Positions 1-49,829 of a DNA stretch of 49,829 nt are shown here, piece by piece; within the stretch, counting starts at the first letter, position 1, and each line of letters opens with the position of its first letter. The notes beneath the pieces are model-generated. The model ran no database searches. It was not told where the DNA came from and worked only from the letters and a program-made list of their open reading frames with translations. The position numbers were made by a program, and so were the translations under genes. Source of the DNA: Deltaproteobacteria bacterium. GTDB taxonomy: Bacteria; Bdellovibrionota_B; Oligoflexia; Oligoflexales; CAIYRB01. The stretch is taken from NCBI GenBank assembly GCA_016874735.1, contig VGTI01000029.1, forward strand, positions 1 to 49,829, read 5' to 3'.

Positions 1-26
1 GTGGCGCCGACTTACGGAGAGCGAGC

Positions 27-1664
27 TTGAGCATCCACTACCGACGGCAGGGCAGCGCTATCGTTGTTCTGGGCAATACCTACGCCTATCGCGACCAACT
101 GAAGGCGCTTGGCGCGCGCTTTAGCGGAGTTGATCGGCACTGGCGCCTGCCGCTCACACCGGCCAATCTTGAGTCTGTTCATGAGTTGTGTGCAAACGCC
201 GGAGGTGGAAGCCTCGATCAGGCATCTACCTCCACCCTTGTCGTTCAAGAATCGAGCCCATTACCCATCGCTGCTGCGGCCACGCGCGCGCTTTTTACCC
301 CGAAGACAGACGAGACTGAGCACCAAGGACTGTCTTTGCGTCAGCTTATGGAGCAGGTGGAATCGGCGGTCACGCGTGCTTTTCCAACGACGGTTTGGGT
401 GATCGGCGAGGTGCAAAACCTGAGCCGCAGGGGGGGCCACTGTTATCTTGACTTAGCCGAGGGCCGCAGTGATGCGCACGCTAACGCCACAACCACGGTG
501 AGAGCCATCATCTGGAGCAGCGCTCTCAATCAAATTCAGTCGCGGCGCGGCGCTGACAAGGTCGCAGAGGTGCTGCAGGACGGCCTTCAACTCCGCTGCC
601 TTTGCCAGGTTCAGCTCTACAAAGATCGTGGCAGTATTACGCTCTTGATCTCTGACATCGACCCGAACTTTACCAAAGGCGCTCTGGCACTTGCACGCGA
701 GCGACTGCTTAAGGAGCTGAGAGCCAAGGGGCTGGATCGTGCCAACAAAAGCTTACCACTTCCGCCCTTCCCTCTGCGGCTAGGGCTCATCAGTGCTGCT
801 GGCTCGCGGGCGCAATCCGACTTTCTCGATCAACTCGTGTGTCTCAAATATCCCGGCGAAGTACTATTTTGCTCGACCAGCATGCAAGGGGAACAAGTGC
901 CGCGCCAGGTTGTCGCCGCCTTACAACTACTCACGGCCCGCGGCTGTGACCTCATTGTCATCACCCGCGGCGGCGGCAGCGCTGCCGACCTGAGGTGGTT
1001 TGACGCGCCAGAGATCGCCTACGCGATCGCACAGGCTAAGATCCCCATCGTAGCCGCCATCGGCCACCACGATGATGTATGCGTCGCCGAGGAGATTTGT
1101 CACATGCGTCAAAAGACACCAACTGCAGCGGCCGACTACATCGTAAGTATCCTACTCGACACCCGGCGCACCATCGACACCATCGCGGCGGCCATGGCCA
1201 AGACGCTTGATGATCGCATTCAAGCCGTGAGCGTTTTGACTGCAGCATTGGTGGGCCGCTTACACGTCGCTGCTGAGCGATCTCTAGACCTGCGGTCCCT
1301 AGCGCTCACGCAACTCGGCCATGGATTACAGCGGACGGCCACAGCTAGGATTCATCAGGCGCTCAGCCAACTCGGCGATTTCAAAACGCGCATCAGCATT
1401 GGTGCCGAGAGACTCATGGGACAGTGCAGCACGCGCATTGCAGAGCTTCTGGCTGCATTGCAAAGGCGCGACCCGAGCAGCTGGATTGCCCAGGGATGGA
1501 CCAGACTGAGCATTGGCGCCGATCTTGTAAAAAGCGTGTCTCAAACAAAGATCGGCGAAACTCTGAGGGCAAGACTCAGTGACGGTTGGCTGCATCTGCA
1601 AGTCACGAGCACTGAAACCGCCACTGACAGCGATAAGACTAAACACGTGGGAGACGATCCATGA
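27..1664 (+). CDS. xseA: Exodeoxyribonuclease VII large subunit, N-terminally extended
   Basis: Catalytic large subunit of exonuclease VII, which degrades single-stranded DNA to oligonucleotides in the cytoplasm during repair and recombination. The OB-fold nucleic-acid domain (about residues 100-200, including VWVIGEVQNLSR) is followed by the exonuclease domain with PLRLGLISAAGSRAQSDFLD, VITRGGGSAADL and AAIGHHDD, and a helical C-terminus. The protein is 545 residues; typical XseA is roughly 400-460. The excess is about 90 residues at the N-terminus with GNTY, LKALGARF and a Trp. The TTG start at 27 has GGAG at 16-19, seven bases upstream. The frame stays open to the window edge, so a longer upstream form cannot be excluded. 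The stop overlaps xseB as ATGA, indicating translational coupling. The family assignment is secure; the role of the extension is unknown. Confidence 0.95.
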   Translation: MSIHYRRQGSAIVVLGNTYAYRDQLKALGARFSGVDRHWRLPLTPANLESVHELCANAGGGSLDQASTSTLVVQESSPLPIAAAATRALFTPKTDETEHQGLSLRQLMEQVESAVTRAFPTTVWVIGEVQNLSRRGGHCYLDLAEGRSDAHANATTTVRAIIWSSALNQIQSRRGADKVAEVLQDGLQLRCLCQVQLYKDRGSITLLISDIDPNFTKGALALARERLLKELRAKGLDRANKSLPLPPFPLRLGLISAAGSRAQSDFLDQLVCLKYPGEVLFCSTSMQGEQVPRQVVAALQLLTARGCDLIVITRGGGSAADLRWFDAPEIAYAIAQAKIPIVAAIGHHDDVCVAEEICHMRQKTPTAAADYIVSILLDTRRTIDTIAAAMAKTLDDRIQAVSVLTAALVGRLHVAAERSLDLRSLALTQLGHGLQRTATARIHQALSQLGDFKTRISIGAERLMGQCSTRIAELLAALQRRDPSSWIAQGWTRLSIGADLVKSVSQTKIGETLRARLSDGWLHLQVTSTETATDSDKTKHVGDDP

Positions 1665-1888
1665 CGGTGAAATCACATAGCGACGAGACTCCAAACAGCG
1701 AATCCGCCAGCTACAAAGCCATGCTGCAAGAAGTAGAAGTGCTGGTCAAAGAGGTGGGACAACCCGATCTGGAACTCGATACTATGGTCGGCAAGATCGA
1801 GCGCGGCTACTCCTTAATCAAAGCCATGCGCGCTAGACTCGAGACCACTAAGGAAAAAGTTGAGCAGCTACGTCTGGATTTTGAATGA
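1661..1888 (+). CDS. xseB: Exodeoxyribonuclease VII small subunit
   Basis: Small helical subunit of exonuclease VII; several copies bind each XseA and are needed for activity. At 75 residues it has the usual size, with the family core around LELDTMVGKIERGYSLIKAMR and a terminal coiled-coil helix (LETTKEKVEQLRLDFE). Its ATG overlaps the xseA stop by four bases, which is the standard arrangement and supports both calls. It is the last gene of the unit; the convergent methyltransferase gene ends 23 bases downstream. Confidence 0.93.
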   Translation: MTVKSHSDETPNSESASYKAMLQEVEVLVKEVGQPDLELDTMVGKIERGYSLIKAMRARLETTKEKVEQLRLDFE

Positions 1889-1900
1889 TCACCGATACTG

Positions 1901-1925
1901 ATCATCGATCGCTATGACCGATGAT
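1901..1925. terminator. Weak inverted repeat between convergent genes
   Basis: ATCATCG (1901-1907) and CGATGAT (1919-1925) form a seven-base-pair stem in the short gap between xseB and the convergent methyltransferase gene, overlapping the latter's stop region. No clear T-tract follows on either strand, so this is at best a weak bidirectional terminator. Confidence 0.25.
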
Positions 1926-2844
1926 TTATGCGATACGCTTTGTGGATTTTACGATCACGAAAGTCTTCAGGAATCGTCGCTTCCGTGAGGTCCTCAATCA
2001 GGTAACGCTTGCTCAAATAAGTATCCAGAATAAATACGCGCTTATTCGTTGAGAAATAGAGGGTACCCTGAGCCGCCAGGCGCTCCATCGACCTCTCGAT
2101 TAGGCGCCCGTGATCGCGCTGAACATCGAGAAATCCTTTCATGCGTTTCGAATTGGAAAACGTCGGCGGATCCAAAAAAACCACGTCAAATAGGCGCGAC
2201 TTATCTACCGGAGTCGCCAGATATTCGCGAGCATCAGCCCTGATAAACTCGTGACTGTCAGGATCGAGTCCATTGACGCGAAAGTTATCGTGCGCCCACT
2301 CAAGATATTTTTGCGACAAATCGACACTCGTAGTCACCGCACCAGCTTGCGCTGCAGCCACACTAACGCTACCTGTGTAGCAAAAAAGATTGAGCATTTT
2401 GCAACCAACAGGCAGCCTGCGCATCACCGAGCGCAACGGACGGTGATCCAGAAAGAGACCGGTATCCAGGTAATCCGTCAAGTTAACAAGATACTTACTA
2501 GACTCCTCGGTCACGGCGATCAGTGCGCCGCTCTCCCCAAGTTTAACGTACTGATCTTTCCCCTGCATGCGTCGCCGTCCCTTGAGGTGAACCCGTTCCG
2601 GCAAAATATTTAACGCCTCCGCCACGGCCTTCACCAGCTCAGACTCGTCTAGTGCTTGGTCTTTGTGAGCTACCCCGCGGTCATAAATCACGGCATTGCC
2701 GTCGTAGATGTCGACAATGTGAGGCAGCTCGGGAATATCGGCATCGTACAGGCGGTATGCACTGGTACCGGTCTTGTCGGCCCACTTTTTGCGCGGCTTG
2801 GCAATTTTCTTCAATCGATTCTTGAATGCTTCTATCTGATGCAT
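1912..2844 (-). CDS. RlmK-like class I SAM-dependent rRNA methyltransferase
   Basis: Probable 23S rRNA guanine methyltransferase resembling the stand-alone RlmK, or C-terminal, half of RlmKL. The N-terminus (NRLKKIAKPRKKWADK followed by YRLYDADIPELP) is typical of that family. Motif I is NLFCYTGSVSVAAAQAGA near residue 150, and the catalytic-region motif is FLDPPTFSNSKRMKG near residue 220. At 310 residues it covers the methyltransferase domain but lacks the THUMP/RlmL half found in the enterobacterial fusion. It lies 37 bases downstream of the outer-membrane protein gene on the same strand and could be the last gene of that operon. The exact target base is inferred from the family. Confidence 0.85.
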   Translation of the reverse strand: MHQIEAFKNRLKKIAKPRKKWADKTGTSAYRLYDADIPELPHIVDIYDGNAVIYDRGVAHKDQALDESELVKAVAEALNILPERVHLKGRRRMQGKDQYVKLGESGALIAVTEESSKYLVNLTDYLDTGLFLDHRPLRSVMRRLPVGCKMLNLFCYTGSVSVAAAQAGAVTTSVDLSQKYLEWAHDNFRVNGLDPDSHEFIRADAREYLATPVDKSRLFDVVFLDPPTFSNSKRMKGFLDVQRDHGRLIERSMERLAAQGTLYFSTNKRVFILDTYLSKRYLIEDLTEATIPEDFRDRKIHKAYRINHRS

Positions 2845-2881
2845 GACTTATGTTCCACTATCGACTTATGGCTTTAGCCTG

Positions 2882-4141
2882 TTAAAACTGCCTCTGCAGG
2901 CTGAGCATGACACCGTAGCCAGTGCTTTGCTTCGGCACTTCCTGATTAAATGCATCTATCAAGTTCGGCGCCACTCCAGAAAAATTGAACATGTTGTAAC
3001 TGAACTGACCAGCAACGGTAAACCATTCTACCGGTGCAAGCGCAAGTTCGGCGCCGACCTCGTCAACAGTACCCTCGACCACGATCTCCACCGCGTCGGC
3101 TCCGTCCTCAGGTTTAACCGACTGTTTATAGGAATTCAGCATGCTGCGTCCGATGCTTGGCGAGAAGGTTACTCCAAATGGTAGTTTTCTCTCTAGCGAC
3201 GCGCCGAACGATATACTGCTGGCCTCCCCGTAGACAATATAGCCCGTTGCTGGCGACGCCGTACCGTAGCCGATACGCCCATCGATCGAAGTGGTTTCCC
3301 ACTTACGTTTAATACTAGCCCCAACGCTCAGCAGATGACCCGAGAAGGTGTTGGTCGAAACGCTATCGAAATATTCGTTAATATAGCCAAAATAATTATA
3401 GAACCCTACGGGTCCTGCCGGTGGCTGCTGCGCCACATAGACAGTCTGATTCCGCACTGACATACGTCCTTCGTAAACTTTGTCATCGTATTTGAAACCA
3501 ATTTTAGTGCCATAGATCGAAGTCATTCTCGTAGTCAATAAATCAGGCAGCGCATAGCCAGCAGTCTGATCGATAGTTACTTCTATGGTCTCTGCTAAGG
3601 GTAGGTAGAGCTCCCCGTCCACCATCATAGTAAAAAAACGAAACTTGCCTGCAGGCGAAACATTAGTTACCGGAAAATACGAGCCGTTGTCTTGTGCATA
3701 AGTCCGTTCGCTACCGGAAGTATCGGCCCATTTCTCCCTAGCGTAGCCACGGAGGCCAATATGGCTCCGGCCTCCGGCTAGCATGAATCCAAGTCCGTAG
3801 TCGCTCTCTGCCTTGGCCATGACGTCGTAGGACTGGGTAAAGCTTTGCCTTGTCGAGGCGGTAACATTGGAGACAAAGCGCGATCGCCCTTCAATCTTTT
3901 GACCGATCTCGACGCCTTTAAGATGGAGACCCTCGGGGGTTTTTTCGCTCGCAGGCTCGCGCCGTGAGCGCGTATTCCAAGGGCGCGCATATCTACCGTA
4001 ACCACGTGCCAGCAGATGGGCATTGTCGCTGGTCTCGGTAGCTGGTGCAGCAACAGAGGGCGCCGTGACCGTTAGGCTTGCACTTCCTAACATCAAACTT
4101 AAGAGCCACATGTCCCAAATGTTAGTGCGCCACTTTACCAT
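2882..4141 (-). CDS. Outer-membrane beta-barrel protein, unknown function
   Basis: Not a named family I recognise. The 419-residue product begins with a signal peptide (hydrophobic MWLLSLMLGSASLTV, probable cleavage after SVAA). From about residue 85 it alternates polar and aromatic strands rich in Gly, Tyr and Phe, and it ends in LQRQF; a terminal Phe is a standard signal for barrel insertion by BamA. The ATG overlaps the 3' end of the upstream GYF-like gene by 20 bases and has GGAAAG seven bases upstream. Co-transcription with that gene and the PP2C phosphatase suggests a signalling-linked envelope unit. Confidence 0.75.
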   Translation of the reverse strand: MVKWRTNIWDMWLLSLMLGSASLTVTAPSVAAPATETSDNAHLLARGYGRYARPWNTRSRREPASEKTPEGLHLKGVEIGQKIEGRSRFVSNVTASTRQSFTQSYDVMAKAESDYGLGFMLAGGRSHIGLRGYAREKWADTSGSERTYAQDNGSYFPVTNVSPAGKFRFFTMMVDGELYLPLAETIEVTIDQTAGYALPDLLTTRMTSIYGTKIGFKYDDKVYEGRMSVRNQTVYVAQQPPAGPVGFYNYFGYINEYFDSVSTNTFSGHLLSVGASIKRKWETTSIDGRIGYGTASPATGYIVYGEASSISFGASLERKLPFGVTFSPSIGRSMLNSYKQSVKPEDGADAVEIVVEGTVDEVGAELALAPVEWFTVAGQFSYNMFNFSGVAPNLIDAFNQEVPKQSTGYGVMLSLQRQF

Positions 4142-5453
4142 GCGGGCTTTCCGCCGATCCTCGATCAGCTGCCCGACTGCCCTGAGAATCGCGACCGCTT
4201 AACGTGGTTAAAAACCGCACTTCTGCTGGGTAATCAAAGCGTGTAAATTTGTCTTCTGTGCCAAGACTGTCAGCGTAAAGAACTAGCTGCGATTTAACGT
4301 CCCCAGTAATTTGACTGGGCATCGCAACACCAAGTCGCAGAATATTCCATATGTACCGCTCGGTACTGTATGAGGACAAGGTATCAACCTGCCGCGGTTG
4401 ATTGGCGCGGCAGCGCCCGAGAGCACCGAGATCGCTAGCGTCTTCAAAGCAGCTCCAAAGCGCCAGCTCGTTGCTAGGTGACACATTCGACTCGGGTGCT
4501 GATAGACCTTGAGAGGCGGCAATCAACCAGTTCAGTCGGGATTTTAGGCTGGTCACACCATTTCGCTCAAATTCTGCACGCGCAACCTCGCTTGCATTTT
4601 TCTCAGAAAGATCGACCAGCGCCTTCTGAGCCATGACTAAACAGCCAAGGTAATAATTTTCTCCGGCCAACCATCCTTTATGCTCTTTCTTACGGATCCA
4701 ATTCGGATCCCATGCCAAGACGCGCGCCCATTGTGCATGTACAAGTTGGTGCTCCGTCAGAACCTCATGCCAAGATGCCTGACTGCTACGCCATTGCTCG
4801 GCCCAGGTTTTATAGGAACAGTTCAACGGTGCCACTGCAGCCCCCCGTAGCACGTTGCCACGCAGACCAGAAATTTGACCGTCGCGCGCAAAAGCGTAAC
4901 TACGCAGGTAAGGCAACCAGGCGTCGCCGTCCTTCCGCCCGGACTGCGCCTTGTCGACGATAAATTGCATATTCGTCTGCATATATTTGAAAAAACCGTC
5001 TTTGTCGCTGCTGTCTAAAAGTGATTGAGCGTCCTCAGGACGGGGTGCGTGATCAGGCAGTTCTCGAGCTTTGCTCGACATCCTAGCATTGTTGGCCATG
5101 TAGATGGCCGCCACAAAAGCTGCGGCTGCCAGCAGCAAAAAGGTCACCGCTAGACCTAGCCCACGTGCCGACTTCTTACGTATTAGTCTCGTATTCTCAC
5201 TTAATTGCTGTGGCTCACCATGACCTGACACACCCCAATCGCTGGCCAAATCCTCATAAACTATACGCGCCACCTCAGGATAGGTCTTCTTGACCTTTTC
5301 CATGTTATCCATGGAGACCCACGGACCACAGTGACCGGACACCTCATCAGACAGACCAAACTGCATACGCTTAAAGGCATCTTTCAGCTCCATGAGAGTC
5401 ATGGGGCCGCTGAAGCCTTCAAGGTTACGTCTGATGAGATAAAGTTTCGCCAT
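4122..5453 (-). CDS. GYF-like N-terminal domain, single-pass inner-membrane protein
   Basis: The 443-residue protein has three visible parts. Residues 1-70 look like a small GYF-type adaptor domain (YLIRRNLEGFSGPMTLMELK, then GPWVSMDN). A positively charged linker (RLIRKKSARG) leads to one membrane helix near residues 95-118 (LAVTFLLLAAAAFVAAIYM). A roughly 320-residue Trp- and Ala-rich domain follows and should be periplasmic by the positive-inside rule. The start overlaps the phosphatase stop (TAATG), so the two are translationally coupled. A role linking a cytoplasmic signal to the outer-membrane barrel encoded next is inference; no enzyme motif is visible. Confidence 0.65.
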   Translation of the reverse strand: MAKLYLIRRNLEGFSGPMTLMELKDAFKRMQFGLSDEVSGHCGPWVSMDNMEKVKKTYPEVARIVYEDLASDWGVSGHGEPQQLSENTRLIRKKSARGLGLAVTFLLLAAAAFVAAIYMANNARMSSKARELPDHAPRPEDAQSLLDSSDKDGFFKYMQTNMQFIVDKAQSGRKDGDAWLPYLRSYAFARDGQISGLRGNVLRGAAVAPLNCSYKTWAEQWRSSQASWHEVLTEHQLVHAQWARVLAWDPNWIRKKEHKGWLAGENYYLGCLVMAQKALVDLSEKNASEVARAEFERNGVTSLKSRLNWLIAASQGLSAPESNVSPSNELALWSCFEDASDLGALGRCRANQPRQVDTLSSYSTERYIWNILRLGVAMPSQITGDVKSQLVLYADSLGTEDKFTRFDYPAEVRFLTTLSGRDSQGSRAADRGSAESPHGKVAH

Positions 5454-6181
5454 TAACTTCTCACGTGGGATAGAAGCACAGTTATGTTGTCGCGTCCTCC
5501 AGCTGCGTTCGCAGCATCGATCAGTATTTTCGGTAACGTGTCAAAGCGATCTAGATTCTCAGAAATGATTTGGGCGATTTTACGATCCTCAAGCATGCCG
5601 CTTAGTCCGTCCGAGCAGGTGACAAAAATCTGGCCAGATTTCAGAGGCACTTCGTAAATATCAATATCAACGCGTTCGGCGAGTCCCATGGCCCGGACCA
5701 ATGCACCGTCCTTAGCACCAGGTTGCACCGCCGATTTAGGCAACCAGCCTCGCTCCAAAAAGTTAGCGACACTGTGATCCAGAGTCAGTTGGAATATATG
5801 TTTTTTATAGTACATATAGGTGCGACTATCACCCACGTGCGCGAGATGCAGCGAGTCACCCACAAACATGAGACAGTTCAGAGTTGTGCCCATCCCTGCG
5901 ATCTCGCGTTCGCGCCTGCCTCGTTCGATGATTTCCATGTTCATTTTGTCTATTGCAGTAGACAGGAACGGTGCGATCTCTTCATGGCGGATACGATCAC
6001 TACCTAAAAAAGCCTTACGCAGACCGGAGACCGCCATGCTCGAGGCAACCTCACCACCACTGTGACCGCCGATGCCGTCTGCCACAATGCCAAACCCAGC
6101 AGCCTCGTCGAAATAGAGACTGTCCTGGTTATTTTTTCGCCGCCGTCCTACGTCGGTGGCACCTACCATACGCACCTGCAC
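5453..6181 (-). CDS. PP2C-type protein serine/threonine phosphatase
   Basis: Metal-dependent Ser/Thr phosphatase, the usual partner of Hanks-type kinases. Conserved motifs in order: TDVGRRRKNNQDS, VADGIGGHSGGEVAS, MGTTLNCLMF, AHVGDSRTYMY, LDHS, VTCSDGLSGML and GGRDNITVLL; the metal-binding aspartates are present. I place the start at GTG 6181 because GGGGAGG lies five bases upstream and this gives a 242-residue protein beginning just before the PP2C fold. A longer reading from TTG at 6277 adds 32 residues with no ribosome site and no similarity to the fold. First gene of a minus-strand unit with the GYF-like and barrel genes. Confidence 0.9.
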   Translation of the reverse strand: MQVRMVGATDVGRRRKNNQDSLYFDEAAGFGIVADGIGGHSGGEVASSMAVSGLRKAFLGSDRIRHEEIAPFLSTAIDKMNMEIIERGRREREIAGMGTTLNCLMFVGDSLHLAHVGDSRTYMYYKKHIFQLTLDHSVANFLERGWLPKSAVQPGAKDGALVRAMGLAERVDIDIYEVPLKSGQIFVTCSDGLSGMLEDRKIAQIISENLDRFDTLPKILIDAANAAGGRDNITVLLSHVRS

Positions 6182-6340
6182 CTTGGCCTCCCCTATGACT
6201 CCGTACGATGCTTCGGCACTTACAATCCCGAACCTTAGAAACCTCGATCGCGATTCGTCACGGAGCCCCCTGTTCAAGCGATTAAGACACTGACTTCGAG
6301 GTCCTTAAATGGTATTTTTCTACTTTTCCTCAAATCAAAC

Positions 6341-6360
6341 TCTGCCGACCAGACGGCAGA
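6341..6360. promoter_or_regulatory. Perfect hairpin in the aminotransferase leader
   Basis: TCTGCCG (6341-6347), a six-base loop ACCAGA, and CGGCAGA (6354-6360) form a perfect seven-base-pair stem 25 bases upstream of the aminotransferase ATG and inside the divergent promoter region shared with the phosphatase gene. It could be an operator or an RNA hairpin in the leader; no T-tract follows. Confidence 0.4.
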
Positions 6361-6385
6361 TAGATCCACTATTGAGGGCGCCATC

Positions 6386-7570
6386 ATGCCACGTATCAGT
6401 GATCGTTGGAGTCATTTCGGTACCTCGATCTTTACCACAATGACACTCAAGGCTCAGGCCACCAACTCAATCAACTTGGCCCAGGGCTTTCCTGACTTTG
6501 ATGGACCAAACGAGGTCAAAAAGGCAGCAATCGATGCTGTTACGGAGGGATGCAATCAGTATGCACCGGCTCCAGGATTGCCGCGCTTGCGCCAACTCAT
6601 TGCTGCGCGGCGTTCATCGCAGGCTGGAGGCAATTACGACTGGGCCGAAGAGGTAACGATTTTCTCTGGAGCTACGGAGGCACTTTTTTGTACTCTTCAG
6701 GGACTCTTCGGTCCGGGCGATGAGATATTAGCTTTCGAACCGTTATATGACTCTTATATCGCCGGCGCCCATAGTGCTGGTGCAAAAATTGTTGGCGTCC
6801 CCCTTGCACCACCAAGCTTTAGCTTCACGGCGGCGGCTCTCGAGCGGTTGGTAACCAAAAATACACGAGCCATCTTGGTCAATAGTCCTCACAACCCCAC
6901 CGGCCGCGTATTTCATGCGGCTGAATTGGCAATCATTCGCGACTTTGCACTCGCCCATGATTTAATCGTCATCACGGATGAGGTTTATGAGGAGCTTGTT
7001 TACAGTCCCAACGTATGCCAAAGCCTTGCGACGCTCCCAGGTCTTAGAGACCGTACGGTTGTTATCTCGTCTACAGCCAAGACCTTTAGTTTTACGGGAT
7101 GGAAGGTGGGCTATGCGTTTGCTCCCGCTGCTCTCACTAAACTGCTTAGGGCTGTTCATCAATTTACGGTGTTTTGTTCCGCTACTCCGCTGCAGCACGG
7201 GATGATCGCGGCACTGCAACTAAGCCCCGAGTACTACGACGATTTGCGCAGCGATTACCGCCAGCGCCGAGACCAGCTGCTGGCCAGCCTTGTAAAGGCG
7301 GGATTCCAGCCAGTGGTACCGGAGGGGTCTTACTTCATCATAGCTGATTACAGCAAACTTAGTGACCAGGACGACCGCAGTTTTGCCCTCCGCCTCGCTG
7401 AGGTCTGCGGCGTGGCCTCGATTCCTTTGTCGCCTTTTTATGTGGATGAAGACCAGGCCCGCAAGTCACTACGCTTTTTGCGCTTTGCCTTTTGCAAAAG
7501 CCTAGACACACTCAGTGCTGCCGGCGAGCGCCTGCTGTCATTCGATGCCCGTGCCAACCCAATCGGCTAG
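6386..7570 (+). CDS. PLP-dependent class I aminotransferase
   Basis: Fold-type I aminotransferase using pyridoxal phosphate, cytoplasmic. It resembles the methionine/kynurenine aminotransferase branch (YbdL/CCBL-like): N-terminal INLAQGFPDF, then SGATEALFCTLQGLF, NSPHNPTGRVF, DEVYEELVY, and SSTAKTFSFTGWKVGY with the PLP-binding Lys at residue 232. The C-terminal RFLRFAFCK carries the Arg that binds the substrate carboxylate. At 394 residues it is full length. It is transcribed away from the PP2C gene, and its 3' end overlaps the convergent DUF429-like gene by 33 bases. The true substrate cannot be read from sequence. Confidence 0.88.
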   Translation: MPRISDRWSHFGTSIFTTMTLKAQATNSINLAQGFPDFDGPNEVKKAAIDAVTEGCNQYAPAPGLPRLRQLIAARRSSQAGGNYDWAEEVTIFSGATEALFCTLQGLFGPGDEILAFEPLYDSYIAGAHSAGAKIVGVPLAPPSFSFTAAALERLVTKNTRAILVNSPHNPTGRVFHAAELAIIRDFALAHDLIVITDEVYEELVYSPNVCQSLATLPGLRDRTVVISSTAKTFSFTGWKVGYAFAPAALTKLLRAVHQFTVFCSATPLQHGMIAALQLSPEYYDDLRSDYRQRRDQLLASLVKAGFQPVVPEGSYFIIADYSKLSDQDDRSFALRLAEVCGVASIPLSPFYVDEDQARKSLRFLRFAFCKSLDTLSAAGERLLSFDARANPIG

Positions 7571-8437
7571 ATCTGGTAGGTGCACCCACCCATCGACCTC
7601 GCGAAAGCTCTCTGGCTTATCGCGCGTTAGCCCTGCAAGATGCAGGGCGCCGACGACAGCGGTAATAAACGCGTGAAAAATTTCGACGCTCCCAGCAATC
7701 TGGGCCACAAGATCGCTGCGCAGTGGCGCCAGCAGTCGCTGGCCAACCATAGCTTCGATGACTAGCTCGCGCACTGCCAGTCCCGTCTCGAACCGACGAT
7801 ACTCAAGCTTGACGGCGTCTGGGAGTCCCAGGGGGCGTCTGAGCGCCTCGAGTGCCGTCGAAACCTGGGTCTCCCTCAGCAGGATTTGCGGATCAAGAGC
7901 ATTGAGGCGGCGCTGCAGAGTACGCGCCCTAGTAACGAGCGGGGCCAGGTTAGCGCTGAAAGTGGGCTCAGTCGCGTCGTCAGCCGGTTCTGTGAGTTTC
8001 ATGACGTCCCAAACGCGCTGGCTCTGCGGATTAACCGGCCTGGCTTTGCGAGCACCGCGGCGCCTCACACGATTACTGATGGCCATCATGTAGGCGACTG
8101 CGACATCGTCACACTGCACGGCCCCAGGGCAAAGAGGTCTTTGGCAGGCTACGCATGGCGGCAGGGTCAGGGGGCAATCGACAAAAACTGCCGCGAGCGG
8201 TCCGTGGCGTGTCAAGAGATCGGCTAGTCGTTCATCCGAAAATAATGTGCCAAAAGCGCCGATCTTTTCATATACTTTGGTTATCTCAATCGCTTCCTGA
8301 CCAGGATCTCCGCTAACCAGGACGAGAGCGGTCTTGTTGGCGTTGGGACCAGACAGATGGATTCCAGCTGCTTCATGCGAGAGGGATTGAGAGGCATTTT
8401 TGCTAGCTTTTCGCGTCAACATCGTCGCCTTGCTCAT
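7538..8437 (-). CDS. DUF429-like predicted RNase H-fold protein
   Basis: Likely member of the DUF429 family of predicted nucleases with an RNase H-like fold. The first strands (AAGIHLSGPNANKTALVLV) and the acidic motif VFVDCPLTLPP fit that fold. A tight cysteine cluster follows (PPCVACQRPLCPGAVQCDD, spacing C-x2-C-x4-C-x5-C), which could bind a metal. The start at 8437 has AAGAGG nine bases upstream. Both ends overlap neighbours: 33 bases with the aminotransferase 3' end, and 38 bases with the 5' end of the divergent TPR gene. Activity is unproven; the family label is my best match from motifs. Confidence 0.65.
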   Translation of the reverse strand: MSKATMLTRKASKNASQSLSHEAAGIHLSGPNANKTALVLVSGDPGQEAIEITKVYEKIGAFGTLFSDERLADLLTRHGPLAAVFVDCPLTLPPCVACQRPLCPGAVQCDDVAVAYMMAISNRVRRRGARKARPVNPQSQRVWDVMKLTEPADDATEPTFSANLAPLVTRARTLQRRLNALDPQILLRETQVSTALEALRRPLGLPDAVKLEYRRFETGLAVRELVIEAMVGQRLLAPLRSDLVAQIAGSVEIFHAFITAVVGALHLAGLTRDKPESFREVDGWVHLPDLADWVGTGIE

Positions 8438-10169
8438 AGTCAGCTACCTCTTAGTTGGTTCTAGCGCCAATCAAGCCCTAGCGGCGGATCCCATGTCAGC
8501 CCACTCCCAAGCCGGGAGGGTTGCATTAGAGCAAAAAGATTACGATCGTGCGATCGCGTCGTTCCGGCAACATCTACGAGTTTATCCCAAGGATTACCAT
8601 ACCTGGGATTTACTAGCGATTGCTTATTATTTTTCTGGGCAACCACGGCGCGCACTGCGCTACCTTAAGTTTGTTGAAGGCAACGCGCAGTCGTCAACCA
8701 ATTATCTCTACCAAGGGCTTTGTTATGAAGCTCTAGCCCCGTCAAGATTTGACTCGCTTGACACCACGGATCTCCTCCGCGCTAAACAGTATTTCGCCAT
8801 AGCGGCTCAACGCTACAGCGACGACGAGGCGGCAAGGGCAACCATCGAACTCGCCATTCTCGAATATAATGCGCGAAACAAAGCTGCTGCCCGCCACTGG
8901 CTCACGCGCTACCTCCAGAAATTCCCCCGCGGTGGCTTCGCCGGAGAGGCAGTAAGACTGCTCGAGTCCATCCGTGACAATATTTGGCTCGGCACGCTTC
9001 AGGGCACAAAAAAACCAGACATGGAACAGGCTCTATTTCGCTATAACCGCCTTTCCCTAGGACCACTGCCCCACTATTGGTTTGTGCAGGGCGGTTATCA
9101 GTACTCCGAGGTTGCCGGACAGGAGCCCAAGGAGGGCGGGGAAATCAGTGCCAGCGACAATCGTTCGGTGGCCATGCTAGCTAATGCTGGTGTCGGTATT
9201 GGACCGATCAGACAGGGTGAAACTACGGTTTTTGCCGGATACACCTATAAACAGTCTTGGGACTCAAACAGCGACCGATTGAGCCGCTGGGCCGACTCCC
9301 CTATCGATCTCGACAGCTTCCCGTTTCAAGCCGATCTGCTGCTGCGGCGGCATCAAGTTTACGGCGACTTTCGCCGCGAATTTGGAGGTAAGTTTTTTGT
9401 CGGTGTATTTGGCCGCATGGAATTTGCACGGGCCGGCTCCACCTACTTCCCATCTGCGGATAGCCCAATCTTCCGGCAAACGCTCAATCAAGGGCAAACA
9501 CAACTGCTAATCCCCTGGATGGGGATGGTGTACGCTGAACACTTTCGCACTTTGATCTACGCCTATATGAATAAGCAGATCAATTTTAATAGCCCGGAAT
9601 TATCAAGCAAATCCTATGATTTTGGCCTAAGTAGCAACAACCCCACCATGAGCCTAGGCCTTAGTCAGGTCATCGATTGGCCACAGTTTGATGCCGTGGT
9701 CGATATAGAAATTTTCCGCTATGAGTTTATCTACAATGATCCGTGGTTAGACTACCAACGGCAGGGAGCCTTCATTGGGGTCGAACAGGATCCCATCAAG
9801 AATTGGACGATCGCCGGCATAGCGGGTTATTACCAGGATAATTATGTATTCCCACGAGTGCGCAGTTACAGTTGTAGTACCGTTAATAACAACGGTGAGC
9901 CCACGCTGACTGCTCGGACACCGCTTGGCTGTGCACGGACTGACACTGGCACCTTGTTTCAACTCGGTTTATACTGGAATCGTACGCAGTTTCAGAGGAT
10001 TTCAGCGCTACTCCAATACATCAGCAACGACAATCCCGAGCAGCGTGAATTTAATCAGACGGTCAAGAATATTCAGTTAATGTATACTTGGGCTTTCCCA
10101 AGCGTCAGGCGTGTATCGCGATTTGTCGACCGTTTTGCCGATGCAGCATTTACCAAAGGGGGACGCTAA
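8400..10169 (+). CDS. TPR-containing outer-membrane beta-barrel protein
   Basis: Exported 589-residue protein. A signal peptide (VNIVALLIVSYLLVGSSANQALA) is followed by two or more TPR units (AGRVALEQKDYDRAIASFRQ, then WDLLAIAYYFSGQPRRALRY) to about residue 200. The rest, to the C-terminus, has alternating aromatic strands like a barrel. TPR followed by a barrel is the layout of exopolysaccharide exporters such as PgaA and BcsC, but no polysaccharide synthase is nearby, so that role is only suggested. The TTG start has GAGG five bases upstream and overlaps the divergent gene by 38 bases. The next gene encodes a PilZ protein starting one base after this stop. Confidence 0.72.
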   Translation: MLAFRVNIVALLIVSYLLVGSSANQALAADPMSAHSQAGRVALEQKDYDRAIASFRQHLRVYPKDYHTWDLLAIAYYFSGQPRRALRYLKFVEGNAQSSTNYLYQGLCYEALAPSRFDSLDTTDLLRAKQYFAIAAQRYSDDEAARATIELAILEYNARNKAAARHWLTRYLQKFPRGGFAGEAVRLLESIRDNIWLGTLQGTKKPDMEQALFRYNRLSLGPLPHYWFVQGGYQYSEVAGQEPKEGGEISASDNRSVAMLANAGVGIGPIRQGETTVFAGYTYKQSWDSNSDRLSRWADSPIDLDSFPFQADLLLRRHQVYGDFRREFGGKFFVGVFGRMEFARAGSTYFPSADSPIFRQTLNQGQTQLLIPWMGMVYAEHFRTLIYAYMNKQINFNSPELSSKSYDFGLSSNNPTMSLGLSQVIDWPQFDAVVDIEIFRYEFIYNDPWLDYQRQGAFIGVEQDPIKNWTIAGIAGYYQDNYVFPRVRSYSCSTVNNNGEPTLTARTPLGCARTDTGTLFQLGLYWNRTQFQRISALLQYISNDNPEQREFNQTVKNIQLMYTWAFPSVRRVSRFVDRFADAAFTKGGR

Positions 10170-10170
10170 G

Positions 10171-10764
10171 TTGGCACATCTGCAGTCTAGCTTGAAGATG
10201 GTTGAAGATGTCATCCGCCTGAAGCAGAGCGTTTATATCTCTGGCGACGGACTACAGGTCACATTTCAAACTCAAGTCATTGCCATGCAAGCGGATCAAT
10301 TCGTGCTGATGAATCACATCAGACCACAGTTTATAACAGCATTCATGGCCTCCCGAGCATTTAGCGTCCAAGTCGGCATGGTACGATTTCAAGCAGACCA
10401 CATACTGTCCGACGGCGAGCACATTATTTTCCCGCTACGTAAAGACTCGGTGATAGAAGAAACACGGCAGTCCGAGCGTTTCTACTTTAACGCTGACGAA
10501 CGCGTGATCGTCGAGATTTTGAACCCCTTCGATAACGAGACTAAGATTTCAAAATCGGTGATGGACATGTCAGCTACGGGCCTATCGCTCCGCACCACAT
10601 TTGATTCCCAGCTTTTCCAGCCAGACACCTACCTTGGTAATTTACGCATTTTAGTTGACGGCGAACTGTATAAAAAGGGCGCTGGTCGCATAGTTTATCG
10701 ACGTAAGTTAATGGATGTCAGTGGTCATTTACGCCACCAGGTTGGCATCAAATTCGAGAGCTGA
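10171..10764 (+). CDS. PilZ-domain protein, probable c-di-GMP receptor
   Basis: 197-residue cytoplasmic protein with a C-terminal PilZ domain. Both halves of the c-di-GMP signature are present: RQSER (RxxxR) and DMSATG (DxSxxG), about 25 residues apart, followed by a six-stranded barrel pattern ending VGIKFES. The N-terminal half (about 100 residues) resembles a YcgR-N/flagellar-brake-like barrel but is not certain. I choose TTG 10171, with AGGGGGA seven bases upstream and the preceding stop adjacent; an upstream GTG at 10111 would overlap the TPR gene by 59 bases. Coupling to the TPR-barrel gene suggests the second messenger controls that envelope protein. Confidence 0.82.
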   Translation: MAHLQSSLKMVEDVIRLKQSVYISGDGLQVTFQTQVIAMQADQFVLMNHIRPQFITAFMASRAFSVQVGMVRFQADHILSDGEHIIFPLRKDSVIEETRQSERFYFNADERVIVEILNPFDNETKISKSVMDMSATGLSLRTTFDSQLFQPDTYLGNLRILVDGELYKKGAGRIVYRRKLMDVSGHLRHQVGIKFES

Positions 10765-12237
10765 ATGCCCAAAATTACAAGTAGCCGTAACACGAGCCGT
10801 CTAAAAAAATGGCAACGAATTTTTGTCAATAGATCGCTCAACATGGGGAACATCCGAGCCGTTGGTTACGACATGGATCACACGTTGGTGATCTATAATC
10901 GTGAGGCTTTCGAGGCTCTTGCTTTTCGCGAGACTTTGAAGAAATTCATTGCCAGCGGATATCCAGAAGAATTAGGCAGCCTGACTTTTGATCCCAATCT
11001 ACTGATCCGAGGCTTACTCGTCGACATGGACCGCGGCAATGTCCTCAAGGTTGACGGGCATAAATACGTGAAAATCGCCTATCATGGTCACACCCGGCTA
11101 GCTAAAGACGTGCGCCGTAGTGTTTACAACATCGAGAGCTTTAAGGCCGGCACTTTACTATCGATGGATACTTTTTTCGCCTTGAGTGAGGTCCAGCTTT
11201 TTGCCGAAATAGTCGACTATATGAATCGCAATCCAGGCAAGATCAACAAGAGCTTCCGTGAAGTCTACAGTGACCTCAGGCGCTTTATCGACCAAAGTCA
11301 TGCTGATGGATCGATAAAATCTCATGTACTCGCCAACCCGGAAAAATTTGTGCGGCGCGATAAATACTTAGCTTTAACGCTGCAGCAGCAGATTGAGGCG
11401 GGAAAGTCTCTCTTCCTCCTAACAAATTCGAGCTGGGACTATACCAGTGCCTTGATGAGTTTCATCCTCGACGGCCAACTTGAGGATTACCCAAATTGGC
11501 AGAACTATTTTGAGTACATTGTAGTCAGCGCCGGTAAGCCGGGATTCTTCACGGGTAGCCAACCGTTTTACGAGGTAGATCCTGGGCAGTCGTCGATCAA
11601 ACCTCTGTCAGGACCTTTACTACCGCGCACAATTTATCAGGGTGGTAATGCCAAAGCATTCCAACAACTGACAGGATTTCGCGGAGATGAAATCCTCTTT
11701 GTCGGCGACCATATTTACGGTGACATTATTAGATCCAAACACTCCGTCAACTGGCGAACCTTGCTTATAATCGAAGAACTTGGTGTTGAGTTAGTCAAGT
11801 TAGAGGGGTTGCGCCGCGCCTTAGCCGAGATTCACGAGCGCATGCAGGAGCGCGAAATTGTCGACGAAGATCTCCAGGTGCTCCGCTCAAAATTGCGGTG
11901 GCAAGGGCGCCTCATGGAGGAATCCCAAGCACGAGGGGATTCAAAAAAATCACAATTGATCGGCAAAGAGCGAGAAAAATTGGCCGCCAAGGCTGGCCGT
12001 CTCGCCGCCCGCTTGGAAAAGCTGGATCTGGAGATCAAGTCACTCACTGAGGCGCGAGCGGCTAAGGTGCATCCTGTTTGGGGTGAATTGATGAAAGTTG
12101 GCTTAGAACGCAGTCGTTTCGCTGATCAAGTCGCCGATTATGCTTGTGTTTATACGAGCGCCGTTTCAAATTTGCGCTTTTACAGCCCATTCAAGCGTTT
12201 TTCATCAGTTCACGACATGCTGGCCCACGATTTCTAG
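10765..12237 (+). CDS. HAD-IG family cytosolic 5'-nucleotidase
   Basis: HAD-superfamily phosphatase of the 5'-nucleotidase group related to eukaryotic cytosolic purine nucleotidase cN-II, expected to dephosphorylate nucleoside monophosphates. Motif I is VGYDMDHTLVIYNREAFE with the nucleophile and acid Asp pair; motif II is LLTNSSWDYT; motif IV is VGDHIYGDI. A long charged helical insertion covers roughly residues 350-430. At 490 residues it is full length. The ATG follows the PilZ stop directly with no gap, so the two genes are co-translated. Substrate specificity is inferred from the family. Confidence 0.88.
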   Translation: MPKITSSRNTSRLKKWQRIFVNRSLNMGNIRAVGYDMDHTLVIYNREAFEALAFRETLKKFIASGYPEELGSLTFDPNLLIRGLLVDMDRGNVLKVDGHKYVKIAYHGHTRLAKDVRRSVYNIESFKAGTLLSMDTFFALSEVQLFAEIVDYMNRNPGKINKSFREVYSDLRRFIDQSHADGSIKSHVLANPEKFVRRDKYLALTLQQQIEAGKSLFLLTNSSWDYTSALMSFILDGQLEDYPNWQNYFEYIVVSAGKPGFFTGSQPFYEVDPGQSSIKPLSGPLLPRTIYQGGNAKAFQQLTGFRGDEILFVGDHIYGDIIRSKHSVNWRTLLIIEELGVELVKLEGLRRALAEIHERMQEREIVDEDLQVLRSKLRWQGRLMEESQARGDSKKSQLIGKEREKLAAKAGRLAARLEKLDLEIKSLTEARAAKVHPVWGELMKVGLERSRFADQVADYACVYTSAVSNLRFYSPFKRFSSVHDMLAHDF

Positions 12238-12347
12238 TGACAAGCTAAAAGCCCACCCCAACCGGTGAGCGCTCAAGAAATTCAGTTTATTACCCGAAAA
12301 GTACCACGCGGACATCAGGGCTGACCTGACCGTAGAGGTACTAACGT

Positions 12348-14672
12348 ATGCGTAACAAATTACTCGGTGATCGCTACCGAATTCTCGACCTCATTGGAGA
12401 GGGCGGGATGGCATACGTTTATCTTGCCACTGACGAAAAACTCGGCCGTCGTGTCGCCGTTAAAGTCTTGCACGAACACATGGAACGAAATCCTGAGATT
12501 CGCCAACGCTTTCAGGCAGAGGCGCAAACAATCTCCGCGCTAGACCACCCAAATATCGTGAAAATTTATGACTTCTCCGGCGATCACGATGGACGTCTGT
12601 GGATAGTCACAGAAGTCATTCAAGGCAAAAACATCGCCCAGTATTTACAGGACTTAAATGAACGATGGCTCCACCCTGTCATCGCGGCTTGCATCATTGC
12701 TGAGGTGTGTAAGGGTCTTGCCGTAGCTCACGATCACGGAATCGTTCATCGGGACATCAAGCCTGAAAACATCATGATGACTTTCGAAGGCCGCGTGATC
12801 TTAATGGATTTTGGCATTGCCAAAGACCTCGGCAAATCTAACATCACCGTCACTGGGACATTTATGGGCTCGCCGAGTTACATGTCACCCGAGCAAGTAC
12901 GGGGTCGCGATGTCGACTGGCGCAGCGATATCTACAGCTTATCCATCTTGTTCTACGAGCTAGTAACAGGTCGTTTGCCATTTTTAGGGCAAAATACACA
13001 CGATGTAGTATTGAAGATCATGGAAGGTAACTTCACTCACCCACGCTTCCTGGTACCAACATTACCACTTGTCCTGAACGACCTGATCGTCCGTGGCATG
13101 GCCAAGCACGTTGGCTCGAGACCACAGAGCGCGGAAGAATACCGGTCCATCCTCGACGGAACTCTGGGAGATATGGGCTTCAACGAGAGCCATATCGAAC
13201 TAGAGCGCTGTGCTAAGGATCCCGATACCTTTAGATCACGATTACGCGGGGCCGACACGGTCATGGTCCACGCGCCGAAAACACCAACTGTGGCTCAAAT
13301 GCCACCGCCGCGGCCAGAGCCGATTGTACCAATTGAGCCGAAGCCTGCAGCCGCAATGGCGGCTCCACCTAAACCGAGCCAAAGAGCTCCAGCGCCAGCA
13401 CAGAGACAGGAGGCGCCACCGCGGTCGCGCTTAGCCGTGGCACCGATACCGACGGCCATGCCACAGCAACTAGCTGCGGCGCCACGCCCTCGACCGCAGC
13501 GGCCCGTTGCCGATCCGGCTTTACGCATGCACCAAAGACGTGTGGCCGCGAGTATTCCAGCTCAACGCACTTGGTTTAGCTATAGCCTCAGCGTAACTTT
13601 GATGGCGGCCACGGCGATCCTCAGCGTCTGGGGCATCATGCTGATTCAGCCACGTTTAGGTGAGGAAAGTACTACCTTTAGCAGCGAAAGTGACGGTTGG
13701 AGTCAGGGCAAAAGAGCCAGCGCCAGAGCGACACGCCAGGGGACCCGTCAGCGTGTCGACGGCACCCCGACGCGTGCAGTGGTGACCAAAGGCACGCCAC
13801 CATCCGCTGCCTCAGGCACGTCTGCAGCGACAACGCCCAACGATAAACCAAGGGAGAAATCCCCGCCGGAACCCTCAGTTCGCTTCACCGGTAAAAAGCG
13901 CAGAAACGCCAGAAATCCTGAACTCAAGTCACCCAACCTAGTACGCAATGATGTGGTGCGTGCTGTGCCTGTACCGATTCCCATCGACTCTGGCACCCCC
14001 AGAAGACTTGACTCCGTTGACGGCAAGAAAATGCAAAAGACGACCACCAACACGGACGGCAATCAACTGCCAGAAGTTGGTGCTCTTTCTGCAACGGAAA
14101 GATCAGAAAGATCAGATCGTGGCGATACCATTGAAAATAGAGAGCGCCAGGCAGCTCCAGATAAACTCGATACGCGGTTTATAGCGATGCGCACACGTGC
14201 CCGCGTCATCGTTAGTTCACAGCCTGCCGCTGAAATTTTTATCGACGGTAAACGCGTCGGGACCACAATAGACCGAACAGCTGATAGCGGCCCCATTTCG
14301 GTTGCATCTGGGCACCATACACTCGAGCTACGGCGCGCCGGATATACCACCTATCGTCGCGCCATTGATCTCTCAGCAGAAGAAGTCCTGACCCTGCCCC
14401 GCGTTGCGCTGGGCGGGATGGAACCCAACGCTAATCAACCTGTGGTCCTGCTTACAGTAAGGAGTAATTTGGAACCCGCTCAGTTCACGCTACGCAACCT
14501 GAGTACCAATGCCACGCAAATTTCACTCGTAAGGGCTGGGATGAGGCCGATCAGCCTCATCCCAGGACGCTATTACTTACGAATCGAACGGGGCACCGAG
14601 TTTAAAGAGCGCGAGCTCGTCATTAATGGCAACGAAGGGCAGCTCACATTCAACGCCGACTTTCGCAACTAA
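12348..14672 (+). CDS. Membrane Hanks-type serine/threonine kinase with PEGA domain
   Basis: Active-looking eukaryotic-type protein kinase (residues about 10-270): glycine loop GEGGMAY at 17-23, VAVK with Lys39, HRDIKPEN with catalytic Asp136, DFG with Asp154, and activation segment FMGSPSYMSPEQVRG. A Pro/Ala-rich linker follows, then one membrane helix near 411-433 (SVTLMAATAILSVWGIMLI). A long disordered region leads to a PEGA domain near 617-690 (ARVIVSSQPAAEIFIDGKRVG), which should be periplasmic. ATG has AGAGGT eight bases upstream. The layout resembles envelope-sensing kinases such as PknB, with PEGA in place of PASTA. The phosphatase at 5453-6181 is a plausible opponent. Confidence 0.92.
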   Translation: MRNKLLGDRYRILDLIGEGGMAYVYLATDEKLGRRVAVKVLHEHMERNPEIRQRFQAEAQTISALDHPNIVKIYDFSGDHDGRLWIVTEVIQGKNIAQYLQDLNERWLHPVIAACIIAEVCKGLAVAHDHGIVHRDIKPENIMMTFEGRVILMDFGIAKDLGKSNITVTGTFMGSPSYMSPEQVRGRDVDWRSDIYSLSILFYELVTGRLPFLGQNTHDVVLKIMEGNFTHPRFLVPTLPLVLNDLIVRGMAKHVGSRPQSAEEYRSILDGTLGDMGFNESHIELERCAKDPDTFRSRLRGADTVMVHAPKTPTVAQMPPPRPEPIVPIEPKPAAAMAAPPKPSQRAPAPAQRQEAPPRSRLAVAPIPTAMPQQLAAAPRPRPQRPVADPALRMHQRRVAASIPAQRTWFSYSLSVTLMAATAILSVWGIMLIQPRLGEESTTFSSESDGWSQGKRASARATRQGTRQRVDGTPTRAVVTKGTPPSAASGTSAATTPNDKPREKSPPEPSVRFTGKKRRNARNPELKSPNLVRNDVVRAVPVPIPIDSGTPRRLDSVDGKKMQKTTTNTDGNQLPEVGALSATERSERSDRGDTIENRERQAAPDKLDTRFIAMRTRARVIVSSQPAAEIFIDGKRVGTTIDRTADSGPISVASGHHTLELRRAGYTTYRRAIDLSAEEVLTLPRVALGGMEPNANQPVVLLTVRSNLEPAQFTLRNLSTNATQISLVRAGMRPISLIPGRYYLRIERGTEFKERELVINGNEGQLTFNADFRN

Positions 14673-14674
14673 CT

Positions 14675-14690
14675 AGGAGCAAGAACTCTG
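14675..14690 (+). promoter_or_regulatory. Strong ribosome site eight bases before an in-frame CTG
   Basis: AGGAG at 14675-14679 is followed after eight bases by CTG at 14688-14690, in frame with the PEGA protein downstream. No comparable Shine-Dalgarno site precedes the later TTG (14775, 14781) or ATG (14787) candidates. The site begins three bases after the kinase stop. It decides the start of the next gene if CTG initiation is used here. Confidence 0.55.
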
Positions 14691-16661
14691 CAGACGACCT
14701 TTACACAGCGACACTTAAGGGCAAGGCCTACGGGCCTAGCAGGTAATATCCTGCGTCGCCTGATCGCGTGTGTATTGTCCTTGGGCATGTGCGTGCCTAC
14801 GAGTTCTTGGGTGATTGCTTTGGGGTCTTTCGGAGTCGCGACTACGGCAGGCGCATCGGCCTATACAAGCGGCCTCGATCGCTACCAACAGGGCGACTTT
14901 GCCGGAGCCGAAAAGATACTGCGCGGTGCTCTTGGCACGCGCATGGCGCCGCGTGAATTAGCCAGTACCTATAAACTACTCGGTATTTGCCAATTCATGC
15001 AAAACAACCGAGCCGGCGCGACGCAAAGCTTCAAAATGGCATTGGCGACTGATCCTGCCACTCTGATCAGCGCAAATGAAGTGCTCGACGACGGCGTCAT
15101 CGGCTTCTTCAATAAGATTCGGGCAAGTTCCCCTAAACCCGCCGCCACCGCTGCGAAAAAGGCTCCCGCAAGTCCCGGTGCCATGAAAATGGCTGCTCGC
15201 CGAGCAACCGACTCCAAAGGCAATTTACTGAAACAGACCTTTTTAATCATCAACTCCACTAACAAAGGGGCCAACGTCTTTATCGATGGAATCATTGCTG
15301 GCCAGGTCAATAACCGGATCAACACTTCTCCAGGAAAGGTCCTCGTCGAAGTGGCGCAGCCAGGATTCAAACCGAAAAAAGTCCGCATCAACATCACTAA
15401 AGACGCCGACAATGCGGTCAACATCAATCTTGATAAAATTCAGCCCAAAGCCCCACCAAGACCGAAGGCGCCGCCCACTCCTGCCGAGGACGACTTGGGC
15501 ATTGCTGTCGCGGCGGGCGCTCGTGGGGCCAAGTCCAAGAATGGCGGTAGACGAGCGCTGGCAGGAAAATCGCGAGCGGCCGCGCCCAAGGATGACCTAT
15601 TCGGTGAATCTCCCGTAACCCAGGCACCACCACCTGTGCAGTCTGGCCCACGCATTGCGCAAGCGCCAAGCACGCCGCCGCAGATGGCACAGCAACCACA
15701 CCCCCAAGCTATGATGCCTCAGGGCTATCCGCCACAAATGGGCTACCCGATGCAGGGCTATGGACAGATGGGATACCCGCAGCAGGCCGCGCCCTACCCG
15801 CCTCCGGGGTACTACCCACCACCATCCTACTATCCGCAGGCGCCCCAGGTGATTATTCAGCAGGCGCCACCCTCTTACTACGGATCCCCCGACATGAGCC
15901 CGGCCCCCATGCCGGCCAACGAACCACTACCACCACCTCCGAGTATCGACAGCGATCCCGGGGGTAGTCCTAGTGCTTTTGACGGCGGTGGAGGTCCGCC
16001 ACCGGAGCCATCGATGTCGCCAGAAAGCCTCGGTGACCCAGGCTTTGGCGCCCCAGCGAGTAGTGGCTCCCGCGGCGGCCGTAGTGGCAGTGGCGGCGGC
16101 AGTGGATCTGGCAGCAAGGGCAACGCCAACGTCGCCATGTATTTGCTGCCTCTAGGCGTTGGACAATTCGTCAATGGCCGTCCACTGCTTGGTATCGCAT
16201 TCCTTGGTGCGCAGGTGGGCAGCGCTGCCTATGGCTTTCTGAACTACCAAACCGCCGAGAAGAGAACCAAGGAAATCAACGATTTCCAGACCAACAACTG
16301 CACCGACGCAACAGATGAAGACTTCGATGCCTGCGAGGAATACGTACAAGCTGGCCGGGCCAATGTTTTAACGATTAATCAGTACAAACTTTACGGTTTC
16401 ATCGGAGCTGGCGCCGCCTATGGCCTGAGCGTGATCCAGGCCTTTTTAGACACCCCTACTAAGACGGCCAAGAAGAAGAAACGGCGCGGCTTTAGTCTCA
16501 ATGAATCGCCCGCTATCGAAACTGCCGCCGAGAACACCTACGACGATGAAATTGCCACCGATAGTGGCTTTAAGTGGCGATTTGACGTAGCCCCACATTA
16601 TAATGGCCTCCAGTCGGTAGTAGAGCCCGCCCTGACCGTGAACTTGGACTGGCGTTTTTAG
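14688..16661 (+). CDS. Exported PEGA/TPR protein with C-terminal membrane segment
   Basis: Probable envelope protein next to the PEGA kinase. A signal-like stretch (RRLIACVLSLGMC, then WVIALGSFG) leads to a TPR-like segment (YQQGDFAGAEKILRGAL). A PEGA domain follows (GANVFIDGIIAG, then EVAQPGFKPKKVRI), then a Pro/Gln/Tyr/Gly-rich spacer with repeated GYP and YPPP units. A C-terminal hydrophobic module (YLLPLGVGQFVNGRPLLGIA) resembles DUF5683/TM2-type segments. I start it at CTG 14688 (657 residues) because of the AGGAG site; ATG 14787 gives 624 residues and still leaves a hydrophobic N-terminus. Three copies of sequence similarity to the kinase (PEGA, linker type, adjacency) suggest a functional pair; this is inference. 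Confidence 0.7.
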   Translation: MQTTFTQRHLRARPTGLAGNILRRLIACVLSLGMCVPTSSWVIALGSFGVATTAGASAYTSGLDRYQQGDFAGAEKILRGALGTRMAPRELASTYKLLGICQFMQNNRAGATQSFKMALATDPATLISANEVLDDGVIGFFNKIRASSPKPAATAAKKAPASPGAMKMAARRATDSKGNLLKQTFLIINSTNKGANVFIDGIIAGQVNNRINTSPGKVLVEVAQPGFKPKKVRINITKDADNAVNINLDKIQPKAPPRPKAPPTPAEDDLGIAVAAGARGAKSKNGGRRALAGKSRAAAPKDDLFGESPVTQAPPPVQSGPRIAQAPSTPPQMAQQPHPQAMMPQGYPPQMGYPMQGYGQMGYPQQAAPYPPPGYYPPPSYYPQAPQVIIQQAPPSYYGSPDMSPAPMPANEPLPPPPSIDSDPGGSPSAFDGGGGPPPEPSMSPESLGDPGFGAPASSGSRGGRSGSGGGSGSGSKGNANVAMYLLPLGVGQFVNGRPLLGIAFLGAQVGSAAYGFLNYQTAEKRTKEINDFQTNNCTDATDEDFDACEEYVQAGRANVLTINQYKLYGFIGAGAAYGLSVIQAFLDTPTKTAKKKKRRGFSLNESPAIETAAENTYDDEIATDSGFKWRFDVAPHYNGLQSVVEPALTVNLDWRF

Positions 16662-16722
16662 GGCCGATCATCAAGGCGCACTGCCTGTTTGTGGGGAGAC
16701 ATGTTTTGGGGAGAGGTCGGTA

Positions 16723-17340
16723 TTGAGTCCGCAGGAACTCATCAAGCGGTATTGCATCGCACTGACCGGAGGCATTGCCACCGGCAAATCAACCGTAGCA
16801 CGCATGCTGAGACAACTCTCCTACCCGGTGATTGATGCTGATCAGCTTGCCCGCCAAGTGACCGCACCGGGATCGCCCGGTCTAGCGGCCATTGTAAATC
16901 GCTTTGGTACAGACGTGCTCGATGAGGAAGGTCGTCTCAATCGCCCCTTACTCGGACAGTTGGTGTTCCACGACGAGCGCGCCAGGCGCGATCTGGAGGC
17001 CATGACGCACCCACTTATCCGTGCAGCCTTGGTGGCCGAGGTCGAGAAGCTGCACCTGAATGAGGATCCCAGGCTCTGCTTTTACGAAGCCTCGCTTATT
17101 TTGGAGACTGGTCAGGAGAAGGCGTTTCGTGCCGTGTGGGCGACCTACTGCGCGGCATCCACGCAGAAGCAGCGCCTGATGGCGCGGGATCAGATTGATT
17201 GCGCCAAGGCAGACCGCGTGCTAGCCGCGCAAATGCCGGCCAAGGAAAAAGCCGAACTCGCAGATGCCGTGATCGACACTAGTGGCGCCATAGGCCTCGT
17301 AGCAGCTCAGCTTGACGCTCTCCTGAATCGGCAAAGCTAG
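16723..17340 (+). CDS. coaE: Dephospho-CoA kinase
   Basis: Last enzyme of coenzyme A synthesis: phosphorylates the 3'-OH of dephospho-CoA with ATP in the cytoplasm. The P-loop is LTGGIATGKSTVARML near residue 12; VIDADQLARQVTAPGSPG is the CoA-site motif; MTHPLIRAAL and YEASLILETG follow the family pattern. 205 residues is normal. The TTG start has a GGAGAGG ribosome site six bases upstream, inside a G-rich leader. It sits between the PEGA protein and the helicase on the same strand. Confidence 0.94.
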   Translation: MSPQELIKRYCIALTGGIATGKSTVARMLRQLSYPVIDADQLARQVTAPGSPGLAAIVNRFGTDVLDEEGRLNRPLLGQLVFHDERARRDLEAMTHPLIRAALVAEVEKLHLNEDPRLCFYEASLILETGQEKAFRAVWATYCAASTQKQRLMARDQIDCAKADRVLAAQMPAKEKAELADAVIDTSGAIGLVAAQLDALLNRQS

Positions 17341-17440
17341 GTTGAGGCTGGGTCGAGGCTAGGTTGGACTGGAATACCAACGCGTGTTAGGTTGTGACGC
17401 TAGCAACGATGCTGGTCAGTCGCTCGGAGTCAAGTAAGGC

Positions 17441-19786
17441 GTGAGTAAACGTCGCCGCAGTTCCCAGAGTTCCCCGAGTTCCCAGGGCTCCCGCAGTTCT
17501 CGCAGCTCGCGTGATAACCGCCACGACCGGCGCAAATCTGCCAAATCCGAGAGCGACTTCGCGCGACCGGGCAGGCGTGACGGTGGACGTGATTCTGAGC
17601 ACGTTAATCCTGCAACGGCCAAGGCCAAGGCGGAGACAGAAGCGCAAATTCGTGCGTGGCTCGATGCTGCTATCGCGCCACCCACCCGCCAAGCAACGGG
17701 GGAAATAGCCCTAGATCCGTGGCAGGAGCAAGTGCTGGCGGCACTGATGGCTGGTGAATCGGTGGTGGTGGATGCACCAACAACGGCCGGCAAGACGCGT
17801 GCTGTTGAGGTTTTTTTCCGCGCGAAATTAAACGATCCACTCTTTCGCGCTGCCTACACAACCCCGGTCAAAAGTCTTTCCAATGACAAATTGCGCGAAT
17901 TTCGCGCCATGTTTGGCTCGGAGAACGTGGGGATCGCCACCGGCGATATCAAAGAAAATTTGCACGCGCCTATTGTTGTCGCCACACTCGAGAGTTACCG
18001 CAACTCCCTGCTTGGCGTCGAGCCGGACCTCGGACGCACGTTAGTTGTGTTTGACGAATACCATTATCTCCAGGACGAGAGCCGAGGTAGCAGCTGGGAA
18101 GAGGCTCTGATCTTAACGCCGCAAGGCTGCCAGATCCTGCTGCTATCGGCCTCGGTGGCAAACGCCGAGCAGTTTACAGAGTGGCTGCGCGAGATTCACC
18201 CCCATCGCCCTTGCCGCTTGGTGCGCACGGAAAAACGTCCCGTGCCTCTCGTCGATCTGGTATTCCACGGTGGTCATTGGCTCCTGCCAAATACGCTACC
18301 ATCGGGGTCGATGCGGCCGCCGCAGCCCGGCAGGCCTGATGCACCCGTGCGCCAAGAGACCATTGCGGAGCGCGCGGAAGGGCTGATGGCTCTAGGCCTC
18401 ACACCGACCATCGTTTACTGTGGGCGCCGTCTAGCCTGCGAGACCATGGCAGCTATGATCTGTCGTCACTTATCGCCTTTATCGCCAGAGGAGGCCGAGC
18501 GTATCGGCGCCTCGCTTGCTGCCTCGCAAGAGGAGTTTCGCGGCCTTTCGTTCATCTCTCCGCAGCTCAGACAGATGCTACAAGTCTACGGCGTTGGCTA
18601 TCACCACTCGGGCTTAGCGGCCCCCGCACGCATGGCGGTCGAGGCTTTAGTCAAAGACGGCCTACTGCGTTTTTGCGCGGCGACGATGGGCCTCAGTTTA
18701 GGCATCAACTTCTCGGTCAGATCAGCCCTGATCGCCGATTATCAGCGACCCGGCGAGTTAGGATTTACAGACTACGCACCCTCCGAGGTTCTGCAAATGT
18801 TAGGCCGTGCAGGCCGACGCGGCAAAGACGCCGTTGGTTTCAGTCTTTGGCCTTCGCCTGTGGCCTATAAGCGCCTTGGTAACGCGCAGCGTGATCGTAT
18901 CACGTCGCGCCTGCGTAGCGATCCTACGACATTTCTTGGCTTGGTGGGGCGCGGATTTAGCCTGCGCGCGATCGAGAATTTTTACAGCAAGAGTTTTAGG
19001 CGTTTCACGGACCAGGGTATAGACCTCAGCCTCATGACGAAGTCTCGCCTTGTAAAAAAACTGAGCGAAAGGGATCTTCCCTGTGACTCACCAGCAGCCG
19101 CGGTGGCTGCGTTCTGGAACAAGCAGGAGTCCCCATGCACAGGTTGTCGTCTGCGCGCTAAATGTCATCCGATTCTGAAAGCCAAGAGCGCCGGATCACT
19201 CGCAGCACTACACGTGCATTTGCATAAAATTGGCGCCCTCAATGCCGACGAGTCCCTCAGTAACTTTGGCTCGATTGCGCGGTATTTTCCGCAGGCGGGG
19301 GGCCTGGTCATGGCGCGCCTCATCGCTGATCGGCAAATTACTCCGGATAATCTCAGCCGCGCCGTTGAACTTGCTGCCTCGATGACCTTAGCGCGCTTCA
19401 AAGAGCCAGGCACAGACGCCCGCTACCGCCTGCCATTTGGCGAGTACGGTGTCGAAGACATGTTGCTGCAGATGTATCCCTATGAATTATTTCCGGAGGT
19501 TTACGATCCACCATTCCGGCAGCGTACCTATCCAGTGATTCGGGAGTATAACCCGGCAGCCGGCTATGTGGTGCGGGAATGGATTCAAGGGATGCCGTGG
19601 AAAGACTTGATAGCCAATACCACCCATGAACACTACGGCACAGGTGATGTCATGTCACTGATCCTCCGTAGTGCCACCTACCTACAATCGATGGTTCAGG
19701 CTGGTATACCTCAACTAGCTGATTTGGCTAAAGATCTCCGAAGCATCATGCTCCGGGAGCCGCTCTCCTTTGTGCTTGCAATTTAA
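17441..19786 (+). CDS. Ski2-like DExH-box helicase with cysteine cluster
   Basis: Superfamily 2 ATP-dependent helicase, probably acting on RNA. Motifs in order: DPWQ (Q-like), Walker A APTTAGKT at residues 112-119, TPVKSLSNDK (Ia), VFDEYHYLQD (DEYH, motif II), LLSASVAN (III), and QMLGRAGRRGKD (VI); these are the Ski2/Mtr4 type rather than DEAD. The first 60 residues are a Ser/Arg-rich disordered tail. Four cysteines near residues 548, 566, 569 and 575 (with CTGCRLRAKC) could bind zinc or an Fe-S cluster. The C-terminal 200 residues contain no domain I recognise. GTG start; GGAG lies 11 bases upstream, which is on the long side. Confidence 0.85.
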   Translation: MSKRRRSSQSSPSSQGSRSSRSSRDNRHDRRKSAKSESDFARPGRRDGGRDSEHVNPATAKAKAETEAQIRAWLDAAIAPPTRQATGEIALDPWQEQVLAALMAGESVVVDAPTTAGKTRAVEVFFRAKLNDPLFRAAYTTPVKSLSNDKLREFRAMFGSENVGIATGDIKENLHAPIVVATLESYRNSLLGVEPDLGRTLVVFDEYHYLQDESRGSSWEEALILTPQGCQILLLSASVANAEQFTEWLREIHPHRPCRLVRTEKRPVPLVDLVFHGGHWLLPNTLPSGSMRPPQPGRPDAPVRQETIAERAEGLMALGLTPTIVYCGRRLACETMAAMICRHLSPLSPEEAERIGASLAASQEEFRGLSFISPQLRQMLQVYGVGYHHSGLAAPARMAVEALVKDGLLRFCAATMGLSLGINFSVRSALIADYQRPGELGFTDYAPSEVLQMLGRAGRRGKDAVGFSLWPSPVAYKRLGNAQRDRITSRLRSDPTTFLGLVGRGFSLRAIENFYSKSFRRFTDQGIDLSLMTKSRLVKKLSERDLPCDSPAAAVAAFWNKQESPCTGCRLRAKCHPILKAKSAGSLAALHVHLHKIGALNADESLSNFGSIARYFPQAGGLVMARLIADRQITPDNLSRAVELAASMTLARFKEPGTDARYRLPFGEYGVEDMLLQMYPYELFPEVYDPPFRQRTYPVIREYNPAAGYVVREWIQGMPWKDLIANTTHEHYGTGDVMSLILRSATYLQSMVQAGIPQLADLAKDLRSIMLREPLSFVLAI

Positions 19787-19799
19787 TCTGTATTAAGAG

Positions 19800-19828
19800 T
19801 TGACATGCTGGGGGCAGGGTTGTAGAAC
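19800..19828 (+). promoter_or_regulatory. Sigma70-like promoter candidate
   Basis: A perfect -35 hexamer TTGACA (19800-19805) is followed after 17 bases by TAGAAC (19823-19828), a four-of-six match to TATAAT. The -10 box overlaps a small GGGTT/AACCC hairpin. It lies 13 bases after the helicase stop and 640 bases before the next gene, so a transcript from it would be largely non-coding. Confidence 0.45.
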
Positions 19829-20167
19829 CCTCCGCGTACAATCGAGGTCCCACCACCCGGATGTTGAGTAGCAGATTCACTAGAGTCTCCGCGCACTTGT
19901 ATATCAGCTGTGACTAACAAGCAGACCGATGGGGCGACCGAGAGCGAGTTTGGCATCAGGCTTGCACTAACGGTTGTATCTGCTAGGAGCCCTGGTTACT
20001 TAGCAGAGTCTTAGAGAAAAATAGTTATGAATGGTTTTATGGTTTCTCGAAAAGCTCTACCGCTGCATTTAGTTACTGTCCTTTCCCGTTTCTGTTAGTA
20101 CCGCACGTACTGTCTTATCCTTAGGTTATCCTTTCACAAATCGTTTCACCTTAGGTGGTCAGAGCTC

Positions 20168-20190
20168 AGGGGTCCCAACAAGGGACCCCT
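20168..20190. terminator. Nine-base-pair GC-rich hairpin
   Basis: AGGGGTCCC (20168-20176), loop AACAA, GGGACCCCT (20182-20190): a perfect stem. Only TTC and mixed pyrimidines follow on the plus strand, so it is a terminator candidate without a proper T-tract. It would end a roughly 350-base transcript starting near 19835. Confidence 0.4.
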
Positions 20191-20466
20191 TCATCCATTC
20201 AGACGCGTAATCATCGGCTGACTGTTTAGACGTTTGACGGATGTCAAATCGATGGGGTGCGTCACCTCGAGCGAGACGTCGGCATCACACGCTGGTGGTG
20301 AGGCTAAGTCAAATCCCCCGTACGATCAGTAAGTTCCTCTACTTTAACTACATTTATCTAAAGTTTTTTTATTTACCAACCGACAGCCTCGCCGGAGTCG
20401 TTGAAGTCACCAGATTGAGAGTCTGGGACTATCGATTCCAGCTCACGCCAACTAGAGGATCACGCC

Positions 20467-21864
20467 ATGCTGAAACGTGCACTAGGTGTAAGTCACAAAC
20501 GCTCGACGTTTATGGTCGGATTAGGACTAGCTGCCACATTGGCAGCCTGCGGTAAGACCAACTTCGGCGAGCAAGTAGTGCAAACCGACCCGGCTCTCAC
20601 CAACAGTGGACCGAAAGGAGCCGACGCCACCAAGGAGCAACTTCCCTACGGCACACCACCAACCAGCGAGGTAGAAAAATCAGGGTGGGTTACACCCGAG
20701 GTGCGCAATGCCGTCGATGCCTTACTCGGACGCTCGGAAGTCACGATCACCGTGGATGGACCAGGCGGAAACGGTGGTCCTGGCGGTGGCGGCGGTGATA
20801 ATCCGGGCAACGGCCCCGGCGGCGCTCCAGGAGCTAACGGAGGTGGCGGCGACGGCCCCGGGCCCAACGACAGTATAGTCTCGCAGACCGATGGCCTCTT
20901 GTGGCTGACGTGCACCGAAAACGGCGGCGATGCGGGGCTTTTTAAATCTGAATTCTTCGGCAAAAAGGGCTCCAAAGTGCGCGTGGCTGGTGAGTTTTGT
21001 CCAACAGCCAAAATCCAGGGTGACGTCACCGTCCTCTTCCTGATTGACCACTCGGGATCCATGGAAGGTGCACCCAACGAAGGTCCGAACGATAAAACCA
21101 CCAACGGCACCTGTGGCCGGCTGCAGGCTGCCCAAAGCCTCGTCGATGCCTACGCCAAGCTCAGTCTCATTAACGTAAAGGCGGGTGTGGTCGGGTTCTC
21201 CTCCGGAGCGCGCGTCCAGGTGCCAGTTGGCGGCATGGATCAGCTGAAGGCGAACCTCAAACCCGAAGTCTTCTGCGGTTCCGATGGACGCTTTGCCTTC
21301 ACCAATTACGCGGCGGCATTGCAAACTGCCCAGCAGCAACTAGCATCGACGCCCGGTCAGAAAGTCGTCTATCTTATCTCGGACGGCTCACCCACCGTCG
21401 GTGGGACAGATCCCAAAGCATCAGGAGTCGCTGCGGCGCAGGCCTTACGGACGATACCTGACACTAGTCTCTACGCTCTGTTTGTTGGCTACAAAGGTGA
21501 TCAGGCGAGCAACCCGCGCGGCTATCTTGAGCAGATCACCGGAGATGCCGGGCTAGTGCGCGTAACGAGCGGAGCGGCCGACTTAGTGAATGCCGCGAAA
21601 CGCCTCGGTACCATACCTATTAAGATCAAATTAGAGGACACCAAAGGCAGCCTGGAGAACCCAGCGGGTACCACTGAAATCACCATCGAAGCGATGGATC
21701 AGCGCAAAGATGCTCCCGATCGATTCGTGTGGCGTTCCGCACCGTTTGAGTTAGTCGGTACGCCGGGAGGCGCGGCGCTAAATAAATTTACTGTCATGAC
21801 AGTGAGCTCGCACGGGGATAAGCTAAATTCCGTAGCGGAGATTACTTATCACGAGAAACCGTAA
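20467..21864 (+). CDS. Lipoprotein with von Willebrand factor A domain
   Basis: 465-residue predicted lipoprotein: signal peptide ending LAACG gives lipid attachment at Cys near residue 28. A Gly/Pro/Asn-rich linker (about residues 98-137) leads to a VWA domain beginning [13 protein letters not shown], which holds the MIDAS metal motif DxSx[13 protein letters not shown] is the later MIDAS Asp strand. The C-terminal 80 residues ([14 protein letters not shown] onward) look like a beta domain. VWA domains bind protein ligands through a metal ion. The ATG is preceded by TAGAGGAT about seven bases upstream. First gene after the 680-base non-coding interval; the partner is unknown. Confidence 0.85.
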
Positions 21865-21878
21865 AGAGGGTGCTTAAG

Positions 21879-22454
21879 ATGTTGAGAGCTGTGGCCCGTA
21901 ACTTGTACATTGGCATCTGTGCTGTTTTTCTCATGCTCCCCACCCTAAGTGCAAAGGACACTGCCATGGCCGCTTCTTTTTACGATTTCTCGGCTCAGTC
22001 TCTCGATGGCAAAGATGTTTCGATGGCTGAATTCAAGGGCAAAGTAGTTCTTGTCGTTAATGTCGCGAGTAAATGTGGTTTCACGCCCCAGTACACAGGA
22101 CTGGAGGAGCTCTACAAGAAGTACAAAGAGCGCGGGCTTGTCATCCTCGGCTTTCCTTGCAATCAGTTCGGCAATCAAGAGCCAGGGTCATCAGCGGAGA
22201 TTAAGCAATTTTGCAGCTTAAATTACCCTGTCAGTTTCCCGATCTTTTCCAAGGTTGAGGTTAATGGTGACCAGGCACACCCGCTCTACAACTACCTTAA
22301 GCGGGAGCAAACTGGGCTCCTTGGCACCGAGGCGGTGAAATGGAACTTCACCAAGTTTCTAGTCGATCGCAGTGGTAAAGTTGTGGATCGCTATGCACCA
22401 CAGACCACACCAGAGAGTCTAGGACCCGACATTGAGAAACTGCTGGCACAGTGA
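21879..22454 (+). CDS. Exported glutathione/thiol peroxidase
   Basis: Glutathione-peroxidase-family enzyme that reduces peroxides with a thiol donor. Family motifs: [14 protein letters not shown] with the catalytic Cys, [15 protein letters not shown], and the distal Trp-Asn in [10 protein letters not shown]. The catalytic residue is Cys, not selenocysteine. An N-terminal hydrophobic segment ([16 protein letters not shown]) predicts export to the periplasm. I choose ATG 21879 with AGAGG nine bases upstream rather than GTG 21870, giving 191 residues. It starts 14 bases after the VWA lipoprotein stop, so the two are probably co-transcribed. Electron donor unknown. Confidence 0.9.
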
Positions 22455-22580
22455 GCCAGCAGCGGTGGTAGGGATCGATGTGCGCCTATGAGCGCCTGCA
22501 TTTGCCAAAAGCGCAATAGCGCGAACTTTGTGTCATTGGTCATGACAGCTTAGGCGTCACGATCACGAGCAATTGCACGG

Positions 22581-22609
22581 CAAAATGCCGCGCCAAGGCA
22601 AGCATTTTG
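22581..22609 (+). terminator. Inverted repeat after the peroxidase gene
   Basis: CAAAATGC (22581-22588) and GCATTTTG (22602-22609) form a perfect eight-base-pair stem around a 13-base loop, followed by TCAGGTTTTCC. The short T-run starts five bases after the stem, so this is a moderate terminator candidate for the VWA/peroxidase unit. Confidence 0.4.
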
Positions 22610-22625
22610 TCAGGTTTTCCCCTGT

Positions 22626-22676
22626 CCTACCGATGAGGCGATCGACAAAGAATATTGTCATCGAACTCTCGGTAGG
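22626..22676 (+). promoter_or_regulatory. Leader hairpin covering the ribosome-binding site
   Basis: CCTACCGA (22626-22633) pairs perfectly with TCGGTAGG (22669-22676). Inside it CGAT/ATCG and GACAA (22644-22648)/TTGTC (22655-22659) pair around an AGAATA loop. The 3' arm GGTAGGA is the only Shine-Dalgarno-like site for the downstream gene, so the folded leader would block ribosome entry. It could act as an RNA thermometer, a protein-binding site or a ligand switch; which one is not visible. Confidence 0.5.
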
Positions 22677-22685
22677 ATGTACCTC

Positions 22686-23804
22686 ATGCGCCATGCATCG
22701 ACCTTACAATCGACTTTACGTTGCATCATATTTGGGCTGACCAGTATTGCCGTCTCGCCGCGTCTTTATGCTGCCGAACCCGCGCAAATTGGGGAATCAG
22801 TTTACCGCAGCGCCTACTTTCTCGGTCGTGGCGATACGGGGATCGCCGAAGCTGATCGCGAGGACGCGATCTTCTATAACCCCGCAGGGATTGCTCAAGG
22901 CACCGGGATTTATAAGAAGACTGTGCTATTTTCCCCTCAGTTCGAGGTTTCGCAGGGTGTCCGTGACGTTGCCAAATCACTCTCCAACTCGACATCGAGT
23001 GCCGTCGATACGGTCAAGAACAACATCGGTAAGCCCATCAGCATTGGCTTGCAAAATTTTACGGGGCTCGTGCTGCGACGCGCAGCCCTCGGTCTTGTGG
23101 CCAGCAGTCATCTCAAGCTCGTGGCCTTTAACGACCCTGACTCAGGCGGCCTCCAGGCGATCGACGCTCAGGCAGACCAAACCTTGGGAGCCACGTTCAC
23201 CTTGGCGGAGAAATTTCTGGGAGACCATCTTTTAGTCGGAGTCACTACCAAATACCTGCAAAGGGCACGCGGCGGCGTCACCGCAAGTGCTGCCGATATC
23301 GATACGATCCAGGCGCAACTCGACGATCAGAGCAAGTTTCTTGGCTACGGCTTTGGTAGCGGTGCCGACGTAGGCCTGATGTACAAAATTGGCGGCAAAA
23401 TGAATCCCAGTTTAGGCCTCGTCTTCAATGATATTGGCGACACCCAAATCAAACCCAAGGAAACCACCGAACAGAACTTAAACCTTCTGCAAACAATCAA
23501 CCTTGGACTTTCGCTGGAACCAGGCACACTGCAGAGCAAAGTCAAACTACTTTTTGATTATAAGGACATCACTGGCCGACACCACAAAAACCCCTACGAG
23601 CGCACCCACCTCGGGGCCGAAATTTCGGTGTGGAATCGCATCGGTCTGACCGGAGGCTTAAACCAAGGCTACCCCACTTTTGGGTTTTACACTGACATCT
23701 ATGTCTTGAGGCTTGATGTAGGCACTTATGCTGAGGAAGCTTCAGACTACTTGGGACTGAGGCCCGATCGTCGTTACTTCTTGCGCCTCATCGCTGGCTT
23801 TTAA
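22686..23804 (+). CDS. FadL/TraF-like outer-membrane beta-barrel protein
   Basis: 372-residue exported barrel protein. A signal peptide (TLRCIIFGLTSIAVSPRLYA, cleavage before AEP) precedes the phrase GRGDTGIAEADREDAIFYNPAGIA, which is characteristic of the FadL/TraF/PorV group of outer-membrane proteins. Strand-rich sequence follows, ending RLIAGF with a terminal Phe. I choose ATG 22686, with GGTAGGA about nine bases upstream; ATG 22677 would abut that site. The site lies in a hairpin arm, suggesting translational control. The lipoprotein gene 12 bases downstream is probably in the same operon. Transport substrate unknown. Confidence 0.78.
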   Translation: MRHASTLQSTLRCIIFGLTSIAVSPRLYAAEPAQIGESVYRSAYFLGRGDTGIAEADREDAIFYNPAGIAQGTGIYKKTVLFSPQFEVSQGVRDVAKSLSNSTSSAVDTVKNNIGKPISIGLQNFTGLVLRRAALGLVASSHLKLVAFNDPDSGGLQAIDAQADQTLGATFTLAEKFLGDHLLVGVTTKYLQRARGGVTASAADIDTIQAQLDDQSKFLGYGFGSGADVGLMYKIGGKMNPSLGLVFNDIGDTQIKPKETTEQNLNLLQTINLGLSLEPGTLQSKVKLLFDYKDITGRHHKNPYERTHLGAEISVWNRIGLTGGLNQGYPTFGFYTDIYVLRLDVGTYAEEASDYLGLRPDRRYFLRLIAGF

Positions 23805-23816
23805 GGAGATCAAGGT

Positions 23817-24596
23817 ATGAAATCACTTGGCATCAATCTAAAAAAACTATCCCGCCAAGCCACAGCCGCCGCAATGATGATCACGCTTGCGGGCTGTGGT
23901 CAGAGCATATTTTCTGGATTGCGCAAGATTGACCCGGCCGCTGAAGCCTGCCGCGAGCTGGAAAATGATGACCCTAATGCGGCGATATCGATCCTCACTA
24001 GCGCGCTAGAGGGAAGTCCAGGCAATGCACAGTATCTCTCGATACTAGCTACAGCCTATGCGCAGCGTGCCGGCGTGGATCCATTGTACTTGGCGCTCAA
24101 CATGGGTACCGATTCAAGCAGTAGCAATAGCAGTAGTTTGGCTCTAGCCTCATCGGGATCGTCGTCAAGCTTCACAGCTATGTTTTCGCTGCTGCCATCA
24201 CCAACGCAGACGGTGCTCGATGACATAGATTTGGCTGTCAGTATCCTGACTGACCAAATTGATGCGACCAGCAGGCAGCCAGGAGATCTGTTCAAAGGTG
24301 CGATTTTCATGACCGCATCGATGGTGCTTCATGTCAAAAAACTGGATACCTCTGGTGACGGCACTCTCACTGCGAGCGACCTTGCCTCTATGACAGAGGA
24401 AGACGCTCTGGCAATTCTCGGCAATCTATCCGCCGCCATCACTTTACTCGGCACCTCGGGCAGCGATGACGGAGGAGGTCAAGCAGCTGCGGCAGCGGCC
24501 GCGAGCCAACTCGAGGCATTCTCCAGCCAAATTACATCGAGCTCAGGTAGCACGGACTCTGAAAAACTCCGTACGTACTTGAGCTCGAGTTCATGA
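23817..24596 (+). CDS. Serine-rich lipoprotein with EF-hand-like loop
   Basis: 259-residue predicted lipoprotein: signal ending ITLAGCG with the lipid Cys near residue 27. Residues 40-80 look TPR-like (DPNAAISILTSALEGSPGNAQ). Serine runs occur near residues 97-120 and at the C-terminus. DTSGDGTLTASDL matches an EF-hand or dockerin-type calcium loop. The ATG follows the FadL/TraF-like barrel stop by 12 bases with AAGGAGATCAAGGT between them, so the pair is an operon and the lipoprotein may serve the barrel. No named family recognised. Confidence 0.7.
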   Translation: MKSLGINLKKLSRQATAAAMMITLAGCGQSIFSGLRKIDPAAEACRELENDDPNAAISILTSALEGSPGNAQYLSILATAYAQRAGVDPLYLALNMGTDSSSSNSSSLALASSGSSSSFTAMFSLLPSPTQTVLDDIDLAVSILTDQIDATSRQPGDLFKGAIFMTASMVLHVKKLDTSGDGTLTASDLASMTEEDALAILGNLSAAITLLGTSGSDDGGGQAAAAAAASQLEAFSSQITSSSGSTDSEKLRTYLSSSS

Positions 24597-24621
24597 TCTA
24601 GCTCCAGCAGCGCGTCCTCTA

Positions 24622-24646
24622 GGCCCTAAGTCTTTAGGACTTGGCC
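24622..24646. terminator. Hairpin between convergent genes
   Basis: GGCC (24622-24625) plus AAGTC (24628-24632) pair with GACTT (24638-24642) plus GGCC (24643-24646), with a two-base bulge and a five-base loop. It lies between the convergent lipoprotein and pentapeptide genes and overlaps the stop of the latter. No T-tract is seen; possible bidirectional terminator. Confidence 0.35.
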
Positions 24647-25041
24647 CCAACGCGGCAGCCTGTATCGACCGATGCCAAAATATCCTCACGTGGGATCAGC
24701 TCGGTCGGCAGCGATGCACGCCTGATGTTGGCATGGAAGAGAATGGCTCCACGCAACTTAGCGTAATCGAGATCGGCATCCTCTAAATTGGCGTTGGTGA
24801 AGTCGGCGCCCTCGAGGTTGGCGTTCCAAAGAGATGCACCACTCAAGTCTGCATTTTTAAAGCTGCAGTCCTTCAGGTTTGAATAGGAAAAGTTGGTGCC
24901 TCGCAGATCGCAATTCGAAAAGTCGATCTTAATGAGGTTGGCCTTCCGAATATCACGCTCACTGAGGTCACGACTCTCGGCAAGAAGTTCTAAAACCTCC
25001 TTGCGGGTCAGCGTCACCAACTTGTTACTATCCTTGCTCAT
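24634..25041 (-). CDS. Pentapeptide-repeat protein
   Basis: 135 residues. After an N-terminal helix (TRKEVLELLAESRDLSERD) there are about 12 tandem A(D/N)LXX repeats: ANLIKIDFSNCDLRGTNF, then NADLSGASLWNANLEGADF. These fold as a right-handed quadrilateral beta-helix. A short non-repeat tail ends in CRVGAKS. Some relatives mimic DNA and protect gyrase, others are scaffolds; nothing here decides between them. No signal peptide, so cytoplasmic. Its leader is a 66-base gap from the gap gene upstream, on the same strand. Confidence 0.9.
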   Translation of the reverse strand: MSKDSNKLVTLTRKEVLELLAESRDLSERDIRKANLIKIDFSNCDLRGTNFSYSNLKDCSFKNADLSGASLWNANLEGADFTNANLEDADLDYAKLRGAILFHANIRRASLPTELIPREDILASVDTGCRVGAKS

Positions 25042-25101
25042 CCATCACCTACTTAGTGTTGACCATGAACTGCTAAGACTCGCGCCGCGCTAGAACAGTC
25101 A

Positions 25102-25117
25102 CCTCGCTTAGGCGAGG
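25102..25117 (-). terminator. Short hairpin straddling the gap stop codon
   Basis: CCTCGC (25102-25107), loop TTAG and GCGAGG (25112-25117). The stop codon of the gap gene is in the loop. Read on the minus strand it is followed by TGACTGTTCT, with little T-tract. Possibly a weak terminator or an mRNA 3'-end stabiliser. Confidence 0.3.
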
Positions 25118-26109
25118 AGTCTAGCGACATCCAACATCCGCCAGCTAAAGCCAGTCTCGTTGTCATACCACGAGAGTATCTTAACCAGGTTCCCATTCAT
25201 GACCGAAGTCAGCTCGGCATCTACTATAGACGAATGGCGATTGCCATTAAAGTCAGTTGAAACCAAAGGCTCATCGCTTACTGCCAGAACACCCTTAAGC
25301 GGACCAGCGGCGGCATCGCGCAGCAGTTGGTTGATCTCCTCCTTAGTCGTCGAGCGCTCGACCTCAAAGGTGACATCGACCACCGAGACGTTAGGCGTCG
25401 GCACTCGTACTGCGAGACCGTCCAGTTTACCCTTAAGTTCAGGCAACACGAGACCAATGGCTTTGGCTGCACCAGTCGAGGTCGGAATCATGCTGACCGC
25501 AGCTGCACGAGCACGCCGCAGATCTTTATGCGGTAAATCAAGAATGCGCTGATCGTTGGTGTACGAGTGAATCGTCGTCATTAAACCGCGCTTAATGGTC
25601 AGCTTGTCGTTCAGCACTTTAGCGACAGGAGCCAAGCAGTTGGTCGTGCAGCTACCGTTAGAGACGATTTTATGCACTGTTTTGTCGAGTTTGTGATGGT
25701 TGACACCCATCACTACAGTCAGATCCTCGTCCTTAGCCGGAGCTGAGATTAGAACTTTAGGAGCGCCAGCCTTAAGGTGCAGCTCGCAATCCTTACGGTT
25801 AGTGAAGATGCCACTGCATTCAAAGACGAGATCCACCTTCTTGGCAGCCCAAGGCAACTCAGCCGGGGATTTGATCGCCGAAACCGAAATTTCACGCCCA
25901 TTAACACGCAGTGCACCGTCGGACGCCGTCACATCAGCGGCCAGAGTGCCATGGACGCTATCGTATTTGAGCATGTGCGCCAGCGTCTTTGTATCAGTCA
26001 GGTCGTTAATGTGTACGACCTCAATATCGTTGTTGCCACTTGCCAGAACCGCACGCATGACCGTGCGACCGATGCGTCCAAAACCGTTGATACCCACGCG
26101 AATCGTCAT
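25108..26109 (-). CDS. gap: Glyceraldehyde-3-phosphate dehydrogenase, type I
   Basis: Glycolytic enzyme that oxidises glyceraldehyde 3-phosphate to 1,3-bisphosphoglycerate with NAD. N-terminal Rossmann motif VGINGFGRIGRTVMRA; catalytic SNGSCTTNCLAP with Cys near residue 153; HSYTNDQRILDLPHKDLRRARAA; and C-terminal SWYDNETGFSWRM. 333 residues, full length. AAAGGA lies about eight bases before the ATG. Its upstream region is the 183-base divergent spacer shared with the atypical kinase gene. NAD rather than NADP preference is not decidable with confidence here. Confidence 0.96.
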   Translation of the reverse strand: MTIRVGINGFGRIGRTVMRAVLASGNNDIEVVHINDLTDTKTLAHMLKYDSVHGTLAADVTASDGALRVNGREISVSAIKSPAELPWAAKKVDLVFECSGIFTNRKDCELHLKAGAPKVLISAPAKDEDLTVVMGVNHHKLDKTVHKIVSNGSCTTNCLAPVAKVLNDKLTIKRGLMTTIHSYTNDQRILDLPHKDLRRARAAAVSMIPTSTGAAKAIGLVLPELKGKLDGLAVRVPTPNVSVVDVTFEVERSTTKEEINQLLRDAAAGPLKGVLAVSDEPLVSTDFNGNRHSSIVDAELTSVMNGNLVKILSWYDNETGFSWRMLDVARLLA

Positions 26110-26292
26110 TTGCAGCTTCCTTTCACTCCAGCCAGTAACGCCATCTCAGGATGAATTTCTATATGTCAGCAACTATAAAAAATCCAGTCTTCCATTCATC
26201 TTGGCGCGCTTTCCGTCCCGGTCCCCCTACCAACCCCGCGTTCTTCTTGTTATCATCCCAGTGATGGAAAAGACCTTGAGGGGAAAGCACTT

Positions 26293-27027
26293 ATGACTAC
26301 GACGCCCAACAGCCACCGCGCCGGCGCCAGCTTTAACTTTGCCCCAGGCCAGGTACTCGCCCGCAAGTACCAGGTCGTGAGCCGCGTCAGCGCCCGGGCC
26401 AGCGGTGAACTCTACCTACTGAGCGAGCAGGCCACCGGTATCGAGCGCACCGCCAAGTTTTTCTCCCCAGCGCTAGATCCCAAAAATCGCATCGCTGGGG
26501 CCTGCGCGATGAAAATGCACCGCCTCCGCCAATGTGACATTCAGTTTCAGTACCGCACCCAGGAAACCATCTCCGTGGATGGGCGGGATGTGACATTTTT
26601 GGTATCGGATTATTTTCGTGGTGAAGAACTGCCCCGCTTTGTCGCCAGACAACCCGGTGGGCGGCTTTCTGCTTTTGAGGGGCTACATCTCTTGCATGCC
26701 CTCGCTCTCGGGGTCGAGCAGGTCCACAACCTCGGTGAGGCCCATGGCGATGTGGCCCCCGACAACGTTCTGGTGCGTCGGCGCGGCCTTGGCTTTCAGG
26801 CTAAGCTCATCGATCTCAAGCCAGGATTGCAGACCAAGACAGACGATTTAGCCGAAGACGTCGAAGCACTTCTTGCCATCTTTCAAAACATCATCGGCGG
26901 TAACAAGGCCTTTATTACCCTACCCAACGCCGTGAGGACTCTCTGCCAGCCGCGCCGCAAGGGTGCCCACCGTTTCCGCCATGCTGCAGACTTACGCCTC
27001 CATTTGGAAAATCTACCATGGACCTGA
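26293..27027 (+). CDS. Atypical Ser/Thr kinase-like protein
   Basis: 244-residue kinase-fold protein. The ATP-binding loop is degenerate: SRVSARASGELYLL lacks most of the glycines. A Lys in RTAKFF could be the VAIK lysine. The catalytic loop reads HGDVAPDNVLV, keeping the Asp and Asn, and the DFG position reads DLK, keeping the metal-binding Asp. So it may be a weakly active or atypical kinase rather than a dead one. There is no membrane segment. It overlaps the PP2C gene by 10 bases, indicating a coupled kinase/phosphatase pair. The ATG has AGGGGA about nine bases upstream. Confidence 0.75.
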   Translation: MTTTPNSHRAGASFNFAPGQVLARKYQVVSRVSARASGELYLLSEQATGIERTAKFFSPALDPKNRIAGACAMKMHRLRQCDIQFQYRTQETISVDGRDVTFLVSDYFRGEELPRFVARQPGGRLSAFEGLHLLHALALGVEQVHNLGEAHGDVAPDNVLVRRRGLGFQAKLIDLKPGLQTKTDDLAEDVEALLAIFQNIIGGNKAFITLPNAVRTLCQPRRKGAHRFRHAADLRLHLENLPWT

Positions 27028-27872
27028 AGTCACAGGTATACACTGGCACCGACTGCACCGAGGCCCAGCTCCACCCCTTGGGGCCAGGTTTAGCGGCGGT
27101 ATTTACGCAAAGGGCGCCCGACTCTACCGAGGTCAACGAAGACAGCTGCGCCATCATCCCCTACTCCGAGGATACGGGGGTACTCGTGGTGGCAGACGGT
27201 GCGGGGGGGCTCCCCGATGGCGCTCAGGCGTCGCAGATCACCGTCCAAACCATCCGCGCCACACTACGAGCAGCAAGTAAGAAAAACCTGGAGCTAAGGA
27301 CGGCGATTCTGGACGCCATTGAAAAGGCCAACCGCGAGGTGCAAAAGCTCGGACTTGGTGCCGCGACAACCCTGGCCATTGCTGAGATTCAGGGCAAAAG
27401 GCTGCGCACCTATCATGTCGGCGACTCACAAATCATGGTGATCGGCCATACAGGTAAAATAAAGCTAAAGACCATGTCGCATTCGCCGGTCGGTTACGGC
27501 GTTGAGGCCGGATTTATCGAAGAACAAGACGCTATCATGCACGAGGAGCTGCATCTAGTTTCCAACCTGATCGGCTTTGATGCGATGCATATCGAAATCG
27601 GCACGGCTATCGATTTGTCGCCCAAAGACACCGTGATCATCGCCAGCGACGGACTTTTTGATAATTTGCGCAGCGAGGAGATCGCCGACAGCTGCCGCAG
27701 CAGCCAGCTCTTGGCGGTGAATCGCAAGCTTGTCGATGCTTGCCATGCCCGCATGACCAGCGCCGAGGACGGCGAACCATCCAAGCCCGATGACCTGACG
27801 ATCATCACTTACCGGCGCAGCTCCGTCGACAGCGCGACCAACTCTGATGCTGCCAGTTCAGCCGCCGACTGA
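27018..27872 (+). CDS. PP2C-type protein phosphatase
   Basis: 284-residue PP2C-fold phosphatase, cytoplasmic. Motifs: VNEDSCAII (first metal Asp), VVADGAGGLPDG, AATTLAIAEI, YHVGDSQIMVI, MSHSPVGYGVEAG, VIIASDGLFDNL and KPDDLTIITYRR; the metal ligands are kept, so it should be active. The spacing and sequence differ from the phosphatase at 5453-6181, so they are not recent duplicates. Its first ten bases overlap the atypical kinase gene. Its last 64 bases overlap the convergent threonine aldolase gene, which encodes a Ser/Asp/Ala-rich tail here. Confidence 0.88.
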   Translation: MDLKSQVYTGTDCTEAQLHPLGPGLAAVFTQRAPDSTEVNEDSCAIIPYSEDTGVLVVADGAGGLPDGAQASQITVQTIRATLRAASKKNLELRTAILDAIEKANREVQKLGLGAATTLAIAEIQGKRLRTYHVGDSQIMVIGHTGKIKLKTMSHSPVGYGVEAGFIEEQDAIMHEELHLVSNLIGFDAMHIEIGTAIDLSPKDTVIIASDGLFDNLRSEEIADSCRSSQLLAVNRKLVDACHARMTSAEDGEPSKPDDLTIITYRRSSVDSATNSDAASSAAD

Positions 27873-28855
27873 TCGACTCCGAGATAGAAAACGGCCCGCA
27901 ACCAGCCACCACCCATAGCGATCATGCGGACCCCGCGTTTGGCTAACGCCCGCTCGTGATCCAGTGCGGAGCCTTGAGTCAACCGGACATAGACCATGTT
28001 AGTCCCTGGGTCGGGGTACATCACCTCGAGCGGACAACCATTGCCAACAGCTTCACGCAGGATAGCAGCCATGCGGGCGGCAGCTCTATGATCCGCAGCA
28101 AGCCGTGAGCGATGATGTGCGAGGGCATATAGTCCGGCAGCCGCAAGATAACCGCCTTGGCGCATACCGCCGCCGGCGCGTTTGCGCAATTTGCGGGCAC
28201 GCACCATGTGGGTCGCGCTGCCGACCAGCACGGAGCCTACGGGCGCACCCAAACCTTTGGACAAACAAACAGCCACCGTATCGCAGTGCGCCACCAGCTG
28301 AGCCTCACTGGTGCCCAGAGCGACCGCAGCATTCCAAAGCCGCGCCCCGTCACAGTGGACAGCCAGACCTAAGCTCTTGGCTGTGGTGCCAATACGCTCC
28401 ATGGCTGCAAGGCTCAGGACCCGCCCGCCTCCGACGTTATGGGTGTTCTCGACCACAAGTAGCGCAGTGGCCGAGGTATGCAGAGACTCCGGCCTAAAGT
28501 TTGCTATCAGTACATCATCGGCCAGGGCTGCGGCCCGCGGCACACATTCGATCTGGACACCAGCCAAAGCGGCAGCAGCGCCAGCCTCAAAACGCAAAAT
28601 ATGGGCGCCCTCTTCGGCGATTACGGTATCGCCAGGACGCGTGTGCAGCTGGATGGCGATCTGGTTGGCCATGGTTCCCGACGGAACAAACATCGCCGCC
28701 TCTTTGCCGAGGATGCGCGCCGTCTCGGCCTCGAGCCTAGCCACTGTGGGGTCCTCACCAAAGACATCGTCACCGACCTCTGCTGCCATCATGACAGCAA
28801 GCATGGCATCGGTCGGCTTCGTAAGCGTGTCGGACCTCAGATCGGCGCGCGTCAT
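27809..28855 (-). CDS. ltaE: Low-specificity L-threonine aldolase
   Basis: PLP enzyme cleaving L-threonine or allo-threonine to glycine and acetaldehyde. Motifs: RSDTLTKPTDAML at the start, VGDDVFGEDPTVARLE, FVPSGTMANQIA, HCDGARLWNAAV, and CLSKGLGAPVGSVL with the PLP lysine. 348 residues, full length. The ATG overlaps the upstream membrane-protein stop by four bases. The 3' end overlaps the PP2C gene by 64 bases on the other strand. Stereochemical preference at the beta-carbon is not readable from sequence. Confidence 0.92.
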   Translation of the reverse strand: MTRADLRSDTLTKPTDAMLAVMMAAEVGDDVFGEDPTVARLEAETARILGKEAAMFVPSGTMANQIAIQLHTRPGDTVIAEEGAHILRFEAGAAAALAGVQIECVPRAAALADDVLIANFRPESLHTSATALLVVENTHNVGGGRVLSLAAMERIGTTAKSLGLAVHCDGARLWNAAVALGTSEAQLVAHCDTVAVCLSKGLGAPVGSVLVGSATHMVRARKLRKRAGGGMRQGGYLAAAGLYALAHHRSRLAADHRAAARMAAILREAVGNGCPLEVMYPDPGTNMVYVRLTQGSALDHERALAKRGVRMIAMGGGWLRAVFYLGVDQSAAELAASELVALSTELRR

Positions 28856-29613
28856 GGGGTTGGGTGCTCCTGGCGCGGGAACGGTATCACTTTGGCTTCA
28901 ACCTCCGCCTTTGATGGCTGCGGATGAGCTCCAGGCGCCGTTGACGGCGGCGGACCGCGTTTGACCGGTCCTCCCGGTCCACGCGTCGCACCCTGGCGGC
29001 GCGACGAGACCGGAGACTGCGGGCGCGGCGGCGACGGACTTGCCGGCGCCGGGGGAGCGGGCTGATTGGACTTCACAAACATTGTCGCTAGGCCCTGTCC
29101 GTCCAGTAAGCGGCCGGCCGCTAACCCGGCGCGCACGAGATGCGCCGTTTTGGCATCAAGCTCGGCCAAGCCCGGCAGGCGATCGATGGACATACTCTTT
29201 TTAGCGCGGATCACCACCAACATCGCATCATCGATGTGTCCCGCGTGCAGATAGGCTCGGGTAAGCACCGTGTAAAAGTCCTCGAGCACACGACGACGTA
29301 CGCGTGAATTAGGGCGCTCGCGCGTATAATCCTCGGTCGCACCCACCAGGCCCTCGAGCTGTGCAATGGCGGAATCAAAATGTCCGAGACGCCAATCGAT
29401 GGCAGCGCGAATCGACCGCGCCATGAGTCCCTGAGGCACGAGCACCCACATGTACCATACGGCTCTCTCGATCACGATGGGGCCACGCAGCACACCGAGT
29501 GGCCCAAGAATGAGTCCATAAATCGCAAGTAATACTGCGCCGAGGATGTCGACTGCCATAGCAATCGGATTTGTCCCGCGAGTGGCCCTAGGCGTCGCCC
29601 GGGTGTGCGCCAT
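28852..29613 (-). CDS. Small membrane protein with TPR-like region and Pro-rich tail
   Basis: 253 residues, no named family. One or two N-terminal hydrophobic segments (AVDILGAVLLAIYGLILGPLG) are followed by a helical TPR-like region (GHFDSAIAQLEGLVGATEDY, then VLTRAYLHAGHIDDAMLVV). A Pro/Arg/Gly-rich tail of about 75 residues follows. I choose ATG 29613, which has GGAGAG eight bases upstream; the longer reading from 29691 has no ribosome site and adds 26 residues of unclear value. Overlaps the threonine aldolase by four bases. A protein-scaffold role is possible but not shown. Confidence 0.6.
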   Translation of the reverse strand: MAHTRATPRATRGTNPIAMAVDILGAVLLAIYGLILGPLGVLRGPIVIERAVWYMWVLVPQGLMARSIRAAIDWRLGHFDSAIAQLEGLVGATEDYTRERPNSRVRRRVLEDFYTVLTRAYLHAGHIDDAMLVVIRAKKSMSIDRLPGLAELDAKTAHLVRAGLAAGRLLDGQGLATMFVKSNQPAPPAPASPSPPRPQSPVSSRRQGATRGPGGPVKRGPPPSTAPGAHPQPSKAEVEAKVIPFPRQEHPTP

Positions 29614-29700
29614 AACTTGCTCTCCAAAAGCTCGAATACGTTCAGTTGGGGGGAACACTGCTGCGACGAGCATAGACGTGACCCGTGTCATACCCCACGC

Positions 29701-29714
29701 TGTGACGCGTCACA
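29701..29714. promoter_or_regulatory. 14-base perfect palindrome
   Basis: TGTGACGCGTCACA is its own reverse complement and lies 88 bases upstream of the membrane-protein start, in the promoter region of the aldolase unit. The half-sites match CRP/FNR-family half-sites but are separated by four bases rather than the six usual for CRP. A dimeric repressor or activator site is likely; the protein is unknown. Confidence 0.4.
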
Positions 29715-29826
29715 ACCAGGGACTTCGCTTGGTTCACGTTCTTGATCGCACTGCTTGCTAATAAAGATGCGAATCAGCCTGTTTACAAGCCACAGGGCGT
29801 AAAAAAAATGTAAAATGCAGGTGTTC

Positions 29827-30864
29827 CTATACCACCAAAGGGGCCTGATCCGGGCGTCCCATCGCCACCAAGAATGGCTCCGCCGCCTGGCGGCGCGTAA
29901 AATCACCTTTATTTTCAAGACCAAGCCACCGATTTTCGATCAGTATCTGACCGATAGCACCGCCAGATGTGGCGCCAGGACCGAGCAAGATCAGGTAATC
30001 AGGGGCAAATTCTTTAAGTGCGACAGACACTGCACGGCTGAAATCATAGGTTGCATACACCTGATGGCCGAGTGTGTACGCGCGTAATTCACGAGGATCT
30101 GTGCTGTATGGCTGCCAAATGTGACCACGACCGTCGATCAGCGGCAACTTAGGAGCCTGAAATATATCCGTGCCAAATGTGGCAAAGGCGCGTTCAGAGA
30201 TGCCGTTCAAAAGGGGCGTGTGAAAGGCCGCGTGATTCACAAGGACAAACGGGTATTTGTTGTCGTCCACTGGTGGAAGCGCTTTCATCAGAAGCTGCAG
30301 CGCTGGTTCGTTGCCACCGATGATGGCGTAACCACCAAAGTGTATGCTGGGATGCGCCTCACACCCTGGCGTCGCCTGAACATCGGCCAAGGCCTTGGCG
30401 AGCGAGGCGGCACGCTCTGGGGCATAACGCCAATCCTCGTCGACCACAGGGTAAATCAGCTGCCCACCAATGATACCGCCGCGCATCATGCTGCCCATGC
30501 CGTGGATCAGGGAGAACGCACCGGCCTCGTCGAGAGATCCTCCAAGGGCCAGGGTCGTGTACCACCCCATCGAGTTACCCGTGACGGCAACGATCTCAAT
30601 CTTGTCTTGGCTAATGGCCATAAAGTCAGCCGCCGAGCAGGCATAAATCAGGGTCGAAGCGTATTCGCCAGGCGTATGCGTCTTTAGACTAAAGGTCTTG
30701 GCACCATCAAGAGCACTGACCGTGGGCTCGCCCAAAGCCGCGAGCCGCGAGTCTAGCCGACTAAGAAAATTGTCTACCCGCGGACGGTGGCGGTTCAGAT
30801 AACCGAGCTCGGTCTTGGTGTAAGTGCCTCGTCCTGGGCATATGACTACTGCAGTTTTACGCAT
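29827..30864 (-). CDS. FabD-like acyltransferase family protein
   Basis: 345-residue protein with the malonyl-CoA:ACP transacylase fold. The nucleophile motif is VTGNSMGWY (GxSxG, Ser near residue 97) and a His in HAAFHTPLL matches the second catalytic residue. The Arg that holds the malonyl carboxylate in FabD (RGxxM) is replaced: the matching stretch reads IHGMGSMM. A different acyl donor is therefore possible. The start is uncertain: ATG 30864 gives a clean fold start, but the ribosome site is weak; TTG 30885 would add seven residues. It follows the E1 gene by about 47 bases. Confidence 0.75.
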   Translation of the reverse strand: MRKTAVVICPGRGTYTKTELGYLNRHRPRVDNFLSRLDSRLAALGEPTVSALDGAKTFSLKTHTPGEYASTLIYACSAADFMAISQDKIEIVAVTGNSMGWYTTLALGGSLDEAGAFSLIHGMGSMMRGGIIGGQLIYPVVDEDWRYAPERAASLAKALADVQATPGCEAHPSIHFGGYAIIGGNEPALQLLMKALPPVDDNKYPFVLVNHAAFHTPLLNGISERAFATFGTDIFQAPKLPLIDGRGHIWQPYSTDPRELRAYTLGHQVYATYDFSRAVSVALKEFAPDYLILLGPGATSGGAIGQILIENRWLGLENKGDFTRRQAAEPFLVAMGRPDQAPLVV

Positions 30865-30911
30865 ATGTTTTGGTCCGTTTCGCAAGTTTTAGGACTAAGG
30901 AGCACGCAGTT

Positions 30912-33116
30912 CTAAGCGGAAATCTCCAAAGCAGCCGCCACGATGGCCTCCTTGCTCGGCAGTAGCACCGTCGCCGCGCGGCCGAGTGGGATGAAACAGT
31001 CTTCCGCCGTGACGCGGCGGATCCGCGGCAGCTTCTTCATGTGCTCCACGAGCAGCGTCACCAGAGCTTCGCTTTGGGAACCGGTGCGCCGGCATTCGTC
31101 CACGATCAAGACGGCTTTGACATCTTCCACCGCTGCGGCAATGGCCTCAGCATTGAGCGGAGCTAGCCACCTCAGGTCAATAATCTTAGCCTTGAGCTTA
31201 TGTTTAGTCTCGAGCTCGTGCACGGCCTGGCGCGATAGATAGGTACCGTTGCCGTAGGTGATGATGGCTAGTTTTTTGCTCTCGCCGTAGACACCAAATT
31301 CACCGACTGGGATCTCACGCTCAGGCTCCGGATAGCGCGCCAACCAGCCGCCATCATTTGCGGTGACGAGGTCCTTGGTCATGTAGAGCGCAATGGGCTC
31401 GACGAAGACCACCACACGTTGCTCCAAGTAGGCCGCCCTGACGGCACTACGCAGCATCATCGCGGCATCATCTGGAGTCGCAGGACAGGCTATGATGACG
31501 CCCGGCAGGTCGCGGAACACAGCCAGCGAATTATCGTTGTGGAAGTGACCACCAAAGCCTTTCTGATAAGCCAGACCCGCCACCCGGACGACCATGGGGT
31601 TGGTGAAGCGCCCCTCGGAGAAAAAGGACAAAGTCGAGGCCTCGCCGCGTAGCTGATCCTCAGCATTGTGCACGTAGGCCAGGAACTGAATCTCCGGTAT
31701 GGGCAAAAATCCATTGTGCGCCATGCCGATGGCAGTACCCAGGATACTCGTCTCGTCGAGTAGCGAGTTGAACACCCGGCGCGGGCCAAACTTCTGATGG
31801 AGACCGTTGGTGACATTGTAAACGCCGCCCTTTTGCGCGACGTCTTCGCCAAAAACCACAGTATTTTTATAGCGCAACAAAACATCCGCCAGAGCCCAGT
31901 TAAGGAGCTTGGCCATATGCTGCGGCTTATCCATGTAACGCCAATCGCTGCCAAATAGCTTTTGCCGCTCAGCCTCAGTCGGTAGCGGTGGCAGCGCCTC
32001 CTGACGTACTGGCGGGATGACGCTGGCCATCACCTCGGGCGAGGTGAGCAGTTTGGGCCGCACGATAGCATGCTCGGCCGCGCGATTGACGCGAGCGCGT
32101 ACCGATTCATAAAGATGCAGCACTTCGTCCGCACTGAGTACACCCTCGCGGATCAGCAGACTCGCTGAGTGCAGCAAGGGATCATCGCTCTCAGCCCGCT
32201 CTATCTGCGCGTTGCTAAGGTACTGCTGCTCCATATCCGATCCAGCATGGCCGAGGAGCCGCACCGTTTGCATATGAAGGAACGCAGGCCGCCGTGTGCG
32301 CCGCGTATAGTCCACCACGGCCATGGCGGCTTCGTAGGTCGATGCCAGATCGCGGCCGTCGCACTGCACATAGCGCATGGCTGGTTTGCTAGCTGCCACA
32401 GTCGAGAGCCAGCCCCCAGGTGTCGCCACCGATATGCCGATGCCGTTGTCCTCGCAAATAAACACGATCGGTACCGGCACGTTCTGGTAGGCTGCCCACG
32501 AGGCCGCGTTAAAAGCGCTGAGCGCCGTCGCATGATTATGCGAGGCATCGCCAAAGTTGCAGAGCACGACGGCGTCGTGCGGCACCGTGCTCTCAAGTCC
32601 TAAGTCTTGCGCCCGGCGAATCGACAGCGCCATGCCCACTGCCTTGGGCAAGTGCGAAGCGATGGTGCTAGTCTGCGGCGGTACTAAGAGTGGCAGACTG
32701 CCAAATACTTTATGCCGCCCACCCGAGATCGGATCCTCGGCCGAGGCGGCGAGCGAGAGCAGCATGTCCCAAATCGGCGTCGAGCCGGCGAGCTGCTTTT
32801 GCCGCTGAAGAAATAGAGCGCCGCTGCGGTAGTGCAGGAACGCCATGTCGGTCAGCTTGAAGGTCATGCCAAAAACGGCGTTACCCTCGTGTCCCGAGCT
32901 ACCAATCGTATAAAAGCTTTCGCCGCGGGTCTTCAGCAGGCGCGCCGTCAGGTCGAGATGACGACTCATCACCTGCGATTCGAAAAGGTCGCAAGCCGCC
33001 GTCGGCGATAGGCCTGCAGCTGCGAGGCTGAGTCCCGTGCGCGACTCGGGCAAGGTGCCAGCGCGGACACATTTACTGAAGTTTATATCGACGATGTCGG
33101 CACGATTAGTGCTCAT
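30912..33116 (-). CDS. Fused alpha/beta E1 of 2-oxoacid dehydrogenase
   Basis: Thiamine-diphosphate enzyme in which the alpha and beta E1 subunits are one 734-residue chain, as in some branched-chain 2-oxoacid dehydrogenases. Alpha half: TIGSSGHEGNAVFG, CNFGDASHNHATALSAFN and CEDNGIGISVA (cofactor motif). Beta half from about residue 400: VFGEDVAQKGGVYNVTNGL, FNSLLDETSILGTAIGMA and VDECRRTGSQSEAL. No E2 or E3 gene is nearby. Its ATG overlaps the lpxD stop as ATGA, so translation is coupled to a lipid A gene. Branched-chain substrate is the most likely reading but not proven. Confidence 0.9.
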   Translation of the reverse strand: MSTNRADIVDINFSKCVRAGTLPESRTGLSLAAAGLSPTAACDLFESQVMSRHLDLTARLLKTRGESFYTIGSSGHEGNAVFGMTFKLTDMAFLHYRSGALFLQRQKQLAGSTPIWDMLLSLAASAEDPISGGRHKVFGSLPLLVPPQTSTIASHLPKAVGMALSIRRAQDLGLESTVPHDAVVLCNFGDASHNHATALSAFNAASWAAYQNVPVPIVFICEDNGIGISVATPGGWLSTVAASKPAMRYVQCDGRDLASTYEAAMAVVDYTRRTRRPAFLHMQTVRLLGHAGSDMEQQYLSNAQIERAESDDPLLHSASLLIREGVLSADEVLHLYESVRARVNRAAEHAIVRPKLLTSPEVMASVIPPVRQEALPPLPTEAERQKLFGSDWRYMDKPQHMAKLLNWALADVLLRYKNTVVFGEDVAQKGGVYNVTNGLHQKFGPRRVFNSLLDETSILGTAIGMAHNGFLPIPEIQFLAYVHNAEDQLRGEASTLSFFSEGRFTNPMVVRVAGLAYQKGFGGHFHNDNSLAVFRDLPGVIIACPATPDDAAMMLRSAVRAAYLEQRVVVFVEPIALYMTKDLVTANDGGWLARYPEPEREIPVGEFGVYGESKKLAIITYGNGTYLSRQAVHELETKHKLKAKIIDLRWLAPLNAEAIAAAVEDVKAVLIVDECRRTGSQSEALVTLLVEHMKKLPRIRRVTAEDCFIPLGRAATVLLPSKEAIVAAALEISA

Positions 33117-34159
33117 GGCGCCTCGTTGGCTTTAGTCATTGCTGCAATGGTGGCTTCCAAGCTCTTTATTCTATCCTCCAACGAGGTGAATCGGCGAGCG
33201 CGGGCAATTTGTCGTCGCCACTCACCAGCAGGTTGGGCAGGAAAGCCGATGTAAACCCCTTCTTCATCGAGATCCTTGGTCACACCCGAGCAGGCTCCGA
33301 CCTGGACTTTGTCAGCCAGCCGGACCTTGTTGGTGACACCGGTATGGCCACCGATGACCACCCAGTTGCCGAGGTGCGCAGATCCGGCCAGGGCCGCATA
33401 AGCGCACATAATGCAATGCTCGCCTGTTGAGGTCCCGTGCGCCATATGGGTGTGATCATCCATCTTGGTCCCGCGCCCGACGACCGTGTGCTCGAGAGCA
33501 CCGCGGTCGACCGTCGACAAGGCACCAATCTCAACATCGTCATTGATGATGACGCCACCAATCTGCGGAATCTTGGCGTGACCGTCTGCACCAGGAGCGA
33601 AGCCAAAACCATCAGCACCGATCACCGTGCCGGCATGAATCAGAACGCGTTTACCGATTTGTACGTCGGCCTCGATCACGGCATTGGCCTTGACCACCGT
33701 GTCCTCGCCGATCACAACCCGCTCGCCAACATAGACCCCAGGGTAGAGCACCACGCGCGGCCCAATCTTGGTACCGGCGGCGACGTAGGCAAAGGGGTAA
33801 ACCGTAGCGGTGGCGTCGATCTCAGCTGCGGGATCAATATGCGCCGTCGGCGCGCGTCCCGGCGTTTCTTTCTTGGGGGGATAAAACACCTGGGCCGTGC
33901 GAGCGAACGCCCAGTAGGGATTCTTGTGTACCAGCTGCGCTCCTTTGACCTCGGGCCGCGCCTTGCCGACGATCACGGCGCTTGCCGCAGTGCTACCGAG
34001 ATACTGGGCGAAGTCTTCGCTGGCGATGAAGGTCACACTGCCCGGCCGCGCCGTCGCAATGGGTTCAACACCACGGACCTCGAGATCCCAACCCCCCGCC
34101 GTCGCCGGTGGAGGAATTAGTTCTGCGCCTAAATATTTAGCCAACTCACTGAGCAGCAT
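33113..34159 (-). CDS. lpxD: UDP-3-O-acylglucosamine N-acyltransferase
   Basis: Third step of lipid A synthesis: adds the N-linked 3-hydroxyacyl chain to UDP-3-O-acylglucosamine. The N-terminal uridine-binding domain is followed by a left-handed beta-helix with hexapeptide repeats (IDPAAEIDATATV, IGPRVVLYPGVYVGERVVIG), then IHAGTVIGADGFGFAP and MDDHTHMAHG with the catalytic His region, and a C-terminal helix. 348 residues. GGGAGG lies five bases before the ATG. It overlaps the E1 gene by four bases and follows purB by 53 bases. Confidence 0.95.
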   Translation of the reverse strand: MLLSELAKYLGAELIPPPATAGGWDLEVRGVEPIATARPGSVTFIASEDFAQYLGSTAASAVIVGKARPEVKGAQLVHKNPYWAFARTAQVFYPPKKETPGRAPTAHIDPAAEIDATATVYPFAYVAAGTKIGPRVVLYPGVYVGERVVIGEDTVVKANAVIEADVQIGKRVLIHAGTVIGADGFGFAPGADGHAKIPQIGGVIINDDVEIGALSTVDRGALEHTVVGRGTKMDDHTHMAHGTSTGEHCIMCAYAALAGSAHLGNWVVIGGHTGVTNKVRLADKVQVGACSGVTKDLDEEGVYIGFPAQPAGEWRRQIARARRFTSLEDRIKSLEATIAAMTKANEAP

Positions 34160-34181
34160 GCCGCCTCCCGCGCTGTCTTAG

Positions 34182-34203
34182 CCTGATGTCCAAGCCTGAT
34201 GTC
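34182..34203. repeat. Short tandem repeat between purB and lpxD
   Basis: Two copies of a ten-base unit (GCCTGATGTC) lie three bases apart in the 53-base purB-lpxD spacer. A local slippage duplication is the simplest explanation. Confidence 0.4.
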
Positions 34204-34212
34204 GTAACGTGG

Positions 34213-35625
34213 TTACTGGGTGACTGACGTCGCGAAGTCGCGCGCCAGCTTCTCCGCCAGTCCAGTATAGCCAGTCGGAGTCATGGCTGATAACTGCTTC
34301 TTCACCTCTGCCGGCAACTCCTGACAGTCCGCAATTACGGCAAGCAACGTCTCACGCGTCACGGCCTTGCCGCGGGTCGCAGCCTTGAGCCGCTCGTAAG
34401 CATCGACCACGCCGTGGCGCCGCATCACGGTCTGCACCGGCTCGGCAAGGACCTCCCAGGCTTCGCCAAGATCGCGCTCAATAGCCGCGGGTGCCGCAAT
34501 GATCTTGCCGAGGCCGCGCAGCAGCGACCGCCAGCCAAGCTCGCTGTGGCCCACAAGTTCCCCGATCGCCCGCAGCACGGTCGAGTCACTCAGATCGCGC
34601 TGCCAGCGCGAGATCGGTAACTTGTCGGCAAAGTGGCGGGCTATGGCATTGGCGATACCAAAGTTGCCCTCGGCGTTCTCAAAGTCGATGGGGTTGACCT
34701 TGTGCGGCATCGTGCTCGAGCCGACCTCACCCGCTTTGACCCGCTGTTTGAAGTAGCCTATCGACACGTAGGACCAAATGTCACGGCTTAGTCCGATCAG
34801 TAGCGTATTGATGTGAGCCAGCACGCCCGCGAACTCGACAAGAGAATCGTGATTTTCAATCTGCGTCGTCAGTGGGTTAAAACTAAGACCAAGCCGCTCC
34901 TCGACAAAGGACCGCGCCACACGCGGCCAGTCGAGTTCGGGGAAAGCGGCCACATGCGCGTTGTAGTTGCCGACCGCGCCGTTGATCTTGCCGTCGATCT
35001 GCAGGGCGTTGAGAAAGATCATCTGCCGCTGAAGGCGGTGGCCAAACACCGCCAACTCTTTACCTAGCGTGGTAGGCGTCGCCGTCTGCCCGTGCGTTCG
35101 AGCCAACATCGGCAAGGCAGCGTACTCAGCCGCCTTGGCTGCGAGGTCCTGCAAGATCTCCTGCAGCAGGGGCAAGATCCGATGCTCGCGCAAATCGCGA
35201 AGCATCAGGGCGTAGGCCAGGTTGTTGATATCCTCAGAGGTGCAGGCAAAGTGGATGAACGCCAGAGTCTTATTGGTTGCACCGGCAGCTTTCAGCCGCT
35301 CTTGCAGATAGTACTCGACGGCCTTGACGTCGTGGTTGGTGGTGCGTTCGATCTCTTTGACGAGACGTTGCCAATCGTCCGCCTTGGATGTTGCCAGCTC
35401 ACGTAGGACTGCGGCACAGGCGGGGCTCAGTTCTAAGTACTTCTGCGTCTCGGGAAGTACTGCGAGATGGAGCACCCACTGCACCTCGACCTGCGCCCGG
35501 TAGCGGATCAGAGCCCCCTCGCTGACGAAGCGCCCAAGCCCGCTTAGTTGCCCGCCGTAGCGGCCGTCCAGGGGTGAAATGGCCCATAGGTTATCAAAAC
35601 TTGCCGCTCCCGTTCCGCCGCTCAT
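34213..35625 (-). CDS. purB: Adenylosuccinate lyase
   Basis: Purine enzyme that removes fumarate from adenylosuccinate and from SAICAR. Fumarase/aspartase superfamily signature AGEVGSSTMPHKVNPIDFEN near the middle; FDNLWAISPLDGRYGGQL at the N-terminus is of the long proteobacterial PurB type; TSEDINNLAYALML and RTHGQTATPTTLGKE complete the active site. About 470 residues from ATG 35625; a GTG at 35637 would add four residues. It is divergent from purA across a 182-base spacer, so the two enzymes that make AMP from IMP share a control region. Confidence 0.96.
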   Translation of the reverse strand: MSGGTGAASFDNLWAISPLDGRYGGQLSGLGRFVSEGALIRYRAQVEVQWVLHLAVLPETQKYLELSPACAAVLRELATSKADDWQRLVKEIERTTNHDVKAVEYYLQERLKAAGATNKTLAFIHFACTSEDINNLAYALMLRDLREHRILPLLQEILQDLAAKAAEYAALPMLARTHGQTATPTTLGKELAVFGHRLQRQMIFLNALQIDGKINGAVGNYNAHVAAFPELDWPRVARSFVEERLGLSFNPLTTQIENHDSLVEFAGVLAHINTLLIGLSRDIWSYVSIGYFKQRVKAGEVGSSTMPHKVNPIDFENAEGNFGIANAIARHFADKLPISRWQRDLSDSTVLRAIGELVGHSELGWRSLLRGLGKIIAAPAAIERDLGEAWEVLAEPVQTVMRRHGVVDAYERLKAATRGKAVTRETLLAVIADCQELPAEVKKQLSAMTPTGYTGLAEKLARDFATSVTQ

Positions 35626-35655
35626 AGCCTGTACCACCGTCTGCTAATTCTGGTT

Positions 35656-35670
35656 CGTCGCGTCGCGACG
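35656..35670. promoter_or_regulatory. Inverted repeat in the purA/purB divergent spacer
   Basis: CGTCGC (35656-35661), GTC, GCGACG (35665-35670): six-base arms around three bases, near the purB start in the 182-base divergent region. Candidate operator for joint control of the two AMP-synthesis genes; no known regulator motif recognised. Confidence 0.3.
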
Positions 35671-35819
35671 TTTCATATCACGCTGATGCGGTGACTTCCA
35701 GTGGACAGCGGCTGGATGGTCGTCTACAACTGGGTCGAAATACACTTAGCGATTCTGAGCGTTTTCATCCCTGCGATCACGAGCAACATCTAAGCACTAC
35801 GTAGCCGAGAGACCACCCC

Positions 35820-37124
35820 ATGAACGCACTAGCCCAGCCCGGTAACCAAAAGGCCATCAACACGTCCACCACCGTCCTCATCGGCGCCCAGTGGGGCGAC
35901 GAAGGCAAGGGTAAATGGATCGACTCCCTGGCAGCTGAGGCAGAGCTAGTCGTGCGCTATCAGGGCGGCAACAACGCCGGCCATACTCTCTACGTTAACG
36001 GCAAAAAAATTGTGCTGCATCAGCTGCCCAGCGGCATCTTCCATGACGGCCAGGTCAGTGCCCTAGCGGCTGGCGTCGTCGTCAATCCGGCGCAGCTGGT
36101 GATTGAGATGGAACGGGCGGCAGAATTTGGCGTGACGCTGCACCCGAGCCGTCTCTGGCTTTCGGGCCGCGCCCATGTCATCACACCTTGGCATATCTAC
36201 CTAGACGAGCAGCGCGAAAGCCGTAGCCACGGGGCGATTGGCACCACTAAGCGCGGCATTGGCCCGACATACTCAGACAAGGCCTCGCGTTCTGGTCTGC
36301 GCCTAGGTCACTTTGTGAACGAGACGAGTCGCAAGCGTTGGCTGCAGCAGATGCGCGAGCTGCATCCCGAATTCACGAAGGTCCTGCATGACCGCCATGA
36401 GGCCTGGGTGGCATTTGAGGCGGCAGCTACAAGGCTGGCTCCCTTTGTCACCGATGCAGAGGCCAAGATTCGCACTGCCGTTGCGGCAGGTAAAAAAGTG
36501 CTGCTCGAGGGCGCTCAGGGCGCGCTGCTCGATATCGACCACGGTACCTACCCTTTCGTCACCAGCAGCACGACGGGATCGGCAGGCGCTTGCCAGAGCA
36601 TCGGCCTGGCTCCGCGGCATATCGGTGCTTGCATCGGCATTGCTAAGGGCTACGTCACCCGAGTCGGTGCGGGCCCATTCCCGACCGAGCTTCATGACGA
36701 AGTCGGCAAGTCCCTCGCCGCCAAGGGGCAGGAGTTTGGTGCGACGACGGGCCGACCACGGCGCGTTGGTTGGCTAGATGCCGTGGCGCTGCGTTACGTC
36801 GTCGACGTCAATGGTCTAAGCGGTGTCATCCTCAACAAAATGGACATCCTGACTGGCCTCAAAGAGGTCAAGATCGCTGTTGCCTACCGTCACCCCACCG
36901 AGGGCGAGCTCACCACCATGCCGTGGGATACCGAAGTGCTGGAGCAGTGCCAGCCCGTCTACGTAACACTACCGGGCTGGAGCGAGGAGATCCCACGCAG
37001 CGGCAAGATCGCTGATCTACCTGCGGCGGCGCGTCAGTTCGTGGCCGAGGTGGAGCGCCACATCGGCGCACCGGTGATGATGGTCGGCACGGGACCGAAT
37101 CGTGGTGATGCCCTTTATCGCTGA
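35820..37124 (+). CDS. purA: Adenylosuccinate synthetase
   Basis: Joins IMP and aspartate using GTP, the first committed step to AMP. GTP-binding motif IGAQWGDEGKGKWID near the N-terminus; RYQGGNNAGHTLYVNGKK for IMP; GAIGTTKRGIGPTYSDKASR; TGRPRRVGWLDAVALRY; GTGPNRGDALYR at the C-terminus. 434 residues, full length. Ribosome site is weak. The Fic gene overlaps its 3' end by about 20 bases. Confidence 0.97.
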   Translation: MNALAQPGNQKAINTSTTVLIGAQWGDEGKGKWIDSLAAEAELVVRYQGGNNAGHTLYVNGKKIVLHQLPSGIFHDGQVSALAAGVVVNPAQLVIEMERAAEFGVTLHPSRLWLSGRAHVITPWHIYLDEQRESRSHGAIGTTKRGIGPTYSDKASRSGLRLGHFVNETSRKRWLQQMRELHPEFTKVLHDRHEAWVAFEAAATRLAPFVTDAEAKIRTAVAAGKKVLLEGAQGALLDIDHGTYPFVTSSTTGSAGACQSIGLAPRHIGACIGIAKGYVTRVGAGPFPTELHDEVGKSLAAKGQEFGATTGRPRRVGWLDAVALRYVVDVNGLSGVILNKMDILTGLKEVKIAVAYRHPTEGELTTMPWDTEVLEQCQPVYVTLPGWSEEIPRSGKIADLPAAARQFVAEVERHIGAPVMMVGTGPNRGDALYR

Positions 37125-37872
37125 CTTAGGTGACGGAACGGTGCATCCCATGCTGCTTGATGAGATCGATAGGCTAAAGTCTGAAATCGACAAACTGCGA
37201 CCGTTTGAGGGCCGCGGCCTAGATCAGCTTAAGGCCTATTACCGCATCGGTCTCACGTATACGAGCAACGCTCTGGAAGGCAACTCTTTGACAGAGTCTG
37301 AGACCAAGGTGCTGCTCGAAGACGGGCTCACTGTCGGCGGCAAACCTCTGCGCGATATTTACGAAGCCACTGGGCACGCCAAAGCTTACGATCACATGTA
37401 CACGCTGCTGAGTAACCCAACCATAACAGCAGCCGATGTCCTAGCTTTACACCGGCTGTTTTACCACCAGATCGATAGCAGTCAGGCCGGTGCCTACAGG
37501 CAAGAACCAGTCATCATCAGCGGGTCGCAATATCCCACTGTCGCTCCGAGCAAGATCAAAAACGCAATGAGCGACTTTTTTGATTGGCTTAGTCGCCACG
37601 AATCGTCCCTGCACCCGGTAACTTTTGCCGCCGAGGCACACAAACGATTTGTATTTATACACCCATTCATCGATGGTAACGGGCGCGTTGCGCGCCTTCT
37701 GATGAATCTTTGCCTCCTCCGTCGCGGATATACGATCGCTATTATTCCGCCGGTTCTCCGTGCGTCCTACATTGCACGCCTAGAAGAGGCCCATGTTGAT
37801 GATGGGCCGTTCATGAAATTCATTGCTGAGCGCGTTTTAGAGACGCAGCGAGACTTGCTGCGCCTCTTTTAG
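37108..37872 (+). CDS. Fic-domain protein, self-inhibited class
   Basis: Fic enzymes transfer AMP or another nucleotide part to a protein hydroxyl. The catalytic motif HPFIDGNGRVARLLMN is complete, with His, Asp, both Gly-Asn and Arg. The inhibitory helix motif (S/T)xxxEGN appears as SNALEGN in the N-terminal part near residue 55-61, so this is a class II, intramolecularly inhibited Fic; no separate antitoxin is expected. 254 residues from ATG 37108. The start overlaps purA by 17 bases with a poor ribosome site, so ATG 37150 is possible. Target unknown. Confidence 0.88.
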   Translation: MPFIADLGDGTVHPMLLDEIDRLKSEIDKLRPFEGRGLDQLKAYYRIGLTYTSNALEGNSLTESETKVLLEDGLTVGGKPLRDIYEATGHAKAYDHMYTLLSNPTITAADVLALHRLFYHQIDSSQAGAYRQEPVIISGSQYPTVAPSKIKNAMSDFFDWLSRHESSLHPVTFAAEAHKRFVFIHPFIDGNGRVARLLMNLCLLRRGYTIAIIPPVLRASYIARLEEAHVDDGPFMKFIAERVLETQRDLLRLF

Positions 37873-37942
37873 ATCAATCGCGGAACGATCGAAGCTGGAC
37901 ATAGGTAGCCAGTCAGATGCTGAAATGGAAGGTTGGCACTCA

Positions 37943-38551
37943 TCAATACAAAAATCCGAATAAATAAAGAGGAATCCGTTTACCAGAGCCTACTTCGATC
38001 CCATCGAGCGCCAAAAAACCTTCGGTTTTTGCATGTTCTACTTGGCGCAGGTCTTTACCCGGACCACCAACTTCGAATACCAATTTAGATTCAACTAAAA
38101 AATCTGCTGTGAGATGCGTGTGTACCTTGAGTACCTCAGAAATCGCTGCTTGAAAAAAGACTTCTCGAACCATGCCGGGATCGAAATCTAAACTAGCTTG
38201 ACTGACAATTGCGGCAAGAAGATTGGTGTTGGCCGGATATAATTTGGCTGGCTTGCGTGCATGCTTGGCACCAGACTTATTGGCTTTGTAGGATTTCAGC
38301 AGGCCTGCCTTTTCTAAACACTCCAGATAAAAATAGACAGATTCCTTTGCCAGCCCAAGATCCCGACTAAGACCTTCAATGTTCGGCTTGAAAGGTGGCG
38401 ATGAGTAAATGATCCACAATAACCGACGCAGCGACGGTATCTTGGTGCGCTCTAAACCAAACAGATCTGGTATGTCCTCGGACAAGACCTTGTCCAGAAT
38501 CGCGAGCAAACGCAGTAGGTAACTCGCCTGCCGCTGGCACGTTTTCTGCAC
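37943..38551 (-). pseudogene. C-terminal remnant of a DUF4143-type AAA ATPase
   Basis: The 202-residue ORF matches only the back half of the archaeal/bacterial ATPase family with a DUF4143 C-terminus. The winged-helix part is PNIEGLSRDLGLAKESVYFYLECLEKAGLLKSY, and the DUF4143 end includes KLYPANTNLLAAI, ADFLVESKLVFEVGG and GKRIPLYLFGFLY. The AAA domain with Walker A (about 180 residues) is absent, and upstream codons lead to a stop after about nine residues. The only start is GTG with no good ribosome site. Probably a decaying remnant; expression as a free domain cannot be excluded. Base composition is AT-richer than neighbours, suggesting acquisition. Confidence 0.7.
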
Positions 38552-38596
38552 CTTAGGAAGCGTGGTGTTGTTATGGTCTTAAACGGAGATATTGAG

Positions 38597-38959
38597 ATGC
38601 GTCAGTTTTCCCACAAAATGCGATTGCTTATCGTCATGTCGTTGATTGTGCTCGCCAGTGCCTGCGCCAAGAAAAACGAAAGCAGCAGTTCAGAACTTAG
38701 ACACCACCACCACCCTGGCGACACGAGCACGTCCGAATATCGCGACTTTTATCATTTGGTAGCGACTGGCTGTGACTGCAGCGAGCTACAGTGGATGCAT
38801 CAAGAGTGCGCCAACGCACCTGGCGGTGCCTTTGGTGGCGGCCATATTCCCGGCTACTGTGGTGAAGCGGTAAGCTCCTGCTACTACTCAGTCGCTATGC
38901 GCAACCAGGAGCTAGGATGCTGGCAGACGGATCAGACGCCCACTTGTGGCGTCCAGTGA
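38597..38959 (+). CDS. Small cysteine-rich lipoprotein
   Basis: 120-residue predicted lipoprotein: signal LLIVMSLIVLASAC gives the lipid Cys near residue 23. The mature part has a His run (HHHH) and seven more cysteines (GCDC, QEC, GYC, SSC, GCW and TCG), consistent with disulfides or metal binding in the periplasm. I choose ATG 38597 with GGAG eight bases upstream; GTG or ATG further up (38573) has no ribosome site. Sequence family not recognised. Confidence 0.65.
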   Translation: MRQFSHKMRLLIVMSLIVLASACAKKNESSSSELRHHHHPGDTSTSEYRDFYHLVATGCDCSELQWMHQECANAPGGAFGGGHIPGYCGEAVSSCYYSVAMRNQELGCWQTDQTPTCGVQ

Positions 38960-38997
38960 ATGACCTAGAGGGCCTAGAAACACAGATCCAGATGCCT

Positions 38998-39471
38998 CTA
39001 CCTTGCCGTCGTAGTGGCGCCGGCCGTCCTACCCCTGAGCGTGGCCACCGCACTTTCCTGAACTTTTAGGGCTGACTTAAGCCGCTCGACTAACTTTCGG
39101 TCAGCCTCGAGTTTATCGCGCGTTGTTTTGGCATCGAGACTATCAGCACCAGCGCGGCCACTTTTTTCCAACTCTGCCAGACGACGTTTGCCGCGGCTCA
39201 CTGCAGCTTTGGCATGGGCGAGTTCCATTTCCATAATCTGAAGATGCTGAATTTCGGCGTTCAAATTTGTCTGGTCCGCACCTTGCTCAGACGCAGTTAC
39301 CTCGGGTGCAGCGGTCACCGCGTGATTGGGTGCCTCGTAAACTTCCTGCCTATTGTTACTCGATTCATCGCTGAGCCGCCAGTATGCGCCAACAGAGAGC
39401 GCCACCGGGCAGAGGCACACAAGGATAAAAGATCTGTTTCTAAAAAGTCGATTCGCAACTGTTCGACTCAT
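38998..39471 (-). CDS. Membrane-anchored coiled-coil protein
   Basis: 157 residues. One N-terminal membrane helix (SFILVCLCPVALSVGAYW) is followed by an acidic linker and a long charged helix with heptad-like spacing (NAEIQHLQIMEMELAHAKAA, then DKLEADRKLVERLKSALK). The tail is Thr/Ala/Arg-rich. ATG 39471 has AAGGA eight bases upstream; a longer start at 39492 is less likely. The bulk is probably periplasmic. No family recognised. Confidence 0.6.
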   Translation of the reverse strand: MSRTVANRLFRNRSFILVCLCPVALSVGAYWRLSDESSNNRQEVYEAPNHAVTAAPEVTASEQGADQTNLNAEIQHLQIMEMELAHAKAAVSRGKRRLAELEKSGRAGADSLDAKTTRDKLEADRKLVERLKSALKVQESAVATLRGRTAGATTTAR

Positions 39472-39547
39472 GGCGGCATCCTTGGTCAGCATTTTGTTTT
39501 TTGCAGCCTTGCATCTCGCGTAAAGAAAAACATCGATTTAACGCATC

Positions 39548-39581
39548 AAAGTCCCTGCAAACCGAGATATGCAGGGACTTT
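39548..39581 (-). terminator. Terminator-like hairpin after katG
   Basis: AAAGTCCCTGCA (39548-39559) pairs perfectly with TGCAGGGACTTT (39570-39581) across a ten-base loop, starting 23 bases past the katG stop on the minus strand. The 12-base-pair stem is strong; the T-run is only three bases, so efficiency is uncertain. Confidence 0.65.
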
Positions 39582-39603
39582 GTGTCAGACTACATGCGAG
39601 TCG

Positions 39604-41895
<2,292 letters not shown>

Positions 41896-41941
41896 TCAGG
41901 CCAACTTATGACTCGTAAAACTATTAAAAACCTTAGCCGAC

Positions 41942-42418
41942 TCAGTGGGCTACGTCTAGAGGCTTATCGCTTTCGACCTGTAGCTGAAGGCCTTCACTAC
42001 CGCCAGCAATCGCCTCAGCAATCACTGTGATCGGTGATAAATCTTTAATGGGATAGAGGAACGGCGTGTCTGGACTCACGCGCACGTACTGCACCCGCTC
42101 CGAGTTCTTGTCGAAGATGGCAAGACGCAGGGAACGCACGGAGCCACTCGCCAAATTGATAGGCATAAAACGCAGCGTCTGCGGCATGTCGGTCCCCGTC
42201 AGAACGACGCGACTCGAGAGACGGACATAGGTCGTAGCAGGACGAGGCCTCGTCACGTTCTTGCCTGGCGGAAGCCTATCCAAGCTGAATCCACTCACCC
42301 CCCCTGCCCCGCTACCGCCGCCGTCATTGGCCGGCCGTCGACCTGGTTTTGCCATAGCTGTACCGCCAAAAACCGCCGAGATTACGCATGCTAATGCTAG
42401 GATTTGAGTGGGTTTCAT
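41942..42418 (-). CDS. Small exported protein, unknown function
   Basis: 158 residues from ATG 42418: signal peptide ILALACVISAVFGGTAMA, then a basic Gly-rich segment (PGRRPANDGGGSGAGG) and a beta-rich domain (TYVRLSSRVVLTGTDMPQTLR). The leader contains TTAAGTGGATCAG, also found in the leader of the divergent PilT-like gene. An upstream GTG at 42484 would add 22 residues and destroy the signal. No family recognised. Confidence 0.6.
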   Translation of the reverse strand: MKPTQILALACVISAVFGGTAMAKPGRRPANDGGGSGAGGVSGFSLDRLPPGKNVTRPRPATTYVRLSSRVVLTGTDMPQTLRFMPINLASGSVRSLRLAIFDKNSERVQYVRVSPDTPFLYPIKDLSPITVIAEAIAGGSEGLQLQVESDKPLDVAH

Positions 42419-42425
42419 TTTTAAA

Positions 42426-42438
42426 CTGATCCACTTAA
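42426..42438 (-). repeat. Shared 13-base leader element, minus copy
   Basis: TTAAGTGGATCAG read on the minus strand, seven bases before the ATG of the small exported protein. It is identical to a plus-strand copy at 42618-42630, so the two form a pair of inverted repeats flanking a 179-base divergent spacer. It sits at the Shine-Dalgarno position of both genes. Confidence 0.55.
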
Positions 42439-42590
42439 CTGTTGGTTTTCGCCCTATTACGCAACGCTTTAGGGATGTTAGCACACACCATCCGAACCTC
42501 GAAAGATAAGCCGCTTTTTGACGGTTTTCCCAAACCCGGTCAGCTCCGGTTTCTTAAGTTATCCTAGGTAGTAAGCCGATACGCGCCAAA

Positions 42591-42599
42591 GGGGGGGGG
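42591..42599 (+). repeat. Homopolymer of nine G
   Basis: A run of nine G lies 36 bases upstream of the PilT-like ATG in the promoter or leader region. Runs of this length are prone to replication slippage and are known phase-variation switches in some bacteria. Confidence 0.8.
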
Positions 42600-42617
42600 T
42601 GCCTCCGAGACCAACAA

Positions 42618-42630
42618 TTAAGTGGATCAG
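42618..42630 (+). repeat. Shared 13-base leader element, plus copy
   Basis: TTAAGTGGATCAG, five bases before the PilT-like ATG; identical to the minus-strand copy at 42426-42438. Confidence 0.55.
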
Positions 42631-42635
42631 CTAAA

Positions 42636-43709
42636 ATGGAATTAGACCGCATCTTGAAGGTAGCTGTGCGTGGCGGAGCAAGCGACGTCTTACTGAAGAC
42701 CGGCGTTATGCCACGGTTTCGCTTTAATGGTGACATCATCCAGTTAAGCGACGGCCAGGAAATCACCGTCGAAATCATGTCCGACTGGGTCACGCGGATC
42801 CTTCCGGCGCACCTCCGCGAGCGCCTCGAGAAGCGTGGCGACGCCGATTTTGCCTATCAAACATTGGATGGCAATCGCTTCCGCGGACACGTCTTTAAGC
42901 AGCGGCAGACTTTTAGCCTGGTGTTTCGCGTTATCACGCAGCACATACGCTCCATGGAAGAACTGCAACTACCAAAAATACTAAAGCGCCTCAGCGACGA
43001 AAAACGCGGACTAGTCCTGGTGACGGGAGCAACCGGCTCTGGCAAGTCGACAACTTTGGCAGCCATGGTGCAGCGCATCAACAAGGAGCGTTCAACACAC
43101 ATTGTGACGATCGAAGACCCTATCGAATTTTTGTTCGCCGACCACATGTCGACCATTCAGCAGCGAGAGATTGGCATAGACGCCGAGTCTTTTGCCACAG
43201 CGCTCCACGGGGCCATGCGGCAAAACCCTGATGTCATCCTAGTCGGCGAGCTGCGTGATCAAAACACTATCGAAACCGCCCTGATGGCCGCAGAAACCGG
43301 TCATCTAGTCCTCTCCACCTTGCACACGACGGACGCAGCCGAGACGCTCACGCGTATGCTCTCGTACTTCCCGCCGCATCAACATGAAGTGCTGCGTCAG
43401 ATGATGGCAAGTACTCTCAAAGCCGTGATTTCCCAGCGCCTGGTCACCCGCATTGACGGTAAGGCGCGCGTGGCAGCATTCGAGATCCTCGTCAATAACG
43501 CTACGGTGAGAGACCACATCCTCAAAAACGGAAATTTCGAGGACCTCCACGGGATCATTGGCCACAGCGGTGAGGCCTACGGCATGCAAACCTTCGATGA
43601 TTCGCTACTAGCACTATTTAAAGCCGGCGTCATTAGTGCCGAGCAAGCCCTGGCCCAAGCGACCAAACGCGATAACATGCACCTCAAGATGCGCGGTGTA
43701 GGCACCTAA
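42636..43709 (+). CDS. pilT: PilT-like retraction ATPase
   Basis: Hexameric ATPase of the type IV pilus retraction family. Walker A VTGATGSGKSTTLAAM near residue 130; Asp box TIEDPIEF; Walker B RQNPDVILVGELRD; His box GHLVLSTLHTTDAAETL. 357 residues. The C-terminal segment corresponding to the AIRNLIRE motif of PilT reads TVRDHILK, so assignment as PilT, PilU or a related retraction ATPase is open. No other pilus gene is in the window. The stop abuts the stop of the convergent MraY-like gene with no gap. Confidence 0.88.
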   Translation: MELDRILKVAVRGGASDVLLKTGVMPRFRFNGDIIQLSDGQEITVEIMSDWVTRILPAHLRERLEKRGDADFAYQTLDGNRFRGHVFKQRQTFSLVFRVITQHIRSMEELQLPKILKRLSDEKRGLVLVTGATGSGKSTTLAAMVQRINKERSTHIVTIEDPIEFLFADHMSTIQQREIGIDAESFATALHGAMRQNPDVILVGELRDQNTIETALMAAETGHLVLSTLHTTDAAETLTRMLSYFPPHQHEVLRQMMASTLKAVISQRLVTRIDGKARVAAFEILVNNATVRDHILKNGNFEDLHGIIGHSGEAYGMQTFDDSLLALFKAGVISAEQALAQATKRDNMHLKMRGVGT

Positions 43710-44759
43710 TCACCGGACCTTAATTAAGAGCACCAGGGTGATCATCGTCATCATCACCTGCACCAGGGCAAACCGCACTAGCACCTGCGTGTTCGACCAG
43801 CCTTTGTTATGGCGTACGTGATCGTGCAAGGGAAACCTGACTGTTCTGAAGATGGCGATCTTGAAAAACCGCAGTAATGCAACTTTGACCAGTCCCGTGC
43901 CACCATTAACTAAAAGTACCGCTGAGACTATAAAAATCATGAAGGGATTACCGGTCTTGATGACAAAGACGCCGAGAAGAAAACCTAGCGAGCGCGATCC
44001 GGCGTCGCCCATAAGGAGGCTACTGGGGTTGGCGTTGTACCAAAGATAACCGAGGATCGTACCTACCAGTGAGAAGGCCATAATGCCCCAGACAGCCCCG
44101 TCTTGGTAATGAGGTAGCAGCAGATAATTAGCAATTTCCTTGTGGCCAAGGACAAAGTACAGGAGCCCACCCAGACTTGTGAATGCGACTGCTGTGAGCG
44201 TACCAGAGAGCCCGTCCACACCATCGGTGCAGTTAGTCGAGTTGATCGCCGTCCAGATCAGTACCGTGCCACCAGCGATAAAGAGCCAGGGTGGCACGCT
44301 CAGCATGGTTTTGGTGAATGGCAGCCAGATGGTCGTGGTCTGAGCGTCGCAGAGTAACGTCGAGGCAGCCACAGCCAGGAACACATCGATGAGCCCCTTC
44401 TTGTATTCGCTCCAGGAGTCGATCGCCTTGTCGTCAAACCAACCGGATAGCATAGCCAGGTAGTTTAGAAGGATCACCGCTAGAGACTGATTCGTCGGTG
44501 GCAAGACGATCAGCTCCACTAAAGTAAAAATAGAGATGAATATCACCCCTGCTCCTGTAGGCTTGCCTTGCGCCGCCGAGCTCTGCACAGCATGGGCACG
44601 TCCCCGGTCACGCGGCAGCAGCCTGGACAGCCTCGGGAGCAAGATAAAGGTCAAAAGCCAACAAAGGCTGACGCTCCAACCTCCCAAAAATAGATACGAG
44701 GTGAAGAGGCGGAACGGCCCAAATTGTTTCTCTAGTAACTCGCCGATCCAAAATAGCAC
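43710..44759 (-). CDS. Orphan MraY-like phospho-sugar transferase
   Basis: 349-residue polytopic membrane protein of the MraY/WecA family, which moves a phospho-sugar from UDP to undecaprenyl phosphate. The two acidic motifs are kept: GWFDDK and NCTDGVDGLSG, with NANPSSLLMGDAGSRSLGF. The MraY HHH-loop reads FPLHDHVRHNKGWSN, close to the MraY PLHHHFE motif and supporting an MraY-type substrate. About ten membrane segments. The GTG start has AGGAGG five bases upstream. Isolated from cell-wall (dcw) genes, so a second MraY or another undecaprenyl pathway is possible. Confidence 0.82.
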   Translation of the reverse strand: MLFWIGELLEKQFGPFRLFTSYLFLGGWSVSLCWLLTFILLPRLSRLLPRDRGRAHAVQSSAAQGKPTGAGVIFISIFTLVELIVLPPTNQSLAVILLNYLAMLSGWFDDKAIDSWSEYKKGLIDVFLAVAASTLLCDAQTTTIWLPFTKTMLSVPPWLFIAGGTVLIWTAINSTNCTDGVDGLSGTLTAVAFTSLGGLLYFVLGHKEIANYLLLPHYQDGAVWGIMAFSLVGTILGYLWYNANPSSLLMGDAGSRSLGFLLGVFVIKTGNPFMIFIVSAVLLVNGGTGLVKVALLRFFKIAIFRTVRFPLHDHVRHNKGWSNTQVLVRFALVQVMMTMITLVLLIKVR

Positions 44760-44931
44760 CTGAGCCTCCTAGGGGGCGGTATTTTTTTCCAATGAATGGT
44801 ATAACTATAATGCAATCAGCAAGATGAAGAAATAGGGGCGACAAACTGGCGCCATCGTGGGTAAGGAAAGTGTGCCGCGCGGGGCTACATCCTAACCCTG
44901 CGGCGATCTTTATTTAAGGGGGGAGAAGTTG
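44760..44931. other. Divergent spacer with AT-rich promoter-like core
   Basis: 172-base gap between the MraY-like and Nudix-like genes. TATAAT at 44806-44811 and an overlapping TATAAC at 44800-44805 could act as -10 boxes toward the plus strand, but no good -35 lies 17 bases upstream. G-rich ribosome sites border both ends. Confidence 0.35.
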
Positions 44932-45306
44932 ATGACCAATCCGACGATGGAACGAGTAGCCGTGTGCGTGACTCGCACCAAAAACGAGAAAGCCGAACTC
45001 CTGGTCCAGTCCCCAGATCTGCGCGCTGGCGCTTCCATCGCTTTACCTGAGATTGCTTTGCTGCCAAACGAGCATCCCGCCGAGGCCGCCTGGCGTCTCG
45101 TAACTTCAACTTTCGCTAAAGACGCCTGTCAGACCTTCCACAAACTGGCCGAAGTAGCGACCGACACCGCCGGATACCACATCTTTCAGACGGGTCTCGA
45201 AGAGTCGGCTCTTGAGCCCACGGGCTCCCACATGTGGCTTGACCAATCAGAAGCCACCGCCGGCCTCACGGCAACCTGGAAACCTGCACTAGAGAAACTG
45301 AGATAG
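44932..45306 (+). CDS. Nudix-like protein lacking the catalytic signature
   Basis: 124 residues. The central segment LPEIALLPNEHPAEAAWRLVTSTF follows the spacing of a Nudix box (GGx5GEx5E...REx2E) but lacks the Gly-Gly and most of the Glu residues, so it is probably a non-catalytic Nudix fold. The flanking strands (RVAVCVTRTKNEKAELLVQ and GYHIFQTGLEE) fit that fold. ATG 44932 has GGGGAG six bases upstream. The thioesterase gene starts seven bases after its stop; the two form an operon. Confidence 0.6.
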   Translation: MTNPTMERVAVCVTRTKNEKAELLVQSPDLRAGASIALPEIALLPNEHPAEAAWRLVTSTFAKDACQTFHKLAEVATDTAGYHIFQTGLEESALEPTGSHMWLDQSEATAGLTATWKPALEKLR

Positions 45307-45313
45307 GGGCCCT

Positions 45314-45844
45314 ATGTACGTCTGGCTAAGATTGCCTCGCATCATCGCCAGGTCCAAACTAGCGCAGCGCACCGACCCCCTTGCAGAAATTCGGACCCCC
45401 CTGCGCGTGCTTCCTGGTGACATCGACGCCTACAAGCATTTAAACAACGGTCGTTACCTGACGCTGTGTGATATCGGACGCTACGATTGGTCCGCGCGCA
45501 CGGGTATGCTTCGGGTGTTCAAAAAGAACCGGTGGTTCCCCGTCATCGCTACGGCTGCGGTGACGTTCCGTAGATCGCTTGAGCTATTCCAACGTTTTGA
45601 ACTCTCCACTAAGGTCATTTACTGGGATGACAAGTGGTTTTATATCGAACACGAATTCATCCGCGAAGGTTCCGTGTGCGCACGAGTGCTCGTCAAAGGC
45701 GTCATCCGCGACGAGGATAAGCACGCTGTATCGATGAGTCAAGTCGTCGCAGCGCTTGGCGAGGGTGAACGACCACGGATCCCTATGCCCGAAATAGTCC
45801 GCGACTGGAGCCAGTGGGAAAAGCAGATGATCCGCCCCAAATAG
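45314..45844 (+). CDS. Acyl-CoA thioesterase of the hotdog family
   Basis: 176-residue hotdog-fold thioesterase that hydrolyses acyl-thioesters, cytoplasmic. N-terminal VLPGDIDAYKHLNNGRYLTLCDIGRYD is the 4-hydroxybenzoyl-CoA/Them6-like signature (Asp, then HxNN and a downstream Asp). Strands AAVTFRRSLELFQRFELSTKVI and KWFYIEHEFIREGSVCARVLV follow. Full length. It follows the Nudix-like gene by seven bases. Substrate not predictable. Confidence 0.85.
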   Translation: MYVWLRLPRIIARSKLAQRTDPLAEIRTPLRVLPGDIDAYKHLNNGRYLTLCDIGRYDWSARTGMLRVFKKNRWFPVIATAAVTFRRSLELFQRFELSTKVIYWDDKWFYIEHEFIREGSVCARVLVKGVIRDEDKHAVSMSQVVAALGEGERPRIPMPEIVRDWSQWEKQMIRPK

Positions 45845-45859
45845 GTGACGTTTACGGTT

Positions 45860-46705
45860 TCACTCTTCGATGTGATATTTCTCCGTCAGCTGCTGATAAA
45901 ACGAAGTCGATTTTAGCTGGCGTATACAGCTATCCATCGAGGCTAGAAACCGAGTAGCCTCCTCACCTTGGAGTCGTGGAGACTTCTTAGATAAACTGAC
46001 GAAGTAGTTGGCACGCTTCACCACATAATCAAGCACCTTGACACGGTCACGATATCCTTGTTGACCCGCAAACCAAAGAATCGTGTTTTTGTGATTAACA
46101 AAGACATCGATGCGGTTATTCATAAGTTTGATGATATTTACGGCCTCCTGGTCGGTGACATCGTAGCGACCTTTGGCTGCTCGATCGTCGATGTATTTCT
46201 TAAATTCCGGCGTGTAGACGAGACCCAAGAGTCCGCCCATTCTTAGAGGATCAAAGTCGGCAATGCTATCGATCTTAATTTCAGAGGCGGCACGCACGGC
46301 GGGTTGGTAGGCTGAGGTAAAGAGCGGCTCCGTACCATAGTTTAGAAAGCTCTCGCGTGCCTTATCGTAGGAATACACGTGAAAGTCGATCACTCCAGAC
46401 TCCATGAATGCGCGCGTGCGGGCGATGGGATATGGAACAAAATTAATCTTGTACCCAGTCGATGGCGCACAACGTTCGACGATCTCTTTGATGAATCCTT
46501 TGGGATGACCCTCACGTCCACCGAAAGCGTACGGTGGCCAGTAATCATCGTTCATGATGAGTTCTGGTGTAGGCGCTTGTTGCAACTTCGCATTTGGACT
46601 GGGTTCCGCTGCCTGCAAAAAGGTTGTTTTTAGCAGCAAAAACAAAACCATTCCTGTGTAAAAACGCTGGGATTTCGGATTCGGATTTTTATTCGTTGAT
46701 TCCAT
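45860..46705 (-). CDS. Periplasmic solute-binding protein, family 3
   Basis: 281 residues. Signal peptide MVLFLLLKTTFLQAA, then the fold of bacterial solute-binding family 3: PPYAFGGREGHPKGFIKEIVERC, VIDFHVYSYDKARESFLNYGTEPLFTSAY, LLGLVYTPEFKKYIDD and the hinge region. Such proteins bind amino acids or act as stand-alone sensors; no ABC permease is next to it. ATG 46705 is preferred to TTG 46711; neither has a good ribosome site. Sequence is AT-richer than neighbours. Confidence 0.75.
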   Translation of the reverse strand: MESTNKNPNPKSQRFYTGMVLFLLLKTTFLQAAEPSPNAKLQQAPTPELIMNDDYWPPYAFGGREGHPKGFIKEIVERCAPSTGYKINFVPYPIARTRAFMESGVIDFHVYSYDKARESFLNYGTEPLFTSAYQPAVRAASEIKIDSIADFDPLRMGGLLGLVYTPEFKKYIDDRAAKGRYDVTDQEAVNIIKLMNNRIDVFVNHKNTILWFAGQQGYRDRVKVLDYVVKRANYFVSLSKKSPRLQGEEATRFLASMDSCIRQLKSTSFYQQLTEKYHIEE

Positions 46706-46730
46706 AATCAATAAAATCTACGTGGTTAAA

Positions 46731-47588
46731 TTATGGCACATGTGAGACTGGGTACGCTGTTACCATGTTTTTGTTGGGTCGGACGTTGACTTGTACATAC
46801 TGCTCACCATTGATCCCAGCATTTTTTATTTTGAACCAGATCGCATTGGAATTATGCTCGGGGTCATATATTGGGCCTTTGACCGGAGTGATGGCATCCC
46901 GTAGATTGCGATACATCGTCGAGATTACTGCTTCATTAGTGAATATGGTATGTAGTGATTTATTACGATCTTTAGGTGGATGTAGATGCTCCTCGACATG
47001 ATCTTTTCTAAATTCTGTTACCTTGTATTCACCGTAACATTCGTAGGGCATGTCGCTTGTGGGCTTATCCCCAATGCACTCGTTTGAATCTTCACTTGCA
47101 CGAATTTGACGCCGACTATAGCCAAGTAAACCGAGAGCAACGGATTTAGGTTGCTTTAAGTTTTCGTACAGATCGTCGAAACTGTTTAAGATCGTTCCTG
47201 CCGCCTGTGGCAGGTTGATCTTTAGGCCCTCTTTCGCAATGAGATCACCCACCGACTTATAGCGGGACCCATAGCTATCAATCTGCGCTCGATTGCCTGC
47301 CACTAGTTGGGCAAAGTCAGTGACTATCTTGCCGCGAATGGCGACTTCACCACGAGGGACGACGGCCTCTAGTAAATCGTAGAATGTAGTGATCGGCAGT
47401 GCTTTGAAGTTGGCTACAAACGTTTGCCGGTCACTTGATGATGAGCTACGAATAAATTGTGCCGTATCTTCGGCAAAACTTGCCGCAGCTCGTTGCGCTC
47501 GCTCCTGTAACGGCTGCTCTGAATGTAAACCACAAGCCTGCAAGTTGACGACCAGTAGGCCGGCAATAATTGCTTTTAATATCTGCAT
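46731..47588 (-). CDS. Lipoprotein of unknown function
   Basis: 285 residues from ATG 47588, which has GGAG eight bases upstream; a start at 47606 would add six residues without a ribosome site. Signal IIAGLLVVNLQACG gives the lipid Cys near residue 19. The mature part is helical and lacks recognised motifs (QERAQRAAASFAEDTAQFI, then CIGDKPTSDMPYECYGEYK). AT-rich composition compared with recA and the pur genes; possibly acquired. The binding-protein gene is downstream on the same strand. Confidence 0.6.
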   Translation of the reverse strand: MQILKAIIAGLLVVNLQACGLHSEQPLQERAQRAAASFAEDTAQFIRSSSSSDRQTFVANFKALPITTFYDLLEAVVPRGEVAIRGKIVTDFAQLVAGNRAQIDSYGSRYKSVGDLIAKEGLKINLPQAAGTILNSFDDLYENLKQPKSVALGLLGYSRRQIRASEDSNECIGDKPTSDMPYECYGEYKVTEFRKDHVEEHLHPPKDRNKSLHTIFTNEAVISTMYRNLRDAITPVKGPIYDPEHNSNAIWFKIKNAGINGEQYVQVNVRPNKNMVTAYPVSHVP

Positions 47589-47702
47589 TTCTCTAACTCC
47601 AGACACATTAGTCCGGCGCTTATCGGCATTTTGGGCAAAAATCTTTAGACTGAATCGAAATTATTTGGTGGTCACTGGGCAGCAACTCAGATACCAGGCA
47701 AG

Positions 47703-47738
47703 AAAAAACGCACCTCACCCGGATGGTGAAGCGCGTTT
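47703..47738 (-). terminator. Strong rho-independent terminator after recA
   Basis: On the minus strand a 14-base-pair stem (left arm 47725-47738, right arm 47706-47719, two G-U pairs) encloses loop ATCCG and runs into a T-tract covering about 47703-47708. It starts 16 bases past the recA stop. Confidence 0.85.
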
Positions 47739-47754
47739 AGTTTAGTGACTCGCC

Positions 47755-48951
47755 TTACTTGCTAGCGGCGACGGCGCCTGGCTTCTTAGGTACCAGCTTA
47801 GCCGCTGCGTTGGCTGCGTTAGCTGCCAGAGCGGGAGCCGCTGATGCGGCTGCCGCCCCTGCACGCTGAGGCTCAGCCTTAGCATCTTTAGCCGGCGTAG
47901 ACGCCGCTAAGGAAGTCTTACTCTCAGCGGATGCCTCCGCCTCGCCGGTCTTACCGATGTTGTAGGCCGTCAAAACCTCTTGCTCGATCTTGGCTGCCAC
48001 GGACGGATTCTGCTCAAGAAACTCCTTGGCATTCTCGCGGCCCTGGCCAAGACGCTCTTCTTTGTAAGCAAACCAAGCGCCCGTCTTAGCGATGATGTTT
48101 TTGGCCACGGCGAGATCGATCATATCGCCAATACGGGAAATACCAGTACCAAACATGACGTCAAATTCAGCCGTCCTGAACGGCGCAGCCACCTTGTTCT
48201 TGACCACTTTAATCTTAACGCGGCTACCGACCACCTCCTCGCCCTGCTTAACCGAAGCGATACGGCGAATATCTAGGCGTACGCTGGAGTAGAACTTCAA
48301 CGCGTTACCGCCCGTCGTGGTCTCGGGGTTACCGAACATCACGCCGATCTTCATCCGCAGCTGGTTGATGAAGACCACCATCGTCTTCGAGCGCGCGACG
48401 GAAGCCGTAAGTTTACGCAGGGCCTGCGACATGAGACGCGCCTGCAAACCCACATGGCTATCACCCATCTCACCCTCGATCTCAGCCTTGGGCGTCAAAG
48501 CCGCTACCGAGTCGACGACGATCACATCAACAGCATTGCTCTTTACGAGGAGGTCGACAATCTCAAGCGCCTGCTCACCAGTGTCGGGCTGAGAAACCAG
48601 CAGGTCCTCAAGCTTGACACCGATACTCTTAGCGTACGAGGTATCGAGTGCATGCTCAGCATCGATAAAGGCAGCCACACCACCACGCCGCTGCGCCTCA
48701 GCCACAAGGTGCAGGGTCAAAGTGGTCTTACCGCTAGACTCAGGACCAAAGATCTCCACAATCCGTCCGCGCGGCAGTCCACCGATACCAAGAGCGATAT
48801 CGAGCGACAGAGCGCCAGTGGGGATCGTCTCGATCCGCTCCGCCAGCGCATTCTTCTCGCCGAGGCGCATGATGGCGCCCTTGCCAAACTGCTTCTCAAT
48901 AGACCCTACTGCTTGCTCAATCGCCTTGCGGCTCTCATTACCTGCCAGCAT
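47755..48951 (-). CDS. recA: Recombinase RecA with Ala/Lys-rich tail
   Basis: DNA strand-exchange ATPase and SOS co-protease. N-terminal [20 protein letters not shown]; Walker [57 protein letters not shown] (loop L2); all core motifs present. I set the start at ATG 48951 (398 residues), six bases after TAGGAGG; ATG 48957 abuts that site. The C-terminal 70 residues are Ala/Lys/Pro-rich rather than the acidic tail of E. coli RecA. The gene starts ten bases after the EI24 gene with no separate promoter visible. Confidence 0.97.
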
Positions 48952-48961
48952 CCGCATCCTC

Positions 48962-49696
48962 CTAGGAATCAATCCGGTTTAGTTGCCGATCACGCGCCAG
49001 CGCGTCAAGATTCAGCAAAGTCGCTCCAGCCACCGCTAACGGTAGCGTTAACATCTGTGTAAAGGGGATCGCTAGCCAAAGGCCAAGCCCCAGCACCGCC
49101 CAGGCCTCACGTCGCGCCACGCCTAGCCGCGTCCGCAAAGGCCACCCACGGCGCGCCATTGGGTAATCGAATAAATCCCAACCAGCCAAAAATGCCGCCA
49201 AGAGTCCGGAGAATACATTGAGCCCCGGAACAAACACAAGCAAGATGGACAAGGCGAGAATCAAGCTCACCTTTTTAAACTCAAGCCACAGAACCCGCAG
49301 CATACCGCGGAAGCCGGCCGTACCAGCCACAGTCCCAGTACGCTCACGCTCGACGGCGACCGAAATCGCCTCGTAAACCGGTGCAGCCACGACGCTCATG
49401 ATGAGAGCCCCAGCCACCAGCACCAAAAGCACTCCGCCTAAAAAGAGGCCCGTCTTAACCAGATAGTAAAGGCCCAGCATCGGCCAACCTGCAGGCTGGG
49501 TGAACAGGAGCGTCGCCGTCAGTTCAGGTGCGTAGGCCACCATCGCCGTCAGACCTGCCACCACGCTACCAAACCCACCAAACCATGGCACGGCAAGGAG
49601 CAGCAAGTAGCGAGGATGCGCCCGCAACCACCGTACGCCTTCGATATAGGTCTTAAAACCACGACTGAGATCAGCCGCGGGGGTAAGTAACGCCAT
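48962..49696 (-). CDS. EI24-family integral membrane protein
   Basis: 244 residues with four to six membrane helices ([77 protein letters not shown]). [13 protein letters not shown] is the EI24/CysZ-type signature. CysZ relatives move sulfate, but this branch is not shown to. ATG 49696 has GAGG six bases upstream; the longer reading from 49741 lacks a site. It runs into recA, so the two are probably co-transcribed. Confidence 0.8.
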
Positions 49697-49829
49697 GATC
49701 GCCTCGACTCCAGACAACTGGGAACATCCGACACAATACACAAAAACCAGGTGGACACCTAGCAGATACCGTACAATTGTCTGGCACCGACCTTCAAGTC
49801 CGCGACCATTAAGGTTTTCGTGCCTACCA

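Follow-up and report, generated by a model that had tools for sequence, protein, structure and literature searches.

What does a strong leader hairpin do when one of its arms covers the ribosome site of a gene and the other covers a promoter-like element? The question arises at one locus of a 49,829-nucleotide stretch of DNA (the window, hereafter), namely contig 29 from a draft assembly that totals 4.65 Mb over 166 contigs. The genes around this leader, and the inner part of its predicted fold, are as follows:

21870 to 22454, + strand: upstream co-directional glutathione-peroxidase-like gene, a possible source of read-through RNA
22639 to 22663, + strand: inner stem of the predicted fold, 4+5 pairs with one bulge and a loop at 22649-22654
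22686 to 23804, + strand: gene for a FadL-like outer-membrane protein, with ATG 22686 preferred over ATG 22677
23817 to 24596, + strand: next gene, a putative lipoprotein with a weak TPR match and the lipobox LAGC

As DNA, the inverted repeat is real. Its 5' arm TCCTACCGA (22625-22633, + strand) and 3' arm TCGGTAGGA (22669-22677, + strand) form nine Watson-Crick pairs closed by an additional G-U pair (22624/22678), making the outer stem slightly longer than the eight bases given in the initial annotation. The nine-pair inner stem described there also appears in the predicted fold, with 22639-22642 pairing with 22660-22663, 22644-22648 pairing with 22655-22659, and C22643 bulged. The Shine-Dalgarno-like GGTAGGA (22671-22677) lies within the 3' arm of the outer stem, hidden as had been claimed: the region 22600-22720 folds at -38 kcal/mol (shuffled mean -24.4, z -4.1, 0/200 shuffles as good), and opening the ribosome site is predicted to cost 15.3 kcal/mol, the highest value among the 39 genes of the window (next 10.6; mean 4.7). 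The start codon that this site serves is probably ATG 22686 rather than ATG 22677, judging from the sequence, because ATG 22677 shares its A with the 3' end of GGTAGGA while ATG 22686 has an 8-base spacing. Both ATGs are retained in the nearest ortholog (88%); the 72% ortholog has no earlier ATG in open frame and starts MRR..., to be compared with MRH... from 22686, and is four residues shorter.

The initial annotation missed that the left arm overlaps an apparent sigma-28-type promoter, for which we list the following elements:

22610 to 22617, + strand: -35-like element TCAGGTTT, 6/8 to TAAAGTTT, from comparison of the sequence with the sigma-28 consensus
22629 to 22636, + strand: -10-like element ACCGATGA, 6/8 to GCCGATAA, spacer 11, overlapping the hairpin 5' arm
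22640 to 22645, + strand: predicted transcription start, about 22642, from the spacing at E. coli aer

The available part of the source paper prints the sigma-28 consensus as TAAAGTTT-n11-GCCGATAA and places the transcription start of E. coli aer 6 bp past the -10 octamer (PMC2859248). The window site agrees with 12/16 consensus positions at exactly n11 (p 0.01 when the same leader is shuffled), yet it is tied at ranks 8-11 of 99,606 window positions and so is not decisive alone; its four mismatches also place it outside our 3-mismatch genome search. Because the site alone is modest, the promoter assignment rests on comparison across orthologs. CCGAT occurs on the sense strand in 25/28 leaders (window included) and on the antisense strand in 4/28, against a mean of 5.6 and a maximum of 14 in shuffled leaders (300 shuffles); the three leaders without it carry CCGAA. 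Scoring both boxes with an E. coli-like matrix gave p<0.05 in 10/27 orthologs (window excluded) and no significance in the other 17/27, with a Fisher combined p of 5e-11 across the 27 that ignores shared ancestry. The nearest ortholog has TAAATTTT-n11-GCCGATAA at an offset matching that of the window to within one base, and its site is one of 14 listed in that genome with at most one mismatch. Of the genome_contigs loci that have a leader, the closest 12, whose genes are partly among the 28, carry CCGAT 11 times in sense and twice in antisense. Farther out the signal fades, with no CCGAT excess in 64 more distant homologues (15 sense, 17 antisense) and no sigma-28-like site at the Bdellovibrio bacteriovorus homologue L144 (best 9/16). 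These comparisons suggest that the recurring control element of the leader is probably a FliA/sigma-28-type promoter at 22610-22636, whose mRNA would lack the 5' arm of the hairpin; it is possible that a sigma factor other than FliA acts at this promoter.

Such a promoter would change what the RNA contains. FliA-RNA polymerase would initiate at ~22642, and since the left arm overlaps the -10 element and precedes this expected start, it would be absent from the resulting mRNA; the promoter evidence indicates that the left arm is probably untranscribed as a rule. The working mRNA would keep the Shine-Dalgarno site together with the short inner stem and lack the 5' arm, leaving the ribosome site far less hidden (about 4-5 versus 15 kcal/mol), and the full hairpin would arise only in RNA begun further upstream. 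In folding predictions, opening the site takes 15.2-15.3 kcal/mol at 37 C with the 5' arm and 3.7-5.2 kcal/mol at 37 C without it for starts at 22640-22645, such that the site is not fully open; the inner five pairs of the inner stem persist for starts at 22640, 22641 and 22643 and are lost for 22645. The promoter would drive the outer-membrane protein gene together with the following putative lipoprotein gene (23817..24596), which probably belongs to the same operon. We infer promoter activity, the start site, dependence on FliA and the absence of the arm from the mRNA.

The same predictions bear on the function first proposed for the hairpin, an RNA thermometer or translational riboswitch within the normal mRNA. 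If the arm is transcribed, the ribosome site does lie in a stable stem, as this proposal needs. Folding at five temperatures nevertheless showed no melting in range: at 45 C, opening the site with the arm present still takes 13.5-13.8 kcal/mol. Rfam searches gave 0 hits at gathering score in the window, and ten ortholog loci gave none at E 0.1. Also against it are the overlap of the 5' arm with a promoter-like element found again in orthologs, and the congeners at 72 and 57%, whose ribosome sites are not hidden to a similar degree. With temperature folding and Rfam both giving no support, we reject the thermometer and the riboswitch, and consider control of this kind very improbable.

A second possibility is that the -10 element and the Shine-Dalgarno site are complementary by chance and that the hairpin has no function, which we rate at about even chances. 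Close relatives speak for it. By eye, seven of the nine outer pairs are kept in the 88% ortholog, with one now G-U, one broken and no compensatory change; its 3' arm is unchanged and its 5' arm differs at two positions, both of which improve the consensus match of its -10 stretch or keep it as it is, such that its better -10 match explains both differences. Removing the arm does not reduce the opening cost in this ortholog. For the orthologs at 72, 57 and 55%, opening is predicted to cost 4.0, 0.1 and 2.6 kcal/mol when the -10 arm is included and 3.8, 1.7 and 2.7 when it is not, and none of the three hides its ribosome site to a similar degree; in the 57% ortholog the -10 pairs with the stretch just before the start and the Shine-Dalgarno stays open. 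The closest relatives lack the full stem, and on these data alone the hairpin would be young or accidental. Perfect inverted repeats of at least eight bases with a 3' arm ending at most 20 bases from the start are found at 2/39 window genes. On the other side of the ledger stand the opening cost, unmatched among those 39 genes, and a gene-specific excess of pairing between arm and ribosome site across orthologs. Conservation of pairing, which the initial annotation had named as its own test, is mixed: partial in the 88% ortholog, missing as a hidden ribosome site in the next three, and present as an excess in the set as a whole.

That excess appears in two kinds of comparison. Duplex energies of each ortholog's own arm with its own ribosome site, compared with pairings to the ribosome sites of other orthologs, gave p 0.0006 with the window excluded (n=26), 0.0005 with revised start codons (n=25), 0.0017 once rows with overlaps were left out (n=24) and 0.0032 when the nearest ortholog was omitted too (n=23). 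Folding with swapped arms gave p 0.0017 without the window (n=24) and 0.0019 minus the nearest ortholog too (n=23). These values are uncorrected, and many segment choices were made in the arm/ribosome-site tests, with p from 0.0005 to 0.08 for stretches at the -10. In a duplex scan, no segment lying entirely upstream of the -10 was significant (p of at least 0.09), and most of those that begin at the -10 or beyond it were; ten-base segments carry the signal from a point shortly ahead of the -10 to the bases with which the transcript is expected to begin (p 0.006-0.024). Two loci (L016 and L028) were left out for want of a usable leader, L022 (-10 only 7 bases before the start) and L025 were excluded from the later pairing tests, and L027, as well as others in the ten-base scan, was dropped where the arm and ribosome-site stretches touch or overlap. 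Past the 88% ortholog, the four-sequence alignment was too poor for formal covariation counting.

This pairing excess leaves room for an arrangement resembling that of T4 gene e, in which RNA from upstream would fold and stay silent while sigma-28-started RNA is translated. Such insulation is a tentative reading, which we consider unlikely overall, and it adds a function to the promoter reading and does not replace it. From sequence and predicted fold, the -10 lies in the 5' strand of the stem and the ribosome site in its 3' strand, with the opening cost falling from about 15 kcal/mol with the arm to about 4-5 without it; a predicted swing of similar size occurs in the distant ortholog L024 (10.1 to 0.5 kcal/mol), and L009, likewise distant, swings less (7.8 to 1.9 kcal/mol). 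At both 5'-arm positions where the window differs from its nearest ortholog, the window has a Watson-Crick pair in place of a mismatch or wobble. Own arms beat swapped arms across the set, with the signal appearing at the -10, and other sigma-28 genes of the same genome have no such excess (swapped-arm p 0.64, n=21; duplex p 0.25, n=24). In this control set, no start could be called at 6/30 sigma-28 loci, and the swapped-arm test omitted a further three; three upstream positions of the duplex comparison were unusable, probably with a control site at a contig end, leaving the -10 unaffected. Read-through RNA also has a conceivable source, as the glutathione-peroxidase-like gene ends 174 bases from the -10 element, and a search for an intrinsic terminator between this gene and the promoter found no terminator-like site; with the upstream gene co-directional, read-through into the hairpin is therefore plausible.

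Several results weigh against insulation. Apart from the many uncorrected segment choices, other measures were weaker: shuffles fixing the -10 and the ribosome site gave p 0.06-0.07 (n=26), the longest perfect run 0.035, and an arm trimmed to the -10 itself 0.02-0.08, and the swapped-arm control segment upstream of the -10 gave 0.073. The signal falls partly in bases expected to be transcribed, and ribosome-site stretches moved into the coding region still gave p 0.02-0.03. The swapped-arm test places the own arm no better than at ranks 18, 20, 20 and 17 of 25 for the orthologs at 88, 72, 57 and 55%, and in the 88% ortholog the opening cost is, as noted, not lowered by removing the arm. Four members of another order of the class showed no pairing excess (n=3-4). 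The direction of the upstream gene, considered as a predictor of the hairpin, was rejected for lack of association: it is co-directional in 8/10 loci with strong and 10/14 with weak pairing, two being without a call (Fisher p 1.0; strong and weak labels set by eye, with the window among the strong).

The antisense strand pairs almost as well as the sense strand (z -2.72 versus -3.18), and there is therefore nothing RNA-specific in the pairing excess. Near-equality of this kind, which counts against insulation, is in keeping with a DNA operator, that is, an inverted repeat serving as the binding site of a regulator over the promoter, and the repeat does cover both the -10 and the expected start. 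An operator would, however, be expected to keep its sequence, and the arm sequences vary among orthologs; we find this explanation improbable, if slightly less so than the thermometer or riboswitch.

Returning to the sigma-28-type promoter, we find that the genome encodes the factor that it would need: FliA is present at G000:C1:45870-46544 (286.7 bits, cut-off 189.6). With up to three mismatches to the sigma-28 pattern, the same genome has 181 matches versus 56 for the reversed pattern, and at up to two mismatches the pattern exceeds its reversed form in each of seven genomes, from 20 vs 11 up to 40 vs 6. Weighing against the promoter reading, flagellin genes taken as a positive control reached only 9-13/16 within 300 bases upstream of the family match (six of the eight genes). 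The eight flagellin-domain matches of this genome (G000) are spread over six contigs. Two other genomes, G006 and G015, have neither FliA over the cut-off nor a FlhA match, yet carry eight flagellins each; the missing FliA is likely an assembly gap, and their use as a FliA-less natural test was dropped. The related loci come mostly from Oligoflexales, Oligoflexia, Oligoflexaceae and Pseudobacteriovorax, with one Bdellovibrio sp. and one Deltaproteobacteria, and two of the three closest are from uncultured proteobacteria. A literature search on FliA in Oligoflexus and sigma factors in Pseudobacteriovorax found nothing, which does not prove absence from print.

The 26 strongest sigma-28-type sites of G000 (L041-L066) have at most one mismatch each. 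Among the 24 with a callable gene, the next gene is a predicted lipoprotein in 14, compared with 5 of the 39 genes in the window, one crude rule being applied to both sets (Fisher p 0.0002); a stricter lipoprotein pattern retains 12/24.

The protein behind the promoter is itself a candidate surface protein. The initial annotation called it a FadL/TraF-like outer-membrane protein, and the FadL half of this name stands: the model has a barrel with N-terminal helices (pLDDT 83.7, pTM 0.80), the best Foldseek matches are a type 9 secretion system component (E 9e-9) and FadL (E 1.5e-7) at TM values of only 0.3-0.5, and the NPA columns are invariant in 28/28 aligned rows. The NPA motif is a hallmark of FadL. 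The TraF half fared less well, with the Pfam TraF_2 match under its cut-off, as is the NCBIfam PorV/PorQ match; among solved structures there was no sequence match up to E 1. A predicted barrel, an N-terminal plug and the NPA motif are the features by which FadL superfamily members are recognized, and the model has all three.

Bdellovibrio bacteriovorus and this organism belong to the same phylum. In the available part of the study that maps its attack-phase promoters, 92/140 carry TTAAG-N16-CCGATA, and its FliA attack-phase regulon resembles the present case in the same -10 core and in including non-flagellar surface genes (PMC3627812). By analogy with these attack-phase surface genes, the gene studied here would most likely be switched on together with the FliA regulon, and it and the putative lipoprotein gene behind it are probably expressed in the motile phase. 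Unlike in B. bacteriovorus, the putative Oligoflexales regulon is predicted from sequence, and its strong sites often precede predicted lipoproteins (14/24). A FliA-type surface regulon mapped in Bdellovibrio would thereby be extended to an uncultured Oligoflexales lineage in which predicted lipoproteins are prominent. The E. coli aer promoter, which supplies the start-site rule, shares the n11 spacing; in the available part of its description it is CRP-dependent, unlike here, and a hairpin is not mentioned (PMC2859248).

For a promoter inside a stem that hides a ribosome site, the closest likeness is T4 gene e. Per the available part of the source, the ribosome site of T4 gene e (also soc, 49 and I-TevI) is hidden in longer early transcripts, and RNA started at late promoters that lie within the structure's 5' strand lacks that strand and is translated well, an effect of about 100-fold established by experiment (PMC3014915). 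The T4 promoter is a phage late promoter, whereas ours is predicted, chromosomal and of the sigma-28 type, and near relatives do not seem to keep the arrangement. A chromosomal surface-protein gene might have gained a comparable safety lock, evolved in Oligoflexales for a motile-phase gene, though we doubt it. A related principle protects IS10-type transposase genes, in which read-through RNA folds over the ribosome site and RNA from the gene's own promoter does not. IS10 is a mobile element, however, while here the gene is that of a host surface protein; the available part of one account describes antisense and Hfq control of IS10 and not read-through protection (PMC8450116). What we report is an ordinary promoter finding plus one unusual possibility. 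A promoter in the stem changes the content of the RNA and corrects the reading of a striking hairpin, and insulation, if true, would offer a simple rule by which bacteria silence read-through transcripts.

Three further observations concern the surroundings. By eye, a stretch like CACCTTAGGTG recurs upstream of the promoter in L006, L012, L014, L015, L017, L018, L019, L021, L023 and L024, followed in many loci by a G+C-rich hairpin and a T-rich tail. Rfam gave no match to this stretch in the nine loci searched (all of these but L015), and we reject it as a known RNA gene; it is possibly the 3' end of an undescribed one. At 22440-22462 of the window, a perfect eight-base inverted repeat, CTGCTGGC/GCCAGCAG, spans the stop codon that ends the glutathione-peroxidase-like gene, and no T run accompanies it. 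Finally, a second sigma-28-like site at 47620-47646 on the - strand has the top score in the window, and it lies directly upstream of a lipoprotein-like gene (46731-47606) that has no Pfam match.
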